A stretch of DNA of 64,000 nt from Streptomyces changanensis (lineage in GTDB: Bacteria; Actinomycetota; Actinomycetes; Streptomycetales; Streptomycetaceae). The stretch lies in assembly GCF_024600715.1 (NCBI RefSeq), contig NZ_CP102332.1, positions 3,534,001 to 3,598,000 of the forward strand, in the 5' to 3' direction. Under the pieces are notes generated by a model, which saw only the letters and a program-made list of their open reading frames with translations, did no database searches and was not told where the DNA came from. Positions 1-64,000 of this stretch are shown here, one piece after another (the first letter of the stretch is position 1; every line of letters begins with the position of its first letter). The translations under genes and the position numbers were made by a program.

Positions 1-223
1 GCCGGTCGGGGCGGGCGCCGCCGTCGTCCAGCGCCCCTGTGTCGACAGCGACGCCCAGCGCTGGCTGCCCGCCCCGTCCGCCGACGCGACGACGCACACC
101 CTCAGCCTCAAGGGGTGGGGGCTGGTCCTGGCACCGGCAGGACCGGAGAACGGCGCCGCGATGAGCCTCCAGGCCCCCGATCCGACCGCACCGCACGGCT
201 GGACGCTCCAGCCCGTCGCGTAG
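1..223 (+). CDS. C-terminal end of a secreted or lectin-like protein (partial)
   Basis: The frame is open from base 2 to a TAG at 221-223 and gives about 73 residues. It contains one Cys, a QRW segment and a run of short beta-strand-like stretches (LSLKGWGLVL, MSLQAP, GWTLQPVA), as seen in the last strands of beta-trefoil or jelly-roll domains of secreted Streptomyces proteins. The QxW-like element hints at a ricin-B lectin repeat, but one copy is not enough to assign the family. The start lies outside the window. Confidence 0.45.
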   Translation, partial: PVGAGAAVVQRPCVDSDAQRWLPAPSADATTHTLSLKGWGLVLAPAGPENGAAMSLQAPDPTAPHGWTLQPVA

Positions 224-415
224 ACCCGGGCGCGGGGCAGAGGGGCGCCGCCGCCCGGCGTGGCACCCGGGCAACCGCCCTCCCGCCCGGCATGGCCTCC
301 GGGCAGCCGCACACCGTCACCGGTACCGGTGACGCGGTACCTCCGCCGGGCGGTACCCCCGCCACGCCGTACCGCAGCCGGCCCCCCCCTGCCACGCCGT
401 GGCGCCGTGGCGCCG

Positions 416-688
416 TCAGCTCATGCCGCCGGCGACGCCCGCGAGCTGGCCCAGGCCCTGCGCGTACGTGGTGGCGCCGCTCATGCCGGTGCCGGTCACG
501 GTGCCGGTGTGGCCGAGCAGGGCCGTCCCGGCCGCGCCCAGCGGGATGGCCTCACTGCCCACGCCCTGCGCCGTCGCGTCGGCGTGGGCGGTACCGGCAC
601 CGGCCAGCGCGACGGCGGCGGCACCGAGGGCGGCGCCGGTGACGAGACGGCCGGTCCTGCGGGTACTGCGGCTGGGGTTGCTGCGCAC
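416..688 (-). CDS. Small secreted protein of unknown function
   Basis: This 90-residue protein has a typical Sec signal peptide: an Arg-rich N-terminus (RSTRRTGR), a hydrophobic core (LVTGAALGAAAVALAGAG) and a THADA cleavage site near residue 38. The mature chain of about 52 residues is rich in Gly, Thr and Ala and has no Cys. The GTG start at 688 was chosen because GAGGAG lies 6 nt upstream and it puts the charged residues directly before the signal core; an ATG 78 nt further upstream would bury the signal peptide. Small exported proteins of this kind are common in Streptomyces and often coat the cell surface. No family was recognised. Confidence 0.7.
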   Translation of the reverse strand: MRSNPSRSTRRTGRLVTGAALGAAAVALAGAGTAHADATAQGVGSEAIPLGAAGTALLGHTGTVTGTGMSGATTYAQGLGQLAGVAGGMS

Positions 689-1224
689 GGGGGGCTCCTC
701 CGGGTCGGGTACGACGCGCGGGCGGCGCGTCGCCAACGACAACGGCACCGCCCGTCCGGAAGGCACGGGCCCCGGTACCCGGGGAGGAGGGGCCCGGGGC
801 CGGGGCGGGGCGAACCGCGGGAGTCGGCCCCCGGCGATGGCTGCCGGCTCCCGCCGGAACCGGCTGCTCCGGCCGGGGTTCCGTCCGACTCACGGGTCCG
901 GCGTCAGGATAACTCCGTTCGTGTGACGTGCATCACCTCAGACCATGATTTTTCCGCTCCGCCCCGGCATACCCGGACCCCTTGCGGGTACTGCGGGCCC
1001 ATGGCTCCCGGCACCGCTGCTCCCAGGAACGCCCCGTCCGACGACCACGCCGCCGCCCCGCCCCGCCGCGCGCCGACCGGCGCGCGCGCACGCACCCCCG
1101 ACCCGGTTCGCCCACTCGACCCGGTTCGCAGGTCCGGCCCGCATCGCGCGTCCGGCCCCGCTCCTGTCCGTGTCCGCTCCGGTCATGGCGGTGTCCGCCG
1201 CCCCCGTCCCTGCCGGCGGCCGTC
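689..1224. other. Intergenic region, no gene seen
   Basis: Between the divergent small secreted protein and archease I see no coding region with convincing composition. The stretch at 900-960 is less GC-rich and holds a CRP-like palindrome (922-937), so it is the likely promoter zone. Confidence 0.5.
922..937. promoter_or_regulatory. CRP-like palindrome
   Basis: TGTGACGTGCATCACC matches the CRP/FNR-type pattern GTG-N8-CAC with TGTGA and TCAC half sites. It lies about 235 bp upstream of the minus-strand secreted-protein gene and 290 bp before archease, in a locally AT-richer stretch. Function is inferred only from the motif. Confidence 0.35.
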
Positions 1225-1671
1225 ATGAACGGTGAGGTCCCCGTACCGCGTTCCGGCGGAGGCGGCCACCGGGCGCTGCCGCACACGGCCGACGTGCGCA
1301 TCGAGGCGTGGGGCGCCAGCCGCGAGCAGTGCCTCGGGGAGGCGGTGCTCGCACTGGTGGAGTCGTTCGCCGACGTGTCGGCGGCCCACGCGGACGCGGT
1401 GCGGCGGGTGCGGTTGGACGAGGTGGCCGACGACGACCTGCTGGCCGACCTCCTGGACGAGGTGGTCTTCCGGGTGGACGAGTTCGGTGAGGTTCCCGTG
1501 GACGTCGAGGTGGAGACGACCGACGAGGGCGGCCTCGACGTCCGGCTCGCCGTGGCGGCGCTGCGGCGGGTGCCGATCACCGGAGCGGTGCCGAGCGCCG
1601 TGTCGTGGCACGTGCTCCGCATGGGACCGGGCCCGCACGGCTGGTCCTGCGCCGTGACGGTGGACGTCTGA
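1225..1671 (+). CDS. Archease family protein
   Basis: This 148-residue protein has the archease signature near the N-terminus (LPHTADVRIEAWG), followed by acidic strands and the conserved ending region (GPGPHGWSCAVTVDV). Archeases activate the RNA ligase RtcB by helping guanylylation and multiple turnover. They are short cytosolic proteins of about 140 residues, so this one is full length. RtcB is not encoded next to it, as far as the window shows. The ATG at 1225 starts about ten residues before the family core; no strong ribosome binding site precedes it, so the start is provisional. Confidence 0.8.
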   Translation: MNGEVPVPRSGGGGHRALPHTADVRIEAWGASREQCLGEAVLALVESFADVSAAHADAVRRVRLDEVADDDLLADLLDEVVFRVDEFGEVPVDVEVETTDEGGLDVRLAVAALRRVPITGAVPSAVSWHVLRMGPGPHGWSCAVTVDV

Positions 1672-1980
1672 CGACCCGACGCGTACGGCTCCCGCCCCGT
1701 CCAGCCCAGCCCGGCCCAACCCCGCCGCCCAGCCCGGCCCAACCCCGCCGTCCGCCCAGTCCAGCCGCCCGCCCCGCCCCCTATCCCCCGAGCCGGTCCC
1801 GCCTCGTATCCCGCCCGCACCGTCGGCACCCGTCCCGCGCCGCCCGCCCCCACGGGGGCCCTGTCCCGCGCCGCCCCACCGGGCACCGCCTTGCGCGCCG
1901 CACGCCGGGCACCGTCCCGCGCCGCCCCCCCGGGCCTGGGCCCCGGCCCGGTCCCGTGACGGCGACCGGGCGGGGCGGTC
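1672..1980. other. Convergent intergenic region
   Basis: This spacer separates the 3' ends of archease and the polyprenyl synthase. It is pyrimidine-rich on the plus strand, with several copies of a short TCCCGCGCCGCC-like string (about 1830-1930). No gene or clear terminator hairpin was recognised. Confidence 0.4.
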
Positions 1981-3234
1981 TCACACCGCGCGGTGCAGGA
2001 GGAAGGCCACCAGAGCGTCGAGGTCACCGGCGGCGCCCGGGGTGAGGGGCGCGTCGTGCAGACAGGCGCGGGCCGCGGCGAGGTGATGCCGGGCCTCCTC
2101 CAGCGTCGCGGTACGCCCACCGGCCCGGTCCACCAGCTCCGCGGCGCGCGCGGCGGTGCCGTCCCCGTGCGTACCGGCCGCGTCCGGGCCGTCGCCGGCG
2201 GCGCCCGGGGTCTCCAGGAGCGCGGCCAGTTCGCGGGCGGCGGGGCCCCCGGCGGTGAGCGCGGAGAGCACCGGGTACGTCTTCTTGCGCCGCCGCAGGT
2301 CGCCGTGGACCGGCTTGCCCGTCACGGCGGGGTCGCCCCAGATCCCCAGCAGGTCGTCGACCGCCTGGAACGCCACGCCCAGGTGCCGCCCGGCCCGGTC
2401 CAGCGCGGTGACGGTCGCCTCGGGCGCCCCGCCCAGGAGCGCGCCCAGCGCGGCGGCGCAGCCGAGGAGGGCGCCGGTCTTGTGCTCGGCCATGGCGCGG
2501 TACTCGTCGGGCCGCACCGCGCCCGGCCCGGTCCAGGGCCGGTCCTCGAAGCACAGGTCCTCCGCCTGGCCGCGCACCAGGTCGGTGAGGGTGTCGCACA
2601 GACGGCGCACCGCGGCGCCGGTGTGCTCGCCGGGGGCCTCGGCGAGGGACTGCACGGCGAGCGCGAACAGGGCGTCGCCGGCGAGGACGGCGGGCCCGGT
2701 GCCGTACGCCTTCCACACCGTCTCGCGCTGCCGGCGCATCGCGTCGCCGTCCATGATGTCGTCGTGCAGCAGCGAGAACGCGTGCACGAGCTCCACCGCG
2801 ACCGCGCCGGCCACCGCGACGCGCCCGTCGGCGCCGGCGGCCTCCGCCCCCAGCACGGCGAGGGCCTGCCGTACGCCCTTGCCCTCCGACGCCCCCGGGT
2901 CGGGCGTGCCGGCGACATCGCTCCACCCGAGCGAGAACGCGGCCATCTCCCCGGTCCAGGGGTGGAGTCCCCCCACGGCGTCGGCCAGGGCGGGCCGCAC
3001 CAGCGCACGGCAGCGCGCCAGGACCCCCGCCGCAGCCGCAGCGCCCACCGCGTCGGAAGCGTCCACCATGTCCGCGTACACCCCGTCCCCGTCCCCACCC
3101 CCGCCCCGGCACCTGCTTCCGTTCCCGTCTTCGTCTCGGTCCCCGTCCCCGCCGCGTCGTGCGGAGGGCGTGAGGGGCAGCGGGGGAGCAGGCGGGGCGC
3201 TGCGGGCCGAAGCGGTCACCGGTACGGAGGTCAT
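1981..3234 (-). CDS. Polyprenyl diphosphate synthase with long N-terminal extension
   Basis: This 417-residue trans-isoprenyl diphosphate synthase would condense IPP with allylic diphosphates to make C15-C20 or longer prenyl chains. The first Asp-rich motif (LLHDDIMDGDAMRR) has the two-residue spacing DDxxD, and the second is DDLLGIWGD, followed by the conserved Lys motif (GKP and RRRKKTYPVL). The first 55 residues or so are disordered (Pro, Gly, Asp, Arg) and absent from ordinary family members; a shorter start at Met56 is possible. The start codon overlaps the stop of the upstream TPR gene (ATGA), so the two are translationally coupled. Disordered N-termini of this type are known on prenyl transferases that are cargo of family 2 encapsulins, but no encapsulin gene is in view, so that role is only a suggestion. 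Confidence 0.85.
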   Translation of the reverse strand: MTSVPVTASARSAPPAPPLPLTPSARRGGDGDRDEDGNGSRCRGGGGDGDGVYADMVDASDAVGAAAAAGVLARCRALVRPALADAVGGLHPWTGEMAAFSLGWSDVAGTPDPGASEGKGVRQALAVLGAEAAGADGRVAVAGAVAVELVHAFSLLHDDIMDGDAMRRQRETVWKAYGTGPAVLAGDALFALAVQSLAEAPGEHTGAAVRRLCDTLTDLVRGQAEDLCFEDRPWTGPGAVRPDEYRAMAEHKTGALLGCAAALGALLGGAPEATVTALDRAGRHLGVAFQAVDDLLGIWGDPAVTGKPVHGDLRRRKKTYPVLSALTAGGPAARELAALLETPGAAGDGPDAAGTHGDGTAARAAELVDRAGGRTATLEEARHHLAAARACLHDAPLTPGAAGDLDALVAFLLHRAV

Positions 3235-4355
3235 CGCGGGGCCTCCTCCTCGCCGGACGGCAGTGGTCCGGCGCCCAGTTCGGCGGCCGCCTTCTCGACC
3301 ATGTCGCGGGCGTGGCGCAGCCCGATGCGGTTCAGCGTGTCGCGCAGTTCGGCGAGCTCGGCGGCGGTCTCCGCGGTGTCGCGGCCGAGCCGGGCGAGGG
3401 CCTTGGCGAGCCCCAGCCGGGACAGCGCCGTGCCGCGCGGCTCGTCCATGGCGCGGAACTCCTCCAGCGCCCCCGCGTACCTGTCCCGCGCCTCGGCGTA
3501 CCGACCGGCCCGGTACAGGACGTTGCCGCGCATCTTGTGGTTGTACGCGAGCGCGCTCGACAGCTCCATCTCACGGCAGGCGACCTCGGCCTCGGAGAGC
3601 AGCGCCAGCGCCCGCTCCACGTCCCCGTCCCGTACCGAGACGACGTCGGCTATGCCGCGCAGCGCCCACGCCCGGCCCCGCCGGTCGTCGGCCCGGCCGG
3701 CCGTCTCGGCGGCCTCCTCGAACAGCTCCAGGGCCCGGTCGTACGAGCCGGTGTTGCGGTGCATCTGCGCGATGCCCTCCAGCGCCCACACGGTGTGCCG
3801 GGCCTCACCGCGGCGGCGGGCCTCCGCGAGGAGCTGCTCGTGCAGCTCGCCGACGGCCTGGTAGTCACCCTGTATCCGCCCGGTCTCGGCGAGCCCCGCG
3901 AGGGAGTAGCCGCGGACGACGACGTCCCCGCCCCGCTCGCCCAGCTCGGCCGCGAGCCGCAGCAGCCGGTACGCCAGCGCCAGGGCGCCCCGCTGCCGGG
4001 CGAGCGTGCCGCCGCTCCACATCGCCCAGGCCATCGCGCCGAGGTCGCCGGCCTCCCGCGCGGCCCGGTAGGAGGCCTTCCACGCCCCGTCGGCCTCATC
4101 GATCCGCCCGAGCCGCCGGCACGCCTCCGCCACCGCGAGCCCGCACCGCGCCACCTCGCGCAGTTCGCCGGCCGCCTCGGCGGCGCGGAGCTCCCGCACG
4201 CCCTTCTCCAGGACGTCGGTGAGCGAGGAGTTCACCGACAGCGACCCGAGCGCCCCCTGGTACTCGGGCGCGAACGCCTTCCCCCGCGGCCGCCCGGCCG
4301 CCCCCGCTCCGCGCCGGTCCGCCCCCACCGTCTGCGTTGTCTGACCCACTGTCAC
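3231..4355 (-). CDS. Tetratricopeptide-repeat protein
   Basis: This 374-residue cytosolic protein is made almost entirely of TPR helices of about 40 residues each. Clear examples are the repeats containing SYDRALELFEEAAETAGR and GRYAEARDRYAGALEEFRAM. There is no DNA-binding or enzymatic domain, so it is a protein-interaction scaffold. It is the first gene of a two-gene operon with the polyprenyl synthase (4-base ATGA overlap), suggesting it acts with that enzyme or its compartment. The GTG at 4355 follows an AGGGAAA element. Confidence 0.8.
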   Translation of the reverse strand: MTVGQTTQTVGADRRGAGAAGRPRGKAFAPEYQGALGSLSVNSSLTDVLEKGVRELRAAEAAGELREVARCGLAVAEACRRLGRIDEADGAWKASYRAAREAGDLGAMAWAMWSGGTLARQRGALALAYRLLRLAAELGERGGDVVVRGYSLAGLAETGRIQGDYQAVGELHEQLLAEARRRGEARHTVWALEGIAQMHRNTGSYDRALELFEEAAETAGRADDRRGRAWALRGIADVVSVRDGDVERALALLSEAEVACREMELSSALAYNHKMRGNVLYRAGRYAEARDRYAGALEEFRAMDEPRGTALSRLGLAKALARLGRDTAETAAELAELRDTLNRIGLRHARDMVEKAAAELGAGPLPSGEEEAPR

Positions 4356-4637
4356 ACCCGTTTCCCTGTGCGTTCCTTACCGGTCAAGACGGTATGAGGG
4401 CGGGGAGGTTCCACGAGTCCCCCTCCGCGCTGGTCAGGGGTCATACCTGAGTGCTACACGGGTGTGCGCCCGTCGTCACCGCGACGTACCCGGAAGGGCC
4501 CACGGGGTACTTGAGACGGACTGCCGGACTGCCGAACCGCCGGACTGCCGGGCCGCCGGACCGACGAGCCCCGAACCCGGAATCCCCGGCCCCGGAATCC
4601 CCGGCCCCCGAACCCCCGGTCCCGGGCCCCGCAGCCG
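4356..4637. other. Intergenic region with short direct repeats
   Basis: This holds the promoter zone of the TPR operon (minus strand) and then simple repeats: a CCGGACTGCCG motif and a GAATCCCCGGCCCCG unit repeated around 4510-4625. No gene is supported. Confidence 0.4.
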
Positions 4638-4745
4638 TCAGCCGGTGAGGGCCGGCACGTCCAGGGCGGCGAGACGGGTGGGGTCGATGAGGAGGTCGAG
4701 GCGCGTATCGCGCCCCTCGATGACCGTGAACGCCAGCCAGATCAA
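4638..4745 (-). pseudogene. Remnant of an ECF sigma factor C-terminus
   Basis: The minus strand encodes a 35-residue stretch running WLAFTVIEGRDTRLDLLIDP and ending in ALTG-stop. It looks like the last strands of the SnoaL-like tail of SigJ-type ECF sigma factors, where a strand ending in DGR-T is followed by hydrophobic-DLxxDPxxL. No sigma-2 or sigma-4 region lies upstream; the frame runs instead into the opposite-strand AhpD-like remnant. SigJ-type sigma genes are often found beside carboxymuconolactone decarboxylase/AhpD-like genes, which supports the reading. Identification rests on a short match. Confidence 0.45.
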
Positions 4746-5047
4746 CGGTTGCGGCGCCTGCGAGTACGGGGGGCGTCGTGAGCGCGCGGAAGGCGGGGGA
4801 GACCGATGAGCGGCTGCACCAGGTGGCCGCCTGGCGCGAGGCCCCGTTCTTCACCGACGACAGCGAGCGCGCGGCCCTGGCCCTCGCCGAGGCCGCCACG
4901 CGCCTCGCCGACCGCGAGGGTCAGGCAGTACGGGACGACGTCTTGGACGTGGCCGCCGACCACTTCGACGAGCGGCAGATGTCGGCCCTGAGCCTGATGA
5001 TCGCCGCCATGATCGCCGCCACGACCTTCTTCAACCGCCTGAACGCC
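4726..5047 (+). pseudogene. Broken AhpD-like / carboxymuconolactone decarboxylase gene
   Basis: The first part carries the family's CxxC motif (ASQINGCGAC, 4732-4761). The second, in the next frame, carries the body of the domain (ARKAGETDERLH, AAWREAPFFTDDSERAAL, FFNRLNA). The spacing between CGAC and ARKAGE is 22 nt where 21 would keep the frame, so a single extra base explains the shift. The usual 45 or so N-terminal residues are missing, replaced by the opposite-strand sigma remnant, and the C-terminal end runs on without a stop. AhpD-like proteins are peroxidase partners or CMD enzymes; this copy should be non-functional. Confidence 0.65.
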
Positions 5048-5271
5048 CACGGTCCGGGAACCCGCCGGCGCGACCTGGTGACGCGGGTGGCCGGGGGCCG
5101 GGGGCCGGGGGCCGGAACCGGGGCCCAGGGGATCCGTACCCACCCGGGCCGGCCGGACGGCTCCGGGAGGCGGGCGAAGAAGCGCCCCGCGCGCGCACGG
5201 GGCCGCGCCCACGCGCCCCGGCCCACATCCACGCCGCGGGGTCCCTCCCCTCTTCGCGTCTTCGGGCGCAG

Positions 5272-5568
5272 TCAACCCGGTCGTGTCTGCTTCAGACGGG
5301 TCACGACGGCGCCGTGGCCCTCCTGCACCGCCTCGACCGCCGTCTGGTGCAGGGAGCGGCTCTCCTCCTCGGAGTGGCACGGGACCGGGCTGCCGGACAT
5401 CGTGTACCACTCCGAACCGCCGCTGTACTGGACCGCGACGTCCGCCTCGGTGCCGTACCACGTCGTGTGCACGGTGAGGTCCCCGGTGAGGACGCCCAGT
5501 TCCTCCGTGCGGACGCCCCCCGTTCCCGCGATCACGTTGACCGTCGTCCACGAAGCCCAGCCGGTCAT
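5272..5568 (-). CDS. Conserved small hypothetical protein
   Basis: This 98-residue protein starts at an ATG preceded by AAAGGGG at about 7 nt. It has an N-terminal beta-rich half (GWASWTTVNVIAG, GDLTVHTTWYG, VAVQYSGGSEW) and a C-terminal helix (EEESRSLHQTAVEAVQEGHG). It has one Cys, no signal peptide and no membrane segment. The alternating strands suggest a small beta-sheet cytosolic protein. I do not recognise a characterised family. Confidence 0.65.
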   Translation of the reverse strand: MTGWASWTTVNVIAGTGGVRTEELGVLTGDLTVHTTWYGTEADVAVQYSGGSEWYTMSGSPVPCHSEEESRSLHQTAVEAVQEGHGAVVTRLKQTRPG

Positions 5569-5871
5569 GGCCGCACCCCTTTCGCCGTGCCGAACACGCC
5601 GCGGCACGGGACGCGGCGCCGGCCGGGGCCCTGGTCGGGCGCCTGCGGGCGGGTCCCGGTGCAGCCGGGGACGTGCCTGGGTCCTGCAACCACCATGCGC
5701 TCGTCGGCGGACGGCGTCGACCCGAACGGGTGACACCCGCCGGAAAGCCAGGGCCCTCGCGCGCAGCCGCGGCGCATCGGCGCGTATATCCCGGGCGAAG
5801 GCGGGGACCCGGAGAAGAAGAGCGGGAAAGCACGGAAGAGCGGGAAAGCACGGAGGATGGGGTGTACGCGT
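5569..5871. other. Intergenic region with an 18-nt tandem duplication
   Basis: This lies between two divergent small genes. Just before the plus-strand gene, AGCGGGAAAGCACGGA occurs at 5821-5836 and again at 5839-5854; the second copy runs into the GGAGG that serves as ribosome binding site. No gene is seen. Confidence 0.5.
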
Positions 5872-6267
5872 ATGACGACGCGCCATGCGGTGCGAACGGA
5901 AACCCCCCGGATCGGTGTCCGCCCCGTCGACGAGGTCGAGTCCGCGTACCGGACCCTCGCCGCGGAGGCGACCGGGCCCGGGCGGGACGCCGGCGGCGGC
6001 CGGGCGCTCCGGGACAGCGACAGGCCCCGCGCCCTGCGGGAGGGCGCCACCGAGGCGTACCGGTGGGCGCTGGCCCGCGCCCCGCAGGGGCCCATCACGG
6101 GCGTACGGGGCCGCGACGTGCCTGACGTGTGGCGGCTGACGGCGGAGGTCGACGCGGCGGCGGTCCTGCTCGACGACCCGGCGTGCCCGCACGAGGCACG
6201 GGAGTACGTCCGCGGGGTGCACGACGCGCTGGCGTGGCTCTGCGGCCACAGCGACCAGCGCGTCTGA
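5872..6267 (+). CDS. Hypothetical protein
   Basis: This protein has about 131 residues: a variable N-terminal third and a helical C-terminal half (ATEAYRWALARAP, VWRLTAEVDAAAVLLDD, HEAREYVRGVHDALAWLCGH). It has two Cys and no signal peptide or membrane helix. The start is uncertain: the ATG at 5872 is 15 nt from GGAGG, whereas an in-frame ATG at 5857 touches it. No family is recognised. Confidence 0.55.
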   Translation: MTTRHAVRTETPRIGVRPVDEVESAYRTLAAEATGPGRDAGGGRALRDSDRPRALREGATEAYRWALARAPQGPITGVRGRDVPDVWRLTAEVDAAAVLLDDPACPHEAREYVRGVHDALAWLCGHSDQRV

Positions 6268-6600
6268 CCGCGACGACCGGCACGTCTGACGCCCCCGGCA
6301 CGTCTGACCACGACCGGCGCGTCTGACCACGCCTGCCGCTCCGGTCCCGCCGGACCCGACGCCCGCTCCTGCCGGGCCGGTCCGCCAAGTCGTCGCCGAC
6401 CCGCAGCCCGCCGGACCCCGGTCTTCAGGTGGTCTCCGGCCGGAGCCCGCCGGGTGGCGAGGTACCACAGAGCCGCGAGTCGGCCCTGGGGCCCGGTCTC
6501 CGCAGGCCTGACGTCCCCTGGCTCGGCGGCGCACGCCGTGCGGGGCCGCCCGTCCCGAGCCGGCGCGAGCGGGGCCACTTCGCCGGGCCGATCCGCCGGC
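6268..6600. other. Intergenic region with CGTCTGAC repeats
   Basis: Four copies of a CGTCTGAC-containing unit fall between about 6259 and 6328, directly after the stop codon of the preceding gene. The rest is GC-rich sequence without a supported gene, ending at the 3' end of the minus-strand MerR gene. Confidence 0.4.
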
Positions 6601-7035
6601 TCAGTCGCCCGGGCCGGCCCCCGACGAGCCGGAGCCGTCACCGGATCCGGAGACGTCCGGGGGCCCGGCACCCTCTCCCGGCCCGGCACCGTCTCCCGGC
6701 CCGGTGTCCTCGGGGTCGTCCCGACGGAGTTCGTCGTTGATGCGAAGGGCCTCGGCCAGGTCGTCCTCCAGGACGATGATCCGGCACGCCGCCTCGACGG
6801 GCGTGCCCTGGTCCACCAGCTCGCGGGCCCGAGCGGCCATGCGCAGCTGGCGCCGTGAGTACCTGCGGTGCCCGCCGCCGGACCGCGGCGGTGTGATGAG
6901 CCCCGCCTCTCCGAGTGCGCGGAGGAAGGCCGGGGACGTCCCGATCAGCTCCGCGGCGCGCCCCATGCTGTACGCGGGGTAGTCGTCGTCGTCGAGGTTG
7001 TCGGCGGGGGTGCTGCGTCGCGCTCCTGGAGCCAT
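6601..7035 (-). CDS. MerR-family transcriptional regulator
   Basis: This 144-residue regulator has a MerR-type winged helix near residues 20-70 ([26 protein letters not shown], then [15 protein letters not shown]), followed by a helix and an acidic Gly/Pro-rich tail of about 40 residues. It lacks the long coiled coil and effector domain of metal-sensing MerR proteins, so it is a short BldC/HspR-like version. It is transcribed away from the cold-shock gene, with about 200 bp between them that contain the csp promoter; it is a candidate local regulator. AAAGG precedes the ATG. Confidence 0.8.
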
Positions 7036-7226
7036 GCGCGCCTTTCGTCTCGGGCGTCGTGCCGGGCGGCCACCGGGACGGCACCCCCCTCACGCGCGAA
7101 CCGTAACCGCCGCGGGTGGCGAATGTCTGTTCCGGCCGGTGCAGATTCGCGGGCGGGGCGGCGGCAGCTTTTCTCCCGCAGACAATTCGACGCCGGGAAT
7201 TATGGGTCCGTGCGGCAATGCCGTGC

Positions 7227-7232
7227 TAGCCT
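7227..7232 (+). promoter_or_regulatory. Extended -10 box of the first csp gene
   Basis: CGTGCTAGCCTCGA is matched by CGTGCTACTGTCGA in front of the second csp gene (minus strand, 17726-17731). Both lie 7-8 nt before the conserved GTTGCAG that starts the shared leader, so transcription probably starts there. Confidence 0.55.
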
Positions 7233-7239
7233 CGAAGGA

Positions 7240-7392
7240 GTTGCAGTTGTGGTTCCCAGAGCTTCATGTGCCCCCCCGCCCCCCACGGGCGGAGGAGCAC
7301 TTTTGTGTGGCCGGTTCTTCCGGCGGGGTAATCATCGCGGCGACGCGCGGCTCACACGGTGTGGGTCCGAATATCCCCCTGAGGAGATAATC
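7240..7392 (+). ncRNA. Conserved structured leader of csp mRNA, copy 1
   Basis: About 153 nt of leader precede the cold-shock gene. It shares blocks with the leader of the second csp gene: GTTGCAGTTGTGGTTCCCA, CTTCANGTGCCCCC, and GGGGTAATCATCGCGGCGAC. A GC hairpin sits in the same place in both, but with different bases (CCGCCC-loop-GGGCGG here, CCGGC-loop-GCCGG in copy 2). A short CCGG-loop-CCGG hairpin precedes the GGGGTAATCATC block in both. Compensatory change and position argue for a cis-acting RNA, plausibly a temperature- or CspA-responsive regulator of translation. Confidence 0.65.
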
Positions 7393-7596
7393 ATGGCTAC
7401 TGGCGTAGTGAAGTGGTTCAACGCTGAAAAGGGCTTCGGCTTCATCCAGCAGGACGGTGGCGGCGCCGACGTGTTCGCCCACTACTCCAACATCGCGACC
7501 TCCGGCTTCCGCGAGCTGCAGGAAGGCCAGAAGGTCACCTTCGACGTCACGCAGGGCCAGAAGGGCCCGCAGGCGGAGAACATCCTCCCCGCCTGA
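7393..7596 (+). CDS. Cold-shock protein (CspA family), copy 1
   Basis: This 67-residue OB-fold RNA/DNA-binding protein carries both RNP motifs: RNP1 in EKGFGFIQQ and RNP2 in DVFAHYSNI. Such proteins act as RNA chaperones that melt secondary structure at low temperature, and some are constitutive. The length is typical. GAGGAGAT lies just upstream of the ATG. It is followed by a strong terminator and then by a DEAD-box helicase gene, a functional pairing repeated at 15.5-17.6 kb. It is 84 percent or so identical by eye to the second copy. Confidence 0.95.
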
Positions 7597-7620
7597 CGAC
7601 GTAGGCGTTACGACGCCGCC

Positions 7621-7647
7621 GGGGCCCGCACCATGGGTGCGGGCCCC
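7621..7647 (+). terminator. Terminator hairpin after csp copy 1
   Basis: A perfect 12-bp stem (GGGGCCCGCACC / GGTGCGGGCCCC) with an ATG loop starts 24 nt after the stop. There is no U-tract, as is usual in Streptomyces. Confidence 0.75.
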
Positions 7648-7745
7648 GCGCCGTTCCCCGGCGCCGCCGTTCGGCTCGGCGTGCCGCCCGCCCGGCTGAA
7701 TCGAGGGCCGTGAATTCCTCGATCCCCTGTTTGAGGAATGTCTCC

Positions 7746-9245
7746 ATGGCCCGTACTCCCCGCTCCCGGGGCAATCACTCGGGAACCCGCCAGGCTGCCC
7801 CGGCACCCGCCGGACGCGTGCGGAATGACCGGACGGACAACAGTCCGAAGGGCGCGAAAAGCGCGCGGACGCGGGGCGGCAACCGCTCCACCCCGCCACC
7901 GCCCGGCGATTTCGCCATGCCCGTCACCCACACGCCGTCGCTGCCGCCCGTCGAGTCCTTCGCCGACCTCGGCCTGCCCGCGCCGCTGCTGCGGGCGCTC
8001 GAAGCCGAAGGCGTGACCGCGCCGTTCCCCATCCAGGCGGCGACCCTCCCCAACTCCCTGGCGGGCCGCGACGTCCTCGGCCGCGGCCGCACCGGCTCCG
8101 GCAAGACCCTCGCCTTCGGGCTCGCCGTGCTCGGCCGGCTCGCCGGGACCCGCGCCGAGCCCCGCCGGCCGTCGGCGCTGGTCCTCGTCCCCACGCGGGA
8201 ACTCGCCCAGCAGGTGACCGACGCGCTCGCCCCGTACGCCCGCGCGCTCGGCCTGCGCCAGGCGACCGTCGTCGGCGGCGTGTCGATCGGCCGCCAGACC
8301 GCCGCCCTGCGCGGTGGCACGGACGTCCTCGTCGCCACCCCCGGCCGCCTCAAGGACCTCGTCACGCGCGGCGACTGCCAGCTGGACGACGTCAGCGTCA
8401 CCGTCCTCGACGAGGCCGACCAGATGACGGACATGGGCTTCCTGCCGCAGATCACCGGCCTGATCGACCAGACCCGGCCCGACGGGCAGCGGCTGCTCTT
8501 CTCCGCCACCCTCGACCGCAACGTCGACGCCCTCGTGCGGCGCTACCTCACCGACCCGGTCGTCCACTCCGTGGACCCGTCGGCGGGTGTGGTCACCTCG
8601 ATGGAGCACCACGTCCTGCACGTCCACGACACCGACAAGAACGCGACGGCGACCGAGATCGCCGCCCGTGACGGTCGCGTGATCATGTTCCTGGACACCA
8701 AGCACGGCGTCGACCGGTTCACCAAGCACCTCCTCAAGAGCGGCGTGCGGGCCTCCGCGCTGCACGGCGGCAAGAGCCAGCCGCAGCGCACCAGGACCCT
8801 CGCCCAGTTCAAGGAGGGCCACGTCTCGGTGCTGGTCGCGACGAACGTCGCCGCCCGCGGCATCCACGTCGACGACCTCGACCTCGTCGTGAACGTCGAC
8901 CCGCCCGGCGACCACAAGGACTACCTGCACCGCGGCGGCCGCACCGCCCGCGCCGGCGAGTCGGGCAGCGTCGTCACGCTGGTCCTCCCGCACCAGCGGC
9001 GCGACGTCGACCGCCTGATGGTGCACGCCGGCATCAAGCCGCGCACCACCTCCGTCCGCTCCGGGGAGGCCGAGCTGACCCGCATCACCGGCGCCCGTAC
9101 GCCGTCCGGCATACCGGTCGTCGTCACGGTCCCCACTCCCGCACCTGCCACGGCGGCGAAGCCCGCCGCCGCCGGCCGCGGACGACGCGGCGGGGCACGG
9201 CGGGGCCGCCGCCCGGCGCGTGGCGCAGCGAGCACCCAGCGGTGA
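7746..9245 (+). CDS. DEAD-box RNA helicase, copy 1
   Basis: This 499-residue ATP-dependent RNA helicase of the CsdA/RhlE type unwinds cold-stabilised RNA. It has the Q-motif region (FPIQAATLPNSLAGRDVLG), motif I RTGSGKT, motif II DEAD, motif III SAT and motif VI HRGGRTARAG, in order. The N-terminal 60 and C-terminal 60 residues are basic and low in complexity, probably for RNA binding. The ATG at 7746 follows GAGGAATG at 8 nt. It lies 150 bp downstream of the csp gene and is followed by a small partner gene; the paralogue at 15515-17023 has the same neighbours. Confidence 0.93.
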   Translation: MARTPRSRGNHSGTRQAAPAPAGRVRNDRTDNSPKGAKSARTRGGNRSTPPPPGDFAMPVTHTPSLPPVESFADLGLPAPLLRALEAEGVTAPFPIQAATLPNSLAGRDVLGRGRTGSGKTLAFGLAVLGRLAGTRAEPRRPSALVLVPTRELAQQVTDALAPYARALGLRQATVVGGVSIGRQTAALRGGTDVLVATPGRLKDLVTRGDCQLDDVSVTVLDEADQMTDMGFLPQITGLIDQTRPDGQRLLFSATLDRNVDALVRRYLTDPVVHSVDPSAGVVTSMEHHVLHVHDTDKNATATEIAARDGRVIMFLDTKHGVDRFTKHLLKSGVRASALHGGKSQPQRTRTLAQFKEGHVSVLVATNVAARGIHVDDLDLVVNVDPPGDHKDYLHRGGRTARAGESGSVVTLVLPHQRRDVDRLMVHAGIKPRTTSVRSGEAELTRITGARTPSGIPVVVTVPTPAPATAAKPAAAGRGRRGGARRGRRPARGAASTQR

Positions 9246-9339
9246 CCCCGCGCGGCGGCACCCCACACACGCCGCCGCGCACCCCACCCGGACGTCCCGA
9301 CCCGTCCACCGACCGACGACACGACCCTGCGAGGCCGCC

Positions 9340-9600
9340 ATGCGCTGTGTGATCGCCAGCTTCCCCTTCGACTTCGTCCCAAGCGAGGTGCAGACGCTGA
9401 TGGCCGGCGTCACGCCCGAGCCCGCCGTGGGGCCCTGCGCGGTCATCGGCGACCACACCTACCCGGTCAAGCAGGTCGGTGAGGTGATCACCCGGCAGGA
9501 CCGGCGCGACTTCACCGCCGCCGAGGTGACCCGGGCCCTGCGACGCCTCGGCTTCACCTGCGTCACCGCCCCGACGCCCTCCGCCGACCCGCTGGGCTGA
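9340..9600 (+). CDS. Small conserved protein linked to the helicase, copy 1
   Basis: This 86-residue protein begins MRCVIASFPF and contains the core YPVKQVGEVITRQDRRDFTAAEV followed by a helix ending in LGFTC. A paralogue sharing these segments sits downstream of the second DEAD-box helicase (14709-15029), so it belongs to the cold-shock module rather than being incidental. It has two Cys and no export signal. Its function is unknown; a helicase or RNA accessory role is inferred from the two-fold linkage only. Confidence 0.8.
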   Translation: MRCVIASFPFDFVPSEVQTLMAGVTPEPAVGPCAVIGDHTYPVKQVGEVITRQDRRDFTAAEVTRALRRLGFTCVTAPTPSADPLG

Positions 9601-9899
9601 CCGCACGCACGCCGCGGCCCCGGCCCGGTGCCGGCCGACCGGTTTGACGTACGTCGACATGTGACGCGTCGCACATGGCGTGCCGCGCCGCAGGGCACGC
9701 CGAAGCGTGCCGTGGCGGAGCCGTACCGTGTGCGAGGACGTTGCGTGCGCAGCCGTGCCGCGTGTGCGGACGGGGGCCGAGTGCGCGGACGGGCCGCGTG
9801 CGCGGCGTGCCCGTACGCGGAGGCGTACGGCGTGATGCCTCCGGCACCGTGCGGCGCGCGCCGCACGACATCGCGTGACGCGGGGGACGAGACGTGGTG
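9601..9899. other. Intergenic region with a CRP-like palindrome
   Basis: No coding region is supported. A palindrome ATGTGACGCGTCGCACAT (9659-9676) has GTG-N8-CAC spacing as in CRP-type sites. The remainder is rich in GTACGC/GCGTAC strings. Confidence 0.35.
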
Positions 9900-9924
9900 G
9901 GGGCGGCCGGGGTCCGGCCGCCCC
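9900..9924 (-). terminator. Terminator hairpin of the GvpU-like gene
   Basis: GGGGCGGCCGG and CCGGCCGCCCC form an 11-bp stem with a GGT loop, placed just after the stop codon of the minus-strand gene. Confidence 0.65.
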
Positions 9925-9930
9925 GGCCGC

Positions 9931-10305
9931 TCAGTCGTCCGTGTAGCTGAAGTCACCCACCGTCCACGCGTTCACGTCCGCGATGGCCACGCGGTACATT
10001 CCGCCCGTCTCCGGGATCCCCAGGGTGCCCTGGAGAATCCGCGCCACGTGGAAGTGCAGATACGTCGGGGCCGCGTCCTTCTCGGGACGCGCCTCTTCCG
10101 GCGGCGACGCGAACCCCGCGGCGAACGCGCCGAGTCGCTCCGAGTCCCGCAGGACCTCCGCCACCCGCTGCCGCCACGCGGCCTCGGGGGCGAGCCGCCC
10201 GGTGATGACCGCACCGTTGACCACGACGGTGAGGGACATCTGATTGGACTGCTCCGTTTCCACGGTGGCCGCGACGTTCACGAGCAGTGCATCAGGCTTC
10301 GTCAT
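9931..10305 (-). CDS. GvpU-like gas-vesicle accessory family protein
   Basis: This 124-residue protein has a pattern I recall from Bacillus megaterium GvpU: a strand with VNGAVITGRL, a helix, a stretch with YLHFHVARI, and a final strand pair with YRVAIADVNAWTVGDF. GvpU in gas-vesicle loci promotes clustering of vesicles. No gvpA, gvpF or other gas-vesicle gene occurs in this window, so this is an orphan copy, and its role here may differ. A TAGGTT -10 box lies 6 nt before the ATG, so the mRNA is probably leaderless. The family match is from memory, not a search. Confidence 0.65.
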   Translation of the reverse strand: MTKPDALLVNVAATVETEQSNQMSLTVVVNGAVITGRLAPEAAWRQRVAEVLRDSERLGAFAAGFASPPEEARPEKDAAPTYLHFHVARILQGTLGIPETGGMYRVAIADVNAWTVGDFSYTDD

Positions 10306-10740
10306 GCCCCGAACCTACAATCCCCGGCGGCGAAGTGGTGCCCCCGCACCCAAGCCGGCTCCGCCCGGCCCGCCCGGGACGCCGCCCGCACCCCACCCCG
10401 TACCCCCGTCGTCACGCTCCGCCATCAGCCGGCGCCGGTCGTCCCCGGTGTGCACGGCGCCCCGGGTCGGCGCCTGCCGGTGGCCCGAGCCGTCGCCCCA
10501 CCCGTGGTGTGCGGCGGTCGCACGGGCCAGGCCGGGACACGACCTGGCCGACCGCCTCGAACCCCTCCTCCGGGGAGAGTTCGACCCCGTCGGGCCCCCG
10601 CCCCCCGGACCTCGTCGGGTACGCGGCGGCGTCGATCAGCCGGTTCGCGCCGGGCGATCTCCTGCCTCGTCGCGGCACGCGGGGGTGAACCGGCCCCGGC
10701 AGCCGTGTCCGGAGCCCGCCCGACCGGTGTTGATCACCCC
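10306..10740. other. Intergenic region, no gene seen
   Basis: Apart from the promoter of the GvpU-like gene at its left end, this 435-bp divergent spacer has only GC-rich sequence. I see no coding signal, hairpin or clear operator. Confidence 0.4.
10312..10317 (-). promoter_or_regulatory. -10 box of a leaderless transcript (GvpU-like gene)
   Basis: TAGGTT on the minus strand is separated from the ATG by 6 nt, which puts the transcription start at or next to the start codon. No ribosome binding site is present. Confidence 0.55.
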
Positions 10741-11343
10741 GTGAACGACTCGACGACCTGCCCGATACTGCCCCTTGAGCCCCTTGAGCCCCTTGAGGGC
10801 CTTGATTCCCTGGCGCCTCGCGCGCCCCTCGCCGGCACGCCCGGCACTCCCGGTCCCGCATCCGCGCTGCCGCCCGCGCCCGTCGCCCCCGCCGGGCCCG
10901 TCGCCCCGTATGCGCTGCCTGCCCGGCCCGCGGCGCCCGGTGGCGCCGGTGTCCGCTCCTGTACGACCGCCGCCGACACGCTCACCATCCGGCTCGCCGG
11001 CGAAGTCGACCGGTACAGCGCCGCCCCGCTGAGGGTGGTGCTGACGGTGGCGGTCGTCTACGGGTACCGCGGACTCGTCCTGGACGCCACGGCGGTCACC
11101 TTCTGCGACTCGGCGCTCCTCGATGTCGTTGCGTGGTGGCAGCGGGACCGGCGGCGGCTGCGGCTCGTCCCCTCCGGGGCGGTCGACCGCCTGCTGCGCG
11201 CGGCCCGCGCGGCGGGCGCCGCACCGGTCATCACCCCCCACCGGCCGGAGCGGACCCACCGGCCGGAGCGGACCCACCGGCCGGAGGGAGCCCACGGGAC
11301 GCAACAGGCCCCCGGCCGGAGCGGAGCCGCCGGACGAAGGTGA
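10741..11343 (+). CDS. STAS-domain protein (anti-sigma antagonist-like)
   Basis: This protein has 200 residues: a Pro/Leu/Ala-rich disordered first 75 (with LEPLEPLEG repeats), a STAS domain from about 75 to 175 (TLTIRLAGEVDRYSAAPLRVVL, LVLDATAVTFCDSALLDVV), and a repeat-rich tail. STAS proteins bind anti-sigma kinases and are switched off by Ser phosphorylation in a DSSG motif; here the corresponding segment is D123-S124-A-L, so the usual phosphosite context is altered. The tail is encoded by 18-bp tandem repeats and overlaps the convergent permease gene by 113 bp. The GTG start has no clear ribosome binding site. Confidence 0.75.
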   Translation: MNDSTTCPILPLEPLEPLEGLDSLAPRAPLAGTPGTPGPASALPPAPVAPAGPVAPYALPARPAAPGGAGVRSCTTAADTLTIRLAGEVDRYSAAPLRVVLTVAVVYGYRGLVLDATAVTFCDSALLDVVAWWQRDRRRLRLVPSGAVDRLLRAARAAGAAPVITPHRPERTHRPERTHRPEGAHGTQQAPGRSGAAGRR

Positions 11344-12451
11344 CCCGCCGGGCGGAGGTGACCCGCCGGGCGGAGGTGACCCGCCGGGCGGTGGGTCCGC
11401 TCCGGCCGGTGGGGCCGCGCCGGGCGGCGTCGGGGGCGTGCACCGCGCCGGCGGCCTCCGGCTCGGGCGCCCCCACTGCCCCCACCGCCACCACGGGCGT
11501 CCCGGCCGCATCCGCATCCACATCTGTATCCGCGTCCGCGGCGATGTCCGCGGCGGAGTCGGCGATGTCAGCAGCGGCGTCGGGGGCGTTCTGGCGGCGG
11601 TGTGCGCGGACGGCGTGGGCCACGGCCGCCGCCCACACGGCGCACACCAGCGCGTACACCGCTCCCTGCGTGGCGCCCCCGGCCGAGACGCCGTCGGAGC
11701 GCAGCAGCGTCCGGACATTGGTCAGGACGATGAGACCGCCCACGGCCGCCCCGAGCACGCGCGCCGGGAGGTGGCGTACCAGCCAGGCGGCGAGCGGCGC
11801 GGCGACGAGGCCGCCCGCGAGCAGGGCGGCGGCCCAGGTGGGGTCGATGCCCTGCGAGCCGAGCCCGACGAGGAAGCCGAGGCTCGCGGCGACCGCGACC
11901 AGGAACTCGCTGGTGTCGACCGAGCCGATGACCTTGCGCGGCTCCAGGCGGCCACCGGCCAGGAGGGCCGGGGTGCCGACCGGGCCCCACCCGCCGCCGC
12001 CCGTCGCGTCGAGGAACCCGGCGGCCACGCCGAGCGGTGCGAGGAAGCGTCTGCGCAGGGGCTTGCCGACGTTGCCGGTGGGCAGGCCGAGCAGGGTGAA
12101 GCGGCCGAGCACGTAGAGGCCGAGGCCCAGCAGGATCAGCGCCGTCAGCGGCGCGGCGAGGGCGGTGGAGAGGCCGGACAGGAAGGTCGCGCCGGCGAAG
12201 GCACCGACCGCGCCGGGAACGCCGATCCGGGCGACGACCTTCCAGTCGACGTTCCCGAACCGCCAGTGGGCCGCCCCGGAGGCGAGCGTGGTGCCGATCT
12301 CCGCGAGGTGGACGGTCGCGGAGGCGCCGGCCGGGTGCGTACCGAAGGCGAGCAGCAGGCTCGTCGACGTGACGCCGTAGGCCATTCCCAGGGCACCGTC
12401 GACGAGTTGCGCGCCGAGCCCCGCCAGGGCCAGCAGGACCAGCGTCTTCAC
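11231..12451 (-). CDS. TauE/SafE-type sulfite/sulfonate exporter-like permease
   Basis: This 406-residue membrane protein's first 300 residues form the TauE/SafE fold: eight or so hydrophobic helices, an inverted repeat and conserved turns (GAQLVDGALGMAYG early, GFLDATGGGGWGPVGTP in the second half). Members move sulfite, sulfonates or related anions. The last 100 residues are hydrophilic, repetitive and absent from usual members, and are encoded in the overlap with the STAS gene. The GTG start follows GGAGG at 5 nt. The upstream gene is an Rrf2 regulator, and a candidate operator lies 22 bp before the start, pointing to sulfur control. Confidence 0.85.
   Translation of the reverse strand: MKTLVLLALAGLGAQLVDGALGMAYGVTSTSLLLAFGTHPAGASATVHLAEIGTTLASGAAHWRFGNVDWKVVARIGVPGAVGAFAGATFLSGLSTALAAPLTALILLGLGLYVLGRFTLLGLPTGNVGKPLRRRFLAPLGVAAGFLDATGGGGWGPVGTPALLAGGRLEPRKVIGSVDTSEFLVAVAASLGFLVGLGSQGIDPTWAAALLAGGLVAAPLAAWLVRHLPARVLGAAVGGLIVLTNVRTLLRSDGVSAGGATQGAVYALVCAVWAAAVAHAVRAHRRQNAPDAAADIADSAADIAADADTDVDADAAGTPVVAVGAVGAPEPEAAGAVHAPDAARRGPTGRSGPTARRVTSARRVTSARRVTFVRRLRSGRGPVASRGLPPAGGSAPAGGSAPAGGG
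11239..11391. repeat. Two 18-bp tandem repeat arrays
   Basis: A CACCGGCCGGAGCGGACC unit is repeated 2.7 times at 11239-11287, and a GACCCGCCGGGCGGAGGT unit nearly three times at 11342-11391. Both periods are multiples of three, so the arrays encode in-frame repeats in the overlapping ends of the STAS and permease genes. Confidence 0.85.
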
Positions 12452-12472
12452 GGCCGCCTCCAGACCACCCGG

Positions 12473-12494
12473 TCCCCTACCGGATGGGTAGGAA
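12473..12494 (-). promoter_or_regulatory. Candidate Rrf2 operator before the permease gene
   Basis: CCTACC and GGTAGG form a 6-bp inverted repeat with a 5-bp spacer (CCTACCggatgGGTAGG). A related palindrome, TTCCCTA-N9-TAGGGAA, lies at 13314-13336 on the other side of the Rrf2 gene. The shared CCTA/TAGG halves make this a likely binding site for the adjacent regulator. Confidence 0.5.
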
Positions 12495-12595
12495 TACTGA
12501 CGGGCCGTCACCGCCCACGCAACCGGGCGGTCGTCCGGCGGGCGGTGCCCCCTCGCCACGCCCTGGGGGAAGGGGCGCGGGGGCGGGGTGGCGCC

Positions 12596-13054
12596 TCAGG
12601 GGTTGGACCAGGCGGCCGGGTCCTCCGCCAACGCGCCGACGGACGGGGGCAGCTCGCCCGCCGCCACGTCGGCGAGGGAGACCCCTTCGAGGATGCTCCG
12701 CACGTTCGCCCGCAGGGCGATCCACAGGGGCAGCAGCGACTCGGCGGGGCCGCTGTAGGAGAGCTCCGGCGGGCGGACCCCGCGTACGGAGACCAGGGGC
12801 CCGTCGACGGCCCGCACCACGTCGGCGATGCTGACGTCCCGCGCGGGCCTCGCCAGCCGGTAACCGCCGTTGACACCGCGCTGGCTGACGACGAGCCCGC
12901 CACGGCGCATGTCGTTGAGGATGCCTTCGAGGAACTTGTGCGGGATGTCCTGCGCCTCCGCGATGGCCTCGGCCTTCAGGTGCGCCGTCGGACCGGCGGT
13001 GGCGAGCAGCAGCGCGGCGCGCACCGCGTAGTCCGCCTTGGCCGAGATTCGCAT
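12596..13054 (-). CDS. Rrf2-family transcriptional regulator without cysteines
   Basis: This 152-residue regulator has the Rrf2 winged helix (MRISAKADYAVRAALLLA, IPHKFLEGILNDMRRGGLV, RGVNGGYRLAR). IscR and NsrR relatives bind an Fe-S cluster with three Cys; this protein has no Cys at all, so it belongs with CymR-like members that sense metabolites or partner proteins rather than clusters. CymR controls cysteine and sulfur genes, which fits the adjacent TauE/SafE permease and the sulfur-type leader peptide. A GATAAT -10 box lies 6 nt before the ATG, so the mRNA is probably leaderless. Confidence 0.88.
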   Translation of the reverse strand: MRISAKADYAVRAALLLATAGPTAHLKAEAIAEAQDIPHKFLEGILNDMRRGGLVVSQRGVNGGYRLARPARDVSIADVVRAVDGPLVSVRGVRPPELSYSGPAESLLPLWIALRANVRSILEGVSLADVAAGELPPSVGALAEDPAAWSNP

Positions 13055-13060
13055 GGGTCC

Positions 13061-13066
13061 ATTATC
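13061..13066 (-). promoter_or_regulatory. -10 box of a leaderless rrf2 transcript
   Basis: GATAAT on the minus strand matches five of six TATAAT bases and is 6 nt from the ATG. The -35 zone falls in the tandem repeat that follows. Confidence 0.5.
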
Positions 13067-13068
13067 CC

Positions 13069-13163
13069 GTCCGCCCGTCCGCCCGTCCGCCCGTCCGCCC
13101 GCCCGCCCGTACGCCCGCCCGCCCGCCCGTCCGTTCGTCCGCCCGTCCGTCCGCACGTCCGCC
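13069..13163. repeat. GTCCGCCC tandem repeat
   Basis: An 8-bp unit (GTCCGCCC and variants such as GTACGCCC and GTCCGTTC) is repeated about 11 times directly upstream of the Rrf2 promoter. The purine/pyrimidine arrangement is unlike coding sequence; copy number could vary between strains and change the -35 region. Confidence 0.85.
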
Positions 13164-13313
13164 CGGCGGGGCCTGCCCGTCTGCCTGGCGGCCCGTCTGG
13201 CGGCGCCCGCCCGTCTGCCGGCTCGCCCCCCACCCGTCCGCCCGCCGTCCACCCGGGCCGCGGCCCAGGCCGGCCGTGCCCGGACGCGTCGGGTGGACCG
13301 TCACGCCCTCTCA

Positions 13314-13336
13314 TTCCCTAGGAAAAAGGTAGGGAA
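13314..13336 (+). promoter_or_regulatory. Palindromic operator before the leader peptide
   Basis: TTCCCTA and TAGGGAA are perfect 7-bp arms around GGAAAAAGG. It resembles the inverted repeat before the TauE/SafE gene. A TTGACG (13340-13345) follows, 30 nt upstream of the leader-peptide ATG, so this is the probable control region of that transcript. Confidence 0.55.
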
Positions 13337-13374
13337 GCCTTGACGGTGGTGCCGGGCGGCCCGAGGATGTCCCC

Positions 13375-13458
13375 ATGTCCTCGACGCAGCAGCCGCTCGT
13401 ACGCCGCAGGCATGTCGACCTCCGTCGCGTCGCCAGTGCCATCTGCCGCTGCGCGTAA
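13375..13458 (+). CDS. Leader peptide of the sulfur/cysteine attenuator type
   Basis: This is a 27-residue ORF (MSSTQQPLVRRRHVDLRRVA... ending SAICRCA, then TAA), preceded by GAGGAT at 7 nt. The RRRHVDL-RVASAICRC pattern matches the short peptides annotated as putative leader peptides in Streptomyces and other actinobacteria, usually just upstream of sulfur-assimilation or transport genes. The two closely spaced Cys codons near the end would let ribosome stalling report cysteine supply. What follows here is an orphan winged-helix gene 255 bp downstream, not an obvious sulfur gene, so the regulated target is unclear. Confidence 0.75.
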   Translation: MSSTQQPLVRRRHVDLRRVASAICRCA

Positions 13459-13712
13459 CCGGGTCCGCCCCGCCCCCTCCCCGTGCCCGCGGCACCGTCG
13501 CCGCGCCGCGCTTCCCGTCGACCGCCACCGCCTCCGCAGCCCGCGGCGACGTCCCGCCCTCGCCCCGCCCGGGCGCCACGCCGTCCCCGTCCCGTAGGTC
13601 CGCGTCCTGTCGGACCGCAGGGGCCGGGGCCGGTACCCGTGCGCCAGCGCGAGCGCCCCCCGCCCGTGGGTGCCCACGTGGCATCACCCCCGACCGACCG
13701 AAGGGGTTCACC
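13459..13712. other. Spacer between leader peptide and winged-helix gene
   Basis: This is 254 bp of GC-rich sequence, C-rich on the plus strand, without a supported gene. If the leader peptide works by attenuation, the responsive hairpins should lie in this part, but no single strong terminator stem stands out by eye. Confidence 0.4.
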
Positions 13713-14309
13713 GTGACCACCGCACCGTTCGCCGCCGACCACCCGACCACCGCCCCCCGTCTGCGCCTGGTGGGGCCCCGTCCCGCCGAACCGCACGTCG
13801 GCTACCTCGTGTTCCTGCCCGACGGCGTCGACCCCATGGCGCTGCTGACCACCCACGGCGTACGACCGGAGGTCCACCGGCTCGCCCCCCGGGCGGCCCC
13901 GGTCACGGCCCGGCCGCCCGTCCCCGGTCCCACCGCCGGCCCCACCACCGGCCCCACCGCCGGATCCGCCGCCGGCCCCACCGCCGGATCCGTCACCGGT
14001 TCCGGGCAGGTGTACGCGGACGACGCGGTCCGCGTCGACCCCGACCGGCGGACCGTCCACGTCGACGGTGTCGAACTGGACCTGACCTACCTCGAGTTCG
14101 GGCTCCTCGCCCACCTCGTCGCCCACCCGCACATGGTCCACTCGCGAGAGTCCCTCGTGTCGGGGGTCTGGGGCTACGGGTACATCGGCGACGGGCGCAC
14201 CGTCGACGTCCACGTGGCCCGGCTGCGGCGCAAGCTCGGCCCCGCGCACCGGGACCGGATCGTCACCGTCCGCCGCGTCGGCTACAAGTACGTGCCCGAC
14301 CACCGGTGA
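13713..14309 (+). CDS. Orphan winged-helix (OmpR/PhoB-type) DNA-binding protein
   Basis: This 198-residue protein's C-terminal 95 residues form the effector domain of OmpR/PhoB response regulators (DLTYLEFGLLAHLV, SRESLVSGVWGYGYIGDGR, VDVHVARLRRKLG, VRRVGYKYVP). The N-terminal part is not a receiver domain: it lacks the Asp-Asp pocket and phospho-acceptor and ends in a PTAGPTTGPTAGS repeat linker. It therefore probably binds DNA without classical phosphorylation. The GTG follows AAGGGG. A strong hairpin 230 bp downstream ends the transcript. Confidence 0.85.
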   Translation: MTTAPFAADHPTTAPRLRLVGPRPAEPHVGYLVFLPDGVDPMALLTTHGVRPEVHRLAPRAAPVTARPPVPGPTAGPTTGPTAGSAAGPTAGSVTGSGQVYADDAVRVDPDRRTVHVDGVELDLTYLEFGLLAHLVAHPHMVHSRESLVSGVWGYGYIGDGRTVDVHVARLRRKLGPAHRDRIVTVRRVGYKYVPDHR

Positions 14310-14539
14310 CCGGCCGGGCCGCCCCCGCCCCGGCCACGTCGCCGCCGCGGTCGCCGATCGGCTCCACCGGGCCGTCCCGGTAACCCCTGCCCCCGCCCGG
14401 TGCGCCACCGCCGGGCGGCCCATCCACGCCCCGGTCCGTGCCCGCCCGCGCTCCGCTGCGGAACGGCGGTGACGGGAGGTGGCGCCCGAGGCCCCGGGGG
14501 GTGATCGCCCGTCAGCCGGGGACGACCGCCCGGGAACGG

Positions 14540-14582
14540 CCACAGCCCCACCGGCGCGGTGGACGCGCCGGTGGGGCTGTGG
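14540..14582 (+). terminator. Strong 19-bp terminator hairpin
   Basis: CCACAGCCCCACCGGCGCG and its exact complement are separated by a 5-nt loop. It lies between the winged-helix gene and the minus-strand cold-shock module, and could stop transcription from both sides. Confidence 0.75.
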
Positions 14583-14585
14583 TTC

Positions 14586-14700
14586 CGCCCGCCGGCCGGG
14601 CCGGCGGACGGGGGTGTGGGTCCTGCCCGACGGCCGGGTGGGCCGAAGGGGGTGTGGGTCCTACCCGTCGGCCGGACGGGCCGACGGGCGTGTGGTCCTG
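14586..14700. repeat. Three degenerate 38-bp repeats
   Basis: Three consecutive units each contain a GC-rich imperfect palindrome (GGCCGG..GGGCCG) followed by GGGTGTGGGTCCT or a close variant. They start right after the terminator hairpin. Confidence 0.6.
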
Positions 14701-14708
14701 TCCGGCGG

Positions 14709-15029
14709 TCAGACCGCCGCGGGAGGAGCGCCGAGCAGGGCGGAGGCCCGCTCGACCCGCCCGGCGGCGGCGAGGTCGGGCTCCGCCTGGGGGTCCGGGG
14801 CCGGCCGGCAGGTGAAGCCGAGGTGGGCCATGGCCCGGGCGACCTCCCCGGCGCTGAAGTCGCGCCGGTCCTGGCGGGTGATGACGGCGCCCACCTGCAT
14901 GACGGGGTAGCGGCGGCGTCCGATGGTGACGGACTCACCGGTGACCGGTTCGGGCTTGATGCCCTTCATGGTCTCCAGCACGCCGGCCTTGGTCAGGTAG
15001 AACGGGAAGCGGGCAATGACACAGCGCAC
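14709..15029 (-). CDS. Small conserved protein linked to the helicase, copy 2
   Basis: This 106-residue paralogue of the protein at 9340-9600 shares RCVIA-FPF at the start and YPV-QVG-VITRQDRRDFSAGEV in the core, with an extra C-terminal tail. The GTG at 15029 follows GAGG and gives an N-terminus equal to that of the paralogue. It is the last gene of the minus-strand series csp, helicase, CBS protein, this gene, with only 7 bp to the CBS gene. Function is unknown; the linkage is the evidence. Confidence 0.8.
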   Translation of the reverse strand: MRCVIARFPFYLTKAGVLETMKGIKPEPVTGESVTIGRRRYPVMQVGAVITRQDRRDFSAGEVARAMAHLGFTCRPAPDPQAEPDLAAAGRVERASALLGAPPAAV

Positions 15030-15036
15030 GGGAGCC

Positions 15037-15372
15037 TCACAGGGAGAGGAGGGGGAGGGGGGTCCTCGTCGCGACCGGCGAAGTGGACGGTCCGTGTCCG
15101 CCGAGGACGTCACGCAGACGCACCCGGTCGGTGTACGAGGGGCTGTCGCGGACGGCGTCGAGCCGCCGCCGGGTGACCACGCCGGTGCAGCGGCCGTCGT
15201 CGTCGCAGAGGAGCAGGTACCCGGAGCGGGCACCGGCCATGACCGACAGGGCGACCTCGACGGTCATGTCGTACCAGACCCGCGGTCCGGCCTCGTACGG
15301 GGCCGCGACCACCGTCCGGGAGGCCGCGGCGCCGCCGGGGGCGGGGAGCGGGAGCGGGGGAGCCGGTGTCAC
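15037..15372 (-). CDS. Single CBS-domain protein
   Basis: This 111-residue protein has a Pro/Ala-rich start and then one CBS motif (WYDMTVEVALSVMAGARSGYLLLCDDDGRCTGVVTRRRL, followed by RVRLRDVLGGHG). CBS modules bind adenosyl ligands (AMP, ATP, SAM) as dimers, so this protein probably homodimerises and senses energy state. It lies between the DEAD-box helicase and the small partner gene and is likely cotranscribed with them. The GTG is preceded by AGGAGG. The other cold-shock module lacks this gene. Confidence 0.82.
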   Translation of the reverse strand: MTPAPPLPLPAPGGAAASRTVVAAPYEAGPRVWYDMTVEVALSVMAGARSGYLLLCDDDGRCTGVVTRRRLDAVRDSPSYTDRVRLRDVLGGHGPSTSPVATRTPLPLLSL

Positions 15373-15514
15373 GGAGTACCTCCTGCGGGAAGGGGGCGGG
15401 CGCCGGCCGGCCCCGCCGGGGTCAGTCGGCCTGCGCCGACGGACCCGGACGTGAGCCGACCGGGACGGGCCCGCCCGGACCCGGTCCGCGGGTCGGGCCG
15501 GCCGTGCCGGGGGC

Positions 15515-17023
15515 TCAGGCGGCCGGTCCGGCGACGGTGCGGCGGCGACCGGCCCGGCGCGAGGACTGCGAGGGGCGGCTGCGCCGCGGGCGGGACCCGG
15601 CGTCGCGCTCGGAGCGGGCGGGCACGGGCGCGGTGATGACCACGGGGATGCCGGACGGCGCCTGCGCGCCGGTGATGCGGGTCAGCTCGGCCTCACCGGA
15701 GCGGACCTCGGCGATCCGCGGGCGGATCCCGGCGTCCGACATGAGCCGGGCCATGCCGCCCCGCTGGTCGGGGGTGACGAGGGTGACCACGCTGCCGGAC
15801 TCGCCGGCGCGGGCGGTGCGGCCGCCGCGGTGCAGGTAGTCCTTGTGGTCGGTCGGCGGGTCGACGTTCACGACGAGGTCGAGGTTGTCGACGTGGATGC
15901 CGCGGGCGGCGACGTTCGTCGCGACGAGCACGCTGACGTGCCCGGTCTTGAACTGCGCCAGCGTGCGGGTGCGCTGCGGCTGCGACTTCCCGCCGTGCAG
16001 CGCGGCGGCCCGTACACCGCTGCCCAGCAGGTCGCGGGTGAGCCGGTCCACGGCGTGCTTGGTGTCCAGGAACATGATCACGCGGCCGTCGCGCGCGGCG
16101 ATGTGCGTCGTGGTGGCCTGCTTGTCGGCGCGGTGCACGTGGAGCACGTGGTGCTCCATCGTGGTGACGGCGCCGGCGGACGGGTCGACGGAGTGCACGA
16201 CCGGGTCGGTCAGGTAGCGGCGGACCAGCAGGTCGACGTTGCGGTCGAGCGTCGCGGAGAACAGCATCCGCTGCCCGCCGGGACGCACCTGGTCGAGCAG
16301 GGCGGTGACCTGCGGCATGAAGCCCATGTCCGCCATCTGGTCGGCCTCGTCCAGCACGGTGATGCCCACCTGGTCGAGGCGGCAGTCACCGCGCCCGATC
16401 AGGTCCTTGAGCCGTCCGGGCGTGGCGACGACCACTTCGGCACCGCCGCGCAGGGCGCTCGACTGCCGGCCGATCGACATGCCGCCGACGACCGTGGCGA
16501 GCCGCAGCTGCAGCGACCTGGCGTACGGGGTGAGCGCGTCGGTCACCTGCTGGGCCAGCTCGCGGGTGGGCACGAGGACCAGGGCGAGCGGCTGGCGGGG
16601 CTCGGCGCGCTGCCCGGCGGTACGGGCCAGCAGCGCCAGCCCGAAGGCGAGCGTCTTGCCGGACCCGGTGCGCCCGCGGCCGAGGACGTCCCGGCCGGCG
16701 AGGCTGTTCGGCAGGGTCGCGCCCTGGATCGGGAACGGCACGGTCACGCCCTGGGTCCCGAGCGCGGCGAGCAGCTGCGCGGGCATGTCCAGGTCGGCGA
16801 ACGCCTCGACCGACGGCAGGGCGGGAGTGATCGTCTCGGGGAGCGCGAACTCCCCGTGGACGGTGGCGCGCCGGCGGCCCTGACCGCCCCCGCGACCCTG
16901 CCCGCCGGTGCGGCCCTCGCCGCCGGAGCGGCCCGACTGGCCGAAGCGCCGGGCGCCTCCGCCGGAGCCGACACCGCCGTCACGGGTGCGGGAAAAACGG
17001 TCGTTCCTACGTGTGCGATTCAT
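15515..17023 (-). CDS. DEAD-box RNA helicase, copy 2
   Basis: This 502-residue paralogue of the helicase at 7746-9245 has the same motifs: RTGSGKT, DEAD, SAT, the FLDTKHAVDR segment and HRGGRTARAG. The N-terminus carries an Arg/Gly-rich stretch (FGQSGRSGGEGRTGGQGRGG) of the RGG type, absent from copy 1, and the C-terminus is basic. The ATG at 17023 follows GAGGAAGG at 6 nt; an in-frame start 24 nt further up lacks a ribosome binding site. It is placed 337 bp after the second csp gene on the same strand. Confidence 0.93.
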   Translation of the reverse strand: MNRTRRNDRFSRTRDGGVGSGGGARRFGQSGRSGGEGRTGGQGRGGGQGRRRATVHGEFALPETITPALPSVEAFADLDMPAQLLAALGTQGVTVPFPIQGATLPNSLAGRDVLGRGRTGSGKTLAFGLALLARTAGQRAEPRQPLALVLVPTRELAQQVTDALTPYARSLQLRLATVVGGMSIGRQSSALRGGAEVVVATPGRLKDLIGRGDCRLDQVGITVLDEADQMADMGFMPQVTALLDQVRPGGQRMLFSATLDRNVDLLVRRYLTDPVVHSVDPSAGAVTTMEHHVLHVHRADKQATTTHIAARDGRVIMFLDTKHAVDRLTRDLLGSGVRAAALHGGKSQPQRTRTLAQFKTGHVSVLVATNVAARGIHVDNLDLVVNVDPPTDHKDYLHRGGRTARAGESGSVVTLVTPDQRGGMARLMSDAGIRPRIAEVRSGEAELTRITGAQAPSGIPVVITAPVPARSERDAGSRPRRSRPSQSSRRAGRRRTVAGPAA

Positions 17024-17302
17024 GCGGAACCTTCCTCGATGCGGCACATATCAAGGAATTCCCGCAGCATGGGAGCAGCACGGAGAATAGCGAGAATGGG
17101 CCGGGGTGAGCGCGGCGACGAATACGCCCGGTGGAGTGCCGGGCGGAAGGTCGGGGGCGCTGAATTGGTGACACGCCGTGCGGACGGTGTCCGGTGCGCG
17201 GGCCGCCGTTCGGCGGCTCTGTGGGGCGGGTCCGGCGCGATGGGGATGCGCGGACCGACCGATGATCTTCCCGCAGGTGTGGACACCGCGGGATATGCGT
17301 GC

Positions 17303-17340
17303 AGCTGAGGCCCGCACCCCGAAGGATGCGGGCCCCAGCT
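17303..17340 (-). terminator. Terminator after csp copy 2
   Basis: An 18-bp stem with few mismatches and a UUCG-type loop on the minus strand lies about 20 nt after the csp stop codon. It separates the small csp mRNA from the helicase, as in copy 1. Confidence 0.75.
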
Positions 17341-17359
17341 ACGTCGTGCTCGTCGCGTG

Positions 17360-17563
17360 TCAGGCGAGGACGATGTTCTCGGCCGTCGGGCCCTTCTGGC
17401 CCTGCGCGATGTCGAAGCTGACCTTCTGGCCCTCGTTGAGCTCGCGGAAGCCCTGCGCCGAGATGTTCGAGTAGTGGGCGAACACGTCAGCGCCGCCACC
17501 GTCCTGCTCGATGAAGCCGAAGCCCTTTTCCGCGTTGAACCACTTCACGGTGCCAGTAGCCAT
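17360..17563 (-). CDS. Cold-shock protein (CspA family), copy 2
   Basis: This 67-residue protein has RNP1 (EKGFGFIEQ) and RNP2 (DVFAHYSNI) and differs from copy 1 mainly in the middle and C-terminal loops. AAAGGAGAT precedes the ATG. The leader and -10 region are conserved with copy 1, so both are expected to be under the same post-transcriptional control. With the helicase, CBS and small proteins it makes up a second cold-shock module in the opposite direction. Confidence 0.95.
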
Positions 17564-17717
17564 GTCATATCTCCTTTGGGGCACATCGGGATCCACACTG
17601 CGCGGATTCCGTGTCGCCGCGATGATTACCCCACCGGAAATGACCGGAAATACAAAGCGCTCCCGGCTGCCCGAAGGCTGCCGGGGGCACTTGAAGTTTG
17701 GGAACCACAACTGCAAC
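17564..17717 (-). ncRNA. Conserved structured leader of csp mRNA, copy 2
   Basis: This is the second copy of the leader described at 7240-7392. It keeps the GTTGCAGTTGTGGTTCCCA start and GGGGTAATCATCGCGGCGAC block, and has a hairpin in the same place with different paired bases. Length before the ATG is about 154 nt, nearly equal to copy 1. Confidence 0.65.
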
Positions 17718-17725
17718 TGGTATCG

Positions 17726-17731
17726 ACAGTA
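17726..17731 (-). promoter_or_regulatory. -10 box of the second csp gene
   Basis: TACTGT within CGTGCTACTGTCGA lies 8 nt before the conserved leader start. It matches the arrangement upstream of the first csp gene. Confidence 0.5.
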
Positions 17732-17995
17732 GCACGCTTCGACGGCCGGCGGGTGTTCCATATTTCCCACGCCGTGTTTTCCCGAAAATACTCATCGCGC
17801 GGTCCGGCAAACTCTGGCACCGCGATGACAGATATTCCCCATCCGCCCATCGAGCCCCGAACCCGCCGCCCCGGAAACCGCCCCCACCCCACCCCTCCCA
17901 CCCCCGCGCCCCTCCCTTCCCTGCTTCCCCTCCCTCCTCGCCTCCGGGGTCTCCCCCTCCTCCCCGAATCGCTCACGAAGATCGTCGAGAACGCC

Positions 17996-18001
17996 TAGGC
18001 T
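17996..18001 (+). promoter_or_regulatory. -10 box of a leaderless transcript (epimerase)
   Basis: TAGGCT is 6 nt before the GTG start at 18008, and no ribosome binding site is present. Confidence 0.5.
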
Positions 18002-18007
18002 GCCTGG

Positions 18008-18949
18008 GTGACCCTTCACGTCGTCGTCGGATTCGGGCCCGCGGGGGCGGCCACCGCCCGCCTGCTCGCGGCGCGGGGGCATGCGGTACGGGTCGTCACG
18101 AGGTCGGGCCGCGCCCCGGAGCCGGGCATCGAGCACGTGGCGCTCGACGCGGCGGGCGGAGCCCGGCTGGTCGAGGCCGTACGGGGCGCGACCGCCCTCT
18201 ACGGCTGCGCCGCCCCGCCCTACCACCGCTGGGCCACCGGTTGGCCGCCGCTCGCCGCGTCCCTGCGCACGACGGCCGAGGCGACCGGCGCCGTCCTCGT
18301 CATGCTGGGCAACCTCTACGGCTACGGCCCCGTCGACGGCCCCCTCACCGAGGACCTCCCGCTCGCGGCGACCGGCCCGAAGGGGCGGGTGCGCGCGGAG
18401 TCCTGGCAGCGCGCCCGGGACCTCCACGAGCGGGGCCGGATCAGGGCGGTCGAGGTACGGGCGTCGGACTTCTTCGGCCCGGGCGTGACCGACGGCGGCC
18501 ACCTGGCGTCCCGGGTCATGCCGCGTCTGCTGTGCGGGAAGCCGGTCTCCGCCCTCGGTGACCCGGCCGCGCCACACAGCTGGACGTACCTGCCCGACGT
18601 CGCCGCGGCCCTGGTCGAGGTGGCGTCGGACGAGCGGGCCTGGGGACGCGCCTGGCACGTCCCGACGCTGCCGCCGCTCTCCGTCAGGGCCATGGTCGAC
18701 CGCCTGGCCGGCGAGGCGGGCACGGCCCCGGTCCCGGTGCGCGGGCTGCCTCCGACGGCTCTGGCCCTCGCGTCGCTCTTCTTCCCGCAGCTGCGGGAAC
18801 TGAAGGAGATCCGCCACCAGTTCGACGGCCCGTTCACCGTCGACTCCACGGCCTACGAAGCGACCTTCACGACCCGCGCCACTCCGCTCGACGCGCAGGT
18901 GGGCTCCACGGTCACCTGGTGGCGCCGACACCTGTCGACCAGGCCCTGA
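18008..18949 (+). CDS. NAD(P)-dependent epimerase/dehydratase family protein
   Basis: This 313-residue extended SDR has an N-terminal nucleotide site with GFGPAGAATARLLA (a GxGxxG variant), and the middle contains MLGNLYGYGP and DFFGPG, as in NAD-dependent sugar epimerases and related reductases. The usual YxxxK pair is not obvious, so the catalytic activity may be altered. The C-terminal region ends in a substrate-binding helix and TWWRRHL. The GTG start is preceded by a -10 box at 6 nt (leaderless). No sugar gene cluster surrounds it. Confidence 0.8.
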   Translation: MTLHVVVGFGPAGAATARLLAARGHAVRVVTRSGRAPEPGIEHVALDAAGGARLVEAVRGATALYGCAAPPYHRWATGWPPLAASLRTTAEATGAVLVMLGNLYGYGPVDGPLTEDLPLAATGPKGRVRAESWQRARDLHERGRIRAVEVRASDFFGPGVTDGGHLASRVMPRLLCGKPVSALGDPAAPHSWTYLPDVAAALVEVASDERAWGRAWHVPTLPPLSVRAMVDRLAGEAGTAPVPVRGLPPTALALASLFFPQLRELKEIRHQFDGPFTVDSTAYEATFTTRATPLDAQVGSTVTWWRRHLSTRP

Positions 18950-19050
18950 CCCACCAGGTCCTGACCCACCAAGCCCCGACCCGACCGGCCCTGACCCACC
19001 AAGCGCCGACTCGACCGGCCCTGACCCGCCGGCTCCTGACCCGACCGGCG
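18946..19050. repeat. Seven 15-bp tandem repeats
   Basis: The unit CTGACCCACCAGGTC and variants (CCGACCCGACCGGCC) run without spacers from the stop codon of the epimerase gene. There are no unique spacers, so this is not a CRISPR array. Confidence 0.85.
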
Positions 19051-19093
19051 CGGGGGCCGGGCCCCGCCTCCGGCTCCGACGGCCGGGTTCGCG

Positions 19094-19354
19094 TCACACC
19101 TCGTCGGACTGTGCGCGGCCCTCGGTGGACTCGCTGGCGGCCAGCCACGAACGGGCCGGCTCCGACGTCTGGGTGGTGTCGACCGTGAGGTGCAGCCGGG
19201 TCCCACCCTCGGCGTCGGCCGGATAGCTGCGCTGCTCGCCGGCGGAGAAGGCCCGCCGCAGCACCTCCGCGACGCGCCGGGCCACCTCGGGCTCCGCGGC
19301 GACGATCCGCACCTCGGCGTGCCCGGCGGGGGGCCTGCTCTGCGAGGAGTCCAT
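19094..19354 (-). CDS. Conserved small hypothetical protein
   Basis: This 86-residue cytosolic protein has the pattern beta-alpha-beta: AEVRIVAAEP, a helix VARRVAEVLRRAFSAGEQRSYP, then GGTRLHLTVDTT. It is soluble and has no Cys. GGAGG precedes the ATG. It is the next gene downstream of the large restriction-like gene on the same strand, 167 bp away, but a functional link is not shown. Confidence 0.65.
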   Translation of the reverse strand: MDSSQSRPPAGHAEVRIVAAEPEVARRVAEVLRRAFSAGEQRSYPADAEGGTRLHLTVDTTQTSEPARSWLAASESTEGRAQSDEV

Positions 19355-19521
19355 CCTGAAGCCTCCGTGTGCTCATGAACATGGCCGACACCAGGACACC
19401 GCACCCTCGTGCCTGCCCCGCCGAACCGGCCGCCGACAACGCGACGGTGCTCCCGGCGAACCGCCCGCGAACTCCCCTACACCCTACTCCGGCACCCCCC
19501 GCCCCACGGGGACTCCGCGCC

Positions 19522-22107
19522 TCACTCCCCGTGACCGTCCTGCGGTTCGTGGAGCGTGACCTGCCGTACGAACCAGGACAGCGCGGCGTGGACGTCCTCC
19601 GGGTGGCCGGCCAGCACCTCCAGCGGGAACGACGGGCGCAGCTCCAGCTTCGCCTCGGCCAGTTCGACGCCCGGGACGGCGTTCAGCCGGGACATGAACT
19701 CCCGACGCAGTCCGCTGTCGTCGAAGGGCGGCCGGGACCGCATGTACTGGAAGACGACCTCCACCGTGCCGAAGACCGGGTACAGGGTGAACGGCCAGAT
19801 CGCGCCGGCGCGGGACGCCGTGTCCCTGCGCAGCATCAGGAAGCAGCTGGTCTCCGCCGCCTTGCCGTAGTCGAGGTGGCAACCGGGGGCGAGCTCCTCC
19901 CACGAGTGGAGGAAGGACAGGATGGCGTCGGCGGCGTCCGGCCGGTTCTCCCGCAGCAGTTCGGCGAAGCGGGCGGCGCGCGCCTGCACGGACCGGCCGG
20001 CGGCCACCGACTCGGAGGACCCGTTCGTCGAGCCGACTTCCGGCACTTCCTTGCCGAGGAGCGAGGCGAGGTCCTCCGCGGTCAGGCGGTGGGAGCCGCG
20101 GGCCCTGCCGCTGGCGTCGAAGGGGACGCCCTCCGCGTGCAGCAGCGCGAGCGGGTTGCCACCGTGCTCGTCGCTGGGCCAGCGGAACGACGCCGAAACC
20201 CGCCCGGCGGCGGTCAGCACCCGGTACGCCCCGTGCACGCCGGCCTTCGTGGCGAGGAAGTTCCCGACCGGGACCGGATGGCTGCCGATCAGCTCGGCGA
20301 TGTCCCCGTACGTGGTCCAGGTGCCGGTGGGCATGGCGATGAGCGCGGCGCGCAGATCGGCCCAGCCACTCCACTCCGCGCTGTCCGCGTGCTGCTCTCC
20401 CTCCGGGCCGGGCCACAGGGCGACGGCGCGCGCGGCGAGGTTGTCGGCCCGCTCCAGGATCTCCTTGCGTCCCCACCGGGGCGTCGCGGCGATCTCCTGG
20501 TTCATCCGCAGGGAACTCGCCTCCAGGATCTGCTGCTTGCGCTGGAAGGGGTGGTTCGACAGCTTGGAGTTCTCGGCGGAGAGCGTCAGGTTGCCGAGGG
20601 TGTGCACGAGCAGGTCGTGGAGTTCCTGAGGGGTCTGGCCGTCGTCCGAGTCCTCGGCGAGCATGTCGAGCCACGCCTGCGCCGGCCGCTGCGGCAGCAC
20701 ATGTTCGACCGTCAGCTTGGCCCTGCCGTAGTCCACCGGCTCCGCCGAGCCGTAGCTCTCCTCCAGCCGCTGCAGGACGTACGCGCGCTGCTGCGCCTGC
20801 CCGTTCCAGTAGAACGGCTTGCTGCGGACCGCCTCGGCGACCTCCGCGTCGGTGGGCCAGCCGCGACGCCGGCTGGACAGGTACCGCTGCACCGCCTCGG
20901 CGGGGGGCCGGTCGCGCTCCATGTCTCCCGGCATCGACATGAAGAGCCGGTTGAGGCTCTGCGTGCTCGCCTGGCACAGCATCCGCCGCACCAGGAAGCC
21001 CTCGACGTAGCCGAGGGCCTCGGCCGCCTCGTCGGCGCCGGCGTTCCCGGCGTCGACGAGGTCGAGGAGGTGGAGGGCGATCGGATAGTGGATGCGCCCG
21101 CCCCAGCTGGCCAGGTGCCGCAGCCGGCGGCGCAGTGCCTCGTTCGGTTCGAGGGAGGGATCGAGGATCCGCCTCAGCAACTCGGCGCGTCGGGCGAGTT
21201 CGGAGATCTCCTTCTCCAGCGCTTCCTCGTTGCCCGCGAGTGGTTCGAGCCGCTGCTGCTGGACGCGGTAGATGTCGGTCTGCTTCGTCTTGCTCTCGCC
21301 GCGCACGACGAGGTCGAGCCAGACGAGGAGCTCCAGGTTCTTCGGGCCCAGCTGCTGCTGCATGGGCAGCCACAGCTGCTCGTAGACCCGCTCGCCGCGG
21401 CCGGGGAGCAGCATGAACACGTAGTTGCGCAGGAGGTCGCTCTGGCTGAGGCCGACACCGGTGTTGTTGATGGACTCGAAGATCCGGTAGACGTTGTCGC
21501 CGCGCTCCGCCGTGATCTCCACGATGGACAGCAGGTCCCGCAGGGCTATCTCCACGGCCGTGGTCCAGCCTTCGCCGTACTGCTCCTGCCCGCTCGCCAG
21601 CACGCCACGGAAGAAGCGGTGGGCGGCCCCGACGTTGTCCGCTCCGCCCGAGCGCGGGCTGTGGGAGACGCAGGCGCCGTAGGACGGCCGGTCGGCCTGC
21701 GTGGGCAGCAGTCGGAAGTGCTCGTCGCCTTCCAGGAACTCGTTGACCAGGTACTGGCGGTGGATGCGGTCGGCGGTGCGCGCGGAACCCTCCACGGACG
21801 AGTCCCGGATGTGATCGCGCAGCGCCGTGAACGCCAGCATGATCGTGGTCAGTCGCTGCTGGCCGTCCACCACGAGCCACCGCTGCACGCCCCCCGCCTG
21901 CAGCTGTCCGGGCGCGAGGACGACGGAGCCGAGGAAGTGCGAGGCGGGGCTACCGCCCTCGAGCTGCTGCTCCACCAGGTCCACGAGATCGTCCCAGAGC
22001 CGCTGCAGTTGGGGCCGGGTCCAGCTGTACGTCCGCTGGTAGAGCGGTACTTGGAACTGCTTCTCCCCTTGGACGAGCTTCAAAAAGGTGATTTCCTGCG
22101 CGCGCAA
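19522..22107 (-). CDS. GmrSD-like restriction protein (DUF262-DUF1524) fused to an alkyltransferase-like domain
   Basis: This 861-residue protein begins with the DUF262/GmrS domain (VPLYQRTYSW; DGQQRLTT at 81-88), a nucleotide-using module, and follows with DUF1524/GmrD, a His-Me nuclease with VEHVLPQ at about 466 and LGNLTLSAENSKLSN. GmrSD enzymes cut phage DNA with modified cytosines. Residues 590-680 then resemble the DNA-binding domain of O6-alkylguanine transferases (MPTGTWTTYGDIAELIGSHP), but the PCHRV active site reads AYRVL, so it is an ATL-type binding domain without the acceptor Cys. The last 140 residues are an unknown domain. The TTG start is supported by GGAGGAGGGG 8 nt upstream. 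Role as type IV restriction is inferred. Confidence 0.8.
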   Translation of the reverse strand: MRAQEITFLKLVQGEKQFQVPLYQRTYSWTRPQLQRLWDDLVDLVEQQLEGGSPASHFLGSVVLAPGQLQAGGVQRWLVVDGQQRLTTIMLAFTALRDHIRDSSVEGSARTADRIHRQYLVNEFLEGDEHFRLLPTQADRPSYGACVSHSPRSGGADNVGAAHRFFRGVLASGQEQYGEGWTTAVEIALRDLLSIVEITAERGDNVYRIFESINNTGVGLSQSDLLRNYVFMLLPGRGERVYEQLWLPMQQQLGPKNLELLVWLDLVVRGESKTKQTDIYRVQQQRLEPLAGNEEALEKEISELARRAELLRRILDPSLEPNEALRRRLRHLASWGGRIHYPIALHLLDLVDAGNAGADEAAEALGYVEGFLVRRMLCQASTQSLNRLFMSMPGDMERDRPPAEAVQRYLSSRRRGWPTDAEVAEAVRSKPFYWNGQAQQRAYVLQRLEESYGSAEPVDYGRAKLTVEHVLPQRPAQAWLDMLAEDSDDGQTPQELHDLLVHTLGNLTLSAENSKLSNHPFQRKQQILEASSLRMNQEIAATPRWGRKEILERADNLAARAVALWPGPEGEQHADSAEWSGWADLRAALIAMPTGTWTTYGDIAELIGSHPVPVGNFLATKAGVHGAYRVLTAAGRVSASFRWPSDEHGGNPLALLHAEGVPFDASGRARGSHRLTAEDLASLLGKEVPEVGSTNGSSESVAAGRSVQARAARFAELLRENRPDAADAILSFLHSWEELAPGCHLDYGKAAETSCFLMLRRDTASRAGAIWPFTLYPVFGTVEVVFQYMRSRPPFDDSGLRREFMSRLNAVPGVELAEAKLELRPSFPLEVLAGHPEDVHAALSWFVRQVTLHEPQDGHGE

Positions 22108-22308
22108 GGGCCGGCCCCTCCTCCGATGCGGACGTCCCTCTTGTCGGCGTTGCGACCCGCGACGTCTTCCCGCGACGAGCGTAGTGCGCGGTACCGGCCC
22201 CTGTGGTCCGATCAGGGAGGATGCGCTCGGGCCCGGGAGGACGTGGCGTCCCGGCAGCCGGCGGCCGGCAGCCCTTGGGCCCGTCCTCGGCCGTCACCGC
22301 CGGGCACG

Positions 22309-22476
22309 TCACCGGGTGCGGCGGCGTCCTGCGGTCTTCGTCCGTACGGCGAGGTAGACGACCTCCGCCACGACGATCACGATGCCGATGATCAGGAGGT
22401 AGAACAGCCCCTCCACGACCACGCCGATGAGCCCGAGGGCGACTGCCACGAGGAGGAGGAACAGGAGCAGGGCCAT
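22309..22476 (-). CDS. Small hydrophobic membrane protein
   Basis: This 55-residue protein starts at an ATG with GGAGGTG 8 nt upstream. Nearly the whole chain is hydrophobic (ALLLFLLLVAVALGLIG, then LFYLLIIGIVIVVAEVVYLA), making one or two membrane helices, and it ends in a basic tail with RRRTR. Such proteins are common and uncharacterised in Streptomyces. It lies near a PRC-barrel gene and a second small membrane protein. Confidence 0.7.
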   Translation of the reverse strand: MALLLFLLLVAVALGLIGVVVEGLFYLLIIGIVIVVAEVVYLAVRTKTAGRRRTR

Positions 22477-22534
22477 ACCGATGACACCTCCGAAGGTGCG
22501 GGGCGCCCGAAGGCGCGGGGCCCGGGGTGGGCGG

Positions 22535-22891
22535 TCAGCGACGTGCGAGCTGGCGTTCGCCGCCGACGCCCGGCCGGTAGGTCAGGTCGTAGTGCTTGAA
22601 GACGGCCTCTTCCTCCTCGGCGGGCAGGACGTCGTCGGTGCCGATGGCGGGCGCGTTCTTCACCAGGCTCTTGGCGTGGGCGACCCGGACGTACCCCGGC
22701 CCGACGACGGCCTCGCCGATGGGGACGAAGACCAGGCGCCGACGGGAGGGGAGGCCGATGCGGACGGTGGCCATGGCGGGTTCGTCGGTGGTGGTGTCGA
22801 CGTAGACCGCTTCGAGTTCGCCGATCTTGTGCCCCTTCGGGTCGATGACGTCGAGGCCGCGCCACTCGCGGATGTCGGCTGGTTGGATCAT
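22535..22891 (-). CDS. PRC-barrel domain protein
   Basis: This 118-residue protein begins with a PRC-barrel (DIREWRGLDVIDPKGHKIGELEAVYVD, then MATVRIGLPSRRRLVFVPIGEA) and ends in an acidic helix. PRC-barrels are small beta-barrel adaptors, found in photosynthetic reaction centres and in the ribosome maturation factor RimM; stand-alone versions in actinobacteria have no known substrate. GGGAGCAGG lies before the ATG at 22891. Confidence 0.82.
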   Translation of the reverse strand: MIQPADIREWRGLDVIDPKGHKIGELEAVYVDTTTDEPAMATVRIGLPSRRRLVFVPIGEAVVGPGYVRVAHAKSLVKNAPAIGTDDVLPAEEEEAVFKHYDLTYRPGVGGERQLARR

Positions 22892-23120
22892 GTCCTGCTC
22901 CCTGAGGGCGGGATGACATCGACACAACGACCCCGGCGTATACACACCGGGGCCGCCCTTCCGGGTCGGTCGCACGTGAGAGTGCGCCGGCCCACTTCCA
23001 GGGTAGGCCGCAGGGGCATTTCCGGCATCCGGGGCCTTTCCGTCTGCGCCCCCGCCCCCGCCCGCGTACGGTCCCGTCGTCCGGTCCGGCTGCTGTCTGG
23101 CGGCGTCGGGAGGGCCGGCG

Positions 23121-23411
23121 TCACGCGCGGCCCCCGGCGCCGGGCTCGCGGCCCCCCTCCGGAGGCGTGGGCCGTCCGGCGGGCCCGGTGTCTCGCCGGT
23201 CCCCGTCCCCGTCCCTGTCTCCGTCCTGGTCCTGGCCCCGGTTCCTGACGCCCCTGTCGTTCCTGCCGCGGTGGCGGCCGATGCCCGGCAGCGTGTCGCT
23301 GTAATGGAAGGCGGCGATCCGCTCTTCGTGCCGGACGGTGAGCCGGTGGAGCAGGAGCATCCCCATGCCGATGAGAATGATGATCACGGCTGCGGCGATG
23401 GCGGTCTCCAT
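23121..23411 (-). CDS. Small membrane protein with charged tail
   Basis: This 96-residue protein has one N-terminal membrane helix (AIAAAVIIILIGMGMLLL) followed by a cytoplasmic Arg/His stretch and a tail of Asp-Arg-Gly repeats (GQDQDGDRDGDGDRRD). GGAGGTGAGGA before the ATG supports translation. It may be cotranscribed with the DUF5994 gene, whose stop lies only 4 bp upstream. Confidence 0.65.
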   Translation of the reverse strand: METAIAAAVIIILIGMGMLLLHRLTVRHEERIAAFHYSDTLPGIGRHRGRNDRGVRNRGQDQDGDRDGDGDRRDTGPAGRPTPPEGGREPGAGGRA

Positions 23412-23415
23412 GTCC

Positions 23416-24036
23416 TCACCTCCGCGGGACGTGCGGGGCCGGCCGGACGGAGCCGAGCGGGCTGGCCGGTTGCCGGGTCACCGGCCCGGCGCCGCCGTCG
23501 GTGTCCCAGTCCTCCTCCCGGCCCCGGGTCTCCTCCCGGCCCCGGGTCTTCTCCCGGCCCCGGGCCTCCGCCGCTCCGCGGGTCGATTCCTCGCCGGCCA
23601 TCATCCGGCTCGCGGTGAGGAGTCCTCCCGGGGTGGCGGCCGCGCTCATGAGCCGGACGGCCATGGCCGGGTCGGTCTCCGGCGGGATCACCAGCAGGTC
23701 GAGACGGCCGCGGGTGTAGGACAGGAGGATCAGCTTGTGCGGGTCCTGCTCGTCGGCGAACCAGCCCACGTGCACGGTGTGCCCGGTCACGGGCACCTTG
23801 TGCGGGACGACGGGCCAATGGGCGGGGTTCACCGTGACCCGGGTGACCCGGCCCCAGGGGCCGTCCAGCGCGCCGGTCAGGGCGCGGAGCTCATCGGAGA
23901 GGTCACGCGAGCGGGGCCACCAGGCGCCGTCCAGGAGGCCCGGGACCGGGCTCTTCGGGGCGAGGGACAGGCGGGCCGGCAACGAGGGCGCGGGCCGTCG
24001 TCCGGCGGCATTCGTACGTGCGATGGTCGCGGTCAT
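23416..24036 (-). CDS. DUF5994 family protein, copy 1
   Basis: This 206-residue protein has the DUF5994 pattern: LLDGAWWPRSRDLSDELRAL near residue 35, a central beta-rich part with HTVHVGWFADEQ, and LLVIPPETDPAMAVRLMSAA. The family is common in Streptomyces with several copies per genome and no known activity. The last 60 residues are low-complexity repeats (GREKTRGREETRGREED). It is divergent from a second DUF5994 gene, sharing a 262-bp control region that contains a 13-bp inverted repeat. Confidence 0.82.
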   Translation of the reverse strand: MTATIARTNAAGRRPAPSLPARLSLAPKSPVPGLLDGAWWPRSRDLSDELRALTGALDGPWGRVTRVTVNPAHWPVVPHKVPVTGHTVHVGWFADEQDPHKLILLSYTRGRLDLLVIPPETDPAMAVRLMSAAATPGGLLTASRMMAGEESTRGAAEARGREKTRGREETRGREEDWDTDGGAGPVTRQPASPLGSVRPAPHVPRR

Positions 24037-24143
24037 GACGCGGACCCGTCTCCGGAAGCGTCCTCGACGACGTCCCGGTGTTGTCGCTCACCGAGAACGG
24101 CACCGGCATCGGAAGCCGGCGTGCGGAGTACTCCCGGTACCTC

Positions 24144-24236
24144 CACCGTACTCCGGTCGGCGGCCCCGCGGACCGGCTCACGGCCGGGCGTTCCCCTCCG
24201 GCCGGCGGGAGCACGGTGACCGGCCGGAGTACGGTG
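24144..24236. promoter_or_regulatory. 13-bp inverted repeat between divergent DUF5994 genes
   Basis: CACCGTACTCCGG (24144-24156) and CCGGAGTACGGTG (24224-24236) are exact inverted copies 67 bp apart; a related GGAGTAC lies at 24125-24131. Paired operators or a loop between the two promoters would explain the arrangement. Confidence 0.5.
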
Positions 24237-24298
24237 AGAGGACGAGGTCACACCGTTCGGCGGCCGCGCCGGACCCCCCGAAGACGGGCGCACACGCC

Positions 24299-24808
24299 AT
24301 GGCCGACTCCGACACACCCCGCGCACATCCGTCGCTGCCCGACGCGATCCACCACGCGGTGCGGCCGGGAACGGTGCTGCTGCGGCTGGAGACGACGCAC
24401 GCGCGCGAGGGCATCCTCGACGGCGCCTGGTGGCCGCGCTCCCGGGACGTCGGGGCGGAGCTCCCCGGCCTGGTCTCCGCACTGGTCGAACACCTCGGAT
24501 CCGTCGAGCGCGTCGGCCTGGACGCGGCCGCCTGGGAGGAACTGCCCACGCGGCTGATCGTCGACGACCGCGTCGTGCACATCGACTCCTTCCCGGTCGG
24601 CGACGACACCGTCCTCGTCACCCGGGGCCCCCGGGACCACTTCTCCCTGCTGGTCGTCCCGCCGCACGCGAGCCCGGAGGCGGCCCGTACGGCGATGGCG
24701 AGAGCGGTACGGGCCGACAACGTCACGGAGGCCGCGCAGATCCTCCTGGACACCGGCACCGGTCGCACGCGCGCGACCCACGCCGTAGAACCCGGCTCGC
24801 GCGGGTAA
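24299..24808 (+). CDS. DUF5994 family protein, copy 2
   Basis: This 169-residue protein has the family core (LLRLETTHAREGILDGAWWPRSRDVGAEL, HIDSFPVGDDTVLVTRG, LLVVPPHASPEAARTAMARAV). It is shorter than the divergent copy at 23416-24036 and lacks its repeat tail. There is no signal or membrane segment. The ATG has no strong ribosome binding site; the MADSD start fits the family length. Function is unknown; the shared control region suggests both copies respond to the same signal. Confidence 0.82.
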   Translation: MADSDTPRAHPSLPDAIHHAVRPGTVLLRLETTHAREGILDGAWWPRSRDVGAELPGLVSALVEHLGSVERVGLDAAAWEELPTRLIVDDRVVHIDSFPVGDDTVLVTRGPRDHFSLLVVPPHASPEAARTAMARAVRADNVTEAAQILLDTGTGRTRATHAVEPGSRG

Positions 24809-25387
24809 CGCCCCCGCGCGGGTAACGCCCCAGGACCGGGAGCGGCGAGCCTTCCGGCCCTCGCGCGTCGCGCGACCCACGCCGGACCCGCTCGCCCTCC
24901 CCGCGGCCCCCGCCGCTCCCCTCGGCCGATTCGGCCGAGCGCGCGGCCTTCGCCGCCTTCCCTGCGGTCACCGCGTCGCCGAGTCCGCCCCCTTCACCGA
25001 CGGCGCCGAGCCGACTGCCACCGCCACCACCGCCCTCCCCGAGGCCGCCGCCATCGCCCGACGGGTACCGCGACCACCGGTGCCACCCGGGCGTGGTGCG
25101 TCGCATGACACGCCGTCGGGTGCCGGTCGGGGCGGCCGGCGCGTCCGCTCGCAGTCGGCGCCACCTCGACCGTGACGGTGGCCGAGAGCGTGGCGCCAGT
25201 CATCCAGGCATTTAGTCATATCTTCCACGATGCGTATGGAGGGCTTCGGCGACATCACCCTCACGGCTCGTAACGGGGATGAGGTGTCTGCGTAATATGC
25301 CAACCGACAGAACGGGTCATTCTGGACGATCTGGGCGACCCGGTATTCGCTGAAAGCGCCACCATCCCTTCAGGAGCTGGCTTTCCC
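24809..25387. other. Long intergenic region before the ice-binding-like gene
   Basis: This spacer runs 579 bp. The first 390 bp are GC-rich without a supported gene. From about 25200 the GC falls noticeably (ATTTAGTCATATCTTCC, TGCGTAATATGCC), and this part probably holds the promoter and regulatory sites of the secreted protein. Confidence 0.45.
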
Positions 25388-26713
25388 ATGACGCTGAACT
25401 TCTCTGACGCGCCGCAATGGCGCAGAACGACGGCCTGGTCGACGGCGGTGCTCACCGCCCTGGTCGCCGCCGTCGTCGTAGCGGTGACGCCGACCCAGGC
25501 GAACGCGATCGCCCAGCCCGTACCCCTGGGTACCGCGGACAGCTTCGCCGTCCTGGCCGGTGAGTCGGTCACCAACACCGGACCCACGGTCATCACAGGG
25601 GACGTGGGGGTGCACCCGGGAACGGCCATCTCCGGCTTCCCGCCGGGACTGGTCAACGGGACGCTGCACTCCGCGGACGCCGTGGCCGCCGGGGCCAAGA
25701 GCGACCTCGTGGCGGCGTACAACAACGCGGCCGGACAGCCCTCCGACGCCGCGCTTCCTCCGGACGCCGGCGGTCTGACGCTGGTCCCGGGCGTCTACAC
25801 GGCGTCGTCCACGCTCGGTCTCACCGGGACGCTCACCCTGGACGGCCAGGGCAACCCCGCCTCCGTCTGGGTCTTCCAGGTCGGTTCGGGCCTGACGACG
25901 GCTTCCGCCAGCAACGTCAGCCTCGTCAACGGCGCGTCCCCGTGCAACGTGTTCTGGCAGATCGGTAGTTCGGCCACCCTCGGCACCGACTCCGACTTCG
26001 TGGGCACCATCATGGCCATGACGTCCATCACCGCCACCACGGGCGCCGACCTCGTCGGTCGGGCGCTGGCCCGCAACGGGTCCGTGACGCTGGACACCAA
26101 CACGATCACCCGGCCCGCCTGCGCCGGGGGCACGAACGGCGGCACCACGGCCGGGACGAACGGCGGCACCACGGCCGGGACGAACGGCGGCACCGCCACG
26201 GGCGGCGTGATCGCCGGCACCACCGGAGGGACCAACGGAGGCACCGCCAACGGCGGCACCGTCACCGGCGGCACCGTGGGCGGTGTGCTCGGCGGCGTGA
26301 CGACCGGTGGGACGACCGGCGGTACCGGCGGCACCGTCGGCGGCATCCTCGGTGGAGTCACCACGGGCGGCATCATCGCCGGCACCACGGGCGGTACGAC
26401 GGGCACGACGATCGGCGGTACCCAGGGCGGCACCACGGGTGGCGGCGGACCGAAGCCGCCGAAGCCCCCCAAGCCCGGGAAGCCCGGGAAGCCCGGAAAG
26501 CCGGGGAAGCCGGGGAAGCCGGGTCACGGCCATGACGGCAAGCCCGGGAAGCCGGGGCACGGCAAGCCCGGCCACGGCCATGACGGCAAGCCTGGCGACG
26601 GGAAGCCCGGCAAGCCCGGCCACGGTCATGACGGGAAGCCCGGCAAGCCCGGCCACGTCGACGACGGGAAGCCCGGCAAGCCCGAGAACCCCCGTGGGTT
26701 CGGCGACTGGTGA
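25388..26713 (+). CDS. Secreted DUF3494 (ice-binding-like) protein with collagen-like tail
   Basis: This 441-residue protein has a signal peptide ending near residue 40 (VVAVTPTQANA), then a DUF3494 domain (DSFAVLAGESVTNTGPTVITGDVGVHPG, DLVGRALARNGSVTLDTNTIT), the beta-solenoid fold of bacterial ice-binding proteins and adhesins. It is followed by about 100 residues of GGT/NGG repeats and a Lys-Pro-Gly tail of GKP triplets broken by HGHD segments, resembling a collagen-like or fibrous stalk. There is no LPxTG motif or final membrane helix, so it is probably released or bound by charge. AGGAG lies 11 nt before the ATG. Ice binding is not proven; adhesion is as likely. Confidence 0.85.
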   Translation: MTLNFSDAPQWRRTTAWSTAVLTALVAAVVVAVTPTQANAIAQPVPLGTADSFAVLAGESVTNTGPTVITGDVGVHPGTAISGFPPGLVNGTLHSADAVAAGAKSDLVAAYNNAAGQPSDAALPPDAGGLTLVPGVYTASSTLGLTGTLTLDGQGNPASVWVFQVGSGLTTASASNVSLVNGASPCNVFWQIGSSATLGTDSDFVGTIMAMTSITATTGADLVGRALARNGSVTLDTNTITRPACAGGTNGGTTAGTNGGTTAGTNGGTATGGVIAGTTGGTNGGTANGGTVTGGTVGGVLGGVTTGGTTGGTGGTVGGILGGVTTGGIIAGTTGGTTGTTIGGTQGGTTGGGGPKPPKPPKPGKPGKPGKPGKPGKPGHGHDGKPGKPGHGKPGHGHDGKPGDGKPGKPGHGHDGKPGKPGHVDDGKPGKPENPRGFGDW

Positions 26714-26901
26714 ACCCCGCACGCGGTGCGCGGCAGCACGGCAGTGAACCCCCCGCACGTTCCCGTGGCGGGTCGGCCCCTGCGCAGGTGCCCGTACACG
26801 TGACGTGAGAGGGAAGGTGGCGCGCGGCGGATCGTCCTCGATCCCGTCGCGCGCCACGCACGGAATCCGGAAGAAGCAGTCAGCGGACAGGAACAGTCGG
26901 G

Positions 26902-27717
26902 ATGGGAAGGCCGGGTGGGGCCGTGCTGGTCGGCGTCGAGTCACAACCAGAGTCGGAGTCGGAGTCACCGTCGGAATCAGCGTCAGCGTCAGCGTCAGCA
27001 GACGCGGCCGCGGACGCGAAGGCATCGGAACGCCCGGGAGCCGGACCGGCCGAGGGGGGCCGCAGCGCTGCTCCCCCTGGTCCTCCTGACGGCTCTGGGC
27101 CGGTGGGCCGCGTGCTGAAGGCGGTGACCGGGGCCGTCGTGGTCCTGTGCCTGGCGGTGACGCTCATCCACCTGGCCCTGGTGTTCCTGCACGTGGCGCC
27201 CGCGAACGCCATCTCGCGGCAGTACGCCAAGCAGGTCGAGGCGTGGGTCTTCCCCGTCTTCGAGCAGAACTGGCGGCTCTTCGCCCCGGATCCGGAGTCG
27301 GTCAACCGGCAGATCTCGGTGCGGACCATGCGCACCGACCCGGACGGCACCGTGCGGGTGAGCGGATGGTTCGACCTCAGCGGTGTCGACCGTTCCGCGC
27401 TCGCCCACAACCCCTTCCCGAGCCACACGACGCAGAACATGCTCCGCCGCGCCTGGAGTTCCTACCTCGAAACGCTGGGCAGCGACGACCAGCCGCGCTC
27501 GGAGCGCGGAGTGATGATCCAGCAGTACCTGCGCAACATCGCGGCGGAGCGCGTCGCCGAGCACCGCGGTGGGCGGTTCGACTCCGTCCAGCTGCGGGTC
27601 GTCACCGTGCCCGTCGCCCCCCCGGGTGCGACGGCGAACGGCCGTACGACCGCCCCCACCCCGGTGGAGACCCGTCATCTGCCCTGGTGGGAGGTGGCCC
27701 CCCGTGACGCTCACTGA
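26902..27717 (+). CDS. DUF5819 membrane-anchored protein
   Basis: This 271-residue protein has a Ser/Glu/Ala-repeat N-terminus (PESESESPSESASASASAD), one membrane helix (VVVLCLAVTLIHLALVFLHV) and an extracytoplasmic domain with WVFPVFEQNWRLFAPDP, the hallmark of DUF5819. Proteins of this family are paired with an HTTM membrane protein, as here: the next gene starts 14 bp before this one ends. The pair resembles a small membrane oxidoreductase or carboxylase unit, function unknown. The start is uncertain because the Ser/Glu-rich region is variable. Confidence 0.8.
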   Translation: MGRPGGAVLVGVESQPESESESPSESASASASADAAADAKASERPGAGPAEGGRSAAPPGPPDGSGPVGRVLKAVTGAVVVLCLAVTLIHLALVFLHVAPANAISRQYAKQVEAWVFPVFEQNWRLFAPDPESVNRQISVRTMRTDPDGTVRVSGWFDLSGVDRSALAHNPFPSHTTQNMLRRAWSSYLETLGSDDQPRSERGVMIQQYLRNIAAERVAEHRGGRFDSVQLRVVTVPVAPPGATANGRTTAPTPVETRHLPWWEVAPRDAH

Positions 27718-28855
27718 CCCGACCCCGACCCCGACCCCCACCTCGGCCCCCACCCCGGCACCCGCACCGTCGGAGCACCGCGCCGGAGCACCGCAACGGG
27801 CGCTGGACCGGGTGCCCGCCCTCTACGCCCTCCTGATCGGGCGTCCCGTGTCCCTGTACGCCGCGGCGGTGCTGCGCATCGGGTACGGCCTGCTCTACCT
27901 CGTCTTCCTGCTGCGCGAGTTCCCGCACCGCGACGAGATCTGGGGCCCCGGCTCGCCGTGGACGCCCGCGCTGGCGAGGGCCCTGTTCGACCAGACGGGG
28001 TGGGCGAGCGTCCTCACGCTGTCGGACAGCCGGGCGTACTTCGAGTTCTGCTACGCGGCGGCCGTGGCCACGTCCGCGCTCTTCATGCTGGGCTGGCGCA
28101 CCAGGGCGGTGTCCGTGCTGTTCGCCGCCGTCGTGGCGTCGTTCCACGCCCGGGCGATCTTCATGACGGACGGCGGGGACAACCTCATCCTCCTCATGGC
28201 CGTCTACCTCGTTTTCACCGCCTGCGGCCGGCGCTGGTCCCTCGACGCCCGCAGGGCCGCGCTCCGAGCGGCCGCGGGGAAAGGGGAGGGACACCGTCCC
28301 GCCCGGGGCGCGGCTGCGCTCCGGTGCCACGTCCGCGACGCCCGGCTGACCGCGGTCACCGTCCTGCACAACTGCGGGATGCTCGTCATCGCCGCCCAGG
28401 TCTGCTTCCTCTACGGATCCGCGGGCCTGTACAAGGTGCAGGGCGGTACGTGGGGCAACGGCACCGCCCTGCACTACGCCCTCAACCTCCACCTGTTCCA
28501 GCCGTGGCCCGCGCTGTCCGGCATGGTGGACGAGCACGAGGTACTGATCACCGCCGCCTGCTACCTGACGGTGTTGCTCCAAGTGGCCTTCCCCTTCGTC
28601 CTGTTCGGCAGGCTCAAGTACCCCGTGCTGGCCATGCTGCTCGTCATGCACGTGAGCATCGCGGTACTCATGGGCCTCCCGCTCTTCTCCGCCGCGATGA
28701 TCGTCGCGGACGCCGTCTTCCTCCCGGACGGCTTCTACCGTTCCCTGGCCGGGTGGTGGCGCCGCGCGACCCGCCGAGGTGGCGCCGCCGACACGGCCCC
28801 GCCACCCAGGACGGAAGCGACGCTCGTCCCGGTACAGGCGGCCCCGACCGCCTGA
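27704..28855 (+). CDS. HTTM-domain membrane protein
   Basis: This 383-residue polytopic protein has a Pro/Thr-rich N-terminus (TDPTPTPTPTSAPTP) and several membrane helices, including the pattern FHARAIFMTDGGDNLILLM. The HTTM (horizontally transferred transmembrane) domain is shared with the vitamin K-dependent gamma-glutamyl carboxylase. Actinobacterial members are mostly uncharacterised. The GTG start overlaps the DUF5819 stop region by 14 bp, implying coupled translation and a two-protein complex. A stable hairpin ends the transcript. Confidence 0.83.
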   Translation: MTLTDPTPTPTPTSAPTPAPAPSEHRAGAPQRALDRVPALYALLIGRPVSLYAAAVLRIGYGLLYLVFLLREFPHRDEIWGPGSPWTPALARALFDQTGWASVLTLSDSRAYFEFCYAAAVATSALFMLGWRTRAVSVLFAAVVASFHARAIFMTDGGDNLILLMAVYLVFTACGRRWSLDARRAALRAAAGKGEGHRPARGAAALRCHVRDARLTAVTVLHNCGMLVIAAQVCFLYGSAGLYKVQGGTWGNGTALHYALNLHLFQPWPALSGMVDEHEVLITAACYLTVLLQVAFPFVLFGRLKYPVLAMLLVMHVSIAVLMGLPLFSAAMIVADAVFLPDGFYRSLAGWWRRATRRGGAADTAPPPRTEATLVPVQAAPTA

Positions 28856-28939
28856 CCCCGTCCCGCGGGGGACCGAACGACGCACGACGGGGCCCTGGTC
28901 ACCGACCGGGGCCTTCGTCACGGACCGGGGGCCGTCGCC

Positions 28940-28972
28940 ACGGATCGGGGGAGGGATCCGCCCCCGATCCGT
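28940..28972 (+). terminator. Terminator hairpin of the HTTM gene
   Basis: ACGGATCGGGGG and CCCCCGATCCGT form a 12-bp stem with a 9-nt loop, about 85 nt after the stop codon. Confidence 0.65.
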
Positions 28973-29089
28973 ATCGGCACCCGCTAACTGCGGATACGTC
29001 CACTGCCAGTGAGGCTCTTGCTGTCTTCCCGTGCCCGCTGCTGACCGCTGTTCACCGCCTCTGCTGACACGTTGTGGCAGGGGGTTCCG

Positions 29090-29584
29090 TCAGCTGGCCT
29101 CGCCGGTTGCCGGTGCCCGCCCCACGATGTCGGACAGGGAACCTCGGTAGGTGGTGCCTAGCTTGTTGACCACACCTACTGTGGGGCCCGGGCCATTCTT
29201 GAGACGGCTCACGTAATTTTCGGGTAGCAGCACGCGGTCGCCGACTTCGAGCGGGTCGCTCCCGCGCCAGCGGTATCCATACCCGCCAACCTCGACGACC
29301 TGGCAGCCGTTGACCTCGTACACGCGCCGCGTACTGTCCAGTTGCTCCTCAAGCTCCTTGACGCGCTGCTCCAGCCGCTCGATGCGGGACTTGGAGAAGC
29401 TCGCGCTGCTTTCGCTTCCCGACTCGTAGCCCTCACTCCACCCGCGCCGGTGGGCCTCGGCTACGACTTTGTCCTGCTCGGTGGCGTGTGTGCCGCACGC
29501 CACGTCCGAACCTGATATCCGGATCTTGCACGGGTTGCCCGAACGGGTCGGTCGCCCGCAGGTCCGGTCCGGTTGGTGGGCCAT
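29090..29584 (-). CDS. Coiled-coil protein with N-terminal Cys motif, in a transferred segment
   Basis: This 164-residue protein starts with TCGRPTRSGNPCK and a later ACGTH, a possible zinc site, then has a coiled coil (SRIERLEQRVKELEEQL) and a C-terminal beta domain (GYGYRWRGSDPLEVGDRVLLP). The CGRPTRxGxPC motif is one I associate with genes on actinobacterial phages and integrative elements. The codon usage is noticeably less GC-rich than in neighbours, and an integrase remnant and tRNA lie close by, consistent with transfer. Function is unknown. Confidence 0.65.
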   Translation of the reverse strand: MAHQPDRTCGRPTRSGNPCKIRISGSDVACGTHATEQDKVVAEAHRRGWSEGYESGSESSASFSKSRIERLEQRVKELEEQLDSTRRVYEVNGCQVVEVGGYGYRWRGSDPLEVGDRVLLPENYVSRLKNGPGPTVGVVNKLGTTYRGSLSDIVGRAPATGEAS

Positions 29585-29608
29585 GCGTAGCAGTCCTCTC
29601 GGTTGTCC

Positions 29609-29926
29609 CTACTGCGTCGCGTCGCAGGTCTCGCAGCGGCTCACGGCCGCCCGATCGGTGTTGCCCTGCGTGGCGTGGAGCGGGTAGGAGGGCGCCAGGC
29701 GACGCCATGCTCCGGGTGAGGGGGTGAGCACCCAGCCATAGACGGGTGGTCGGATGTCGGCAGGGACGATGTGCCCGCAGCCGGGAAGGTGGGCCTTACC
29801 GCTGGCGTGGATGATGATCGCGCCCGTCGGCCACTCGCCCCATTCGCTGGTGGGCGCGCCCCTGCGAGGTGCGCGCGGAGCGCAGTCCGCACAGTTGTGC
29901 ATTTCATGGCGCTCGCAGTACTGCAT
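29609..29926 (-). CDS. Cys-rich small protein, in a transferred segment
   Basis: This 105-residue protein begins MQYCERHEMHNCADC and ends CETCDATQ, with a central PGCGHI, giving several possible zinc-binding Cys and His residues. The ATG at 29926 was chosen because GGGGGAGAG precedes it; an upstream TTG lacks such a site. It lies next to the coiled-coil gene, with similar lower GC. It is probably cargo of an integrated element, function unknown. Confidence 0.6.
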   Translation of the reverse strand: MQYCERHEMHNCADCAPRAPRRGAPTSEWGEWPTGAIIIHASGKAHLPGCGHIVPADIRPPVYGWVLTPSPGAWRRLAPSYPLHATQGNTDRAAVSRCETCDATQ

Positions 29927-30098
29927 CGCCCTCTCCCCCGTCAGGTCCGACAACGCACCCTACTTTCCCCGAGCTTGGCACCAGGTCGCTTCCCGGGAAT
30001 GCACGCCGAGATAACGGGGAGTGGCGCGGGTCATGGGAAATGGGTCTCGCGATTCGAGACAGCCTCGCGTCCCTGTGTCGCGAGTACCGCGTGGAACG

Positions 30099-30251
30099 GT
30101 CATTTCAAGGGACACCGGGGCGAAGCTGAAGGACCTCATGGTGTCCATGGGGCAGTCCTCGGTACGGGCCGCGATGATCTATCAGCACTCGCCACTGGAG
30201 CATCAGCGGGAACTCGCCGACGGCATCGACGCCTGCGTACGCGTGGCCCTG
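30099..30251 (+). pseudogene. C-terminal tail of a tyrosine recombinase (integrase remnant)
   Basis: This short segment reads TGAKLKDLMVSMGQSSVRAA MIYQHSP (about 30114-30200), matching the end of tyrosine integrases, where GxxxKxLMxxMGHSS and AAxIYxHxx surround the catalytic Tyr. The usual GH before SS is GQ here. The upstream 300 or so residues of an integrase are absent, and the frame then runs over the tRNA on the other strand. It is the scar of an integrated element at the tRNA-Gly gene. Confidence 0.72.
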
Positions 30252-30367
30252 GCGCCTCGGAGAAGGGCGGCGGCCCTTCTGGCACGGATCCGGCACCGGA
30301 CGCTTAGAGCGGCGTCGAGAGTCCGGACAACAAGAAAGGCCCGGGTCGATGACCTGGGCCTTCTGCG

Positions 30368-30441
30368 TGGAGCGGGTGACGGGAATCGAACCCGCGCTCT
30401 GAGCTTGGGAAGCTCATGTTCTACCATTAAACTACACCCGC
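30368..30441 (-). tRNA. tRNA-Gly (anticodon CCC)
   Basis: The minus strand folds as a cloverleaf: acceptor GCGGGTG / CACCCGC, D arm with GTTTAATGGTAGAAC, anticodon arm TGAGC-TTCCCAA-GCTCA (anticodon CCC), T arm GCGGG-TTCGATT-CCCGT, discriminator T and encoded CCA. It is 74 nt long. An integrase remnant ends about 120 bp from its 3' end, so it probably served as an attachment site. Confidence 0.95.
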
Positions 30442-30664
30442 GCAGCGGCCGGTGATCCGTGCCGCATCGTCGCTCACTGTACCTCATTGCCGGCCCCCGA
30501 TGTATCGCGCCGTGTCGTTCTCGTGTCGGGCGGTGGGGTGATCCGGTGGTCGGGGAGCGGGAGTTGGGGCGTAGGGTGCGGGGCGGAGTGCCGCGTGGAG
30601 TGGTGTCCTGTTGATCCCCTAATGTGGCCTTCTCGTCCACCGCTTGTCTTGGGGAAAGGGCCTG

Positions 30665-30841
30665 ATGGACACCATGGAGCGAACCGTCGTCCGCTGTGCC
30701 GAGGGGCATGTGTTCAGTACCGCGACGTTCCCGATGCAGAACCTCGGCGCCGGGCGGATCGGGCCCGGACGGCTCATCCGGTGTCCCCGGTGCGCGCGGC
30801 TGCGGCATGCCGTGCCGGTGGGGCTCGCCGAGCAGAGGTAG
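30665..30841 (+). CDS. Small zinc-ribbon-like protein
   Basis: This 58-residue protein carries VRCAEGHVF near the start and IRCPRCARL near the end, a Cx3H and CxxC arrangement that could bind one zinc. GGGAAAGGG lies about 6 nt before the ATG at 30665 (a second ATG at 30674 is possible). It is followed by the dcd promoter. No function is known; similar small Cys proteins are common near housekeeping genes in Streptomyces. Confidence 0.7.
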   Translation: MDTMERTVVRCAEGHVFSTATFPMQNLGAGRIGPGRLIRCPRCARLRHAVPVGLAEQR

Positions 30842-30993
30842 GGCCGAGGTGCAGCAGGGGTAGGGCCGAGGTGGAGCAGGGGTAGGGCGGCGCGGGGGTC
30901 GGGCCGGTGTGATCGGCAGGGTGGCCCCCGGCTGCCGGTTCGTGTCCGGGGCGCGCGCGTCCGTCCGATTGGGGCGGGCCCGCGCGCTCTGCG

Positions 30994-30999
30994 TATCCT
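30994..30999 (+). promoter_or_regulatory. -10 box of a leaderless dcd transcript
   Basis: TATCCT is 6 nt before the GTG start of dcd at 31006; no ribosome binding site is visible. Confidence 0.6.
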
Positions 31000-31005
31000 C
31001 GGGGC

Positions 31006-31581
31006 GTGCTTCTCTCAGACAAGGACATCCGGGCCGAGATCGAATCCGGCCGGGTGCGCATCGACCCGTACGACGTGTCCATGGTGCAGCCCTCGAGCAT
31101 CGACGTGCGGCTCGACCGCTACTTCCGGGTGTTCGAGAATCACCGTTACCCGCACATCGACCCCGCCGTGGAGCAGGCCGACCTCACCCGGCTGGTCGAG
31201 CCGGAGGGGGACGAGGCGTTCATCCTGCACCCCGGGGAGTTCGTGCTGGCCTCGACGTACGAGGTCATCTCCCTCCCCGACGACCTCGCCTCCCGTCTGG
31301 AGGGCAAGAGCTCGCTGGGCCGGCTGGGGCTCGTCACGCACTCCACGGCCGGGTTCATCGATCCGGGGTTCTCCGGACATGTGACCCTGGAACTGTCGAA
31401 CCTCGCGACCCTGCCGATCAAGCTGTGGCCGGGGATGAAGATCGGCCAGCTGTGCATGTTCCGGCTCAGCTCGCCGGCCGAGTTCCCGTACGGCAGTGAG
31501 CGGTACGGGTCCCGGTACCAGGGGCAGCGCGGGCCCACGGCCTCGCGGTCCTTCCAGAACTTCCATCGGACGCAGGTGTGA
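31006..31581 (+). CDS. dcd: dCTP deaminase
   Basis: This 191-residue enzyme deaminates dCTP to dUTP (or dUMP in bifunctional members) for thymidylate supply. It starts [16 protein letters not shown] and has the dUTPase-like core: [20 protein letters not shown], and the catalytic region [19 protein letters not shown]. The length is typical. The GTG start is leaderless. Its stop overlaps the next gene's start by three bases, so the two are coupled. Confidence 0.96.
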
Positions 31582-32081
31582 GCATGAGTGGTGTACGGGA
31601 GAACCTCACCTACGAAGGGTTCGGGCGCGCCGTGCGCGAGCTCGCCCAGACCGTCGCGGACGACGGCTACGAGCCCGACGTGGTGCTCTCCATCGCGCGC
31701 GGTGGCGTGTTCGTCGCGGGAGGGCTCGCCTACGCCCTGGACTGCAAGAACATCCACCTGGTGAACGTCGAGTTCTACACCGGCGTCGGCACCACGCTGG
31801 AGATGCCGGTCATGCTCGCGCCCGTGCCGAACGCGATCGACTTCAGCAACAAGAAGGTGCTGATCGCCGACGACGTCGCCGACACCGGCAAGACGCTGAA
31901 GCTCGTGCACGACTTCTGCCTGGAGCACGTCGCCGAGGTGCGCTCCGCCGTCATCTACGAGAAGTCGCACTCGCTGGTGAAGTGCGAGTACGTCTGGAAG
32001 CGCACGGACGACTGGATCAACTTCCCGTGGAGCGTGGAGAAGCCCGTCGTGCGGCGGTCCGGGCAGGTCCTGGACGCCTGA
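31578..32081 (+). CDS. Phosphoribosyltransferase
   Basis: This 167-residue type I phosphoribosyltransferase of the xanthine/hypoxanthine group has a PRPP loop ([17 protein letters not shown]) and a typical hood region ([19 protein letters not shown]). It probably salvages a purine base, but specificity cannot be read from the sequence. The GTG overlaps the dcd stop (GTGA), with an alternative ATG at 31584. Together with dcd it forms a nucleotide-metabolism operon ending at a strong hairpin. Confidence 0.88.
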
Positions 32082-32097
32082 GGGACGGTCGTCACAC

Positions 32098-32127
32098 GGA
32101 AGAGGGCCCCATGCGGGGCCCTCTTCC
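32098..32127. terminator. Terminator hairpin after dcd operon
   Basis: GGAAGAGGGCCCC and GGGGCCCTCTTCC form a 13-bp stem with a 4-nt loop, followed by GTT. It also lies just after the stop of the convergent Yip1 gene, so it probably works on both strands. Confidence 0.8.
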
Positions 32128-32156
32128 GTTCGTGCGGCGCGCCGCGGCGGCGTCCG

Positions 32157-33104
32157 TTACAGCGTGCCCAGCTTGATCAGCGACAGCAGTGCCACCAGCT
32201 GGATCGACGACGCGCCCAGGGCCTTCGGCCAGTGCAGGTCGTGCGACTTGCTCACCATCGACGTGAAGAGCGCGCCCGCCGCCAGCCAGGACAGCCAGCC
32301 GATGACCTGGACCAGCGAGTTCTCACCGCCCAGGAAGAGCGCGAACAGCAGCCGCGGGGCGTCCGTCATCGCCATGATGAGCATCGACAGGCCCACGGTC
32401 GGCTGCCAGGCGCCGTTGCCGCCCAGCTGGCGGGCGAGCGTGTGCGTGACCGCGCCGAGGATGAGGCCGCCGACCACGAACATGACCCCGGTCAGCAGGA
32501 CGTACGGGATCGCGGTGGAGATCGTCGCGCTGATCGCCTCCTCCCGGGCCTTGTCGAAGCCGAAGAGGGCCAGCAGGCCGTACAGGAACGTCACGATCAG
32601 CGCCGGCGGCCACACGGGGTGGTCGCGCATCTGCCAGAACGTCGGGCCGGGCCGCATGACGATGCCACTGAGCAGCTGCTTCCACGGCAGTCGCGGGCCC
32701 GAGGGCGCGGCGGAGCCCGCCTGGTAGGTGTCCGCCGGGCCGTAGGGGTCCTCGCCGACGCTGAACACCTGGGTGTGGCCCGGGTTGTTCGCGGCGTGCG
32801 GGTGGGAGCCGTACGGCTGCTGGGGCGCGTGCTGCTGGTACGGGTCGCCGAAGTACTCCGGCTCCCCGTACGGCTCGCCGCCCTGCTGGCCGCCGTGTCC
32901 GCGGGTCCCGCCGGGCCCGCCCGGCCCGGCGTAGGGGCGGCCTCCCTGCGACCACTGCTGCTGCGGGGACGGCGACGGGGACGGGTACGACGGAGGGGGC
33001 GCCGCCGCGCCGCCGTGCGGTCCCTGCCGCGTCTGCGGCGCCTGCCGCGGTCGTTGGTGCGGGGTGCGGTTGTCCCGGCCGCGTCCGATCCTGAATCCAG
33101 CCAC
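32157..33104 (-). CDS. Yip1-domain membrane protein
   Basis: This 315-residue protein has a disordered N-terminal 140 residues rich in Gly, Pro, Gln, Ser and Tyr (GGPYAGPGGPGG-like, PYQQHAPQQPYG), then about five membrane helices of the Yip1 type, beginning with KQLLSGIVMRPGPTFWQMRDHP and including WPPALIVTFLYGLLALFG. The function in bacteria is unknown. The GTG at 33104 (VAGFRIGRGRDN) is preceded by TACGTT at 7 nt, so it is probably leaderless. Confidence 0.8.
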   Translation of the reverse strand: MAGFRIGRGRDNRTPHQRPRQAPQTRQGPHGGAAAPPPSYPSPSPSPQQQWSQGGRPYAGPGGPGGTRGHGGQQGGEPYGEPEYFGDPYQQHAPQQPYGSHPHAANNPGHTQVFSVGEDPYGPADTYQAGSAAPSGPRLPWKQLLSGIVMRPGPTFWQMRDHPVWPPALIVTFLYGLLALFGFDKAREEAISATISTAIPYVLLTGVMFVVGGLILGAVTHTLARQLGGNGAWQPTVGLSMLIMAMTDAPRLLFALFLGGENSLVQVIGWLSWLAAGALFTSMVSKSHDLHWPKALGASSIQLVALLSLIKLGTL

Positions 33105-33111
33105 GTCAACG

Positions 33112-33117
33112 AACGTA
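33112..33117 (-). promoter_or_regulatory. -10 box of a leaderless yip1 transcript
   Basis: TACGTT on the minus strand sits 7 nt before the GTG start; no ribosome binding site is present. Confidence 0.5.
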
Positions 33118-33314
33118 CCCGGTTCCGCGCGTACGGGCGTACACGGCCGGTCGCCGGGGGGCCGTTTGCTGCCGACCTGTGACATCCCCTAGGGGGCGTC
33201 AGGCGGCCGTGGGAGGGGGCGGGGTGGGCGGGATGGGGTGGCGTGGTGGCCAGGGTGGCACGGGGGTCGGGTGGCACGGGGGCGTCGCGGCCGCCCCGGC
33301 CCCGTACACCTGTC

Positions 33315-33382
33315 CCGCCGCCCGCCGCCCGCCGCCCGCCGCCCGCCGCCCGCCGCCCGCCGCCCCCCGCCCGCCGCCCGCC
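33315..33382. repeat. CCGCCCG simple repeat
   Basis: A 7-bp unit is repeated about nine times in the spacer between two minus-strand genes. It has no coding support. Confidence 0.85.
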
Positions 33383-33400
33383 ACCGGTACGCCGGTACGC

Positions 33401-33441
33401 CGAACGGCCGGGTCCGCCCGTGGGGGCGGCCCGGCCGTTCG
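33401..33441 (-). terminator. Terminator of the Fe-S oxidoreductase gene
   Basis: CGAACGGCCGGG and CCCGGCCGTTCG form a 12-bp stem; the loop itself holds a second CCGCCC/GGGCGG stem. It lies 22 bp after the stop codon. Confidence 0.75.
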
Positions 33442-33463
33442 TGGTGGGCTGTGCGCGGCGCGG

Positions 33464-35752
33464 CTACTGCGCCGGCTGCGGCTCCTGCGTCGGGTCCGAC
33501 TCCGGGGCGTCCGTCTCGGGGGCGGCCGGCGTCTTGACCGAATCCAGCAGCAGCTGCGCGACGTCCACGACCTGGAGGGACTCCTTCGCCTTGCCGTCGT
33601 TCTTCTTGCCGTTCACGGAGTCCGTGAGCATGACCAGGCAGAACGGGCAGGCGGTGGAGACGATGTCCGGGTTGAGGGAGAGGGCCTCGTCGACGCGCTC
33701 GGTGTTGATGCGCTTGCCGATGCGCTCCTCCATCCACATCCGCGCGCCGCCGGCGCCGCAGCAGAAGCCGCGCTCCTTGTGGCGGTGCATCTCCTGCTGG
33801 CGCAGGCCCGGGACGGCCGACATGATCTCGCGCGGCGGCGTGTAGACCTTGTTGTGGCGGCCCAGGTAGCACGGGTCGTGGTAGGTGATCAGCCCGTCGA
33901 CCGGGGTGACCGGGGTGAGCCGGCCCTCGTCGATGAGGTGCTGGAGCAGCTGCGTGTGGTGGATGACCTCGAACTCGCCGCCCAGCTGCGGGTACTCGTT
34001 CGCGATCGTGTTGAAGCAGTGCGGGCAGGTCGCGACGATCTTCTTGGCCGACTTGGGCTTCCTCGTCGACTCGTCCTCGTCATCCTCGCCGAACGCCATG
34101 TTCAGCATGGCGACGTTCTCCTGGCCGAGCTGCTGGAACAGCGGCTCGTTGCCGAGGCGGCGGGGGGAGTCACCGGTGCACTTCTCGTCGCCGCCCATGA
34201 TCGCGAACTTGACGCCCGCGATGTGCAGCAGCTCGGCGAAGGCCTTGGTGGTCTTCTTGGCCCGGTCCTCCAGGGCGCCGGCGCAGCCGACCCAGTAGAG
34301 GTAGTCGACCTCGGAGAGGTCCTCGACGTCCCTGCCGACGATCGGGACCTCGAAGTCGACCTCCTTGGTCCACTCGACGCGCTGCTTCTTCGCCAGGCCC
34401 CAGGGGTTGCCCTTCTTCTCCAGGTTCTTGAGCATCGTGCCCGCCTCGGACGGGAACGACGACTCGATCATGACCTGGTAGCGGCGCATGTCGACGATGT
34501 GGTCGATGTGCTCGATGTCGACCGGGCACTGCTCGACGCAGGCGCCGCAGGTGGTGCAGGACCACAGCACGTCCGGGTCGATGACGCCGTTCTCCTCGGC
34601 GGTGCCGATGAGGGGGCGCTCGGCCTCGGCCAGGGCGGCGGCCGGGACGTCCTTCAGGGCCTCGGCGGACGCCTTCTCCTCGCCGTCCGCGGTCTTGCCG
34701 CCGCCGGCCAGCAGGTACGGGGCCTTGGCGTGGGCGTGGTCGCGCAGCGACATGATGAGGAGCTTCGGGGAGAGCGGCTTGCCCGTGTTCCAGGCGGGGC
34801 ACTGCGACTGGCAGCGGCCGCACTCGGTGCAGGTCGCGAAGTCGAGGATGCCCTTCCAGGAGAAGTGCTCGACCTGGCTGACGCCGAAGACGGTCTCCTC
34901 GGCGCCCTCCTCGTCGTCGAAGACCGTCTCGAAGTCGATCTCCTTGCCGCCGGACGTCATCGGCTGCAGGGCGCCCAGGGCGGTCTCGCCGGTGGCGTTG
35001 CGCTTGAACCAGATGTTCGGGAAGCCGAGGAAACGGTGCCAGGCGACGCCCATGTTGGTGTTGAGCGAGACCGTGATCATCCAGATCAGGGAGACGCTGA
35101 TCTTCACCATGGCGGCGAGGTAGACGAGGGTCTGCAGCGTGCCCGTGGACAGCCCGTCGAAGGCGAGGACGAGCGGGTACGAGACGAAGTACGCCGCCTC
35201 GTAGGAGTCCACGTGGTGGAGGGCGCCCTCGAGGCCGCGCAGGACCAGGATGACCAGGCCGATGGTGAGGATGACGTACTCGACGAAGTACGCCTGCCAC
35301 GCCTTGGAGCCGGCGAAGCGCGACTTGCGGCCGGCGCGGGACGGCAGGCTCAGCAGGCGGATCACCATCAGGACGACGATGCCGAGGACCGTCATCAGGC
35401 CGATGGCCTCGATGTACATCTCGAACGGCAGGAAGCCGCCGAGGACCGGCAGCATCCAGTCGGCCTGGAAGAGCTGGCCGTACGCCTGCGCCAGCGTCGG
35501 CGGCAGGGTCAGGAAGCCGACCGCGACGAACCAGTGCGCGAAGCCGACGATCCCCCAGCGGTTCATCCGGGTGTGGCCGAGGAACTCCCGGACCACGGTG
35601 ACCGTGCGGGCCTTCCAGTCGTCGGTGCGGCGGCCCGCCGGCACGGGCTGGCCGAGCCTCACGAACCGGTAGATGTGCGCGATCGCTCGGGCAAAGAGCG
35701 CAACGCCGACCACGGTCAGGGTCAGCGACACAATGATCGCGGCGAGTTGCAT
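33464..35752 (-). CDS. Membrane (Fe-S)-binding oxidoreductase, HdrD/GlpC-like
   Basis: This 762-residue protein has an N-terminal half with about six membrane helices of a NarI/HdrE-like cytochrome b module. It is followed by two ferredoxin clusters (CTECGRCQSQCP and CTTCGACVEQCP) and two CCG domains (CPHCFNTIANEYPQLGG.. CCGAGGARMW, YHDPCYLGR). Such proteins pass electrons between the quinone pool and soluble partners such as ETF, often in fatty-acid oxidation. A short palindrome with the -10 zone lies 42 bp before the start. The C-terminus is Pro/Glu-rich. It is monocistronic. Confidence 0.92.
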   Translation of the reverse strand: MQLAAIIVSLTLTVVGVALFARAIAHIYRFVRLGQPVPAGRRTDDWKARTVTVVREFLGHTRMNRWGIVGFAHWFVAVGFLTLPPTLAQAYGQLFQADWMLPVLGGFLPFEMYIEAIGLMTVLGIVVLMVIRLLSLPSRAGRKSRFAGSKAWQAYFVEYVILTIGLVILVLRGLEGALHHVDSYEAAYFVSYPLVLAFDGLSTGTLQTLVYLAAMVKISVSLIWMITVSLNTNMGVAWHRFLGFPNIWFKRNATGETALGALQPMTSGGKEIDFETVFDDEEGAEETVFGVSQVEHFSWKGILDFATCTECGRCQSQCPAWNTGKPLSPKLLIMSLRDHAHAKAPYLLAGGGKTADGEEKASAEALKDVPAAALAEAERPLIGTAEENGVIDPDVLWSCTTCGACVEQCPVDIEHIDHIVDMRRYQVMIESSFPSEAGTMLKNLEKKGNPWGLAKKQRVEWTKEVDFEVPIVGRDVEDLSEVDYLYWVGCAGALEDRAKKTTKAFAELLHIAGVKFAIMGGDEKCTGDSPRRLGNEPLFQQLGQENVAMLNMAFGEDDEDESTRKPKSAKKIVATCPHCFNTIANEYPQLGGEFEVIHHTQLLQHLIDEGRLTPVTPVDGLITYHDPCYLGRHNKVYTPPREIMSAVPGLRQQEMHRHKERGFCCGAGGARMWMEERIGKRINTERVDEALSLNPDIVSTACPFCLVMLTDSVNGKKNDGKAKESLQVVDVAQLLLDSVKTPAAPETDAPESDPTQEPQPAQ

Positions 35753-35793
35753 GGGGGCTCCTCGGGCCTGCGAGGTGGGGGATCCGGTACTAC

Positions 35794-35807
35794 TAAGCGG
35801 TAACTTA
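35794..35807. promoter_or_regulatory. TAAG-N6-CTTA palindrome before the Fe-S oxidoreductase gene
   Basis: TAAGCGGTAACTTA lies in an AT-richer stretch of the promoter region, 42 bp upstream of the start codon. It may be an operator for a TetR-type repressor of fatty-acid genes, but this is only a guess from shape and neighbour. Confidence 0.3.
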
Positions 35808-35905
35808 TTGGGTTCGGTGCTGAGCGTACCCAGATATTCCGCCGCACTGTAGCCGCGTGCGCGGTGATCTGCGTCGCTCAGGTGAGCCTGACCGGCGCCG
35901 TCCGT

Positions 35906-36382
35906 TCAGTCCCGGGGTCGCGGGCCGGTGAGCAGGGCGACCGGGGTCCGCAGGAGCAGCGCCACGTCCGTTCCCACCCCATGGTGCTCCACGTAGTGCT
36001 GGTCGAGCAGCAGCGGCTCGTCCCAGGGCAGCGGCGAACCCCGCCTCACCTGGGCCGGCCCGGTCAGGCCGGGGCGTACCGCGCCGCGCCAGGGTGCGTC
36101 GGCGCCGGGTGCGCCGGGCGGGAGCGGGGCGGGGCCGACCAGGGACATCTCGCCGCGCACGACGTGGACCAGCCGGGAGAGCGCGTCGAGGCGCAGTCGC
36201 CGCACCGGCAGGGTGCGCAGGGTGAACGGGCGGCCGTGCAGGCCGACGGCCGTCTCGTGGACGAGGAGGCCGCCGGCGGGGCGGCCGAGCGCCCGGGCCC
36301 CCGCCGCGGCGAGCAGGAGCGGCGCGACCAGCGTCAGCAGGACGGAGCCGAGGACCAGGTCCAGGACGCGCTTGGGGTGCAT
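35906..36382 (-). CDS. Sugar-phosphate transferase of the WcaJ/undecaprenyl family
   Basis: This 158-residue enzyme has the core of bacterial sugar transferases: KRVLDLVLG, GLHGRPFTLRTLPV, LSRLVHVVRGEMSLVGPAPL, VRPGLTGPAQVRRG and DQHYVEHHGVGTDVALLLRTP. These transfer hexose-1-phosphate to undecaprenyl phosphate. The DELPQL segment found in active members reads DALSRL here, so catalysis may be reduced. It begins with a hydrophobic hairpin helix. GAGGTGG precedes the ATG at 36382; a longer N-terminus is possible. No EPS cluster surrounds it. Confidence 0.8.
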   Translation of the reverse strand: MHPKRVLDLVLGSVLLTLVAPLLLAAAGARALGRPAGGLLVHETAVGLHGRPFTLRTLPVRRLRLDALSRLVHVVRGEMSLVGPAPLPPGAPGADAPWRGAVRPGLTGPAQVRRGSPLPWDEPLLLDQHYVEHHGVGTDVALLLRTPVALLTGPRPRD

Positions 36383-36541
36383 GGTGGCCACCTCGTCTTT
36401 CCGCATTGCTCAGGGTTCGTATCGGTTCACGGCTTATGTCCGGATAGTGCCGGTGTGCTGAACAATAGGCGGGGTAGGGGTGTCCGTCGGGCCCGCCGGG
36501 CCGCGTGTCGGGGGACTCTTGCGCATAAGGGCTGGATAAAA

Positions 36542-36562
36542 GTTGAGCGCGCTCGACTCAGG
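36542..36562 (+). promoter_or_regulatory. HAIR (HspR) box, imperfect
   Basis: GTTGAGC-N7-ACTCAGG resembles the HAIR consensus CTTGAGT-N7-ACTCAAG with end mismatches. It is the upstream of two boxes before dnaK. Confidence 0.65.
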
Positions 36563-36575
36563 TCTGTTGACGTGA

Positions 36576-39142
<2,567 letters not shown>

Positions 39143-39150
39143 CAGCCGGC

Positions 39151-39178
39151 GGGCCGGCGGTCTTCGGACCGCCGGCCC
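39151..39178 (+). promoter_or_regulatory. Hairpin with UUCG loop between grpE and dnaJ
   Basis: GGGCCGGCGGTC and GACCGCCGGCCC pair perfectly (12 bp) around a TTCG loop, 39 nt before the dnaJ ATG. It is inside the operon, so it may be a partial terminator or an mRNA stability/processing element that sets the ratio of DnaJ and HspR to DnaK. Confidence 0.65.
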
Positions 39179-39217
39179 GGTGGCTGACGCAGTGATCGTC
39201 CGGGAGGAGGGACGTCG

Positions 39218-40405
39218 ATGAGCACGAAGGACTTCGTCGAGAAGGACTACTACAAGGTCCTCGGCGTCCCCAAGGACGCCACCGAGGCCGAGATCAAGAA
39301 GGCGTACCGCAAGCTCGCCCGGGAGTTCCACCCGGACGCCAACAAGGGCGACGTGGCGGCCGAGGCGCGTTTCAAGGAGGTCTCCGAGGCGAACGACGTC
39401 CTCGGCGACCCCAAGAAGCGCAAGGAGTACGACGAGGCGCGCGCCCTCTTCGGCAACGGCGGCTTCCGCCCCGGACCCGGCGGCGCCGGCGGCTCGTTCA
39501 ACTTCGACCTGGGTGACCTCTTCGGCGGTGCCCAGGGCGGCGCGGGTGGCGCCGGCGGCTTCGGCGGCGGGCTCGGGGACGTCTTCGGCGGCCTGTTCAA
39601 CCGGGGCGGCACCGGTGCCGGCCCGGGCACGCGGACACAGCCGCGCCGCGGCCAGGACATCGAGTCCGAGGTGACGCTCAGCTTCACCGAGGCGGTGGAC
39701 GGGGCCACGGTCCCGCTGCGCATGTCCAGCCAGCAGCCCTGCCAGGCGTGCTCCGGCACCGGCGACAAGAACGGCACCCCGCGGGTCTGCCCGACCTGCG
39801 TCGGCACCGGCCAGGTCTCGCGCGGCGGCAGCGGCTCGTTCTCGCTGACCGACCCGTGCGTGGACTGCAAGGGCCGCGGGCTCATCGCCCAGGACCCGTG
39901 CGACGTCTGCCACGGCAGCGGCCGCGCCAAGTCGTCGCGCACCATGCAGGTGCGCATCCCGGCGGGCGTCTCCGACGGCCAGCGGATCAGGCTGCGCGGC
40001 AAGGGCGCCCCCGGCGAGCGGGGCGGACCGGCCGGCGACCTGTACGTGATCGTCCACGTCGACAGCCACCCCGTCTTCGGCCGCAAGGGCGACAACCTCA
40101 CCGTCACGGTCCCCGTCTCCTTCGCCGAGGCGGCGCTGGGCGGCGAGATCAGGGTGCCGACCCTCGGCGGGCCCGCGGTCACGCTGAAGATCCCGGCCGG
40201 CACGCCCAACGGCCGGACCATGCGCGCCCGCGGCAAGGGCGCCGTCCGCAAGGACGGCACGCGGGGCGACCTGTTGGTGACCGTCGAGGTCGCCGTGCCC
40301 GAGGGGCTGAGCGCCGAGGCGCGCGAGGCCCTGGAGGCGTACCGTCGGGTGACCGCGGACGAGGACCCGCGGGCGGAGCTCTTCCAGGCCGCGAAGGGGG
40401 CTTGA
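39218..40405 (+). CDS. dnaJ: DnaJ (Hsp40) cochaperone
   Basis: This 395-residue type I DnaJ has a J domain with FHPDAN (HPD motif), a Gly/Phe-rich linker, a zinc-binding domain with four CxxCxGxG repeats (CQACSGTG, CPTCVGTG, CVDCKGRG, CDVCHGSG) and C-terminal substrate-binding domains. It stimulates DnaK ATP hydrolysis and delivers substrates. GGGAGGAGGG precedes the ATG. It is separated from hspR by only 4 bp. Confidence 0.97.
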   Translation: MSTKDFVEKDYYKVLGVPKDATEAEIKKAYRKLAREFHPDANKGDVAAEARFKEVSEANDVLGDPKKRKEYDEARALFGNGGFRPGPGGAGGSFNFDLGDLFGGAQGGAGGAGGFGGGLGDVFGGLFNRGGTGAGPGTRTQPRRGQDIESEVTLSFTEAVDGATVPLRMSSQQPCQACSGTGDKNGTPRVCPTCVGTGQVSRGGSGSFSLTDPCVDCKGRGLIAQDPCDVCHGSGRAKSSRTMQVRIPAGVSDGQRIRLRGKGAPGERGGPAGDLYVIVHVDSHPVFGRKGDNLTVTVPVSFAEAALGGEIRVPTLGGPAVTLKIPAGTPNGRTMRARGKGAVRKDGTRGDLLVTVEVAVPEGLSAEAREALEAYRRVTADEDPRAELFQAAKGA

Positions 40406-40409
40406 CGCA

Positions 40410-40862
40410 ATGGACGCACGCCGACGCAACCCGTACGAACTGACCGACGAGACTCCGGTGTACGTCATCTCGGTGGCGGCCCAGCTCAGCGGGTTGCACC
40501 CGCAGACGCTGCGCCAGTACGACCGGCTGGGACTCGTCTCGCCGGACCGTACGGCCGGGCGGGGACGGCGCTACTCGGCCCGCGACATCGAGCTGCTCCG
40601 GCAGGTGCAGCAGCTGTCGCAGGACGAGGGCATCAACCTGGCCGGAATCAAGCGCATCATCGAGCTGGAGAACCAGGTCGCCGCGCTGCAGGCGCGGGTG
40701 GCCGAGCTGTCGGCGGCGGTCGAGGGTGCGGCGGCGGCGATACGCCAGCGCGAGGCCCAGGTCCACGCCTCGTACCGGCGCGACCTGGTGCCGTACCAGG
40801 AGGTGCAGCAGACGGGCGCGCTGGTCGTGTGGCGCCCGGGTACGCGCCGGGGCGGCGAGTAG
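40410..40862 (+). CDS. hspR: Heat-shock repressor HspR
   Basis: This 150-residue MerR-family repressor has YVISVAAQLSGLHPQTLRQYDRLGLVSP and a coiled region, then a C-terminal tail with RRDLVPYQEVQQTGALVVW. HspR binds HAIR boxes with DnaK as corepressor and shuts off dnaK, clpB and lon-type genes. As the last gene of the dnaK operon it gives negative feedback. The start is an ATG 4 bp after the dnaJ stop. A strong terminator follows 65 bp downstream. Confidence 0.97.
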   Translation: MDARRRNPYELTDETPVYVISVAAQLSGLHPQTLRQYDRLGLVSPDRTAGRGRRYSARDIELLRQVQQLSQDEGINLAGIKRIIELENQVAALQARVAELSAAVEGAAAAIRQREAQVHASYRRDLVPYQEVQQTGALVVWRPGTRRGGE

Positions 40863-40925
40863 CCACCCAGTGCGGCGGTCGGTTCGGCGCGTTCGGCGTG
40901 CGGCGTCCGGCCCGTGGACGTTTCG

Positions 40926-40951
40926 AAGGCCCCCTCTCCGGAGGGGGCCTT
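40926..40951 (+). terminator. Terminator of the dnaK operon
   Basis: AAGGCCCCCTC and GAGGGGGCCTT form an 11-bp stem with a TCCG loop, followed by TCC. It marks the end of the chaperone operon. Confidence 0.8.
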
Positions 40952-40968
40952 CCGCGTGCCGGGGCCGG

Positions 40969-41080
40969 GCCGTGCGGGTCAGGAGCCGCCCTCGTGCGGG
41001 GGGCCCGGACCATGCGGGTCCGGGGGCGGCCCTCATGCGGGTCAGGGCCGCCCTCGTGCGAGTCAGGGGCCGTGCGGGTG
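40969..41080. repeat. Irregular CGTGCGGGTC repeats
   Basis: Copies of a GTGCGGGTC-like unit are interspersed with GGGCCGCCCTC strings in the spacer between hspR and the LuxR-type gene. No gene is supported. Confidence 0.45.
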
Positions 41081-41121
41081 CGGGTGCCCGCCCCCTGCGG
41101 GTGTCCGCGGCCGGCGGGGCG

Positions 41122-42159
41122 TCAGTCGTGGCCGCGCGGTGGCTCCTCCGGTCCCGGGGTGCGGGGGGTGAGGTCCTGGTCCTGGTCGAGGATGCCGGAG
41201 CGGGCGATGAGGTAGCCGAGCTGGGCGCGGCTGCCGCTGCCCAGGGTGGAGGCGAGCTTGGCGATGTGGGCGCGGCAGGTGCGGACGTTCATGCCGAGCC
41301 GGCGGGCGATGGCCTCGTCGACGTGGCCCTCGACGAGGAGCTTGGCGATGGACCGCTGGATGCCGCTTATGCCGTTGAGGGCGGGGGCGTACGAGACGAC
41401 CTCCTCCTCCCACGGGATGCCGTGCAGCCAGAACTGCTCGAACACGCCGACGAGGTACTGCACCAGTCCCTCGTGCCGCAGCTCCAGGGCCACCTGGCGG
41501 TCGCTGCGGGCCGGTATGAAGGCGACCTTGCGGTCGACGATGATCAACCGGTCGATGATCTCCTCCAGCGTGCGGACCTCCAGCCCGTACGGCGTGATCC
41601 GCTCGACGTACCCCATGGTCGCCGAGTGGTGCCGCGCGGTGTGCTGGTAGAGGGTCCGCATTCGGACACCGCGGCCCAGCAGGGGCTCCACCCGCCGCAA
41701 GGCGGCCTTGACAGTCTCGGGTTTCCGTCCGCTGCCCGGCTGGATGGTGAGGAGTTCGACCGCGCACTCGTCCGTCACGCGGTCCAGTTCGGCGTTGATG
41801 ACCGCCAGACCCTCCAGGACGTTGATCGCCGCACTGGTGCACGGGGCCGCCGCGGGGATCGTCATGAACGGCTCGAATGCATCGGCCAACGACAGGGCCC
41901 GCTGCCTGCGCTGCTGGATCTCCCGCTCGATGGGGTGTATCAGCTGGTTGAGGGCGATGGACGGAGGCACGGGCCGCAGCCACTGGGAATCGTCCGGATC
42001 CGGATGCAGCAGGGCGAGGTCGATGAGGCAGGGCGCCGCGTCGACCTCCGTACGGGCTATCCGGCCGGCGCGCAGGGCGGCCGCGTACAGGTGCTTTCCG
42101 GCTTCGCACAGCTCGTCATGACTGTGCCCGGTTTCCGGATTGTCCACCTTAGACCGCAT
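41122..42159 (-). CDS. LuxR-type transcriptional regulator of the W-repeat peptide cluster
   Basis: This 345-residue regulator has a C-terminal LuxR helix-turn-helix (IAKLLVEGHVDEAIARRLGM, then CRAHIAKLASTLGS) and a large N-terminal region without a receiver, AAA or PAS signature, which probably binds a ligand or peptide. The ATG at 42159 follows GAGGGGGG; an in-frame start upstream would add a poorly conserved leader. It is transcribed away from a secreted peptide gene, with 128 bp between them, and is the obvious candidate to control it. Confidence 0.82.
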   Translation of the reverse strand: MRSKVDNPETGHSHDELCEAGKHLYAAALRAGRIARTEVDAAPCLIDLALLHPDPDDSQWLRPVPPSIALNQLIHPIEREIQQRRQRALSLADAFEPFMTIPAAAPCTSAAINVLEGLAVINAELDRVTDECAVELLTIQPGSGRKPETVKAALRRVEPLLGRGVRMRTLYQHTARHHSATMGYVERITPYGLEVRTLEEIIDRLIIVDRKVAFIPARSDRQVALELRHEGLVQYLVGVFEQFWLHGIPWEEEVVSYAPALNGISGIQRSIAKLLVEGHVDEAIARRLGMNVRTCRAHIAKLASTLGSGSRAQLGYLIARSGILDQDQDLTPRTPGPEEPPRGHD

Positions 42160-42287
42160 CTGCACCCCCCTCAGGGTCCTGTATTTCAGGAACATGATGC
42201 CTGTACTGGCTGGTGGAAGCGTTCGGAGTGAGCCATCGTCATAGACGCGGGGGAGGAGGTAAGGACAAAAAGAGGTGGAGATCGTCC

Positions 42288-42533
42288 ATGACCAGGATGG
42301 TTCGTGCACTTAGCGCCATAGCTGTCGCCGCGGCGGCCGCGTGCGGTGTCGCCGCCCTCAGCGGCGAGCCGTCGTGGGACACGGTGTCCGCGAACAGCGT
42401 CGTCGCAGGTGAGCCTGCGTGGGAGGTCGGGCCGGCGGGCATCCCTGAGCCTTCGTGGGAGGTCGCCCCGACGACCTTCGGGGAGCCCTCTTGGGACAGC
42501 GCCGACTCCACGCCGACGGGTGTCGCCGCATGA
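42288..42533 (+). CDS. Secreted peptide precursor with four W-containing repeats
   Basis: This 81-residue protein has a signal-like N-terminus (VRALSAIAVAAAAACGVAAL) and then four copies of [GP]EP[SA]W[DE] at residues 26-31, 41-46, 53-58 and 65-70, separated by 12-15 residues. There is no other recognisable domain. Tandem identical cores after a signal sequence are typical of precursors that are cut into several copies of a signalling or bioactive peptide. The codons in the repeats use more T at third positions than neighbours. The next gene starts in an ATGA overlap with its stop. Confidence 0.7.
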   Translation: MTRMVRALSAIAVAAAAACGVAALSGEPSWDTVSANSVVAGEPAWEVGPAGIPEPSWEVAPTTFGEPSWDSADSTPTGVAA

Positions 42534-42847
42534 ACGTCCCCGACGACTCCCGATTCCGCCGCGAGATGGCGTCCGCCTACCGTTCCGGGTGGCACTTCAT
42601 CGACCTCGTCACCGCAGTCCCCCAGGGTGGCGATTCGTTGATGGTCACCCTCTTCGGGGAGCCGATCGTCATCACCCGCGGCGACGACGAGGACATCCGC
42701 GCCTACCGGTGCCTCCGTCGGCCGCGCGGTGCGCCGCAGCCCGTCCGCTGCGCCATCCGCTACGGAATGATCTTCGTCAACCTCGACCAGCGTGACCATC
42801 AGCTGGTCGAGGCCGAGGCCCCCACCGCCACCCCCCGCAGCGCCTGA
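42530..42847 (+). CDS. Small Rieske-like protein without cluster ligands
   Basis: This 105-residue protein is translationally coupled to the repeat peptide (ATGA). The sequence runs like a Rieske oxygenase N-terminal half: WHFIDLVTAVPQGGDSLMVTLFGEPIVITRGDDEDIRAYRC, then RCAIRYGMIFVNL. The CxH..CxxH ligand set is not kept (CLRRPRG in place of CxH), so it probably lacks the 2Fe-2S centre. No catalytic domain follows. It may bind or modify the peptide. A strong hairpin follows. Confidence 0.6.
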   Translation: MNVPDDSRFRREMASAYRSGWHFIDLVTAVPQGGDSLMVTLFGEPIVITRGDDEDIRAYRCLRRPRGAPQPVRCAIRYGMIFVNLDQRDHQLVEAEAPTATPRSA

Positions 42848-42889
42848 GCGATTCCCCCGTCGTTGTAGATCGCTCAGGTGCTTCCCCCA

Positions 42890-42934
42890 CACAGCGGCGC
42901 CATCGTGGACCTGAAACACGATGGCGCCGCTGTG
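42890..42934 (+). terminator. Terminator hairpin of the peptide cluster
   Basis: CACAGCGGCGCCATCGTG and its exact complement form an 18-bp stem with a 9-nt loop, 42 bp after the last stop codon. It separates the cluster from the repeats that follow. Confidence 0.8.
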
Positions 42935-42943
42935 CTGTCCGCG

Positions 42944-43079
42944 TCCCGCGCGCCCCGCGATCCGGGCCCGCGCCGCGCGCCCCGCGATCCGGGCCCGCGC
43001 CGCGCGCCCCGCGATCCGGCCGCGTCCCGCGCGCCCCGGGCGCCCACCCCGCGCCGCGCGCCCCGGGCGCCCACCCCGC
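42944..43079. repeat. 27-bp tandem repeat, about five units
   Basis: GATCC blocks recur at 42959, 42986 and 43013, and related GGGCGCCC blocks continue the same 27-bp phase at about 43040 and 43067. The period is a multiple of three, but no gene is supported across it. Confidence 0.75.
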
Positions 43080-43123
43080 GGTGTGTGCCCCGCGCGCCCG
43101 CCGGGCCCCGCGCGTCCCTCGGT

Positions 43124-43537
43124 CTAGGCCCGTCCCATCGCGCGGGTGAGCGTGATCTCGATCACGACCCGGTCCGGGTTCGGCGTCGGGGTGCGCCCGT
43201 ACCGCTCCGCGTACCGCGCGACGGCGTCCGCGACGACGTCCGGTTCCGTGCGGACCACGGCCAGGCCCTCCAGCGTCGCCCAGCGGCCCGCGGCCACCTG
43301 GCACACCGCGACCCGGGCGCCGTCGGACCCCGCCGCCAGCACGTTCGCCACCTTGCGGCTGTGCTTGTTGGTGATCACCCGGGCCACGCCCCGCGCGCCG
43401 CCGTCCGGGTCGTAGGTGACGCCGACCGGCACCACGTGCGGCGAACCGTCGGGACGGTGGGTCGTCAGGGTGCACATGTGGCGCTCGCGCCAGAAGCTGA
43501 CGTAGGAGGCGCCGGGGTCCCGCAGGTCGATGGCCAT
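43124..43537 (-). CDS. PPOX/F420-dependent reductase-like protein
   Basis: This 137-residue protein of the pyridoxamine-5'-phosphate-oxidase-like fold, in the subgroup that binds coenzyme F420 or FMN, has FWRERHMCTLTTHRPDGSPHVVPVG, NKHSRKVANV, and a C-terminal VVIEITL. It probably reduces or protects a small substrate. TAGGTT lies 6 nt before the ATG, so the mRNA is likely leaderless. It is adjacent to clpB but divergent from it. Confidence 0.83.
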   Translation of the reverse strand: MAIDLRDPGASYVSFWRERHMCTLTTHRPDGSPHVVPVGVTYDPDGGARGVARVITNKHSRKVANVLAAGSDGARVAVCQVAAGRWATLEGLAVVRTEPDVVADAVARYAERYGRTPTPNPDRVVIEITLTRAMGRA

Positions 43538-43543
43538 GTCCGG

Positions 43544-43549
43544 AACCTA
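43544..43549 (-). promoter_or_regulatory. -10 box of a leaderless PPOX transcript
   Basis: TAGGTT on the minus strand sits 6 nt before the ATG; no ribosome binding site is present. Confidence 0.55.
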
Positions 43550-43573
43550 CCGGCGGCTGCTGGCACCCACCAC

Positions 43574-43594
43574 CTTGAGTGGAATAGACTCAAC
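43574..43594 (+). promoter_or_regulatory. HAIR (HspR) box before clpB
   Basis: CTTGAGT-N7-ACTCAAC matches the HspR consensus at 13 of 14 bases, 67 bp before the clpB start. A related GCTGAGTC lies 15 bp downstream. Confidence 0.88.
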
Positions 43595-43661
43595 TTTGTC
43601 GACGTTGGCTGAGTCATAAGGCCGGTACGACGCATCAGCAGCCGAGGAGGACCCAGTACCC

Positions 43662-46247
43662 GTGGACGCCGAGCTGACCAACAAGAGCCGGGACGCGCTG
43701 AACGCCGCGACCAACCGCGCCGTGTCGGGCGGGCACGCCGACCTGACGCCGGCGCACCTGCTGCTGGCGCTGCTCTCCGGCCAGGACAACGAGAACCTCA
43801 CCGACCTGCTCGCCGCCGTCGACGCCGACCAGGCGGCCGTGCGCGCCGGGGCGGAGCGGCTGCTCGCCGGCCTCCCCAGCGTCACCGGGTCGACCGTCGC
43901 CCCGCCGCAACCCAACCGCGACCTGCTCGCCGTGGTCGCCGACGCCCAGGCCCGGGCGCGCGAGCTCGGCGACGAGTACCTCTCCACGGAGCACCTGCTC
44001 GTCGGCGTCGCGGCCAAGGGCGGCGCCGCGGGTGAGCTCCTCACGCGGCAGGGCGCGACCGCCGGGAAGCTGCTGGCCGCCTTCACCCGCGCGCGGGGCA
44101 GCCGCCGCGTCACCACGCCGGACCCCGAGGGGCAGTACAAGGCGCTGGAGAAGTTCGGCACGGACCTCACCGCCGCCGCCCGCGAGGGCCGGCTCGACCC
44201 GGTGATCGGCCGCGACCAGGAGATCCGCCGCGTCGTGCAGGTGCTCTCCCGTCGCACCAAGAACAACCCCGTCCTCATCGGTGAGCCCGGCGTCGGCAAG
44301 ACCGCCGTCGTCGAGGGGCTCGCCCAGCGGATCGTGAAGGGCGACGTCCCCGAGTCGCTGCGCGACAAGCGGCTGGTCTCCCTCGACCTGGGCGCCATGG
44401 TCGCCGGCGCGAAGTACCGCGGCGAGTTCGAGGAGCGGCTGAAGACCGTCCTGTCGGAGATCAAGGAGAGCGACGGCCAGGTCGTCACCTTCATCGACGA
44501 GCTGCACACGGTCGTCGGCGCGGGCGCCGGCGGCGACTCCGCGATGGACGCGGGCAACATGCTCAAGCCCATGCTGGCCCGCGGCGAGCTGCGCATGGTG
44601 GGCGCGACCACCCTCGACGAGTACCGCGAGCGCATCGAGAAGGACCCCGCGCTGGAGCGCCGCTTCCAGCAGGTCCTGGTCGCCGAGCCGACCGTCGAGG
44701 ACACCATCGCCATCCTGCGCGGCCTCAAGGGCCGGTACGAGGCGCACCACAAGGTACAGATCGCGGACTCCGCGCTCGTCGCCGCCGCGACCCTCTCCGA
44801 CCGGTACATCACCTCCCGTTTCCTCCCCGACAAGGCCATCGACCTCGTCGACGAGGCGGCATCCCGGCTCCGCATGGAGATCGACTCCTCGCCCGTCGAG
44901 ATCGACGAGCTCCAGCGCGCCGTCGACCGCCTGCGCATGGAAGAGCTGGCGCTGAAGAACGAGAGCGACCCGGCCTCCGTGCAGCGGCTGGAGAAGCTGC
45001 GCCGCGACCTCGCCGACAAGGAGGAGGAGCTGCGCGGCCTGACCGCCCGCTGGGAGAAGGAGAAGCAGGGCCTCAACCGCGTCGGTGAGCTGAAGGAGAA
45101 GCTGGACGACCTGCGCGGCCAGGCCGAGCGGGCCCAGCGCGACGGCGACTTCGACACCGCCTCCAAGCTGCTCTACGGCGAGATCCCGGCCGTCGAGCGC
45201 GAGCTGGAGGAGGCCAGCGAGGCCGAGCAGGAGGCCGCCAAGGACACCATGGTCAAGGAGGAGGTCGGCCCGGACGACATCGCCGACGTCGTCGGCTCCT
45301 GGACCGGCATCCCCGCCGGCCGTCTCCTGGAGGGCGAGACGCAGAAGCTGCTGCGCATGGAGGAGGAGCTGGGCCGGCGCCTGATCGGCCAGAGCGAGGC
45401 CGTCCGGGCCGTCTCCGACGCCGTGCGCCGCACGCGGGCCGGCATCGCCGACCCCGACCGGCCGACCGGCTCGTTCCTCTTCCTCGGCCCGACAGGCGTC
45501 GGCAAGACCGAGCTGGCCAAGGCGCTCGCCGACTTCCTCTTCGACGACGAGCGGGCCATGGTCCGCATCGACATGTCGGAGTACGGCGAGAAGCACTCCG
45601 TCGCCCGCCTCGTCGGCGCGCCCCCCGGCTACGTCGGCTACGAGGAGGGCGGGCAGCTGACCGAGGCGGTGCGCCGCCGCCCGTACAGCGTCGTCCTGCT
45701 GGACGAGGTGGAGAAGGCCCACCCGGAGGTCTTCGACGTCCTGCTCCAGGTCCTCGACGACGGGCGGCTCACGGACGGCCAGGGCCGCACGGTCGACTTC
45801 CGCAACGCCATCCTGGTGCTCACCTCCAACCTGGGCAGCCAGTACCTGATCGAGCCGACGACGACGGAGGCCGAGAAGCGGGAGCAGGTGCTGGAGGTCG
45901 TGCGGGCCTCCTTCAAGCCCGAGTTCCTCAACCGGCTGGACGACATCGTCGTCTTCGCCGCGCTGAACCGCGACGAGCTGGCCCGGATCGCCCGCCTCCA
46001 GATCGGCCGCCTGGCCCGCCGCCTCGCCGAGCGGCGGCTCACCCTGGACGTCACGCCCGACGCCCTGGAGTGGCTCGCCGTCGAGGGCAACGACCCGGCC
46101 TACGGCGCGCGCCCGCTGCGCCGCCTGGTGCAGACCGCCATCGGCGACCGCCTCGCCCGCGCCATCCTGTCCGGCGCGATCACGGACGGCGACACGGTCC
46201 GCGTCGACCGGACGGACGACGGCCTGTCGGTGGAACCGGTCCGCTGA
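43662..46247 (+). CDS. clpB: Disaggregase ClpB
   Basis: This 861-residue Hsp100 has the N-terminal domain, AAA-1 with [13 protein letters not shown], the M-domain coiled coil (about 400-520, [18 protein letters not shown]), AAA-2 with [14 protein letters not shown], and a C-terminal domain with [15 protein letters not shown]. It dissolves aggregates together with DnaK-DnaJ-GrpE. The GTG follows GAGGAGG at 11 nt. It is regulated by HspR through the HAIR box 67 bp upstream, like the dnaK operon. A clear hairpin ends it. Confidence 0.98.
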
Positions 46248-46268
46248 CCGCGGGCCCCACGGCCCGTG

Positions 46269-46299
46269 CCGTACGGGGGCGGCCGGCGCCCCCGTACGG
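46269..46299 (+). terminator. Terminator hairpin of clpB
   Basis: CCGTACGGGGGC and GCCCCCGTACGG form a 12-bp stem with a short GC loop, 22 bp after the stop. Confidence 0.75.
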
Positions 46300-46411
46300 G
46301 TGGCCCGGGCGGGCCCGTGTCAGCCCGCAGCGGATCGGGGCCGGTCGGGCTTGCCACCGACCGCCCACGATGGGGGAGGATGGCGGCTATCCGTACGAAG
46401 GGAATTACCCG

Positions 46412-46942
46412 GTGAGCATCGACCCGTCCTCGATTCCGAATTTCGGGGGACAGCCCCAGCCTCAGGCCGAAGGACCGGCGGGCCCCATCGTCCCCGACCA
46501 GGACCTGGTGAAGCAGCTCCTGGAGCAGATGGAGCTCAAGTACGTCGTCGACGACGAGGGTGACCTCGCGGCGCCGTGGGAGGAGTTCCGCACCTACTTC
46601 ATGTTCCGCGGCGAGGCGGAGCAGCAGGTCTTCTCCGTCCGCACGTTCTACGACCGGCCGCACCCGGTCGAGGACCGTACGAAGATCCTGGAGACGATCG
46701 ACGACTGGAACCGCCGCACCCTGTGGCCCAAGGTGTACACGCACCTCCACGAGGACGAGCAGGGCGGCGCCACCGTCCGGCTCATCGGCGAGGCCCAGAT
46801 GCTGATCGGCACGGGCGTCAGCCTGGAGCACTTCGTGTCGTCCACGGTCAGCTGGGTGCGCGCGTCGATCGAGTTCGACAAGTGGCTGCTGGAGCAGCTG
46901 GGCCTGGAGCCCGGCACGCCCACCGAGGGCGACGAGGTCTGA
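46412..46942 (+). CDS. YbjN-domain protein
   Basis: This 176-residue protein has the YbjN fold of a type III secretion chaperone-like alpha/beta sheet: LVKQLLEQMELKYVVDDEGDL, AAPWEEF, WNRRTLWPKVYTHL and VSLEHFVSSTVSWVRASI. YbjN proteins are small cytosolic or membrane-associated stress proteins of unknown activity. The GTG was chosen because GAAGGGAA precedes it. The neighbour on the other strand is an aminotransferase, with a shared bidirectional terminator between them. Confidence 0.85.
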   Translation: MSIDPSSIPNFGGQPQPQAEGPAGPIVPDQDLVKQLLEQMELKYVVDDEGDLAAPWEEFRTYFMFRGEAEQQVFSVRTFYDRPHPVEDRTKILETIDDWNRRTLWPKVYTHLHEDEQGGATVRLIGEAQMLIGTGVSLEHFVSSTVSWVRASIEFDKWLLEQLGLEPGTPTEGDEV

Positions 46943-46976
46943 GCACCCGCGCCCCCTCGGGCGTCCCGCGGTACCC

Positions 46977-47027
46977 GGGTCCGGCCGGGGCGGCGGCCCA
47001 TGACGGGCCGCGGCCCCGGCCGGACCC
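46977..47027. terminator. Bidirectional terminator
   Basis: GGGTCCGGCCGGGG and its complement flank a second CGGCCC/GGGCCG stem with an ATGAC loop, between the convergent YbjN and aminotransferase genes. Confidence 0.75.
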
Positions 47028-47061
47028 GTTCAGGGCCGGGCCGGGCGCCCCGCCGTGGCCG

Positions 47062-48234
47062 TCACAGCCGGGCCAGGCGCTCGGCCGCCTCCCGCAGCAC
47101 GGCCTCGCCCTTGCAGAAGGCGAGCCGCACCAGGGTCCGCCCCGTCTCCGGGTGGTCGTAGAAGACGGCGTTCGGGATGGCGACGACCCCGCACCGCTCC
47201 GGCAGCGACCGGCAGAAGGCGACCCCGTCCTGTGCGCCCAGCGGGGCGGCGTCGGCCGTCACGAAGTACGTGCCGCGCGGCCGGTACACCCGGAAGCCCG
47301 CCGCCGTCAGCCCCTCGGTGAGGATGTCCCGCTTGGCGGCGAGGTCGGCGCGCAGCGACGCGAAGAACGCGTCCGGCAGCCGCAGCGCCTCGGCGACGGC
47401 GTACTGGAACGGCCCCGACGCCACGAAGGTCAGGTACTGCTTCGCCGTCCGCACCGCCGCCGTCAGCTCGGGCGACGCCGTGAGCCAGCCGACCTTCCAC
47501 CCGGTGAACGAGAACGTCTTGCCGGCCGACGAGATCGTCACGGTCCGCTCCCGCATCCCCGGGAACGACGCGATCGGCACGTGCTCCGCGTCGTCGAAGA
47601 CCAGGTGCTCGTACACCTCGTCCGTGACGACGAGCAGGTCCCGCTCCACCGCGAGCGCCGCCACCGCGGCCAGCTCGTCCCGGGTGAGGACGGTGCCGGT
47701 GGGGTTGTGCGGGGTGTTGAGCAGGATGAGCCGGGTGCGGTCGGTGACGGCGGCGCGCAGCTCGTCCAGGTCGAGGACGAAACGGCCGCCGGCCGGGTCG
47801 GGGCGCAGGGTCACCGGGACGCGGGTGCCGCCGGCCATGGCGACGCACGCGGCGTACGAGTCGTAGTACGGCTCCAGGGCGATGACCTCGTCGCCCGGCT
47901 CGACCAGCGCGAGCAGGGACGCGGCGACCGCCTCCGTCGCCCCGACGGTGACCAGGACCTCCGTGTCGGGGTCGTAGGAGAGGCCGTACCGCCGCCGCTG
48001 GTGCTCGGTGATCGCGGTGCGTAGCTCCGGGACGCCGGGGCCGGGCGGGTACTGGTTGCCGCGGCCCTCGCGCAGGGCGCGGACGGCCGCCTCGCGGATC
48101 TCCACGGGGCCGTCGGTGTCGGGGAAGCCCTGGCCGAGGTTGATCGCGCCGGTGGCGGTCGCCAGCGCGGACATCTCGGCGAAGATCGTGGTGCCGAACG
48201 GGGCGAGACGGCGGTTGAGCGGTGCTCTGGTCAT
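47062..48234 (-). CDS. PLP-dependent aminotransferase, class I
   Basis: This 390-residue fold type I enzyme begins LNRRLAPFGTTIFAEMSALA and carries INLGQGFPDTDGP, NTPHNPTGTVL and the catalytic Lys in SSAGKTFSFTGWKVGW. The N-terminal and NPTG features resemble kynurenine/glutamine transaminases and DapL-type enzymes; the exact substrate cannot be read. The ATG at 48234 is preceded by AGGATGG, with another ATG 9 nt upstream. The full length is typical. It is monocistronic. Confidence 0.9.
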   Translation of the reverse strand: MTRAPLNRRLAPFGTTIFAEMSALATATGAINLGQGFPDTDGPVEIREAAVRALREGRGNQYPPGPGVPELRTAITEHQRRRYGLSYDPDTEVLVTVGATEAVAASLLALVEPGDEVIALEPYYDSYAACVAMAGGTRVPVTLRPDPAGGRFVLDLDELRAAVTDRTRLILLNTPHNPTGTVLTRDELAAVAALAVERDLLVVTDEVYEHLVFDDAEHVPIASFPGMRERTVTISSAGKTFSFTGWKVGWLTASPELTAAVRTAKQYLTFVASGPFQYAVAEALRLPDAFFASLRADLAAKRDILTEGLTAAGFRVYRPRGTYFVTADAAPLGAQDGVAFCRSLPERCGVVAIPNAVFYDHPETGRTLVRLAFCKGEAVLREAAERLARL

Positions 48235-48393
48235 GGGCGCCATCCTGCGGTGAAGCGCGGGCGGCCTCAAGGGCGCGCGCGGGCCGTACGGCGTCCGGTG
48301 CGGAAACCTCTGGAGTTGCTCAATTCGCGATTCGGCGTGGGTGGCGGACGGGCATTCCCCAGGCACACCACACACGGGGGAGGGTGATCGGAC

Positions 48394-48618
48394 ATGGAGT
48401 TCATGGCGGTCTTCGGGGGACTGGCGCTGATGGCGGTGATCATCCGCGTCGTCTCGGCGGGAGGCGCCCGCGGCGGCGCGTCGCGGCGAAGCCGGCGGGG
48501 GCGGCGCTCGTCGTCGACCGGCGGCGGCGCGGGCGGCTGGTGGGACGGCGGTGGGGGCCACTCCTGCGGCGGCGGCTCGTCGTGCGGCGGGGGCGGCGGT
48601 TGCGGCGGCGGTTCCTGA
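48394..48618 (+). CDS. Small Gly/Cys-rich membrane protein A
   Basis: This 74-residue protein has one membrane helix near the N-terminus (AVFGGLALMAVIIRVV), a basic stretch and a tail GGGHSCGGGSSCGGGGGCGGG. GGGAGGG precedes the ATG. A second gene of the same type follows 19 bp later. Gly/Cys tails such as this could bind metal or form disulfides outside the membrane; the function is unknown. Confidence 0.72.
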   Translation: MEFMAVFGGLALMAVIIRVVSAGGARGGASRRSRRGRRSSSTGGGAGGWWDGGGGHSCGGGSSCGGGGGCGGGS

Positions 48619-48637
48619 CCGGCGGGGGGCGGACGAC

Positions 48638-48997
48638 ATGACCGGGATGGTCGTCGTGGGCAGCGCGCTGCTGCTGCTGACGGTGGGGTTCGTGGCCCTC
48701 ACCACGGGGGGCGGGGGCACCGGTGGGGGCCGGACGGCCCGCCGCCGGACCGCCGGCACCGGCGCCGGGAGGACCGGCGCCGGAAGCACCGGCGCAGGGG
48801 GAGTCCGGTCCGACACGGCGAGCGGCGGTGGCGTCTGGTTCGACGCCGGGAGCGGCGTCCCGGGCGGCGGTGACGGCCCGGGGGGCGGCACCGGCGGCCG
48901 GGGTGACGCGCCGTCGTGCGACGGCGGCGGGAGCGGCGGCTCGTCCGGCGGCTCCTGCGACGGGGGCGGAGGAGGGGGCGGGTGCGGAGGCGGCTGA
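48638..48997 (+). CDS. Small Gly/Cys-rich membrane protein B
   Basis: This 119-residue protein has an N-terminal membrane helix (MVVVGSALLLLTVGFVAL), a long Gly/Ser/Thr linker and a tail with CDGGG and CGGG pairs. It is the second of two similar genes in a row. GGGGGGCGG precedes the ATG. Identical architecture with gene A suggests a duplicated surface module. Confidence 0.7.
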   Translation: MTGMVVVGSALLLLTVGFVALTTGGGGTGGGRTARRRTAGTGAGRTGAGSTGAGGVRSDTASGGGVWFDAGSGVPGGGDGPGGGTGGRGDAPSCDGGGSGGSSGGSCDGGGGGGGCGGG

Positions 48998-49330
48998 CAC
49001 GGGGCAGCCGGTCCGCATCCGCGGCGGGGCGCCCGGCGGGGAGAACTTCCGCCGGGCGTGCCCCCGTTGTGTGTTTGCGCGCCTCTTCCCGCGGTTTCTG
49101 GTGAACACCTGAACCGTCAGGCCCCCGAGGGGATGGAACCGGCGCAAAGTTGGGTAAAGACGCTGTGGGCCTCGCGGGGTTCATGATTGCCTCGCTGTCG
49201 AGACATCGAGCCCTCGGACCTCGTGTGGACCCCGAGCCGGTACCTCCAGCCCCCTGAACGTCCTTTGAACGTCTTCCGGGACGACGCCCCCGGTCCACCC
49301 GTCACGTCACCGTGCTTGCGGAGCTGACTC
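48998..49330. other. Intergenic region, promoter of DUF2617
   Basis: This is 333 bp of lower-complexity sequence with AT-richer parts (TTGTGTGTTTGCG, AAAGTTGGGTAAAG), a candidate promoter for the DUF2617-spermidine synthase genes. No gene is seen. Confidence 0.45.
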
Positions 49331-49930
49331 ATGCTCACCACCCTGCAGACCGCGTACACCGACACGCGCGCAGCCGACCTGGCCTGGGCGTTGGGGCGCG
49401 AGCCGCTGCCCGCCCTCGCCGTCCTGGACCTCGAACTGTCCGGCGCCACGCTGCAACTGAGACTGCTCGGCGCGTCCCACCAGGTCCTCCTGGAGGAAGG
49501 GGACACCAGATGCTCGGAGACCGTCGCCTGCATGCCCGGCGGCAGCACGCCCCTGCCGCTGGGCGCGGCGGAGCGGATCGGCGGTATGGAGTACGAGTTC
49601 GCGGCGCGCGTCGAGACGCTGTCGCGGGGCGCGTTCGCCGGGCGCGCGCAGGAACTGCTCGCGCTCGTCGCCGACCACCCGCACGGCCTGGCCGGGACGT
49701 TTCCCGGCTCGCCGCACGCGTTCACCGCGATGCTGGCGCAGCGGTACGACGGCGGGGTGCGGTGGCGCACGTGGCACGCCTACCCGCAGGAGGGACAGCT
49801 CGTGGTGACGCGGACCAGCGTGCGGCGCGCCCCCCGGGCCCGGCGCCCGGACGACGGGGCCGCCCGGCCGCGCCGCGAGGGCGGTGCCGCGTCCGACGGC
49901 CCGCTGGTACGCGGGGCCGCCGGTGGCTGA
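49331..49930 (+). CDS. DUF2617 family protein
   Basis: This 199-residue cytosolic protein has the DUF2617 pattern: MLTTLQTAYTDTRAADLAWAL, ATLQLRLLGASHQVLLE, and later LALVADHPHGLAGTFPGSPHAFTAML. GGAG precedes the ATG. DUF2617 genes are found next to spermidine synthase-like genes in Streptomyces, as here; a role in the same pathway is inferred only from the neighbours. The C-terminus is a disordered Arg/Pro-rich tail. Confidence 0.82.
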   Translation: MLTTLQTAYTDTRAADLAWALGREPLPALAVLDLELSGATLQLRLLGASHQVLLEEGDTRCSETVACMPGGSTPLPLGAAERIGGMEYEFAARVETLSRGAFAGRAQELLALVADHPHGLAGTFPGSPHAFTAMLAQRYDGGVRWRTWHAYPQEGQLVVTRTSVRRAPRARRPDDGAARPRREGGAASDGPLVRGAAGG

Positions 49931-50118
49931 CGGGGTACCGGTACGCGGGGGCGCCGTCGGTGGCCTGCTGATGGCGCCACCGGCGGGGGCCGGCTGCCGA
50001 CCGGCCGGGGCTGCTCCGGTGGCGGCCCGGGGCCGGTCCGCACGGGCTGTGGGCGTTCCATGCCTCGGACGCCCCGGTAGCACTCGTGTGGGTGACCAAG
50101 AGTGAGCGGAGCGCGACG

Positions 50119-50124
50119 TAGCGT
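50119..50124 (+). promoter_or_regulatory. -10 box of a leaderless spermidine synthase transcript
   Basis: TAGCGT lies 6 nt before the ATG at 50131; no ribosome binding site is visible. Confidence 0.55.
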
Positions 50125-50130
50125 GGGCGC

Positions 50131-51771
50131 ATGCTCGAAGCGCCCGCCTCGCCGACCGCGGCGCCGCCCTCCTGCGAGGACGCGGCGCCCGGGCCGCCGG
50201 GGCCGCGCGCCGGCCGCCCCTTGGTCCTCGCGGCCGTCTTCGTCTGCGCCGCCTGCGGACTGGTCTACGAGCTCCAACTGGTCGCCCTCGCCTCGTACCT
50301 GATCGGCGACTCCGTCACCCAGGCGTCCGTCGTCCTGGCCGTCATGGTCTTCGCGATGGGCGTCGGCTCCCTGCTCGCCAAACGGCTGCGCCGCCGGGCC
50401 GCCGTGGGCTTCGGGCTGCTGGAGGCGCTGCTCGCCCTGGTCGGCGGCTGCTCCGGGCTCGCGCTGCACGCCTCGTTCGCCTGGCTGGGCGGCGCGCGGC
50501 ACACGCTGGTCGTGCTCTCCCTCGCCACCGGCGTGCTGATCGGCGCCGAGATACCGCTGCTGATGACGCTGATCCAGCGCGTCTCGCCGCGCGCCCGCCA
50601 GGACGCCGACGGCACGGTCGCGGACCTGTTCGCCGCCGACTACGTGGGCGCGCTGGTCGGCGGGCTCGCCTTCCCGTTCGTCCTGCTGCCCTGGCTCGGT
50701 CAGCTCACCGGCGCGCTCCTGACCGGCGTGGTGAACGCCGTGGTGGGCGGGGCCATCGTGCTGTGGCTCTTCGCCCGCGACCTGTCGGGCCGCGAACGGC
50801 TGCTGCTCGTCTGCGTCAACGCCGCCGTCCTCGGCCTGCTCGCCGTCGCCGCGCTGCTGGTGGAGGACTTCGAGCGGGCCGCCCGCCGCGCCGTCTACGG
50901 CGCGCACGTCCGCGTCGCCGTCCGCACGTCCGTGCAGGAGGTCGTGCTGACCGGCGCCCGGGACGGACCGCCCGACCTGTACCTGGACGGGCGGCTGCGG
51001 ATCAGCGGCGGCGCGTACCGCCACCACCAGGCCCTGGTCCACCCCGCCATGCGCGGGCGCCACACGCGCGTGCTCGTCCTCGGCGGCGGCGACGGGCTCG
51101 CCGCGCGCGAGGTGCTCCGCTACGCCGACGTGGCGCACGTGACCGTCGTCGAGGTGGACCCGGGCGTCGTCCGACTCGCCCGCACCGATCCGGCCCTGGC
51201 CCGGCTGAACGACCACGCGTACGAAGACCCCCGGCTGCGGGTCGTCCACGCCGACGCGTTCCGCTGGCTCAGGACCGCGCCGCGCACCGCGTCGTACGAC
51301 GTCGTCCTCGCGGACCTGCCGCACCCGGGGAGCACCGCCGGCGCGAAGCTGTACTCGCAGGAGTTCTACGGCCTGACCGCGCGCGTGCTCGCCGCCGGCG
51401 GCCGCCTCGCCGTCCACGCCGGGCCGGTCGCCGCGCGGCCCTCCGTCTACTGGACGGTGGAGGCGACGCTGCGCGCCGCGGGCTTCGCCACCCGGCCGTA
51501 CGCCGTCACGGGGCCGCCGACCGGTTCCGCCGGCGGCCCCGGCCGCGCGTCCGGCGGGTCCGCGCGCCCCGCGCACGACTGGGGCCTCCTCCTGGCCGCG
51601 CCCGCCTCGTCCCGCGCTCCGGGCCCACCCGCCCTCGCGCCCGCCCCGGGGGCAGCGGCGCGGGGCGCGCCGACGCCGGACGTCCTGGCGGCCGCGGCAC
51701 GCCGCGCGGAACGGACCCGCGTGCCGGCCCTGCCCCCGTCGACCCTGACCCACCCCCGCTACGGCCGATGA
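50131..51771 (+). CDS. Membrane-fused spermidine synthase-like aminopropyltransferase
   Basis: This 546-residue protein has seven or so membrane helices in the first 260 residues ([44 protein letters not shown]). Then comes a spermidine-synthase-type Rossmann domain with the conserved [18 protein letters not shown] and [13 protein letters not shown]. Such fused proteins probably modify polyamines or related molecules at the membrane; activity is unproven. The C-terminal tail is Pro/Ala-rich. A -10 box 6 nt before the ATG suggests a leaderless mRNA. Confidence 0.87.
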
Positions 51772-51954
51772 CCGAGACCGGACGGGGCCGGCGGCCCGCC
51801 GGGCCGGGCCGGTGGGACCGGCCTCGTCCCGGGCGCCGGGTCGCCCGGGACGCGGGCGGCGGGTCGCCGGGGACGCGGGTGGCGGGTCGCCGGGGGAGTG
51901 CGGGTGGCGGGTGATCGGTGGCGCGCGAGCGGGGACGGGACGGCCCGGCGTGGG

Positions 51955-51960
51955 TAGGCT
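51955..51960 (+). promoter_or_regulatory. -10 box of a leaderless CoxG-like transcript
   Basis: TAGGCT lies 7 nt before the ATG at 51968; no ribosome binding site is seen. Confidence 0.55.
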
Positions 51961-51967
51961 CGCTCCC

Positions 51968-52951
51968 ATGGAGCATGAGGTGTTCGTTCCGGTTGCCGAG
52001 CCGCCCCTCCGCGACCTGCTGGCCGACCCGGCCCGCGTCGCCCGCTGCGTCCCAGGGCTCCAACAGGACGCGGACGGCGCCGCGGGGCCGCTGTCCGGCC
52101 GCCTCCGGGTGCGCGTCGGCGGGCACACCATCACCTACCGCGGCGAGCTGCACCTCACCGCCCGGGAGGACGGCGCGTACGCCGTCGAGGGCGAGGGCTC
52201 CGAAGTGCGCGGCGGCGGGGCGGTGAAGGTCGCGCTGACCGCCCGGCTCACCCCGGCGGAGGACGGCACCACCCTGGTGTTCACCGGTTCCGCCGGCGCC
52301 GAGGGGCGCCTGGCCGAGCTGCCGGACGACGCGGTCACCGCGGCGGCCCAGCGCCTGCTGGACCGTCTCGGCGAGGCCCTCGCCCGCGGCGCGGCGGCTC
52401 CGGCCGCCCCGGCCGCCACCGCGGGCCCGCAGGACGGCGTGACCGGTCCGGACGACGCGGACGACGCGGGCGGTCCCGGCGACGTGGACCACGACGGGGT
52501 CGACGACGGCGCCGTGGAGCCGACCGCCGTCGACGCCGCCCCGGACGCCGCCCCGGACGCCGCCGCGGGCGACGCCGCCGACGCCGCCCACACCGCCGCC
52601 GGTGACGACGCGGCCGACGACGAGGCCGGGCGGCGCCCCACCGTCTTCGACACGCCGGTCCCGCCGCCCTCCCTGGACCCGGCCGCCCTGGACCCGTTCG
52701 CCGTCGACGGCTTCCCGCTCGACGAGACGGTCCCCGGCGAGCCCGCCGTCGAGGCCGCGCACGCCCGGCGGACCATGATCGGCCGCAGCGCCGAGGAGGT
52801 CGACCACTCCCCGCCCCGCGGCAGGTACGCCCCCGTGCCCGGCCCCGACCACCGTGTCGGTTCAGCCGCGCTGCGCTGGCTCGCCCCCGCCGCCGCGCTC
52901 GCCATCGCCTCGGCGGTCGTCGTCGGCCGCGCCCTGCGCCGCCGCGGCTGA
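51968..52951 (+). CDS. SRPBCC / CoxG-like protein with membrane anchor
   Basis: This 327-residue protein's first 150 residues are a START/CoxG-like domain (VPVAEPPLRDLLADPARVARCVPGL, DGAYAVEGEGSEVRGGGAVKV, LVFTGSAGAEGRLAEL). It is followed by an acidic, Asp/Ala-repeat linker and one membrane helix at the end (LAPAAALAIASAVVVGRALR). CoxG anchors CO dehydrogenase to the membrane, but there are no cox structural genes nearby. The role here is unknown. TAGGCT is 7 nt before the ATG. Confidence 0.78.
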   Translation: MEHEVFVPVAEPPLRDLLADPARVARCVPGLQQDADGAAGPLSGRLRVRVGGHTITYRGELHLTAREDGAYAVEGEGSEVRGGGAVKVALTARLTPAEDGTTLVFTGSAGAEGRLAELPDDAVTAAAQRLLDRLGEALARGAAAPAAPAATAGPQDGVTGPDDADDAGGPGDVDHDGVDDGAVEPTAVDAAPDAAPDAAAGDAADAAHTAAGDDAADDEAGRRPTVFDTPVPPPSLDPAALDPFAVDGFPLDETVPGEPAVEAAHARRTMIGRSAEEVDHSPPRGRYAPVPGPDHRVGSAALRWLAPAAALAIASAVVVGRALRRRG

Positions 52952-53125
52952 GGGTCCCGGACTCCTCCGGGGCGGTGTCCTGCCGGTCAGGCCGGGCTCG
53001 CGCGTCCGGCACGGCACGCTCTCCCGCGCCGTTCGGGCACGGGACATGCCCCAGCGCGGCGTCGTCGGTCGCCCACGCCACCGGACAGTCGCTCCCTGAT
53101 CCGGCCCGACGGACGAGTCACCCCC

Positions 53126-53131
53126 TAGGGT
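53126..53131 (+). promoter_or_regulatory. -10 box of a leaderless aldose epimerase transcript
   Basis: TAGGGT lies 7 nt before the GTG start at 53139; no ribosome binding site is seen. Confidence 0.5.
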
Positions 53132-53138
53132 CGGTGGG

Positions 53139-53930
53139 GTGAGCATGAGTGAGAACGTCCGGCTGGCCGCCGGAGACGTCGAGTTGACCATCACGCCCGC
53201 CAACGGCTGCCGGTTGGGCAGCCTGCGCGTGGCCGGCGCGGAACTGCTGCGGCAGGGCGAGCGGTACGGCTGCTTCCCGATGGTGCCCTGGTGCGGGCGC
53301 ACCGACCGGGGCGCCTTCCTCAACGGCGCGACCCGGCACCGACTGCCGCTCAACGCGCCCCCGCACGCCATCCACGGCACCGGCCGCGACACCGCGTGGC
53401 GCACGGCCCGCGCGGACGCGACGGAGGCGGTCTTCACGTACGACCTGGCCGACCCGTGGCCGTACACCGGCCGGGTCACGCAGACCGTCGAGCTGACCGA
53501 CTCCTCGCTCACGCTGCGGCTGGGCGTCGAGACGTACGACGACTCGTTCCCCGCGCAGGCCGGCTGGCACCCGTGGTTCAACCGGACCGTCGACGGCAGC
53601 GAGGTGGCCCTCGACTTCGCCCCCGCCTGGCAGGAGGAGCGCGGCGACGACCACCTCCCCACCGGCCGGCGCGTCGAGCCCCGGCCCGGCCCCTGGGACG
53701 ACTGCTTCGGCATGCCCGACGGCGTCAGCGCCACGCTGACCTGGCCCGGGGTGCTGGAGCTCGAGGTGGCGAGCCGCTCCCCGTGGGTCGTCGTCTACGA
53801 CGAGCAGGAGGCCGCCGTCTGCGTCGAGCCGCAGTCGGGTCCGCCGAACGGGCTGAACACCCACCCGCGGCTCGTCACCCCCATCGACCCGCTGGAGGTC
53901 GCCACCACGTGGACCTGGCGCCGCCTCTGA
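53139..53930 (+). CDS. Aldose 1-epimerase family protein
   Basis: This 263-residue galactose mutarotase-like beta-sandwich has GCFPMVPWCGR near the substrate site, PPHAIHGTGRDTAW with the conserved His, AGWHPWFNR and VCVEPQSGPPNGLN. It probably interconverts anomers of a sugar or sugar-phosphate. The start is a leaderless GTG at 53139 or the ATG 6 nt on. It lies between the CoxG-like gene and pyrE, without an operon partner. Confidence 0.87.
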   Translation: MSMSENVRLAAGDVELTITPANGCRLGSLRVAGAELLRQGERYGCFPMVPWCGRTDRGAFLNGATRHRLPLNAPPHAIHGTGRDTAWRTARADATEAVFTYDLADPWPYTGRVTQTVELTDSSLTLRLGVETYDDSFPAQAGWHPWFNRTVDGSEVALDFAPAWQEERGDDHLPTGRRVEPRPGPWDDCFGMPDGVSATLTWPGVLELEVASRSPWVVVYDEQEAAVCVEPQSGPPNGLNTHPRLVTPIDPLEVATTWTWRRL

Positions 53931-53959
53931 CGCGCGGGCCGCGCCACCTCCGGCTCGGG

Positions 53960-54003
53960 CCGCCGCCGCTGCCTCCGCCGCCGCCGCCTCCGCCGCCTCC
54001 GCC
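53960..54003. repeat. CCGCCT/CCGCCG simple repeat
   Basis: A trinucleotide-type CCG/CCT repeat lies in the spacer upstream of pyrE. No gene is supported here. Confidence 0.8.
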
Positions 54004-54156
54004 TCGCCACGGGGCGGGACCGGCCGGTGCGGGAGGCGAGCGGTCGGCGCGGTGGGGTGGGACCGGCCGCCCCGAACGGGACCGGCCGGTGCGGGACAGG
54101 ACCGGCCGGTACGGGGGTGCGAGCGGCCGGTCGTGCCCGGTGCGGACGGTGCCGCT

Positions 54157-54162
54157 TAAGCT
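54157..54162 (+). promoter_or_regulatory. -10 box of a leaderless pyrE transcript
   Basis: TAAGCT lies 7 nt before the ATG at 54170; no ribosome binding site is present. Confidence 0.6.
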
Positions 54163-54169
54163 CGTGGGC

Positions 54170-54718
54170 ATGACTGACGTACGAGCCGATCTGCTCCGGC
54201 AGATCAAGGACAAGGCCGTGGTGCACGGCAAGGTGACCCTCTCCTCGGGTCTGGAGGCCGACTACTACGTCGACCTCCGCCGGATCACGCTGGACGGCGC
54301 CGCCGCGCCGCTCGTGGGTCAGGTCATGCTCGATCTGACCGCCGACCTCGACTTCGACGCGGTGGGCGGCCTGACCCTCGGCGCCGACCCCGTCGCCACG
54401 TCGATGCTGCACGCCGCCGCCGCCCGCGGCCGCGCCCTGGACGCGTTCGTCGTCCGCAAGGCCGCCAAGGCGCACGGCATGCAGCGCCGCGTCGAGGGCC
54501 CGGACATCAAGGGCCGCCGCGTCCTGGTGGTGGAGGACACCTCCACCACCGGCGGCTCCCCGCTGACCGCCGTCGAGGCGGTCCGCGAGGCGGGTGCCGA
54601 GGTCGTCGCCGTCGCGACGATCGTGGACCGGGCGACCGGCGCCGGCGAGAAGATCAGCGGGACCGCCGGGGTGCCCTACCGGTACGCCTTCGCCCTGGAC
54701 GAGCTGGGCCTCGGCTGA
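54170..54718 (+). CDS. pyrE: Orotate phosphoribosyltransferase
   Basis: This 182-residue enzyme of pyrimidine synthesis joins orotate to PRPP to form OMP. It has KVTLSSGLEADYYVDLRRI and the PRPP loop RRVLVVEDTSTTGGSPL. The length matches family members. It stands alone with its own -10 box and an exceptionally stable terminator, so it is monocistronic and probably leaderless. Confidence 0.95.
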   Translation: MTDVRADLLRQIKDKAVVHGKVTLSSGLEADYYVDLRRITLDGAAAPLVGQVMLDLTADLDFDAVGGLTLGADPVATSMLHAAAARGRALDAFVVRKAAKAHGMQRRVEGPDIKGRRVLVVEDTSTTGGSPLTAVEAVREAGAEVVAVATIVDRATGAGEKISGTAGVPYRYAFALDELGLG

Positions 54719-54746
54719 CTCCCGGCCGCTCGACCTGCGGCTTCCT

Positions 54747-54785
54747 CGACGCGTGCGCCGTTCCCCCGGAACGGCGCACGCGTCG
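54747..54785 (+). terminator. Terminator hairpin of pyrE
   Basis: CGACGCGTGCGCCGTT and AACGGCGCACGCGTCG form a perfect 16-bp stem with a 7-nt loop. Confidence 0.85.
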
Positions 54786-54912
54786 TGCGTCACGGCGGCG
54801 TCCGGGGGGTGGAGCCCGCGGGGCCGTCTGGGAAGATGGGTGCGACGATGACGTCGCCCCCAGGTCAGGGATCAGCAACGCTACGCAACCGCAGATCACA
54901 AGGAGCGGACAG

Positions 54913-55935
54913 ATGCCCATCGCAACCCCCGAGGTCTACAACGAGATGCTCGACCGGGCGAAGGCAGGCAAGTTCGCCTACCCGGCCATCAACGTGACGT
55001 CGTCGCAGACCCTGCACGCCGCCCTGCGCGGCTTCGCCGAGGCCGAGAGCGACGGCATCATCCAGATCTCGACCGGTGGCGCGGAGTTCCTGGGCGGCCA
55101 GCACAACAAGGACATGGTGACCGGCGCCGTCGCGCTCGCCGAGTTCGCCCACATCGTCGCCGCGAAGTACGACGTCACCATCGCCCTCCACACCGACCAC
55201 TGCCCGAAGGACAAGCTCGACGGCTACGTCCGCCCGCTGATCGCGGTCTCCGCCGAGCGCGTCGCCAAGGGCGAGAACCCGCTGTTCCAGTCCCACATGT
55301 GGGACGGCTCCGCGGAGACCCTCGCCGACAACCTGGCCATCGGCCGCGAACTCCTCGCGCAGGCCGCCGCCGCCCGGATCATCCTCGAGGTCGAGATCAC
55401 CCCGACCGGCGGCGAGGAGGACGGCGTCACCCACGAGATCAACGACGAGCTGTACACCACCGTCGACGACGCCGTCCGCACCGCCGAGGCCCTCGGCCTG
55501 GGCGAGCAGGGCCGGTACCTGCTGGCCGCCTCCTTCGGCAACGTCCACGGCGTGTACAAGCCGGGCAACGTCGTGCTCCGCCCCGAGCTGCTGAAGGACC
55601 TCCAGCAGGGCGTCGCCGAGCGCTTCGGCAAGGCCGACCCGTTCGACTTCGTCTTCCACGGCGGCTCCGGCTCGACCGCCGAGGAGATCGCCACCGCGCT
55701 GGAGAACGGCGTCGTGAAGATGAACCTCGACACCGACACCCAGTACGCCTTCACCCGTCCGGTCGCGGACCACATGTTCAAGAACTACGACGGCGTCCTG
55801 AAGGTCGACGGCGAGGTCGGCTCGAAGAAGACGTACGACCCGCGCACCTGGGGCAAGCTGGCCGAGGCGGGCATGGCCGCGCGCGTCGCCGAGGCCTGCC
55901 AGGCGCTCCGCTCGGCGGGCACCAGGCTGAAGTAG
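54913..55935 (+). CDS. fba: Class II fructose-bisphosphate aldolase
   Basis: This 340-residue zinc-dependent aldolase cleaves fructose-1,6-bisphosphate in glycolysis and gluconeogenesis. It carries the zinc His site ALHTDHCPKDK, the phosphate-binding region FHGGSGST and KMNLDTDTQYAF. AAGGAGCG before the ATG supports the start. It ends with a 16-bp hairpin, so it is monocistronic. Confidence 0.97.
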   Translation: MPIATPEVYNEMLDRAKAGKFAYPAINVTSSQTLHAALRGFAEAESDGIIQISTGGAEFLGGQHNKDMVTGAVALAEFAHIVAAKYDVTIALHTDHCPKDKLDGYVRPLIAVSAERVAKGENPLFQSHMWDGSAETLADNLAIGRELLAQAAAARIILEVEITPTGGEEDGVTHEINDELYTTVDDAVRTAEALGLGEQGRYLLAASFGNVHGVYKPGNVVLRPELLKDLQQGVAERFGKADPFDFVFHGGSGSTAEEIATALENGVVKMNLDTDTQYAFTRPVADHMFKNYDGVLKVDGEVGSKKTYDPRTWGKLAEAGMAARVAEACQALRSAGTRLK

Positions 55936-55955
55936 TCGCCGCCACGGCGACCGGC

Positions 55956-55991
55956 CGGGCCCGGCACCGCGAGCGCGCGGTGCCGGGCCCG
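55956..55991 (+). terminator. Terminator hairpin of fba
   Basis: CGGGCCCGGCACCGCG and CGCGGTGCCGGGCCCG form a 16-bp stem with a 4-nt loop. Confidence 0.85.
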
Positions 55992-56040
55992 TGCCCGTGG
56001 CCGGCCGCGCGGACGCGACGCCGCACCCGTGGGAGGCAGC

Positions 56041-56104
56041 GCCGCGCCGGCCGGGAGCGACGCCGCGCCGGTCCGGAGCGACGCCGCGCCGGCCGGGAGC
56101 GACA
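56041..56104. repeat. 21-bp tandem repeat, three units
   Basis: GCCGCGCCGGCCGGGAGCGAC and variants repeat at 56041, 56062 and 56083, just upstream of the aminotransferase gene. Confidence 0.8.
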
Positions 56105-56137
56105 CCGGAACGCCGGAAGCGCGCCGGAAGGGGAAGC

Positions 56138-57307
56138 ATGCCGCAGGACCGGGTGTACGACTTCGACACGGAGGTGCCGCTACGCGGCACCGGCTCGTTC
56201 CAGTGGGACGTGCTGCCGGACCTGTACGGGGTGCCGGACCTGGTCCCGTTCACCATCTCCGACATGGACTTCCGCTCACCGCCGGAAGTGCTCGACGCTG
56301 TCCGAGAACGCGTCGCGCAGGGGGTGTTCGGGTATGCCGACTGGCGGTACACGGCCTTCCCGGACGCCGTGCGCGAGTGGTACGGCCGGCGGTACGACCT
56401 GGAGCTCGACCCGGCGGCGCTCGTCTTCGGCCCGTCCGTGGTGAACGGCCTGGCGCAGCTGCTGCGGATGTGGACCCGGCCGGGTGACGGCGTCGTGGTG
56501 CACGTGCCGACGTACGACGGCTTCACCAAGACCCTCGCCGGGCTCGGACGGGAGGCGCGGGGCGTCCCGGTCGGCGACCGGGCGGCCCTGGAACGGGAGC
56601 TGGCGCGCCCCGACAGCCGGGTGCTGCTGCTGTGCTCGCCGCACAACCCGACGGGCCGGGTGTGGAGCCGGGCCGAACTGGAGCGGTTCGCGGTGCTCGC
56701 CGCCGCGCACGGGGTGGCCGTCGTCAGCGACGAGATCCACGGCGACCTCGCCCACGACGGCCACCCTCACGTGCCGTGGCCGGCCGTCGCGCCGGTCGGG
56801 GGTCGTTGGGCGTTGCTCACCTCGGGGTCGAAGGCGTTCAACTTCCCCGCGCTGAACGGGGCGTACGGCGTGCTCGGCGACCCGGCCGACCGGGCCGCGT
56901 TCGACCGCCGGCTGGAGTACGGCGAGGGCCTCACCGCGCCGTCCGTGCTCTCCCTCACCGCGCACACCGCCGCCTACCGGCACGGCGGGCCCTGGCTGGA
57001 CCAGCTGCGCGCGTACGTCGCGGGGAACCTGCGGCTGCTCGCCCACCGGCTGGAGGATGCCTTCCCCGGCCGCGCCCTGTACGCGCCGCCGCAGGCCGGG
57101 TACCTCGCCTGGGTCGACCTGCGGCCGCTCGGCGTGGACGACGGGTCGCTCGACGAGGAGCTGGTCCGGCGCGAACGGGTCGCCGTCCGGCGCGGCACGG
57201 TGTACGGCACGGCCGGATTCGTGCGGATCAACCTCGGCTGCCCGCGCGCCAAGGCCGAGCGGGGCGTCGACGCGCTGGTCCGCACCCTGACCCGTCTCGC
57301 GGAGTGA
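56138..57307 (+). CDS. MalY/PatB-type PLP-dependent lyase or aminotransferase
   Basis: This 389-residue fold type I PLP enzyme has the N-terminal pattern LVPFTISDMDFRSPPEVLDAVRERV, the SPHNPTGRVW segment and the catalytic Lys in TSGSKAFNFPAL. This group (MalY, PatB) includes cystathionine beta-lyases that release homocysteine, pyruvate and ammonia. GGAAGGGGAAG precedes the ATG. The upstream repeat would be in frame but is unlikely to be translated. The exact substrate is uncertain. Confidence 0.88.
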   Translation: MPQDRVYDFDTEVPLRGTGSFQWDVLPDLYGVPDLVPFTISDMDFRSPPEVLDAVRERVAQGVFGYADWRYTAFPDAVREWYGRRYDLELDPAALVFGPSVVNGLAQLLRMWTRPGDGVVVHVPTYDGFTKTLAGLGREARGVPVGDRAALERELARPDSRVLLLCSPHNPTGRVWSRAELERFAVLAAAHGVAVVSDEIHGDLAHDGHPHVPWPAVAPVGGRWALLTSGSKAFNFPALNGAYGVLGDPADRAAFDRRLEYGEGLTAPSVLSLTAHTAAYRHGGPWLDQLRAYVAGNLRLLAHRLEDAFPGRALYAPPQAGYLAWVDLRPLGVDDGSLDEELVRRERVAVRRGTVYGTAGFVRINLGCPRAKAERGVDALVRTLTRLAE

Positions 57308-57333
57308 CCCGGCCGCCGTAGGACACTGGGGCC

Positions 57334-57747
57334 ATGGCCATTCACGAGAACCTGCTGGGGGGACCGCCCCCCACCCACCTGCCCGACGAGCCCGGTCCGC
57401 GCGAGCTGCTGGAGGCCGGGACCGCGCCGGAGGAGGTCGCCGCGCAGTACCCGACGTCCTCGCTCGCCTGGGCGCGCCTCGCCGACGCCGCCTACGAGGG
57501 CGGCCGGGTCGTCGAGTCGTACGCGTACGCCCGCACCGGCTACCACCGGGGCCTGGACGCCCTGCGCCGCAACGGCTGGAAGGGCCACGGTCCCGTGCCG
57601 TGGGAGCACGAGCCGAACCGCGGCTTCCTGCGCGCCCTGCACGCCCTGGCGCGGGCCGCGCAGGCGATCGGCGAGAAGGAGGAGTACGAGCGCTGCGCGA
57701 CGTTCCTGCGCGACTCGTCGCCGCTCGCCGCGGACACGCTGGGCTGA
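57334..57747 (+). CDS. DUF3151 family protein
   Basis: This 137-residue cytosolic protein, MAIHENLLGGPPPTHLP, is followed by helical segments (SLAWARLADAAYEGGRVVESYAYARTGYHRGLDALRRNGW, RALHALARAAQAIGEKEEYERC) typical of DUF3151, a small TPR-like family conserved in actinobacteria near fba. No catalytic motif is seen. The ATG is 27 bp after the lyase stop, so the two may be cotranscribed. Confidence 0.85.
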   Translation: MAIHENLLGGPPPTHLPDEPGPRELLEAGTAPEEVAAQYPTSSLAWARLADAAYEGGRVVESYAYARTGYHRGLDALRRNGWKGHGPVPWEHEPNRGFLRALHALARAAQAIGEKEEYERCATFLRDSSPLAADTLG

Positions 57748-58097
57748 CGCCGCCCAGGGGGACCGGGGCCGCGCGCGACACCGCCTGAGGCCCGGTGGGT
57801 CCAGCCCCCGGTGCGGCGCTGGGCCCCGGCCCTGGCGGGCCCCGCTTTCGATGGGCCCCGGTCCCGGCGACACGCCGGAGGCGGGGCCCGTTTCCGTCCT
57901 CCGGCGGAACGGGATCCTCCGGGCCGGGCCCGGGCCGGGGGCACGGGCTCGCGGGGGGCGGTGGCGCGCCGGTGCCGCGGGACCGGGCGGCGAGGTGGGA
58001 CCGGACCGTGTGGTGACCGGCCGGTACGATCGCACAGACCATCGAATCAGGCGCCGGACCTCCCCCCACCCGGCCAGGACACGGGGAGAGCTCTGCC
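57748..58097. other. Intergenic region before the DUF3152 gene
   Basis: This is 350 bp of GC-rich sequence without a gene. Its last 75 bp are less GC-rich (TACGATCGCACAGACCATCGAATC) and contain a TACGAT -10-like box about 68 bp before the start of DUF3152. Confidence 0.4.
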
Positions 58098-58988
58098 GTG
58101 GGCAAGCGTGGAACCGCCGCGCCGCGAAAACGCGCGCGCCGCCCGAGCGGCCGCGGCCGTGGCAGGAGCCGCGGGCCGCTGAGCCGTATCGCACCGGTGA
58201 CCCTCGCCCTCGGGATCCTCTCCCTGGGCGCCGGCGCCGCCCTCGCCCACTGGCACGCCGACGAGCAGCCCGTCGCCGCCGTCGCCCCCGCCGCCCCGCA
58301 GGCCCCGCGGGCGGACCGGTCACCCGCCGCCCCGGCCCCGCCGGAGACCGACGCGCGGCCCGCCGCCCCGCCGGCCGCGCCGTCCCCCTCCCGCCCCGGC
58401 CGCGCCGCGCCGCCCCGTTCCGTACCGCTGACGGGCGCCGGGACCTTCACCACCGCGCGCGCCACCGGTGCCGAGGTCGGCACCGGCACCCTCCGCCGCT
58501 ACCGCGTGCAGGTCGAGGACGGCACGGGCATCCCCGCCGCCGACGCCGCGCACGAGATCGAACGGATCCTCGCCCACCCGCGCGGCTGGGCCGCCCACGG
58601 CCGAGGGAGGTTCCAACTGGTCACGGAGGACGCCGACTTCGTCATCCGGATCGCCACGCCGAAGACCGCCGACCGGCTCTGCCTCGCGCAGGGCCTCGAC
58701 ACCCGCGGCGAGTACAACTGCGAGACCACCGAGGGCGTCGTGGTCAACCTCAAACGGTGGCTGCTCGGCTCCCCGACCTTCACCGGCACCCCCGCCGAGT
58801 ACCGCCACCTGATCATCAACCACGAGATCGGCCACGAGATCGGGCTGCGCTCCCACATGACGTGCCCCGGCCCCGGCGAGCCCGCGCCCGTGATGATGCA
58901 GCAGATCAAGGGGCTGCGCGGTTGCGTCTCCAACGCCTGGCCCCATGACGAGGACGGCCGTTACATCACCGGTCCGATCGTGCCATGA
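58098..58988 (+). CDS. DUF3152 secreted zincin-like protease
   Basis: This 296-residue protein has a basic N-terminus and a membrane/signal helix (VTLALGILSLGAGAALAHW), a Pro/Ala-rich linker, and a C-terminal DUF3152 domain with HEIGHEIGLRSH, the HExxHxxGxxH pattern of metallopeptidases. It is probably an exported zinc-dependent peptidase; the substrate is unknown. The GTG follows GGGGAGAG at about 10 nt. The conserved Cys residues may form disulfides. Confidence 0.83.
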   Translation: MGKRGTAAPRKRARRPSGRGRGRSRGPLSRIAPVTLALGILSLGAGAALAHWHADEQPVAAVAPAAPQAPRADRSPAAPAPPETDARPAAPPAAPSPSRPGRAAPPRSVPLTGAGTFTTARATGAEVGTGTLRRYRVQVEDGTGIPAADAAHEIERILAHPRGWAAHGRGRFQLVTEDADFVIRIATPKTADRLCLAQGLDTRGEYNCETTEGVVVNLKRWLLGSPTFTGTPAEYRHLIINHEIGHEIGLRSHMTCPGPGEPAPVMMQQIKGLRGCVSNAWPHDEDGRYITGPIVP

Positions 58989-59100
58989 TGCGACCGGGAC
59001 CGCGTGCGCCGACTGCGCCCGGTCCCGAGGGGACCGGGGCTCCACCGCCGAACGGAAGGAGCAGACCGCTACCCGGTAGCACGCACCGACGGAGACAGCG

Positions 59101-59955
59101 ATGTCTACTTCGCCCACTACCCCCCCTGCGCACGAGACCGGTTCGGACATGCCGAACCTGGACTTCGCGGGCACCACTCCCTACGAGGACTACGTGCAGG
59201 CGGACGTCCTCACCCACCTGCAGCACCTGCGCTCCGACGACCCGGGAGAGATGGTCTTCCTGGTCACCACCCAGGTCATGGAGCTGTGGTTCACCGTCAT
59301 CGTCCACGAGTGGGAGACCGCGGGCCGCGCCCTGCGCGACGACCGGATCCCCGAGGCGCTGACCGCCCTGCGCCGCTCGACGCACGAGCTGGAGGCGCTG
59401 AACGCCTCCTGGAACCCGATCGCCCGCCTCACGCCCGCGCAGTTCAACGCGTACCGCAAGATGCTCGGCGAGGGCTCCGGCTTCCAGTCCGCGATGTACC
59501 GCCGCATGGAGTTCCTCCTCGGCGACAAGTCGGCGTCCATGCTCGTCCCGCACCGCGGCTCCCCGCGCGTCCACGCCGAGCTGGAGAAGGCCCTCGCCGA
59601 GCCCGGCCTGTACGACGAGGTGCTGCGGCTGCTGGCCCGCCGCGGCCTGCCCGTCCCCGCCGAGGTCCTGGAGCGCGACCTCACGCAGCGGTACGAGCCG
59701 TCGCCGGCGGTCGAGCAGGTCTGGGCGGGGCTGTACGCCGCCCCCCGCGACCACGCCGAGCTGGTCGAGCTCGGCGAGGCCCTCACCGACGTCGCCGAAC
59801 TGGTGTGGCGCTGGCGCAACGACCACCTCGTCGCCACCCGCCGGGCCATGGGCGCCAAGACCGGCACGGGCGGCTCCGCCGGGGTGGCCTGGCTGGAGAA
59901 GCGCGCCGGCAAGCACGTCTTCCCCGAGCTGTGGACGGCGCGCAGCCATGTCTGA
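59101..59955 (+). CDS. kynA: Tryptophan 2,3-dioxygenase
   Basis: This 284-residue heme enzyme opens the tryptophan indole ring to N-formylkynurenine. It has TTPYEDYVQADVLTHLQHL, the heme-side region TTQVMELWFTVIVHEW, NASWNPIARLTPAQFNAYR and GEGSGFQSAMYRRMEF. GGAG precedes the ATG. It overlaps the kynureninase gene by 8 bp, and a formamidase-like hydrolase follows, so this is a kynurenine operon. Typical length. Confidence 0.95.
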   Translation: MSTSPTTPPAHETGSDMPNLDFAGTTPYEDYVQADVLTHLQHLRSDDPGEMVFLVTTQVMELWFTVIVHEWETAGRALRDDRIPEALTALRRSTHELEALNASWNPIARLTPAQFNAYRKMLGEGSGFQSAMYRRMEFLLGDKSASMLVPHRGSPRVHAELEKALAEPGLYDEVLRLLARRGLPVPAEVLERDLTQRYEPSPAVEQVWAGLYAAPRDHAELVELGEALTDVAELVWRWRNDHLVATRRAMGAKTGTGGSAGVAWLEKRAGKHVFPELWTARSHV

Positions 59956-61165
59956 GACCCTCCTCCCCCCGCGGACCCTTCAGGCGCGGGCCGCGGAACT
60001 CGACGCCGCCGACCCGCTCGCCGACCGCCGCGACCTGTTCGCCCTGGACGACGGCGTCGTCTACCTCGACGGGAACTCGCTGGGCGCCCTGCCCCGCCAC
60101 GTCCCCGCGCGGATGGCGCACGTCATCGGCCACGAGTGGGGCGAGCTGCGCATCCGCTCCTGGGACGAGAGCGGCTGGTGGACCGCGCCCGAGCGGATCG
60201 GTGACCGCGTCGCCCCGCTCCTCGGCGCCGCCCCCGGCCAGGTCGTGGTCGGCGACTCGACCAGCGTCAACGTCTTCAAGGCGCTGGTCGGGGCGGTCCG
60301 GCTGGCCGGCGACGACGGCCGGGACGAGATCGTCGTCGACGCGACGACCTTCCCCACCGACGGGTACATCGCCGAGTCCGCCGCCCGCATGACCGGCCGC
60401 CGCCTGGTGCCGGTCGCCCCGGGCGACGTCGCCGGCGCGGTCGGCCCGCGCACCGCCGCCGTCCTCGTCAACCACGTCGACTACCGCACCGGCCGGCTCC
60501 ACGACCTGCCCGGCATCACCGCCGCCGCGCACGCCGCGGGCGCCGTCGCGGTGTGGGACCTGTGCCACAGCGCGGGCGCCCTCCCCGTCGACCTCGACGC
60601 GCACGGCGTGGACCTGGCCGTCGGCTGCACGTACAAGTACCTCAACGGCGGCCCCGGTTCGCCCGCTTACCTGTACGTCGCCCGACGCCACCAGGAGCGC
60701 TTCGACTCCCCGCTGCCCGGCTGGAACTCGCACGCCGACCCCTTCGCGATGACCCCCGGGTACGCGGCGGCGGACGGGGCGCGGCGCGGCCGGGTCGGCA
60801 CGCCCGACATCCTGTCGATGCTGGCCCTGGAGGCGTCCCTCGACGTGTGGGACGGGGTGCCGGTGCCGCAGGTGCGGGCGAAGAGCCTCGCCCTGACGGA
60901 CTTCTTCCTGGAGTGCGTCCGGGCGTACGTCCCCGAGGGGCGCCTCACCCGCCTCACCCCGGCCGCGCACGCCGAGCGCGGCAGCCAGGTCGCCCTCTCG
61001 TGCGACGACGCCCCCGCGGTGATGGAACAGCTGGTCGCCCGCGGTGTCGTGGGTGACCTGCGCCGCCCCGACGTGCTGCGTTTCGGCTTCACGCCGCTGT
61101 ACGTCGGGTTCGCCGACACCGAGCGCGCCGCCCGCGTGCTCGCGGAGGTGTGTGCCGGCCGGTAG
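59948..61165 (+). CDS. kynU: Kynureninase
   Basis: This 405-residue PLP enzyme cleaves kynurenine to anthranilate and alanine. It has GNSLGALPRHVPARM at the start and the catalytic Lys in VGCTYKYLNGGPGSPAYLYV, followed by PLPGWNSHADPF. The ATG lies inside the end of kynA, so translation is coupled. With no 3-monooxygenase next to it, the branch should give anthranilate rather than 3-hydroxyanthranilate. The length matches known kynureninases. Confidence 0.95.
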   Translation: MSETLLPPRTLQARAAELDAADPLADRRDLFALDDGVVYLDGNSLGALPRHVPARMAHVIGHEWGELRIRSWDESGWWTAPERIGDRVAPLLGAAPGQVVVGDSTSVNVFKALVGAVRLAGDDGRDEIVVDATTFPTDGYIAESAARMTGRRLVPVAPGDVAGAVGPRTAAVLVNHVDYRTGRLHDLPGITAAAHAAGAVAVWDLCHSAGALPVDLDAHGVDLAVGCTYKYLNGGPGSPAYLYVARRHQERFDSPLPGWNSHADPFAMTPGYAAADGARRGRVGTPDILSMLALEASLDVWDGVPVPQVRAKSLALTDFFLECVRAYVPEGRLTRLTPAAHAERGSQVALSCDDAPAVMEQLVARGVVGDLRRPDVLRFGFTPLYVGFADTERAARVLAEVCAGR

Positions 61166-61260
61166 CGCCGCCGTTCGGGCCGATCTGCGGGGGCCGTCAC
61201 GCCTGATACGGTCCCCGCAGGTCAGGCCAATTCGGCCCCGTCACCGAAAGGTTGAGCACC

Positions 61261-62160
61261 ATGCCCGACCCCGCCGCGCGCGACGCCGCCGAGGAGGCGT
61301 CGGCCCTGTCGCATCCGGCCGTCGACCCCGACTCCACCGCCCCGTACGGCCCGCACCCCGACCAGGTCGTGGACTTCCACGCGCCCCGGGGCCGGCACGA
61401 CCGGGTCCCCCTCGTCGTCGTCCTGCACGGCGGGGCGTGGCGGGCGCCGTACGACCGGCGGCACGTCTCGCCCTTCGCGGACTTCCTGGCCCGGCGCGGG
61501 TTCGCCGTCGCGAGCGTCGAGTACCGGCGGGGCGGCGGGCTCCCCGCACCGCGCGGGGCCGGGCCGGGCGGTACCGGGGGGCGGGGAACCGGGCCGGTCG
61601 CCGGGCGCTGGCCGGAGACGTTCGACGACGTGGCCGCGGCGCTCGACGCGCTGCCCGCGCTCGCCGCCGAGCACGTGCCGCGGGCCGACCCGCGCCGGAC
61701 GGTCGTCACCGGCCACTCGGCGGGCGGGCACCTCGCCCTGTGGGCCGCCGCCCGGCACGTCCTGCCCGCCGGCTCGCCCTGGCGGCTGCCCGGACCGCCC
61801 GAGCTGCGCGGCGTCGTCGCCCTCGCCCCCATCGCGCACTTCGCGCGGGCCGTGGAGCTCGACGTGTGCGGCGGCGCCGTCACCCAGCTGCTGGGCGGGG
61901 ACGCGCACGCCAAGGAGCGGACGGCCGCGGCGGACCCCGCGCTGCTGCTGCCCACGAGCATCGCCACGACCGTCGTACAGGGCCGCGAGGACACCGTCGT
62001 GCCGCTGTCCGTCGCCGAGGCGTACGCCGACGCGGCGGAGCGGGCCGGGGAGCCGGTCGGCCTCACCGTCCTGGACGACGTGGGCCACTTCCCGCTGATC
62101 GACCCGGCGGCGGACGCCTGCGCGGTCGTCGCGGAGGAGATCGCCCAACTGGCGTGGTGA
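61261..62160 (+). CDS. Alpha/beta hydrolase, probable kynurenine formamidase
   Basis: This 299-residue hydrolase has the oxyanion motif LVVVLHGGAWRAPYDRRH, a nucleophile elbow TGHSAGGHLALW, a catalytic Asp in VQGREDTVVPL and His in DDVGHFPLID. HGGxW with GHSAGG is the pattern of kynurenine formamidases, and the gene follows kynA and kynU, so hydrolysis of N-formylkynurenine is the likely job. The ATG at 61261 is preferred over an upstream TTG because it fits the AAAGG spacing. Confidence 0.82.
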   Translation: MPDPAARDAAEEASALSHPAVDPDSTAPYGPHPDQVVDFHAPRGRHDRVPLVVVLHGGAWRAPYDRRHVSPFADFLARRGFAVASVEYRRGGGLPAPRGAGPGGTGGRGTGPVAGRWPETFDDVAAALDALPALAAEHVPRADPRRTVVTGHSAGGHLALWAAARHVLPAGSPWRLPGPPELRGVVALAPIAHFARAVELDVCGGAVTQLLGGDAHAKERTAAADPALLLPTSIATTVVQGREDTVVPLSVAEAYADAAERAGEPVGLTVLDDVGHFPLIDPAADACAVVAEEIAQLAW

Positions 62161-62243
62161 CCGGGCCCGGTGGCACCGCACCCGAGGTGACGGCCGTGGG
62201 AGAGGGGCGGGGGTCGCGGACCGTGATCGTCCGCGATGGCTCC

Positions 62244-62249
62244 TAGCGT
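62244..62249 (+). promoter_or_regulatory. -10 box of a leaderless NmrA-like transcript
   Basis: TAGCGT lies 6 nt before the ATG at 62256; no ribosome binding site is visible. Confidence 0.55.
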
Positions 62250-62255
62250 GCCCGT

Positions 62256-63101
62256 ATGACCTTCCTCGTCACCGGAGCCACCGGAACCGTCGGCCGCCAC
62301 GTCGTGGCCGAGCTGCTGCGCCGCGGCGCGCCCGTCCGCGCCCTGACCCGCGACCCCGCCGCCGCGGACCTTCCCCGCACCGTCGAGGTCGTGCGCGGCG
62401 ACCTCACCGACCCGGCCTCGCTCGCCGCGTCCGGCGCCCTCGACGGCGTCACCGGCCTGCACCTGATCACCTTCGGGGGCGCCGCCCTGGCCCCGCTGGA
62501 GACCGGGCCCGACCTCGTGGCGCTGGCCCGCGCCGCCGGGGTGCGCCGCCTCACCGTCCTGCACGGCGGCGGCCCCACGCCCGTCGAGGAGGCGGTGCGC
62601 GCGAGCGGCCTGCCCTGGACGGTGGCCATGCCCGTCGAGTTCATGGCGAACACCCTGGAGTGGGCCGAGCCCGTCCGCCGCGGGGACGAGGTCCGCGAAC
62701 CGTTCCCCGACCGGCTCAGCGCCCTCGTGCACGAGGCGGACATCGGCGCGGTCGTGGCGGCGGCGCTCACCGAGGACGGCCACGCCGGGCACGAGTACCT
62801 CCTCACCGGCCCGCAGGCGCTGACCCTGCGGGAACGGGTGGAGGCCATAGCGGCGGCCCGCGGCCGGGCGGTGCGCCTGGTGGAGCTGGACCCCGGGGAG
62901 GCGACCGCCCGCTGGCGGGCCGAGGGGCTCCCGGAGGAGACGATCGCCTTCCTCCTGGACGTCTACGGCGACACCCCGGCCGAGGGGCGGACCGTGACGG
63001 ACACGGTGGAACGCGTCACGGGCCGGCCGGCGCGGACGTTCGCCGAGTGGGCCCGGGAGCACGCGGCGGCGTTCCGACCCCACCGGGAGGACACCGCGTA
63101 G
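62256..63101 (+). CDS. NmrA-like NAD(P)-binding protein
   Basis: This 281-residue atypical SDR has an N-terminal MTFLVTGATGTVGRHVVAELLRRG (GxxGxxG nucleotide site), VEVVRGDLTD, and a C-terminal region with ALTLRERVEAIAAARGRAVRLVEL as in NmrA/ NAD(P)H-quinone oxidoreductase-like redox sensors. It binds NADPH and may sense redox or act as a reductase. Its own -10 box separates it from the kynurenine operon. No regulator partner is adjacent. Confidence 0.83.
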   Translation: MTFLVTGATGTVGRHVVAELLRRGAPVRALTRDPAAADLPRTVEVVRGDLTDPASLAASGALDGVTGLHLITFGGAALAPLETGPDLVALARAAGVRRLTVLHGGGPTPVEEAVRASGLPWTVAMPVEFMANTLEWAEPVRRGDEVREPFPDRLSALVHEADIGAVVAAALTEDGHAGHEYLLTGPQALTLRERVEAIAAARGRAVRLVELDPGEATARWRAEGLPEETIAFLLDVYGDTPAEGRTVTDTVERVTGRPARTFAEWAREHAAAFRPHREDTA

Positions 63102-63162
63102 TACTCCAGACGGACCCGCCGGAACCCCTCTCACAGCCGACGCCACGGGTGCGGTCCCCCCG

Positions 63163-63168
63163 TACGGT
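63163..63168 (+). promoter_or_regulatory. -10 box of a leaderless sensor kinase transcript
   Basis: TACGGT lies 7 nt before the GTG start at 63176; no ribosome binding site is present. Confidence 0.55.
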
Positions 63169-63175
63169 TGCTGAC

Positions 63176-64000
63176 GTGACCGAGACGACGCAGCGCATCC
63201 AGGGCGCCCGCAGCCCGGAGCTCCACCACGCCGTGGGGATCCTCCGGGGTCTGCGCGAACACCTCATCCAGGACGCCACGAGCTACCGCCCCCTCCCGCC
63301 CATGTCCCCCGACGGCCCCGTGACGCGCAGGCTGCCGGAGGGGATACGCCGGTACGTGGTGTGGCTCCCGCACGCGGCGGTCTGCGCGGCGGCGCTGCTG
63401 GTGCTCAGCGTGGCGTTCGAGCGCGGGCCGTTCATCGTCGGCTTCATCCCCGCGGCGGCCATCCTGCTGACGCTGGTGCGGCCGGTGGCGGCGTTCTGGG
63501 GGTCGCTCTTCGCCGCGACCTTGTGCGCGGTGATCGCCGGACCGTGGGACGGCCGGCCGTGGACGCCCGTCACGCTCGTCTCGCACGTCATCGTGCTGAC
63601 CGTCGTCGCCGCGCGGACCCAGCCGCGCACGGCCGCCTGGATGTGGGTGGTGACCGGGGCGTACGGGTTCTTCTCGGGCGCGGTCCTCGGCGGGGACGAC
63701 GGTTCCACCACCGCGGCGCTGCTCTTCGTCTCCGCGCTCGTCCTCCTCACGGTGACCGTCCTGCACGTGCGGCGGGAGGCGAAGGAGGAGGTGACCGCGG
63801 AGCGCACGGTCACCGCGCACGAGCGGTCCATGCGGACCCTGCTGGAGGAGCGCACCACCATCGCGCGCGAGCTGCACGACGTGGTCGCCCACCACATGTC
63901 GGTCGTCGCCATCCAGGCGGAGGCCGCCCCGTACCGGGTGGAGAACCCGCCGCCCGAGCTGGAGCAGGCGTTCGTGACGATCCGCGAGAACGCGGTGGCC
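63176..64000 (+). CDS. Sensor histidine kinase (3' end cut by window)
   Basis: The first 275 residues have a cytoplasmic N-terminus, four to six membrane helices (AAVCAAALLVLSVAF; FIVGFIPAAAILLTLV), and a HisKA_3 dimerisation domain with the phospho-acceptor His in ERTTIARELHDVVAHHMSVVAIQAEAAPYRV. This type pairs with NarL-family response regulators, which would lie just outside. The ATP-binding domain is beyond the window. The GTG start has a -10 box 7 nt upstream, so a leaderless mRNA is expected. Confidence 0.9.
   Translation, partial: MTETTQRIQGARSPELHHAVGILRGLREHLIQDATSYRPLPPMSPDGPVTRRLPEGIRRYVVWLPHAAVCAAALLVLSVAFERGPFIVGFIPAAAILLTLVRPVAAFWGSLFAATLCAVIAGPWDGRPWTPVTLVSHVIVLTVVAARTQPRTAAWMWVVTGAYGFFSGAVLGGDDGSTTAALLFVSALVLLTVTVLHVRREAKEEVTAERTVTAHERSMRTLLEERTTIARELHDVVAHHMSVVAIQAEAAPYRVENPPPELEQAFVTIRENAVA

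Follow-up and report, generated by a model that had tools for sequence, protein, structure and literature searches.

A conserved precursor–regulator module beside clpB suggests a polymorphic peptide signalling system in Streptomyces

In Streptomyces, cell-to-cell control of antibiotics is known mainly through butyrolactone-type small molecules, as in the gamma-butyrolactone systems of the AfsA/ArpA type, which control antibiotic production through a TetR-like receptor. In agr and ComQXPA, a polymorphic cassette of signal and sensor lies between conserved flanks, with recognition within the same type. The agr system is called polymorphic in PMC10482373. RRNPP systems are described by a Sec-exported precursor of 10–100 aa that matures outside the cell, a receptor with peptide-binding TPRs of 250–500 aa and adjacency of the two genes, and their precursors show intragenic duplications (PMC10075063).

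We analyse a gene trio in a 64-kb window, the whole stretch of Streptomyces DNA under study. Like the RRNPP systems of Firmicutes, the trio places a small secreted-looking precursor (81 aa) next to a one-component regulator (345 aa). Unlike them, it is found in Streptomyces, has a TrmB/PLD-like sensor and a LuxR HTH instead of TPRs, and carries a [DEN]xxW core; the system works like RRNPP and is not a member. With agr and ComQXPA it shares a variable signal-plus-sensor cassette flanked by conserved genes, and same-type recognition is expected; it differs in that no membrane histidine kinase or modifying protease was seen among its kept neighbours and in having a one-component DNA-binding protein as sensor. 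It resembles gamma-butyrolactone systems in its link to antibiotic-production control and in the AfsA-related genes near some plasmid regulators, whereas its signal is a peptide precursor and its receptor is not TetR-like. Our data suggest an apparently unreported polymorphic peptide signalling system, RRNPP-like with a different receptor; we found no paper on it in searches of an open-access collection with few subscription papers and preprints.

The trio and its distribution beside clpB

The layout of the trio (Table 1) agrees with a first-pass annotation made from the DNA letters. The four repeats that it placed at residues 26–31, 41–46, 53–58 and 65–70 of the 81-aa peptide match exactly, the divergent LuxR-type gene does lie 128 bp from the peptide ATG, the 105-residue Rieske-like frame overlaps the peptide stop by ATGA, and the 18-bp hairpin is present at the end of the unit. 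Pfam and NCBIfam hold no family match for the peptide, a sub-threshold GerE match for the regulator and weak Rieske-type matches for the Rieske-like protein. The trio had also been placed in an HspR-controlled block. It is indeed inside the block running from dnaK to clpB, but control of the trio by HspR is unsupported because no HAIR-like site was found there in a scan of the window allowing up to 2 mismatches, the only such sites being at 36594 (dnaK side) and 43574 (clpB).

Table 1. Features of the trio in the window, with positions and strands
Feature	Position	Strand	Remark
Regulator, LuxR-type, 345 aa from ATG	41122..42159	(-)	Proposed receptor
Regulator parts (residues), predicted: TrmB-like N-terminal winged helix + coiled coil ~12-107; phospholipase-D-like sensor ~108-255; LuxR-type HTH ~260-325			
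Conserved intergenic block, inverted repeat TCCTG-N5-CAGGA + CAGGAACATGATGC	42177..42200	(+)	Proposed operator/promoter element
Precursor peptide, 81 aa, signal-like N-terminus, four cores	42288..42533	(+)	Homologues in 100/100 loci + 4 diverged loci
Signal-like segment, residues 1-25, basic start, Ala/Val-rich core	42288..42362	(+)	Judged from sequence
Core 1 EPSW	42366..42377	(+)	
Core 2 EPAW	42411..42422	(+)	
Core 3 EPSW	42447..42458	(+)	
Core 4 EPSW	42483..42494	(+)	
Rieske-like protein, 105 aa, cluster-binding part lost	42530..42847	(+)	ATGA overlap with peptide gene
Perfect 18-bp hairpin, arms 42890-42907 / 42917-42934	42890..42934	(+)	After the operon, probable terminator

At a threshold of E 0.001, 209 of 246 Streptomyces genomes had a match to the Rieske-like gene, nine of them by weak matches only (E 1e-4 to 1e-17), and identities among the matches listed were 77–100%. 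Across the order, its profile found 228 of 293 genomes in two of nine genera, the non-Streptomyces genus contributing a single weak match (2.5e-6). One named record outside Streptomyces, Microtetraspora glauca L120, may be mislabelled.

We examined 80 named loci, the best 80 of at least 516 relatives, and added 20 lower-scoring and four diverged loci. A LuxR-type gene lies divergently upstream of the Rieske-like gene in all 80 named loci (the match is partial in L109), and ClpB lies downstream in 78, L063 and L135 having no ClpB match; the fetched stretch holds two to five LuxR matches at 37 of the 80. With seven window proteins as the only queries, the genes kept around the Rieske-like gene are LuxR, PPOX and clpB. 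A diverged form of the module, with Rieske-like identities of 41–45%, occurs in four of the weak-match genomes (L205, L206, L208 and L209). We also fetched 40 of the 46 genomes with no or only weak Rieske-like matches. Among 36 pre-clpB stretches lacking the Rieske-like gene, 35 lacked a LuxR match and one (L236) had only a 29% match, whereas all 24 positive loci of that comparison had a LuxR match; hspR is visible in 27 of these negative stretches, and the other nine reach back no more than about 7 kb from clpB. Loss of the Rieske-like gene thus goes with loss of the LuxR gene, and within the stretches covered the module is present or absent as a whole. The genes, which the first-pass annotation had suggested looking for as a set, therefore occur together or are missing together: the trio is a real Streptomyces module, retained or lost as a unit beside clpB.

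Precursor cores and their covariation with the sensor

All 100 loci (80 named and 20 lower-scoring) have a small ORF ahead of the Rieske-like gene, yielding 99 distinct precursors of 48–148 aa (median 71). Peptide ORFs were chosen by position before the Rieske-like gene, a hydrophobic N-terminus and the presence of Trp, with preference for ORFs carrying [DEN]xxW; at L178 and the four diverged loci the peptide was missed by the script and found by eye. Accepted peptides have a basic hydrophobic N-terminus, hydrophobicity being a search filter, with one to nine [DEN]xxW cores after it; L025, from another genome, has twelve. Copy number thus varies across the 100 loci while the W cores are kept, as a check proposed from the window alone had set out to see. 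Asp, Glu or Asn stands at −3 of 330 of the 331 Trp residues after residue 20 in the 99 precursors, a count that takes every such Trp in the accepted ORFs; composition predicts 14.6% (binomial p below 1e-200). The [GP]EP[SA]W[DE] core read from the window peptide is exact there; the core of the family is [DEN]xxW, and EPSW is one of 33 tetramer variants that include DPGW, EPTW, DSTW, DSGW and DIGW. The diverged-locus precursors (four) end in QQDPAWD or QQDPTWG.

Within a precursor the cores are nearly identical. A single tetramer is used throughout in 71 of 81 multi-core precursors, and cores agree in 504 of 534 pairs within precursors, compared with 4986 of 47982 (10%) between them. The window precursor (EPSW, EPAW, EPSW, EPSW) is not of the uniform kind because of its second core, and L059, a close homologue, also belongs to the ten non-uniform exceptions. 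Core residues differ in 37 of 1602 within-precursor comparisons, and where they are identical their codons still differ in 517 of 1565 (33%; a random draw gives 42%); agreement is 68% at W+1 and only 26–32% at flanking spacer positions. Since synonymous codons vary, the cores are alike by selection on amino acids, and recent DNA duplication alone is insufficient. Duplication also contributes, as the 36-bp tandem array (76% matches) in the window peptide gene indicates. Two other ideas about the peptide were rejected: it is not a lipoprotein, Cys19 not being conserved among homologues, and a paralogous peptide in the window genome is not evident, since the search gave three weak matches besides itself and the best, L002, has no such peptide gene.

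Core identity follows the sensor domain of the divergent regulator. In covariation tests on 96 of the 100 loci, core difference correlates with difference in the PLD-like sensor at a partial r of 0.60 given ClpB, followed by the N-terminal part (0.50), the signal segment (0.47), the HTH (0.25) and the Rieske-like protein (0.19); none of 500 permutations reached any of these values, so that effect size, not p, separates them. We then compared 24 disjoint close species pairs (ClpB distance ≤0.03), 12 with the same core (mean 0.016) and 12 with different cores (mean 0.017). Sensor-domain distance is 0.042 in same-core and 0.229 in different-core pairs (p 1.5e-4), and the corresponding values are 6.3% and 42.5% for the signal segment, 0.026 and 0.097 for the HTH (p 1.7e-4) and, without significance, 0.026 and 0.028 for the Rieske-like protein. 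At third codon positions the same-core and different-core distances are 0.158 and 0.445 in the LuxR N part, 0.143 and 0.369 in the PLD-like part, and 0.170 and 0.308 in the HTH; the flanks change little, with 0.142 and 0.156 in PPOX, 0.121 (9 pairs) and 0.123 (5 pairs) in HspR, 0.090 and 0.116 in ClpB (p 0.023), and 0.071 and 0.138 in the second half of the Rieske-like gene (p 0.026). A tandem second regulator, LuxR-2, which has no peptide of its own and evolves fast, shows distances of 0.150 in same-core (3 pairs) and 0.418 in different-core pairs (9 pairs). Because the HTH and LuxR-2 are also raised, and slightly so ClpB and the second half of the Rieske-like gene, part of the pattern could reflect a recombining region.

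Between L079 and L122, DNA identity in 100-bp windows is 88–94% in the HTH, 67–86% in the PLD-like part and 50–60% across the intergenic region and peptide gene, returning to 92–100% from the Rieske-like gene onward. The same-core pairs L078/L083 and L124/L131 keep 85–100% identity across LuxR and peptide; contrary to the pattern, LuxR is strongly diverged in the same-core pair L092/L120. By parsimony, the core changes 36 times on the sensor tree, 47 on the HTH tree, 51 on the Rieske-like tree and 52 on the clpB tree. Where close species differ in core, sensor and peptide stand out as a diverged cassette with similar DNA on both sides; where they share a core, this is mostly not seen. A signal and its receptor would behave in this way.

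The regulator, its control region and the Rieske-like protein

The regulator's N-terminal domain, left unassigned by the first-pass annotation, can now be described as TrmB-like from a predicted model compared with solved structures. Residues 14–258 of the model align with TrmB/PLD folds and residues 263–328 with LuxR HTH domains, and a C-terminal GerE (LuxR) HTH was found. Pfam gave no TPR family in the regulator at E 1, and the catalytic PLD motif HxKxxxxD has no match in it; one regulator paralogue scores 23.2 bits against Pfam TrmB, slightly short of the 25.6 cut-off. On its predicted fold, the regulator is a TrmB-like sensor joined to a LuxR DNA-binding domain. Archaeal TrmB and TrmBL2 likewise combine a winged helix, a coiled coil and a PLD-like domain, and the C-terminal LuxR HTH sets the window regulator apart from them. 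The TrmB domain 2f5t is, by its title, a sugar-binding domain, whereas the ligand proposed here is a peptide.

The region between regulator and peptide genes contains a CA[GA]GAACATGATGC block in 100 of 100 loci, and arms resembling TCCTG-N5/N6-CAGGA in 95 of them, a few with one changed base. The block has one exact copy in the window genome, and of 150 genomes, 109 contain the 14-mer CAGGAACATGATGC, 105 of them as a single copy and four (G075, G079, G091 and G128) as two. A regulon search with GKTCCTGN6CAGGAAC, whose N6 spacing is unlike the window's own N5 site, allowed up to 2 mismatches and found 136+156 matches where the reversed control had 249+239, which is no enrichment; the block being single in most genomes, no regulon was found. 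That the block is conserved across alleles fits the conserved DNA-binding domain, and the regulator may bind there.

By sequence and fold, the Rieske-like protein resembles the Rieske domain of ring-hydroxylating oxygenases (model pLDDT only 73). As the first-pass annotation noted, its sequence contains neither CxH nor CxxH. In alignments to PDB entries, the protein passes from the CxH region to the GxIFxN strand without about 50 residues, the part that carries the second ligand pair; the stretch counts 13 versus 62 residues to 9jp5 and 0 versus 52 to 7vju, with second segments that are weak alone. It thus differs from the N-terminal Rieske domain of those oxygenases in its missing motifs, its missing residues and the lack of a catalytic domain. 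Conservation is strong, with 36 invariant positions among 44 sequences; C61 and C74 occur in at least 90% and are not invariant, and the region of C61, the first Cys, is lost in the four diverged loci. We reject a functional Rieske protein on the missing ligands, the apparently missing cluster subdomain and the loss of the C61 region. Because its sequence has no signal-like start, the protein is probably cytosolic.

Pairs elsewhere, the S. coelicolor link and competing readings

Paralogous regulators elsewhere are also accompanied by candidate precursors. A tblastn search of plasmids with the regulator gave 60 records; 17 among the matches listed were examined, near-copies being skipped. A small secreted-looking [DE]xxW ORF is present at nine of the 17 loci, in six divergent from the regulator, and AfsA-related genes adjoin five. 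The peptide of L273 ends in SGDSAWG and lies beside beta-methylarginine genes; those of L277, L278, L282 and L284 have DDxW motifs near the C-terminus and lie beside AfsA-related, ACP and HAD-IIIC genes; that of L279 (S. globosus) has three DTGWGAP repeats and lies beside NRPS and MbtH genes; those of L281 (Kitasatospora) and L286 end in DTSWGG, and that of L287 in TDLGWG. On chromosomes, we scanned 14 of 30 profile-search loci, leaving out seven orthologues and nine tandem copies at the clpB site, and found a secreted-looking [DEN]xxW ORF at four. The L297 ORF belongs to a genome that lacks the clpB-side module (G088), and the L313 ORF has two DPGWQ; L316 and L319 (ends NGWW and NNDWQ) are less convincing as peptides. 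In all, 13 of 31 paralogue loci have a peptide against 1 of 66 controls (Fisher p 5e-7, a test that overstates independence because L277/L278 and L282/L284 are similar loci), and the single control match is unlike a signal precursor; no peptide was found at the other 18 paralogue loci. At E 1e-40 the regulator profile matched 10 of 246 genomes of the phylum, and no peptide was found in the two non-Streptomyces genomes with a match. Regulator paralogues of the window genome (L140–L145, L306 and L311) were rejected as pairs, no secreted [DEN]xxW ORF being found there.

In S. coelicolor we take hspR to be SCO3668 and clpB to be SCO3661. From this gene order and from length, SCO3664, called a regulator, would be the peptide-side gene, and it is probably the orthologue of the window regulator. 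The Rieske-like proteins of locus L200 and of S. violaceoruber agree at 84 of 85 positions. L200 has three LuxR genes at the module site; the second can be read as 327 aa, and a 327-aa start is also possible for its peptide-side LuxR gene. Table 1 of PMC3282765 gives lengths of 327 aa for SCO3665 and 394 aa for SCO3666, both as LuxR regulators. PMC6585502 describes mini-Tn5 insertions that increased actinorhodin by more than 50-fold, those in SCO3664 among them. Complementation succeeded for 12 of the 16 regulator mutants tested there, a count for the whole set with SCO3664 not singled out.

We propose that the precursor is exported through its hydrophobic N-terminus and cleaved outside the cell into short [DEN]xxW peptides, the repeated cores raising the peptide dose per precursor. 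A short peptide would return through an oligopeptide importer and bind the TrmB-like sensor of the divergent LuxR-type regulator, which would then alter its action at the intergenic block and, at least in S. coelicolor, on antibiotic production. We infer these steps together with the direction of the regulation. The Rieske-like protein, without its cluster, may be a locus-specific accessory, perhaps a cytosolic binder of regulator or peptide. We regard the pairing of regulator and peptide as receptor and ligand as likely, rate the full route of export, cleavage and import lower, and consider the explanation as a whole somewhat more probable than its negation. The first-pass annotation's picture of a secreted multi-copy signal with the regulator as receptor draws support from the kept cores, the covariation and the pairs elsewhere; its Rieske-like gene is not supported as an essential part, because the annotations around the nine plasmid pairs name no such product.

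Several other accounts of the locus were weighed. The peptide might act outside the cell, at the surface or wall, in interactions, or weakly antagonising neighbours, with the LuxR-type protein controlling expression and sensing nothing. Its signal-like N-terminus and Pro/Ala-rich spacers would suit this, and surface proteins are often repetitive; a mere controller, however, is not expected to vary its sensor domain with the core, and 12 of the 18 single-core precursors in the 100-locus set, judged by eye, end in the core at the very C-terminus and measure about 60 aa, as signal precursors do. We think this unlikely. Modification of the cores as a RiPP-like product, with help from the Rieske-like protein, is less likely again: tandem cores, the overlapping gene and Trp, a frequently modified residue, speak for it, but the presumed helper has no cluster ligands and apparently no cluster subdomain, its first Cys is lost in the diverged loci, the kept neighbours are LuxR, PPOX and clpB (with only window proteins as queries), and the plasmid pairs do without a named Rieske-like product. 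RiPP clusters keep a dedicated maturation enzyme with the precursor; here, with the seven window proteins as queries, LuxR and the Rieske-like gene are the genes retained immediately next to the peptide.

A recombination-prone island, in which LuxR and peptide co-vary as exchanged neighbours without functional matching, would account for the variability of LuxR-2 and for the signal segment and HTH also differing between different-core pairs. Against it, core distance tracks the peptide-side LuxR-1 given LuxR-2 (partial correlation 0.38) better than the reverse (0.11), with −0.08 for LuxR-3; the HTH is largely spared in L079/L122 and L081/L089 while sensor and peptide differ; and the more core residues have changed, the larger the sensor distance (0.073, 0.229, 0.284, 0.354; the pairs are not independent). 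We give this account about the same small chance as core modification. Least probable by far is that the small ORF is a regulatory leader whose translation controls the Rieske-like gene and whose product has no role; the ATGA overlap would fit, but core amino acids are constrained though synonymous codons vary, and the same kind of peptide stands beside plasmid regulators with no named Rieske-like product.

Under the signal–receptor explanation, a strain would respond mainly to its own kind of peptide, since core and sensor vary jointly as one allele cassette. A wider version, to which we give slightly less than an even chance, is that Streptomyces holds a repertoire of [DEN]xxW signals, each paired with its own TrmB-LuxR receptor: a polymorphic clpB-side pair in most species plus chromosomal and plasmid pairs near antibiotic or butyrolactone genes. 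Close species may then hear or ignore each other, as their allele types differ. If the explanation is true, the whole genus would possess a second language, made of peptides in several allele types, read by one-component receptors with a fold of their own and linked to biosynthetic clusters, and simple synthetic elicitors for silent clusters could follow; if SCO3664 is the orthologue, the strong actinorhodin effect would be explained. The old question of streptomycete peptide signals can now be tested with short synthetic peptides.

Flanks of the module and HspR sites

The module is bracketed by two imperfect tandem repeats with periods of about 22 and 27. The PPOX-class gene that separates it from clpB is retained in most loci carrying the module, and likewise in most stretches that lack it. 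A search of the window for HAIR-like HspR sites found none at the trio of regulator, peptide and Rieske-like genes.

Features around the module in the window
Feature	Window position	Location	Remark
GC-rich imperfect tandem repeat	40961-41072	one flank of module	period about 22 or 27
GC-rich imperfect tandem repeat	42939-43118	other flank of module	period about 22 or 27
PPOX-class F420-dependent oxidoreductase	43124-43537	between module and clpB	TIGR03618 match
HAIR-like HspR site	36594-36614	dnaK side	1 mismatch
HAIR-like HspR site	43574-43594	before clpB	1 mismatch

Regulator paralogues, the L120 record and SCO2686

Upstream of the LuxR gene on the peptide side, many of the clpB-side loci (within L087-L138) have LuxR paralogues, two to five in number; LuxR-2 evolves rapidly and has no peptide of its own, and LuxR-3 is well conserved. 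One record, L120, titled Microtetraspora glauca, holds a Streptomyces-type module whose peptide is identical in sequence to that of locus L021, and may be mislabelled. In S. coelicolor, SCO2686, which is listed as a LuxR regulator (338 aa), is likewise named an actinorhodin downmodulator (PMC6585502, PMC3282765).

Plasmid-borne regulator-peptide pairs

Secreted-looking DxxW peptides are encoded near plasmid-borne TrmB-LuxR regulators at nine loci (L273, L277, L278, L279, L281, L282, L284, L286 and L287), several of which are adjoined by AfsA-related or NRPS genes. These nine pairs possibly constitute a family of cluster-linked peptide regulators.
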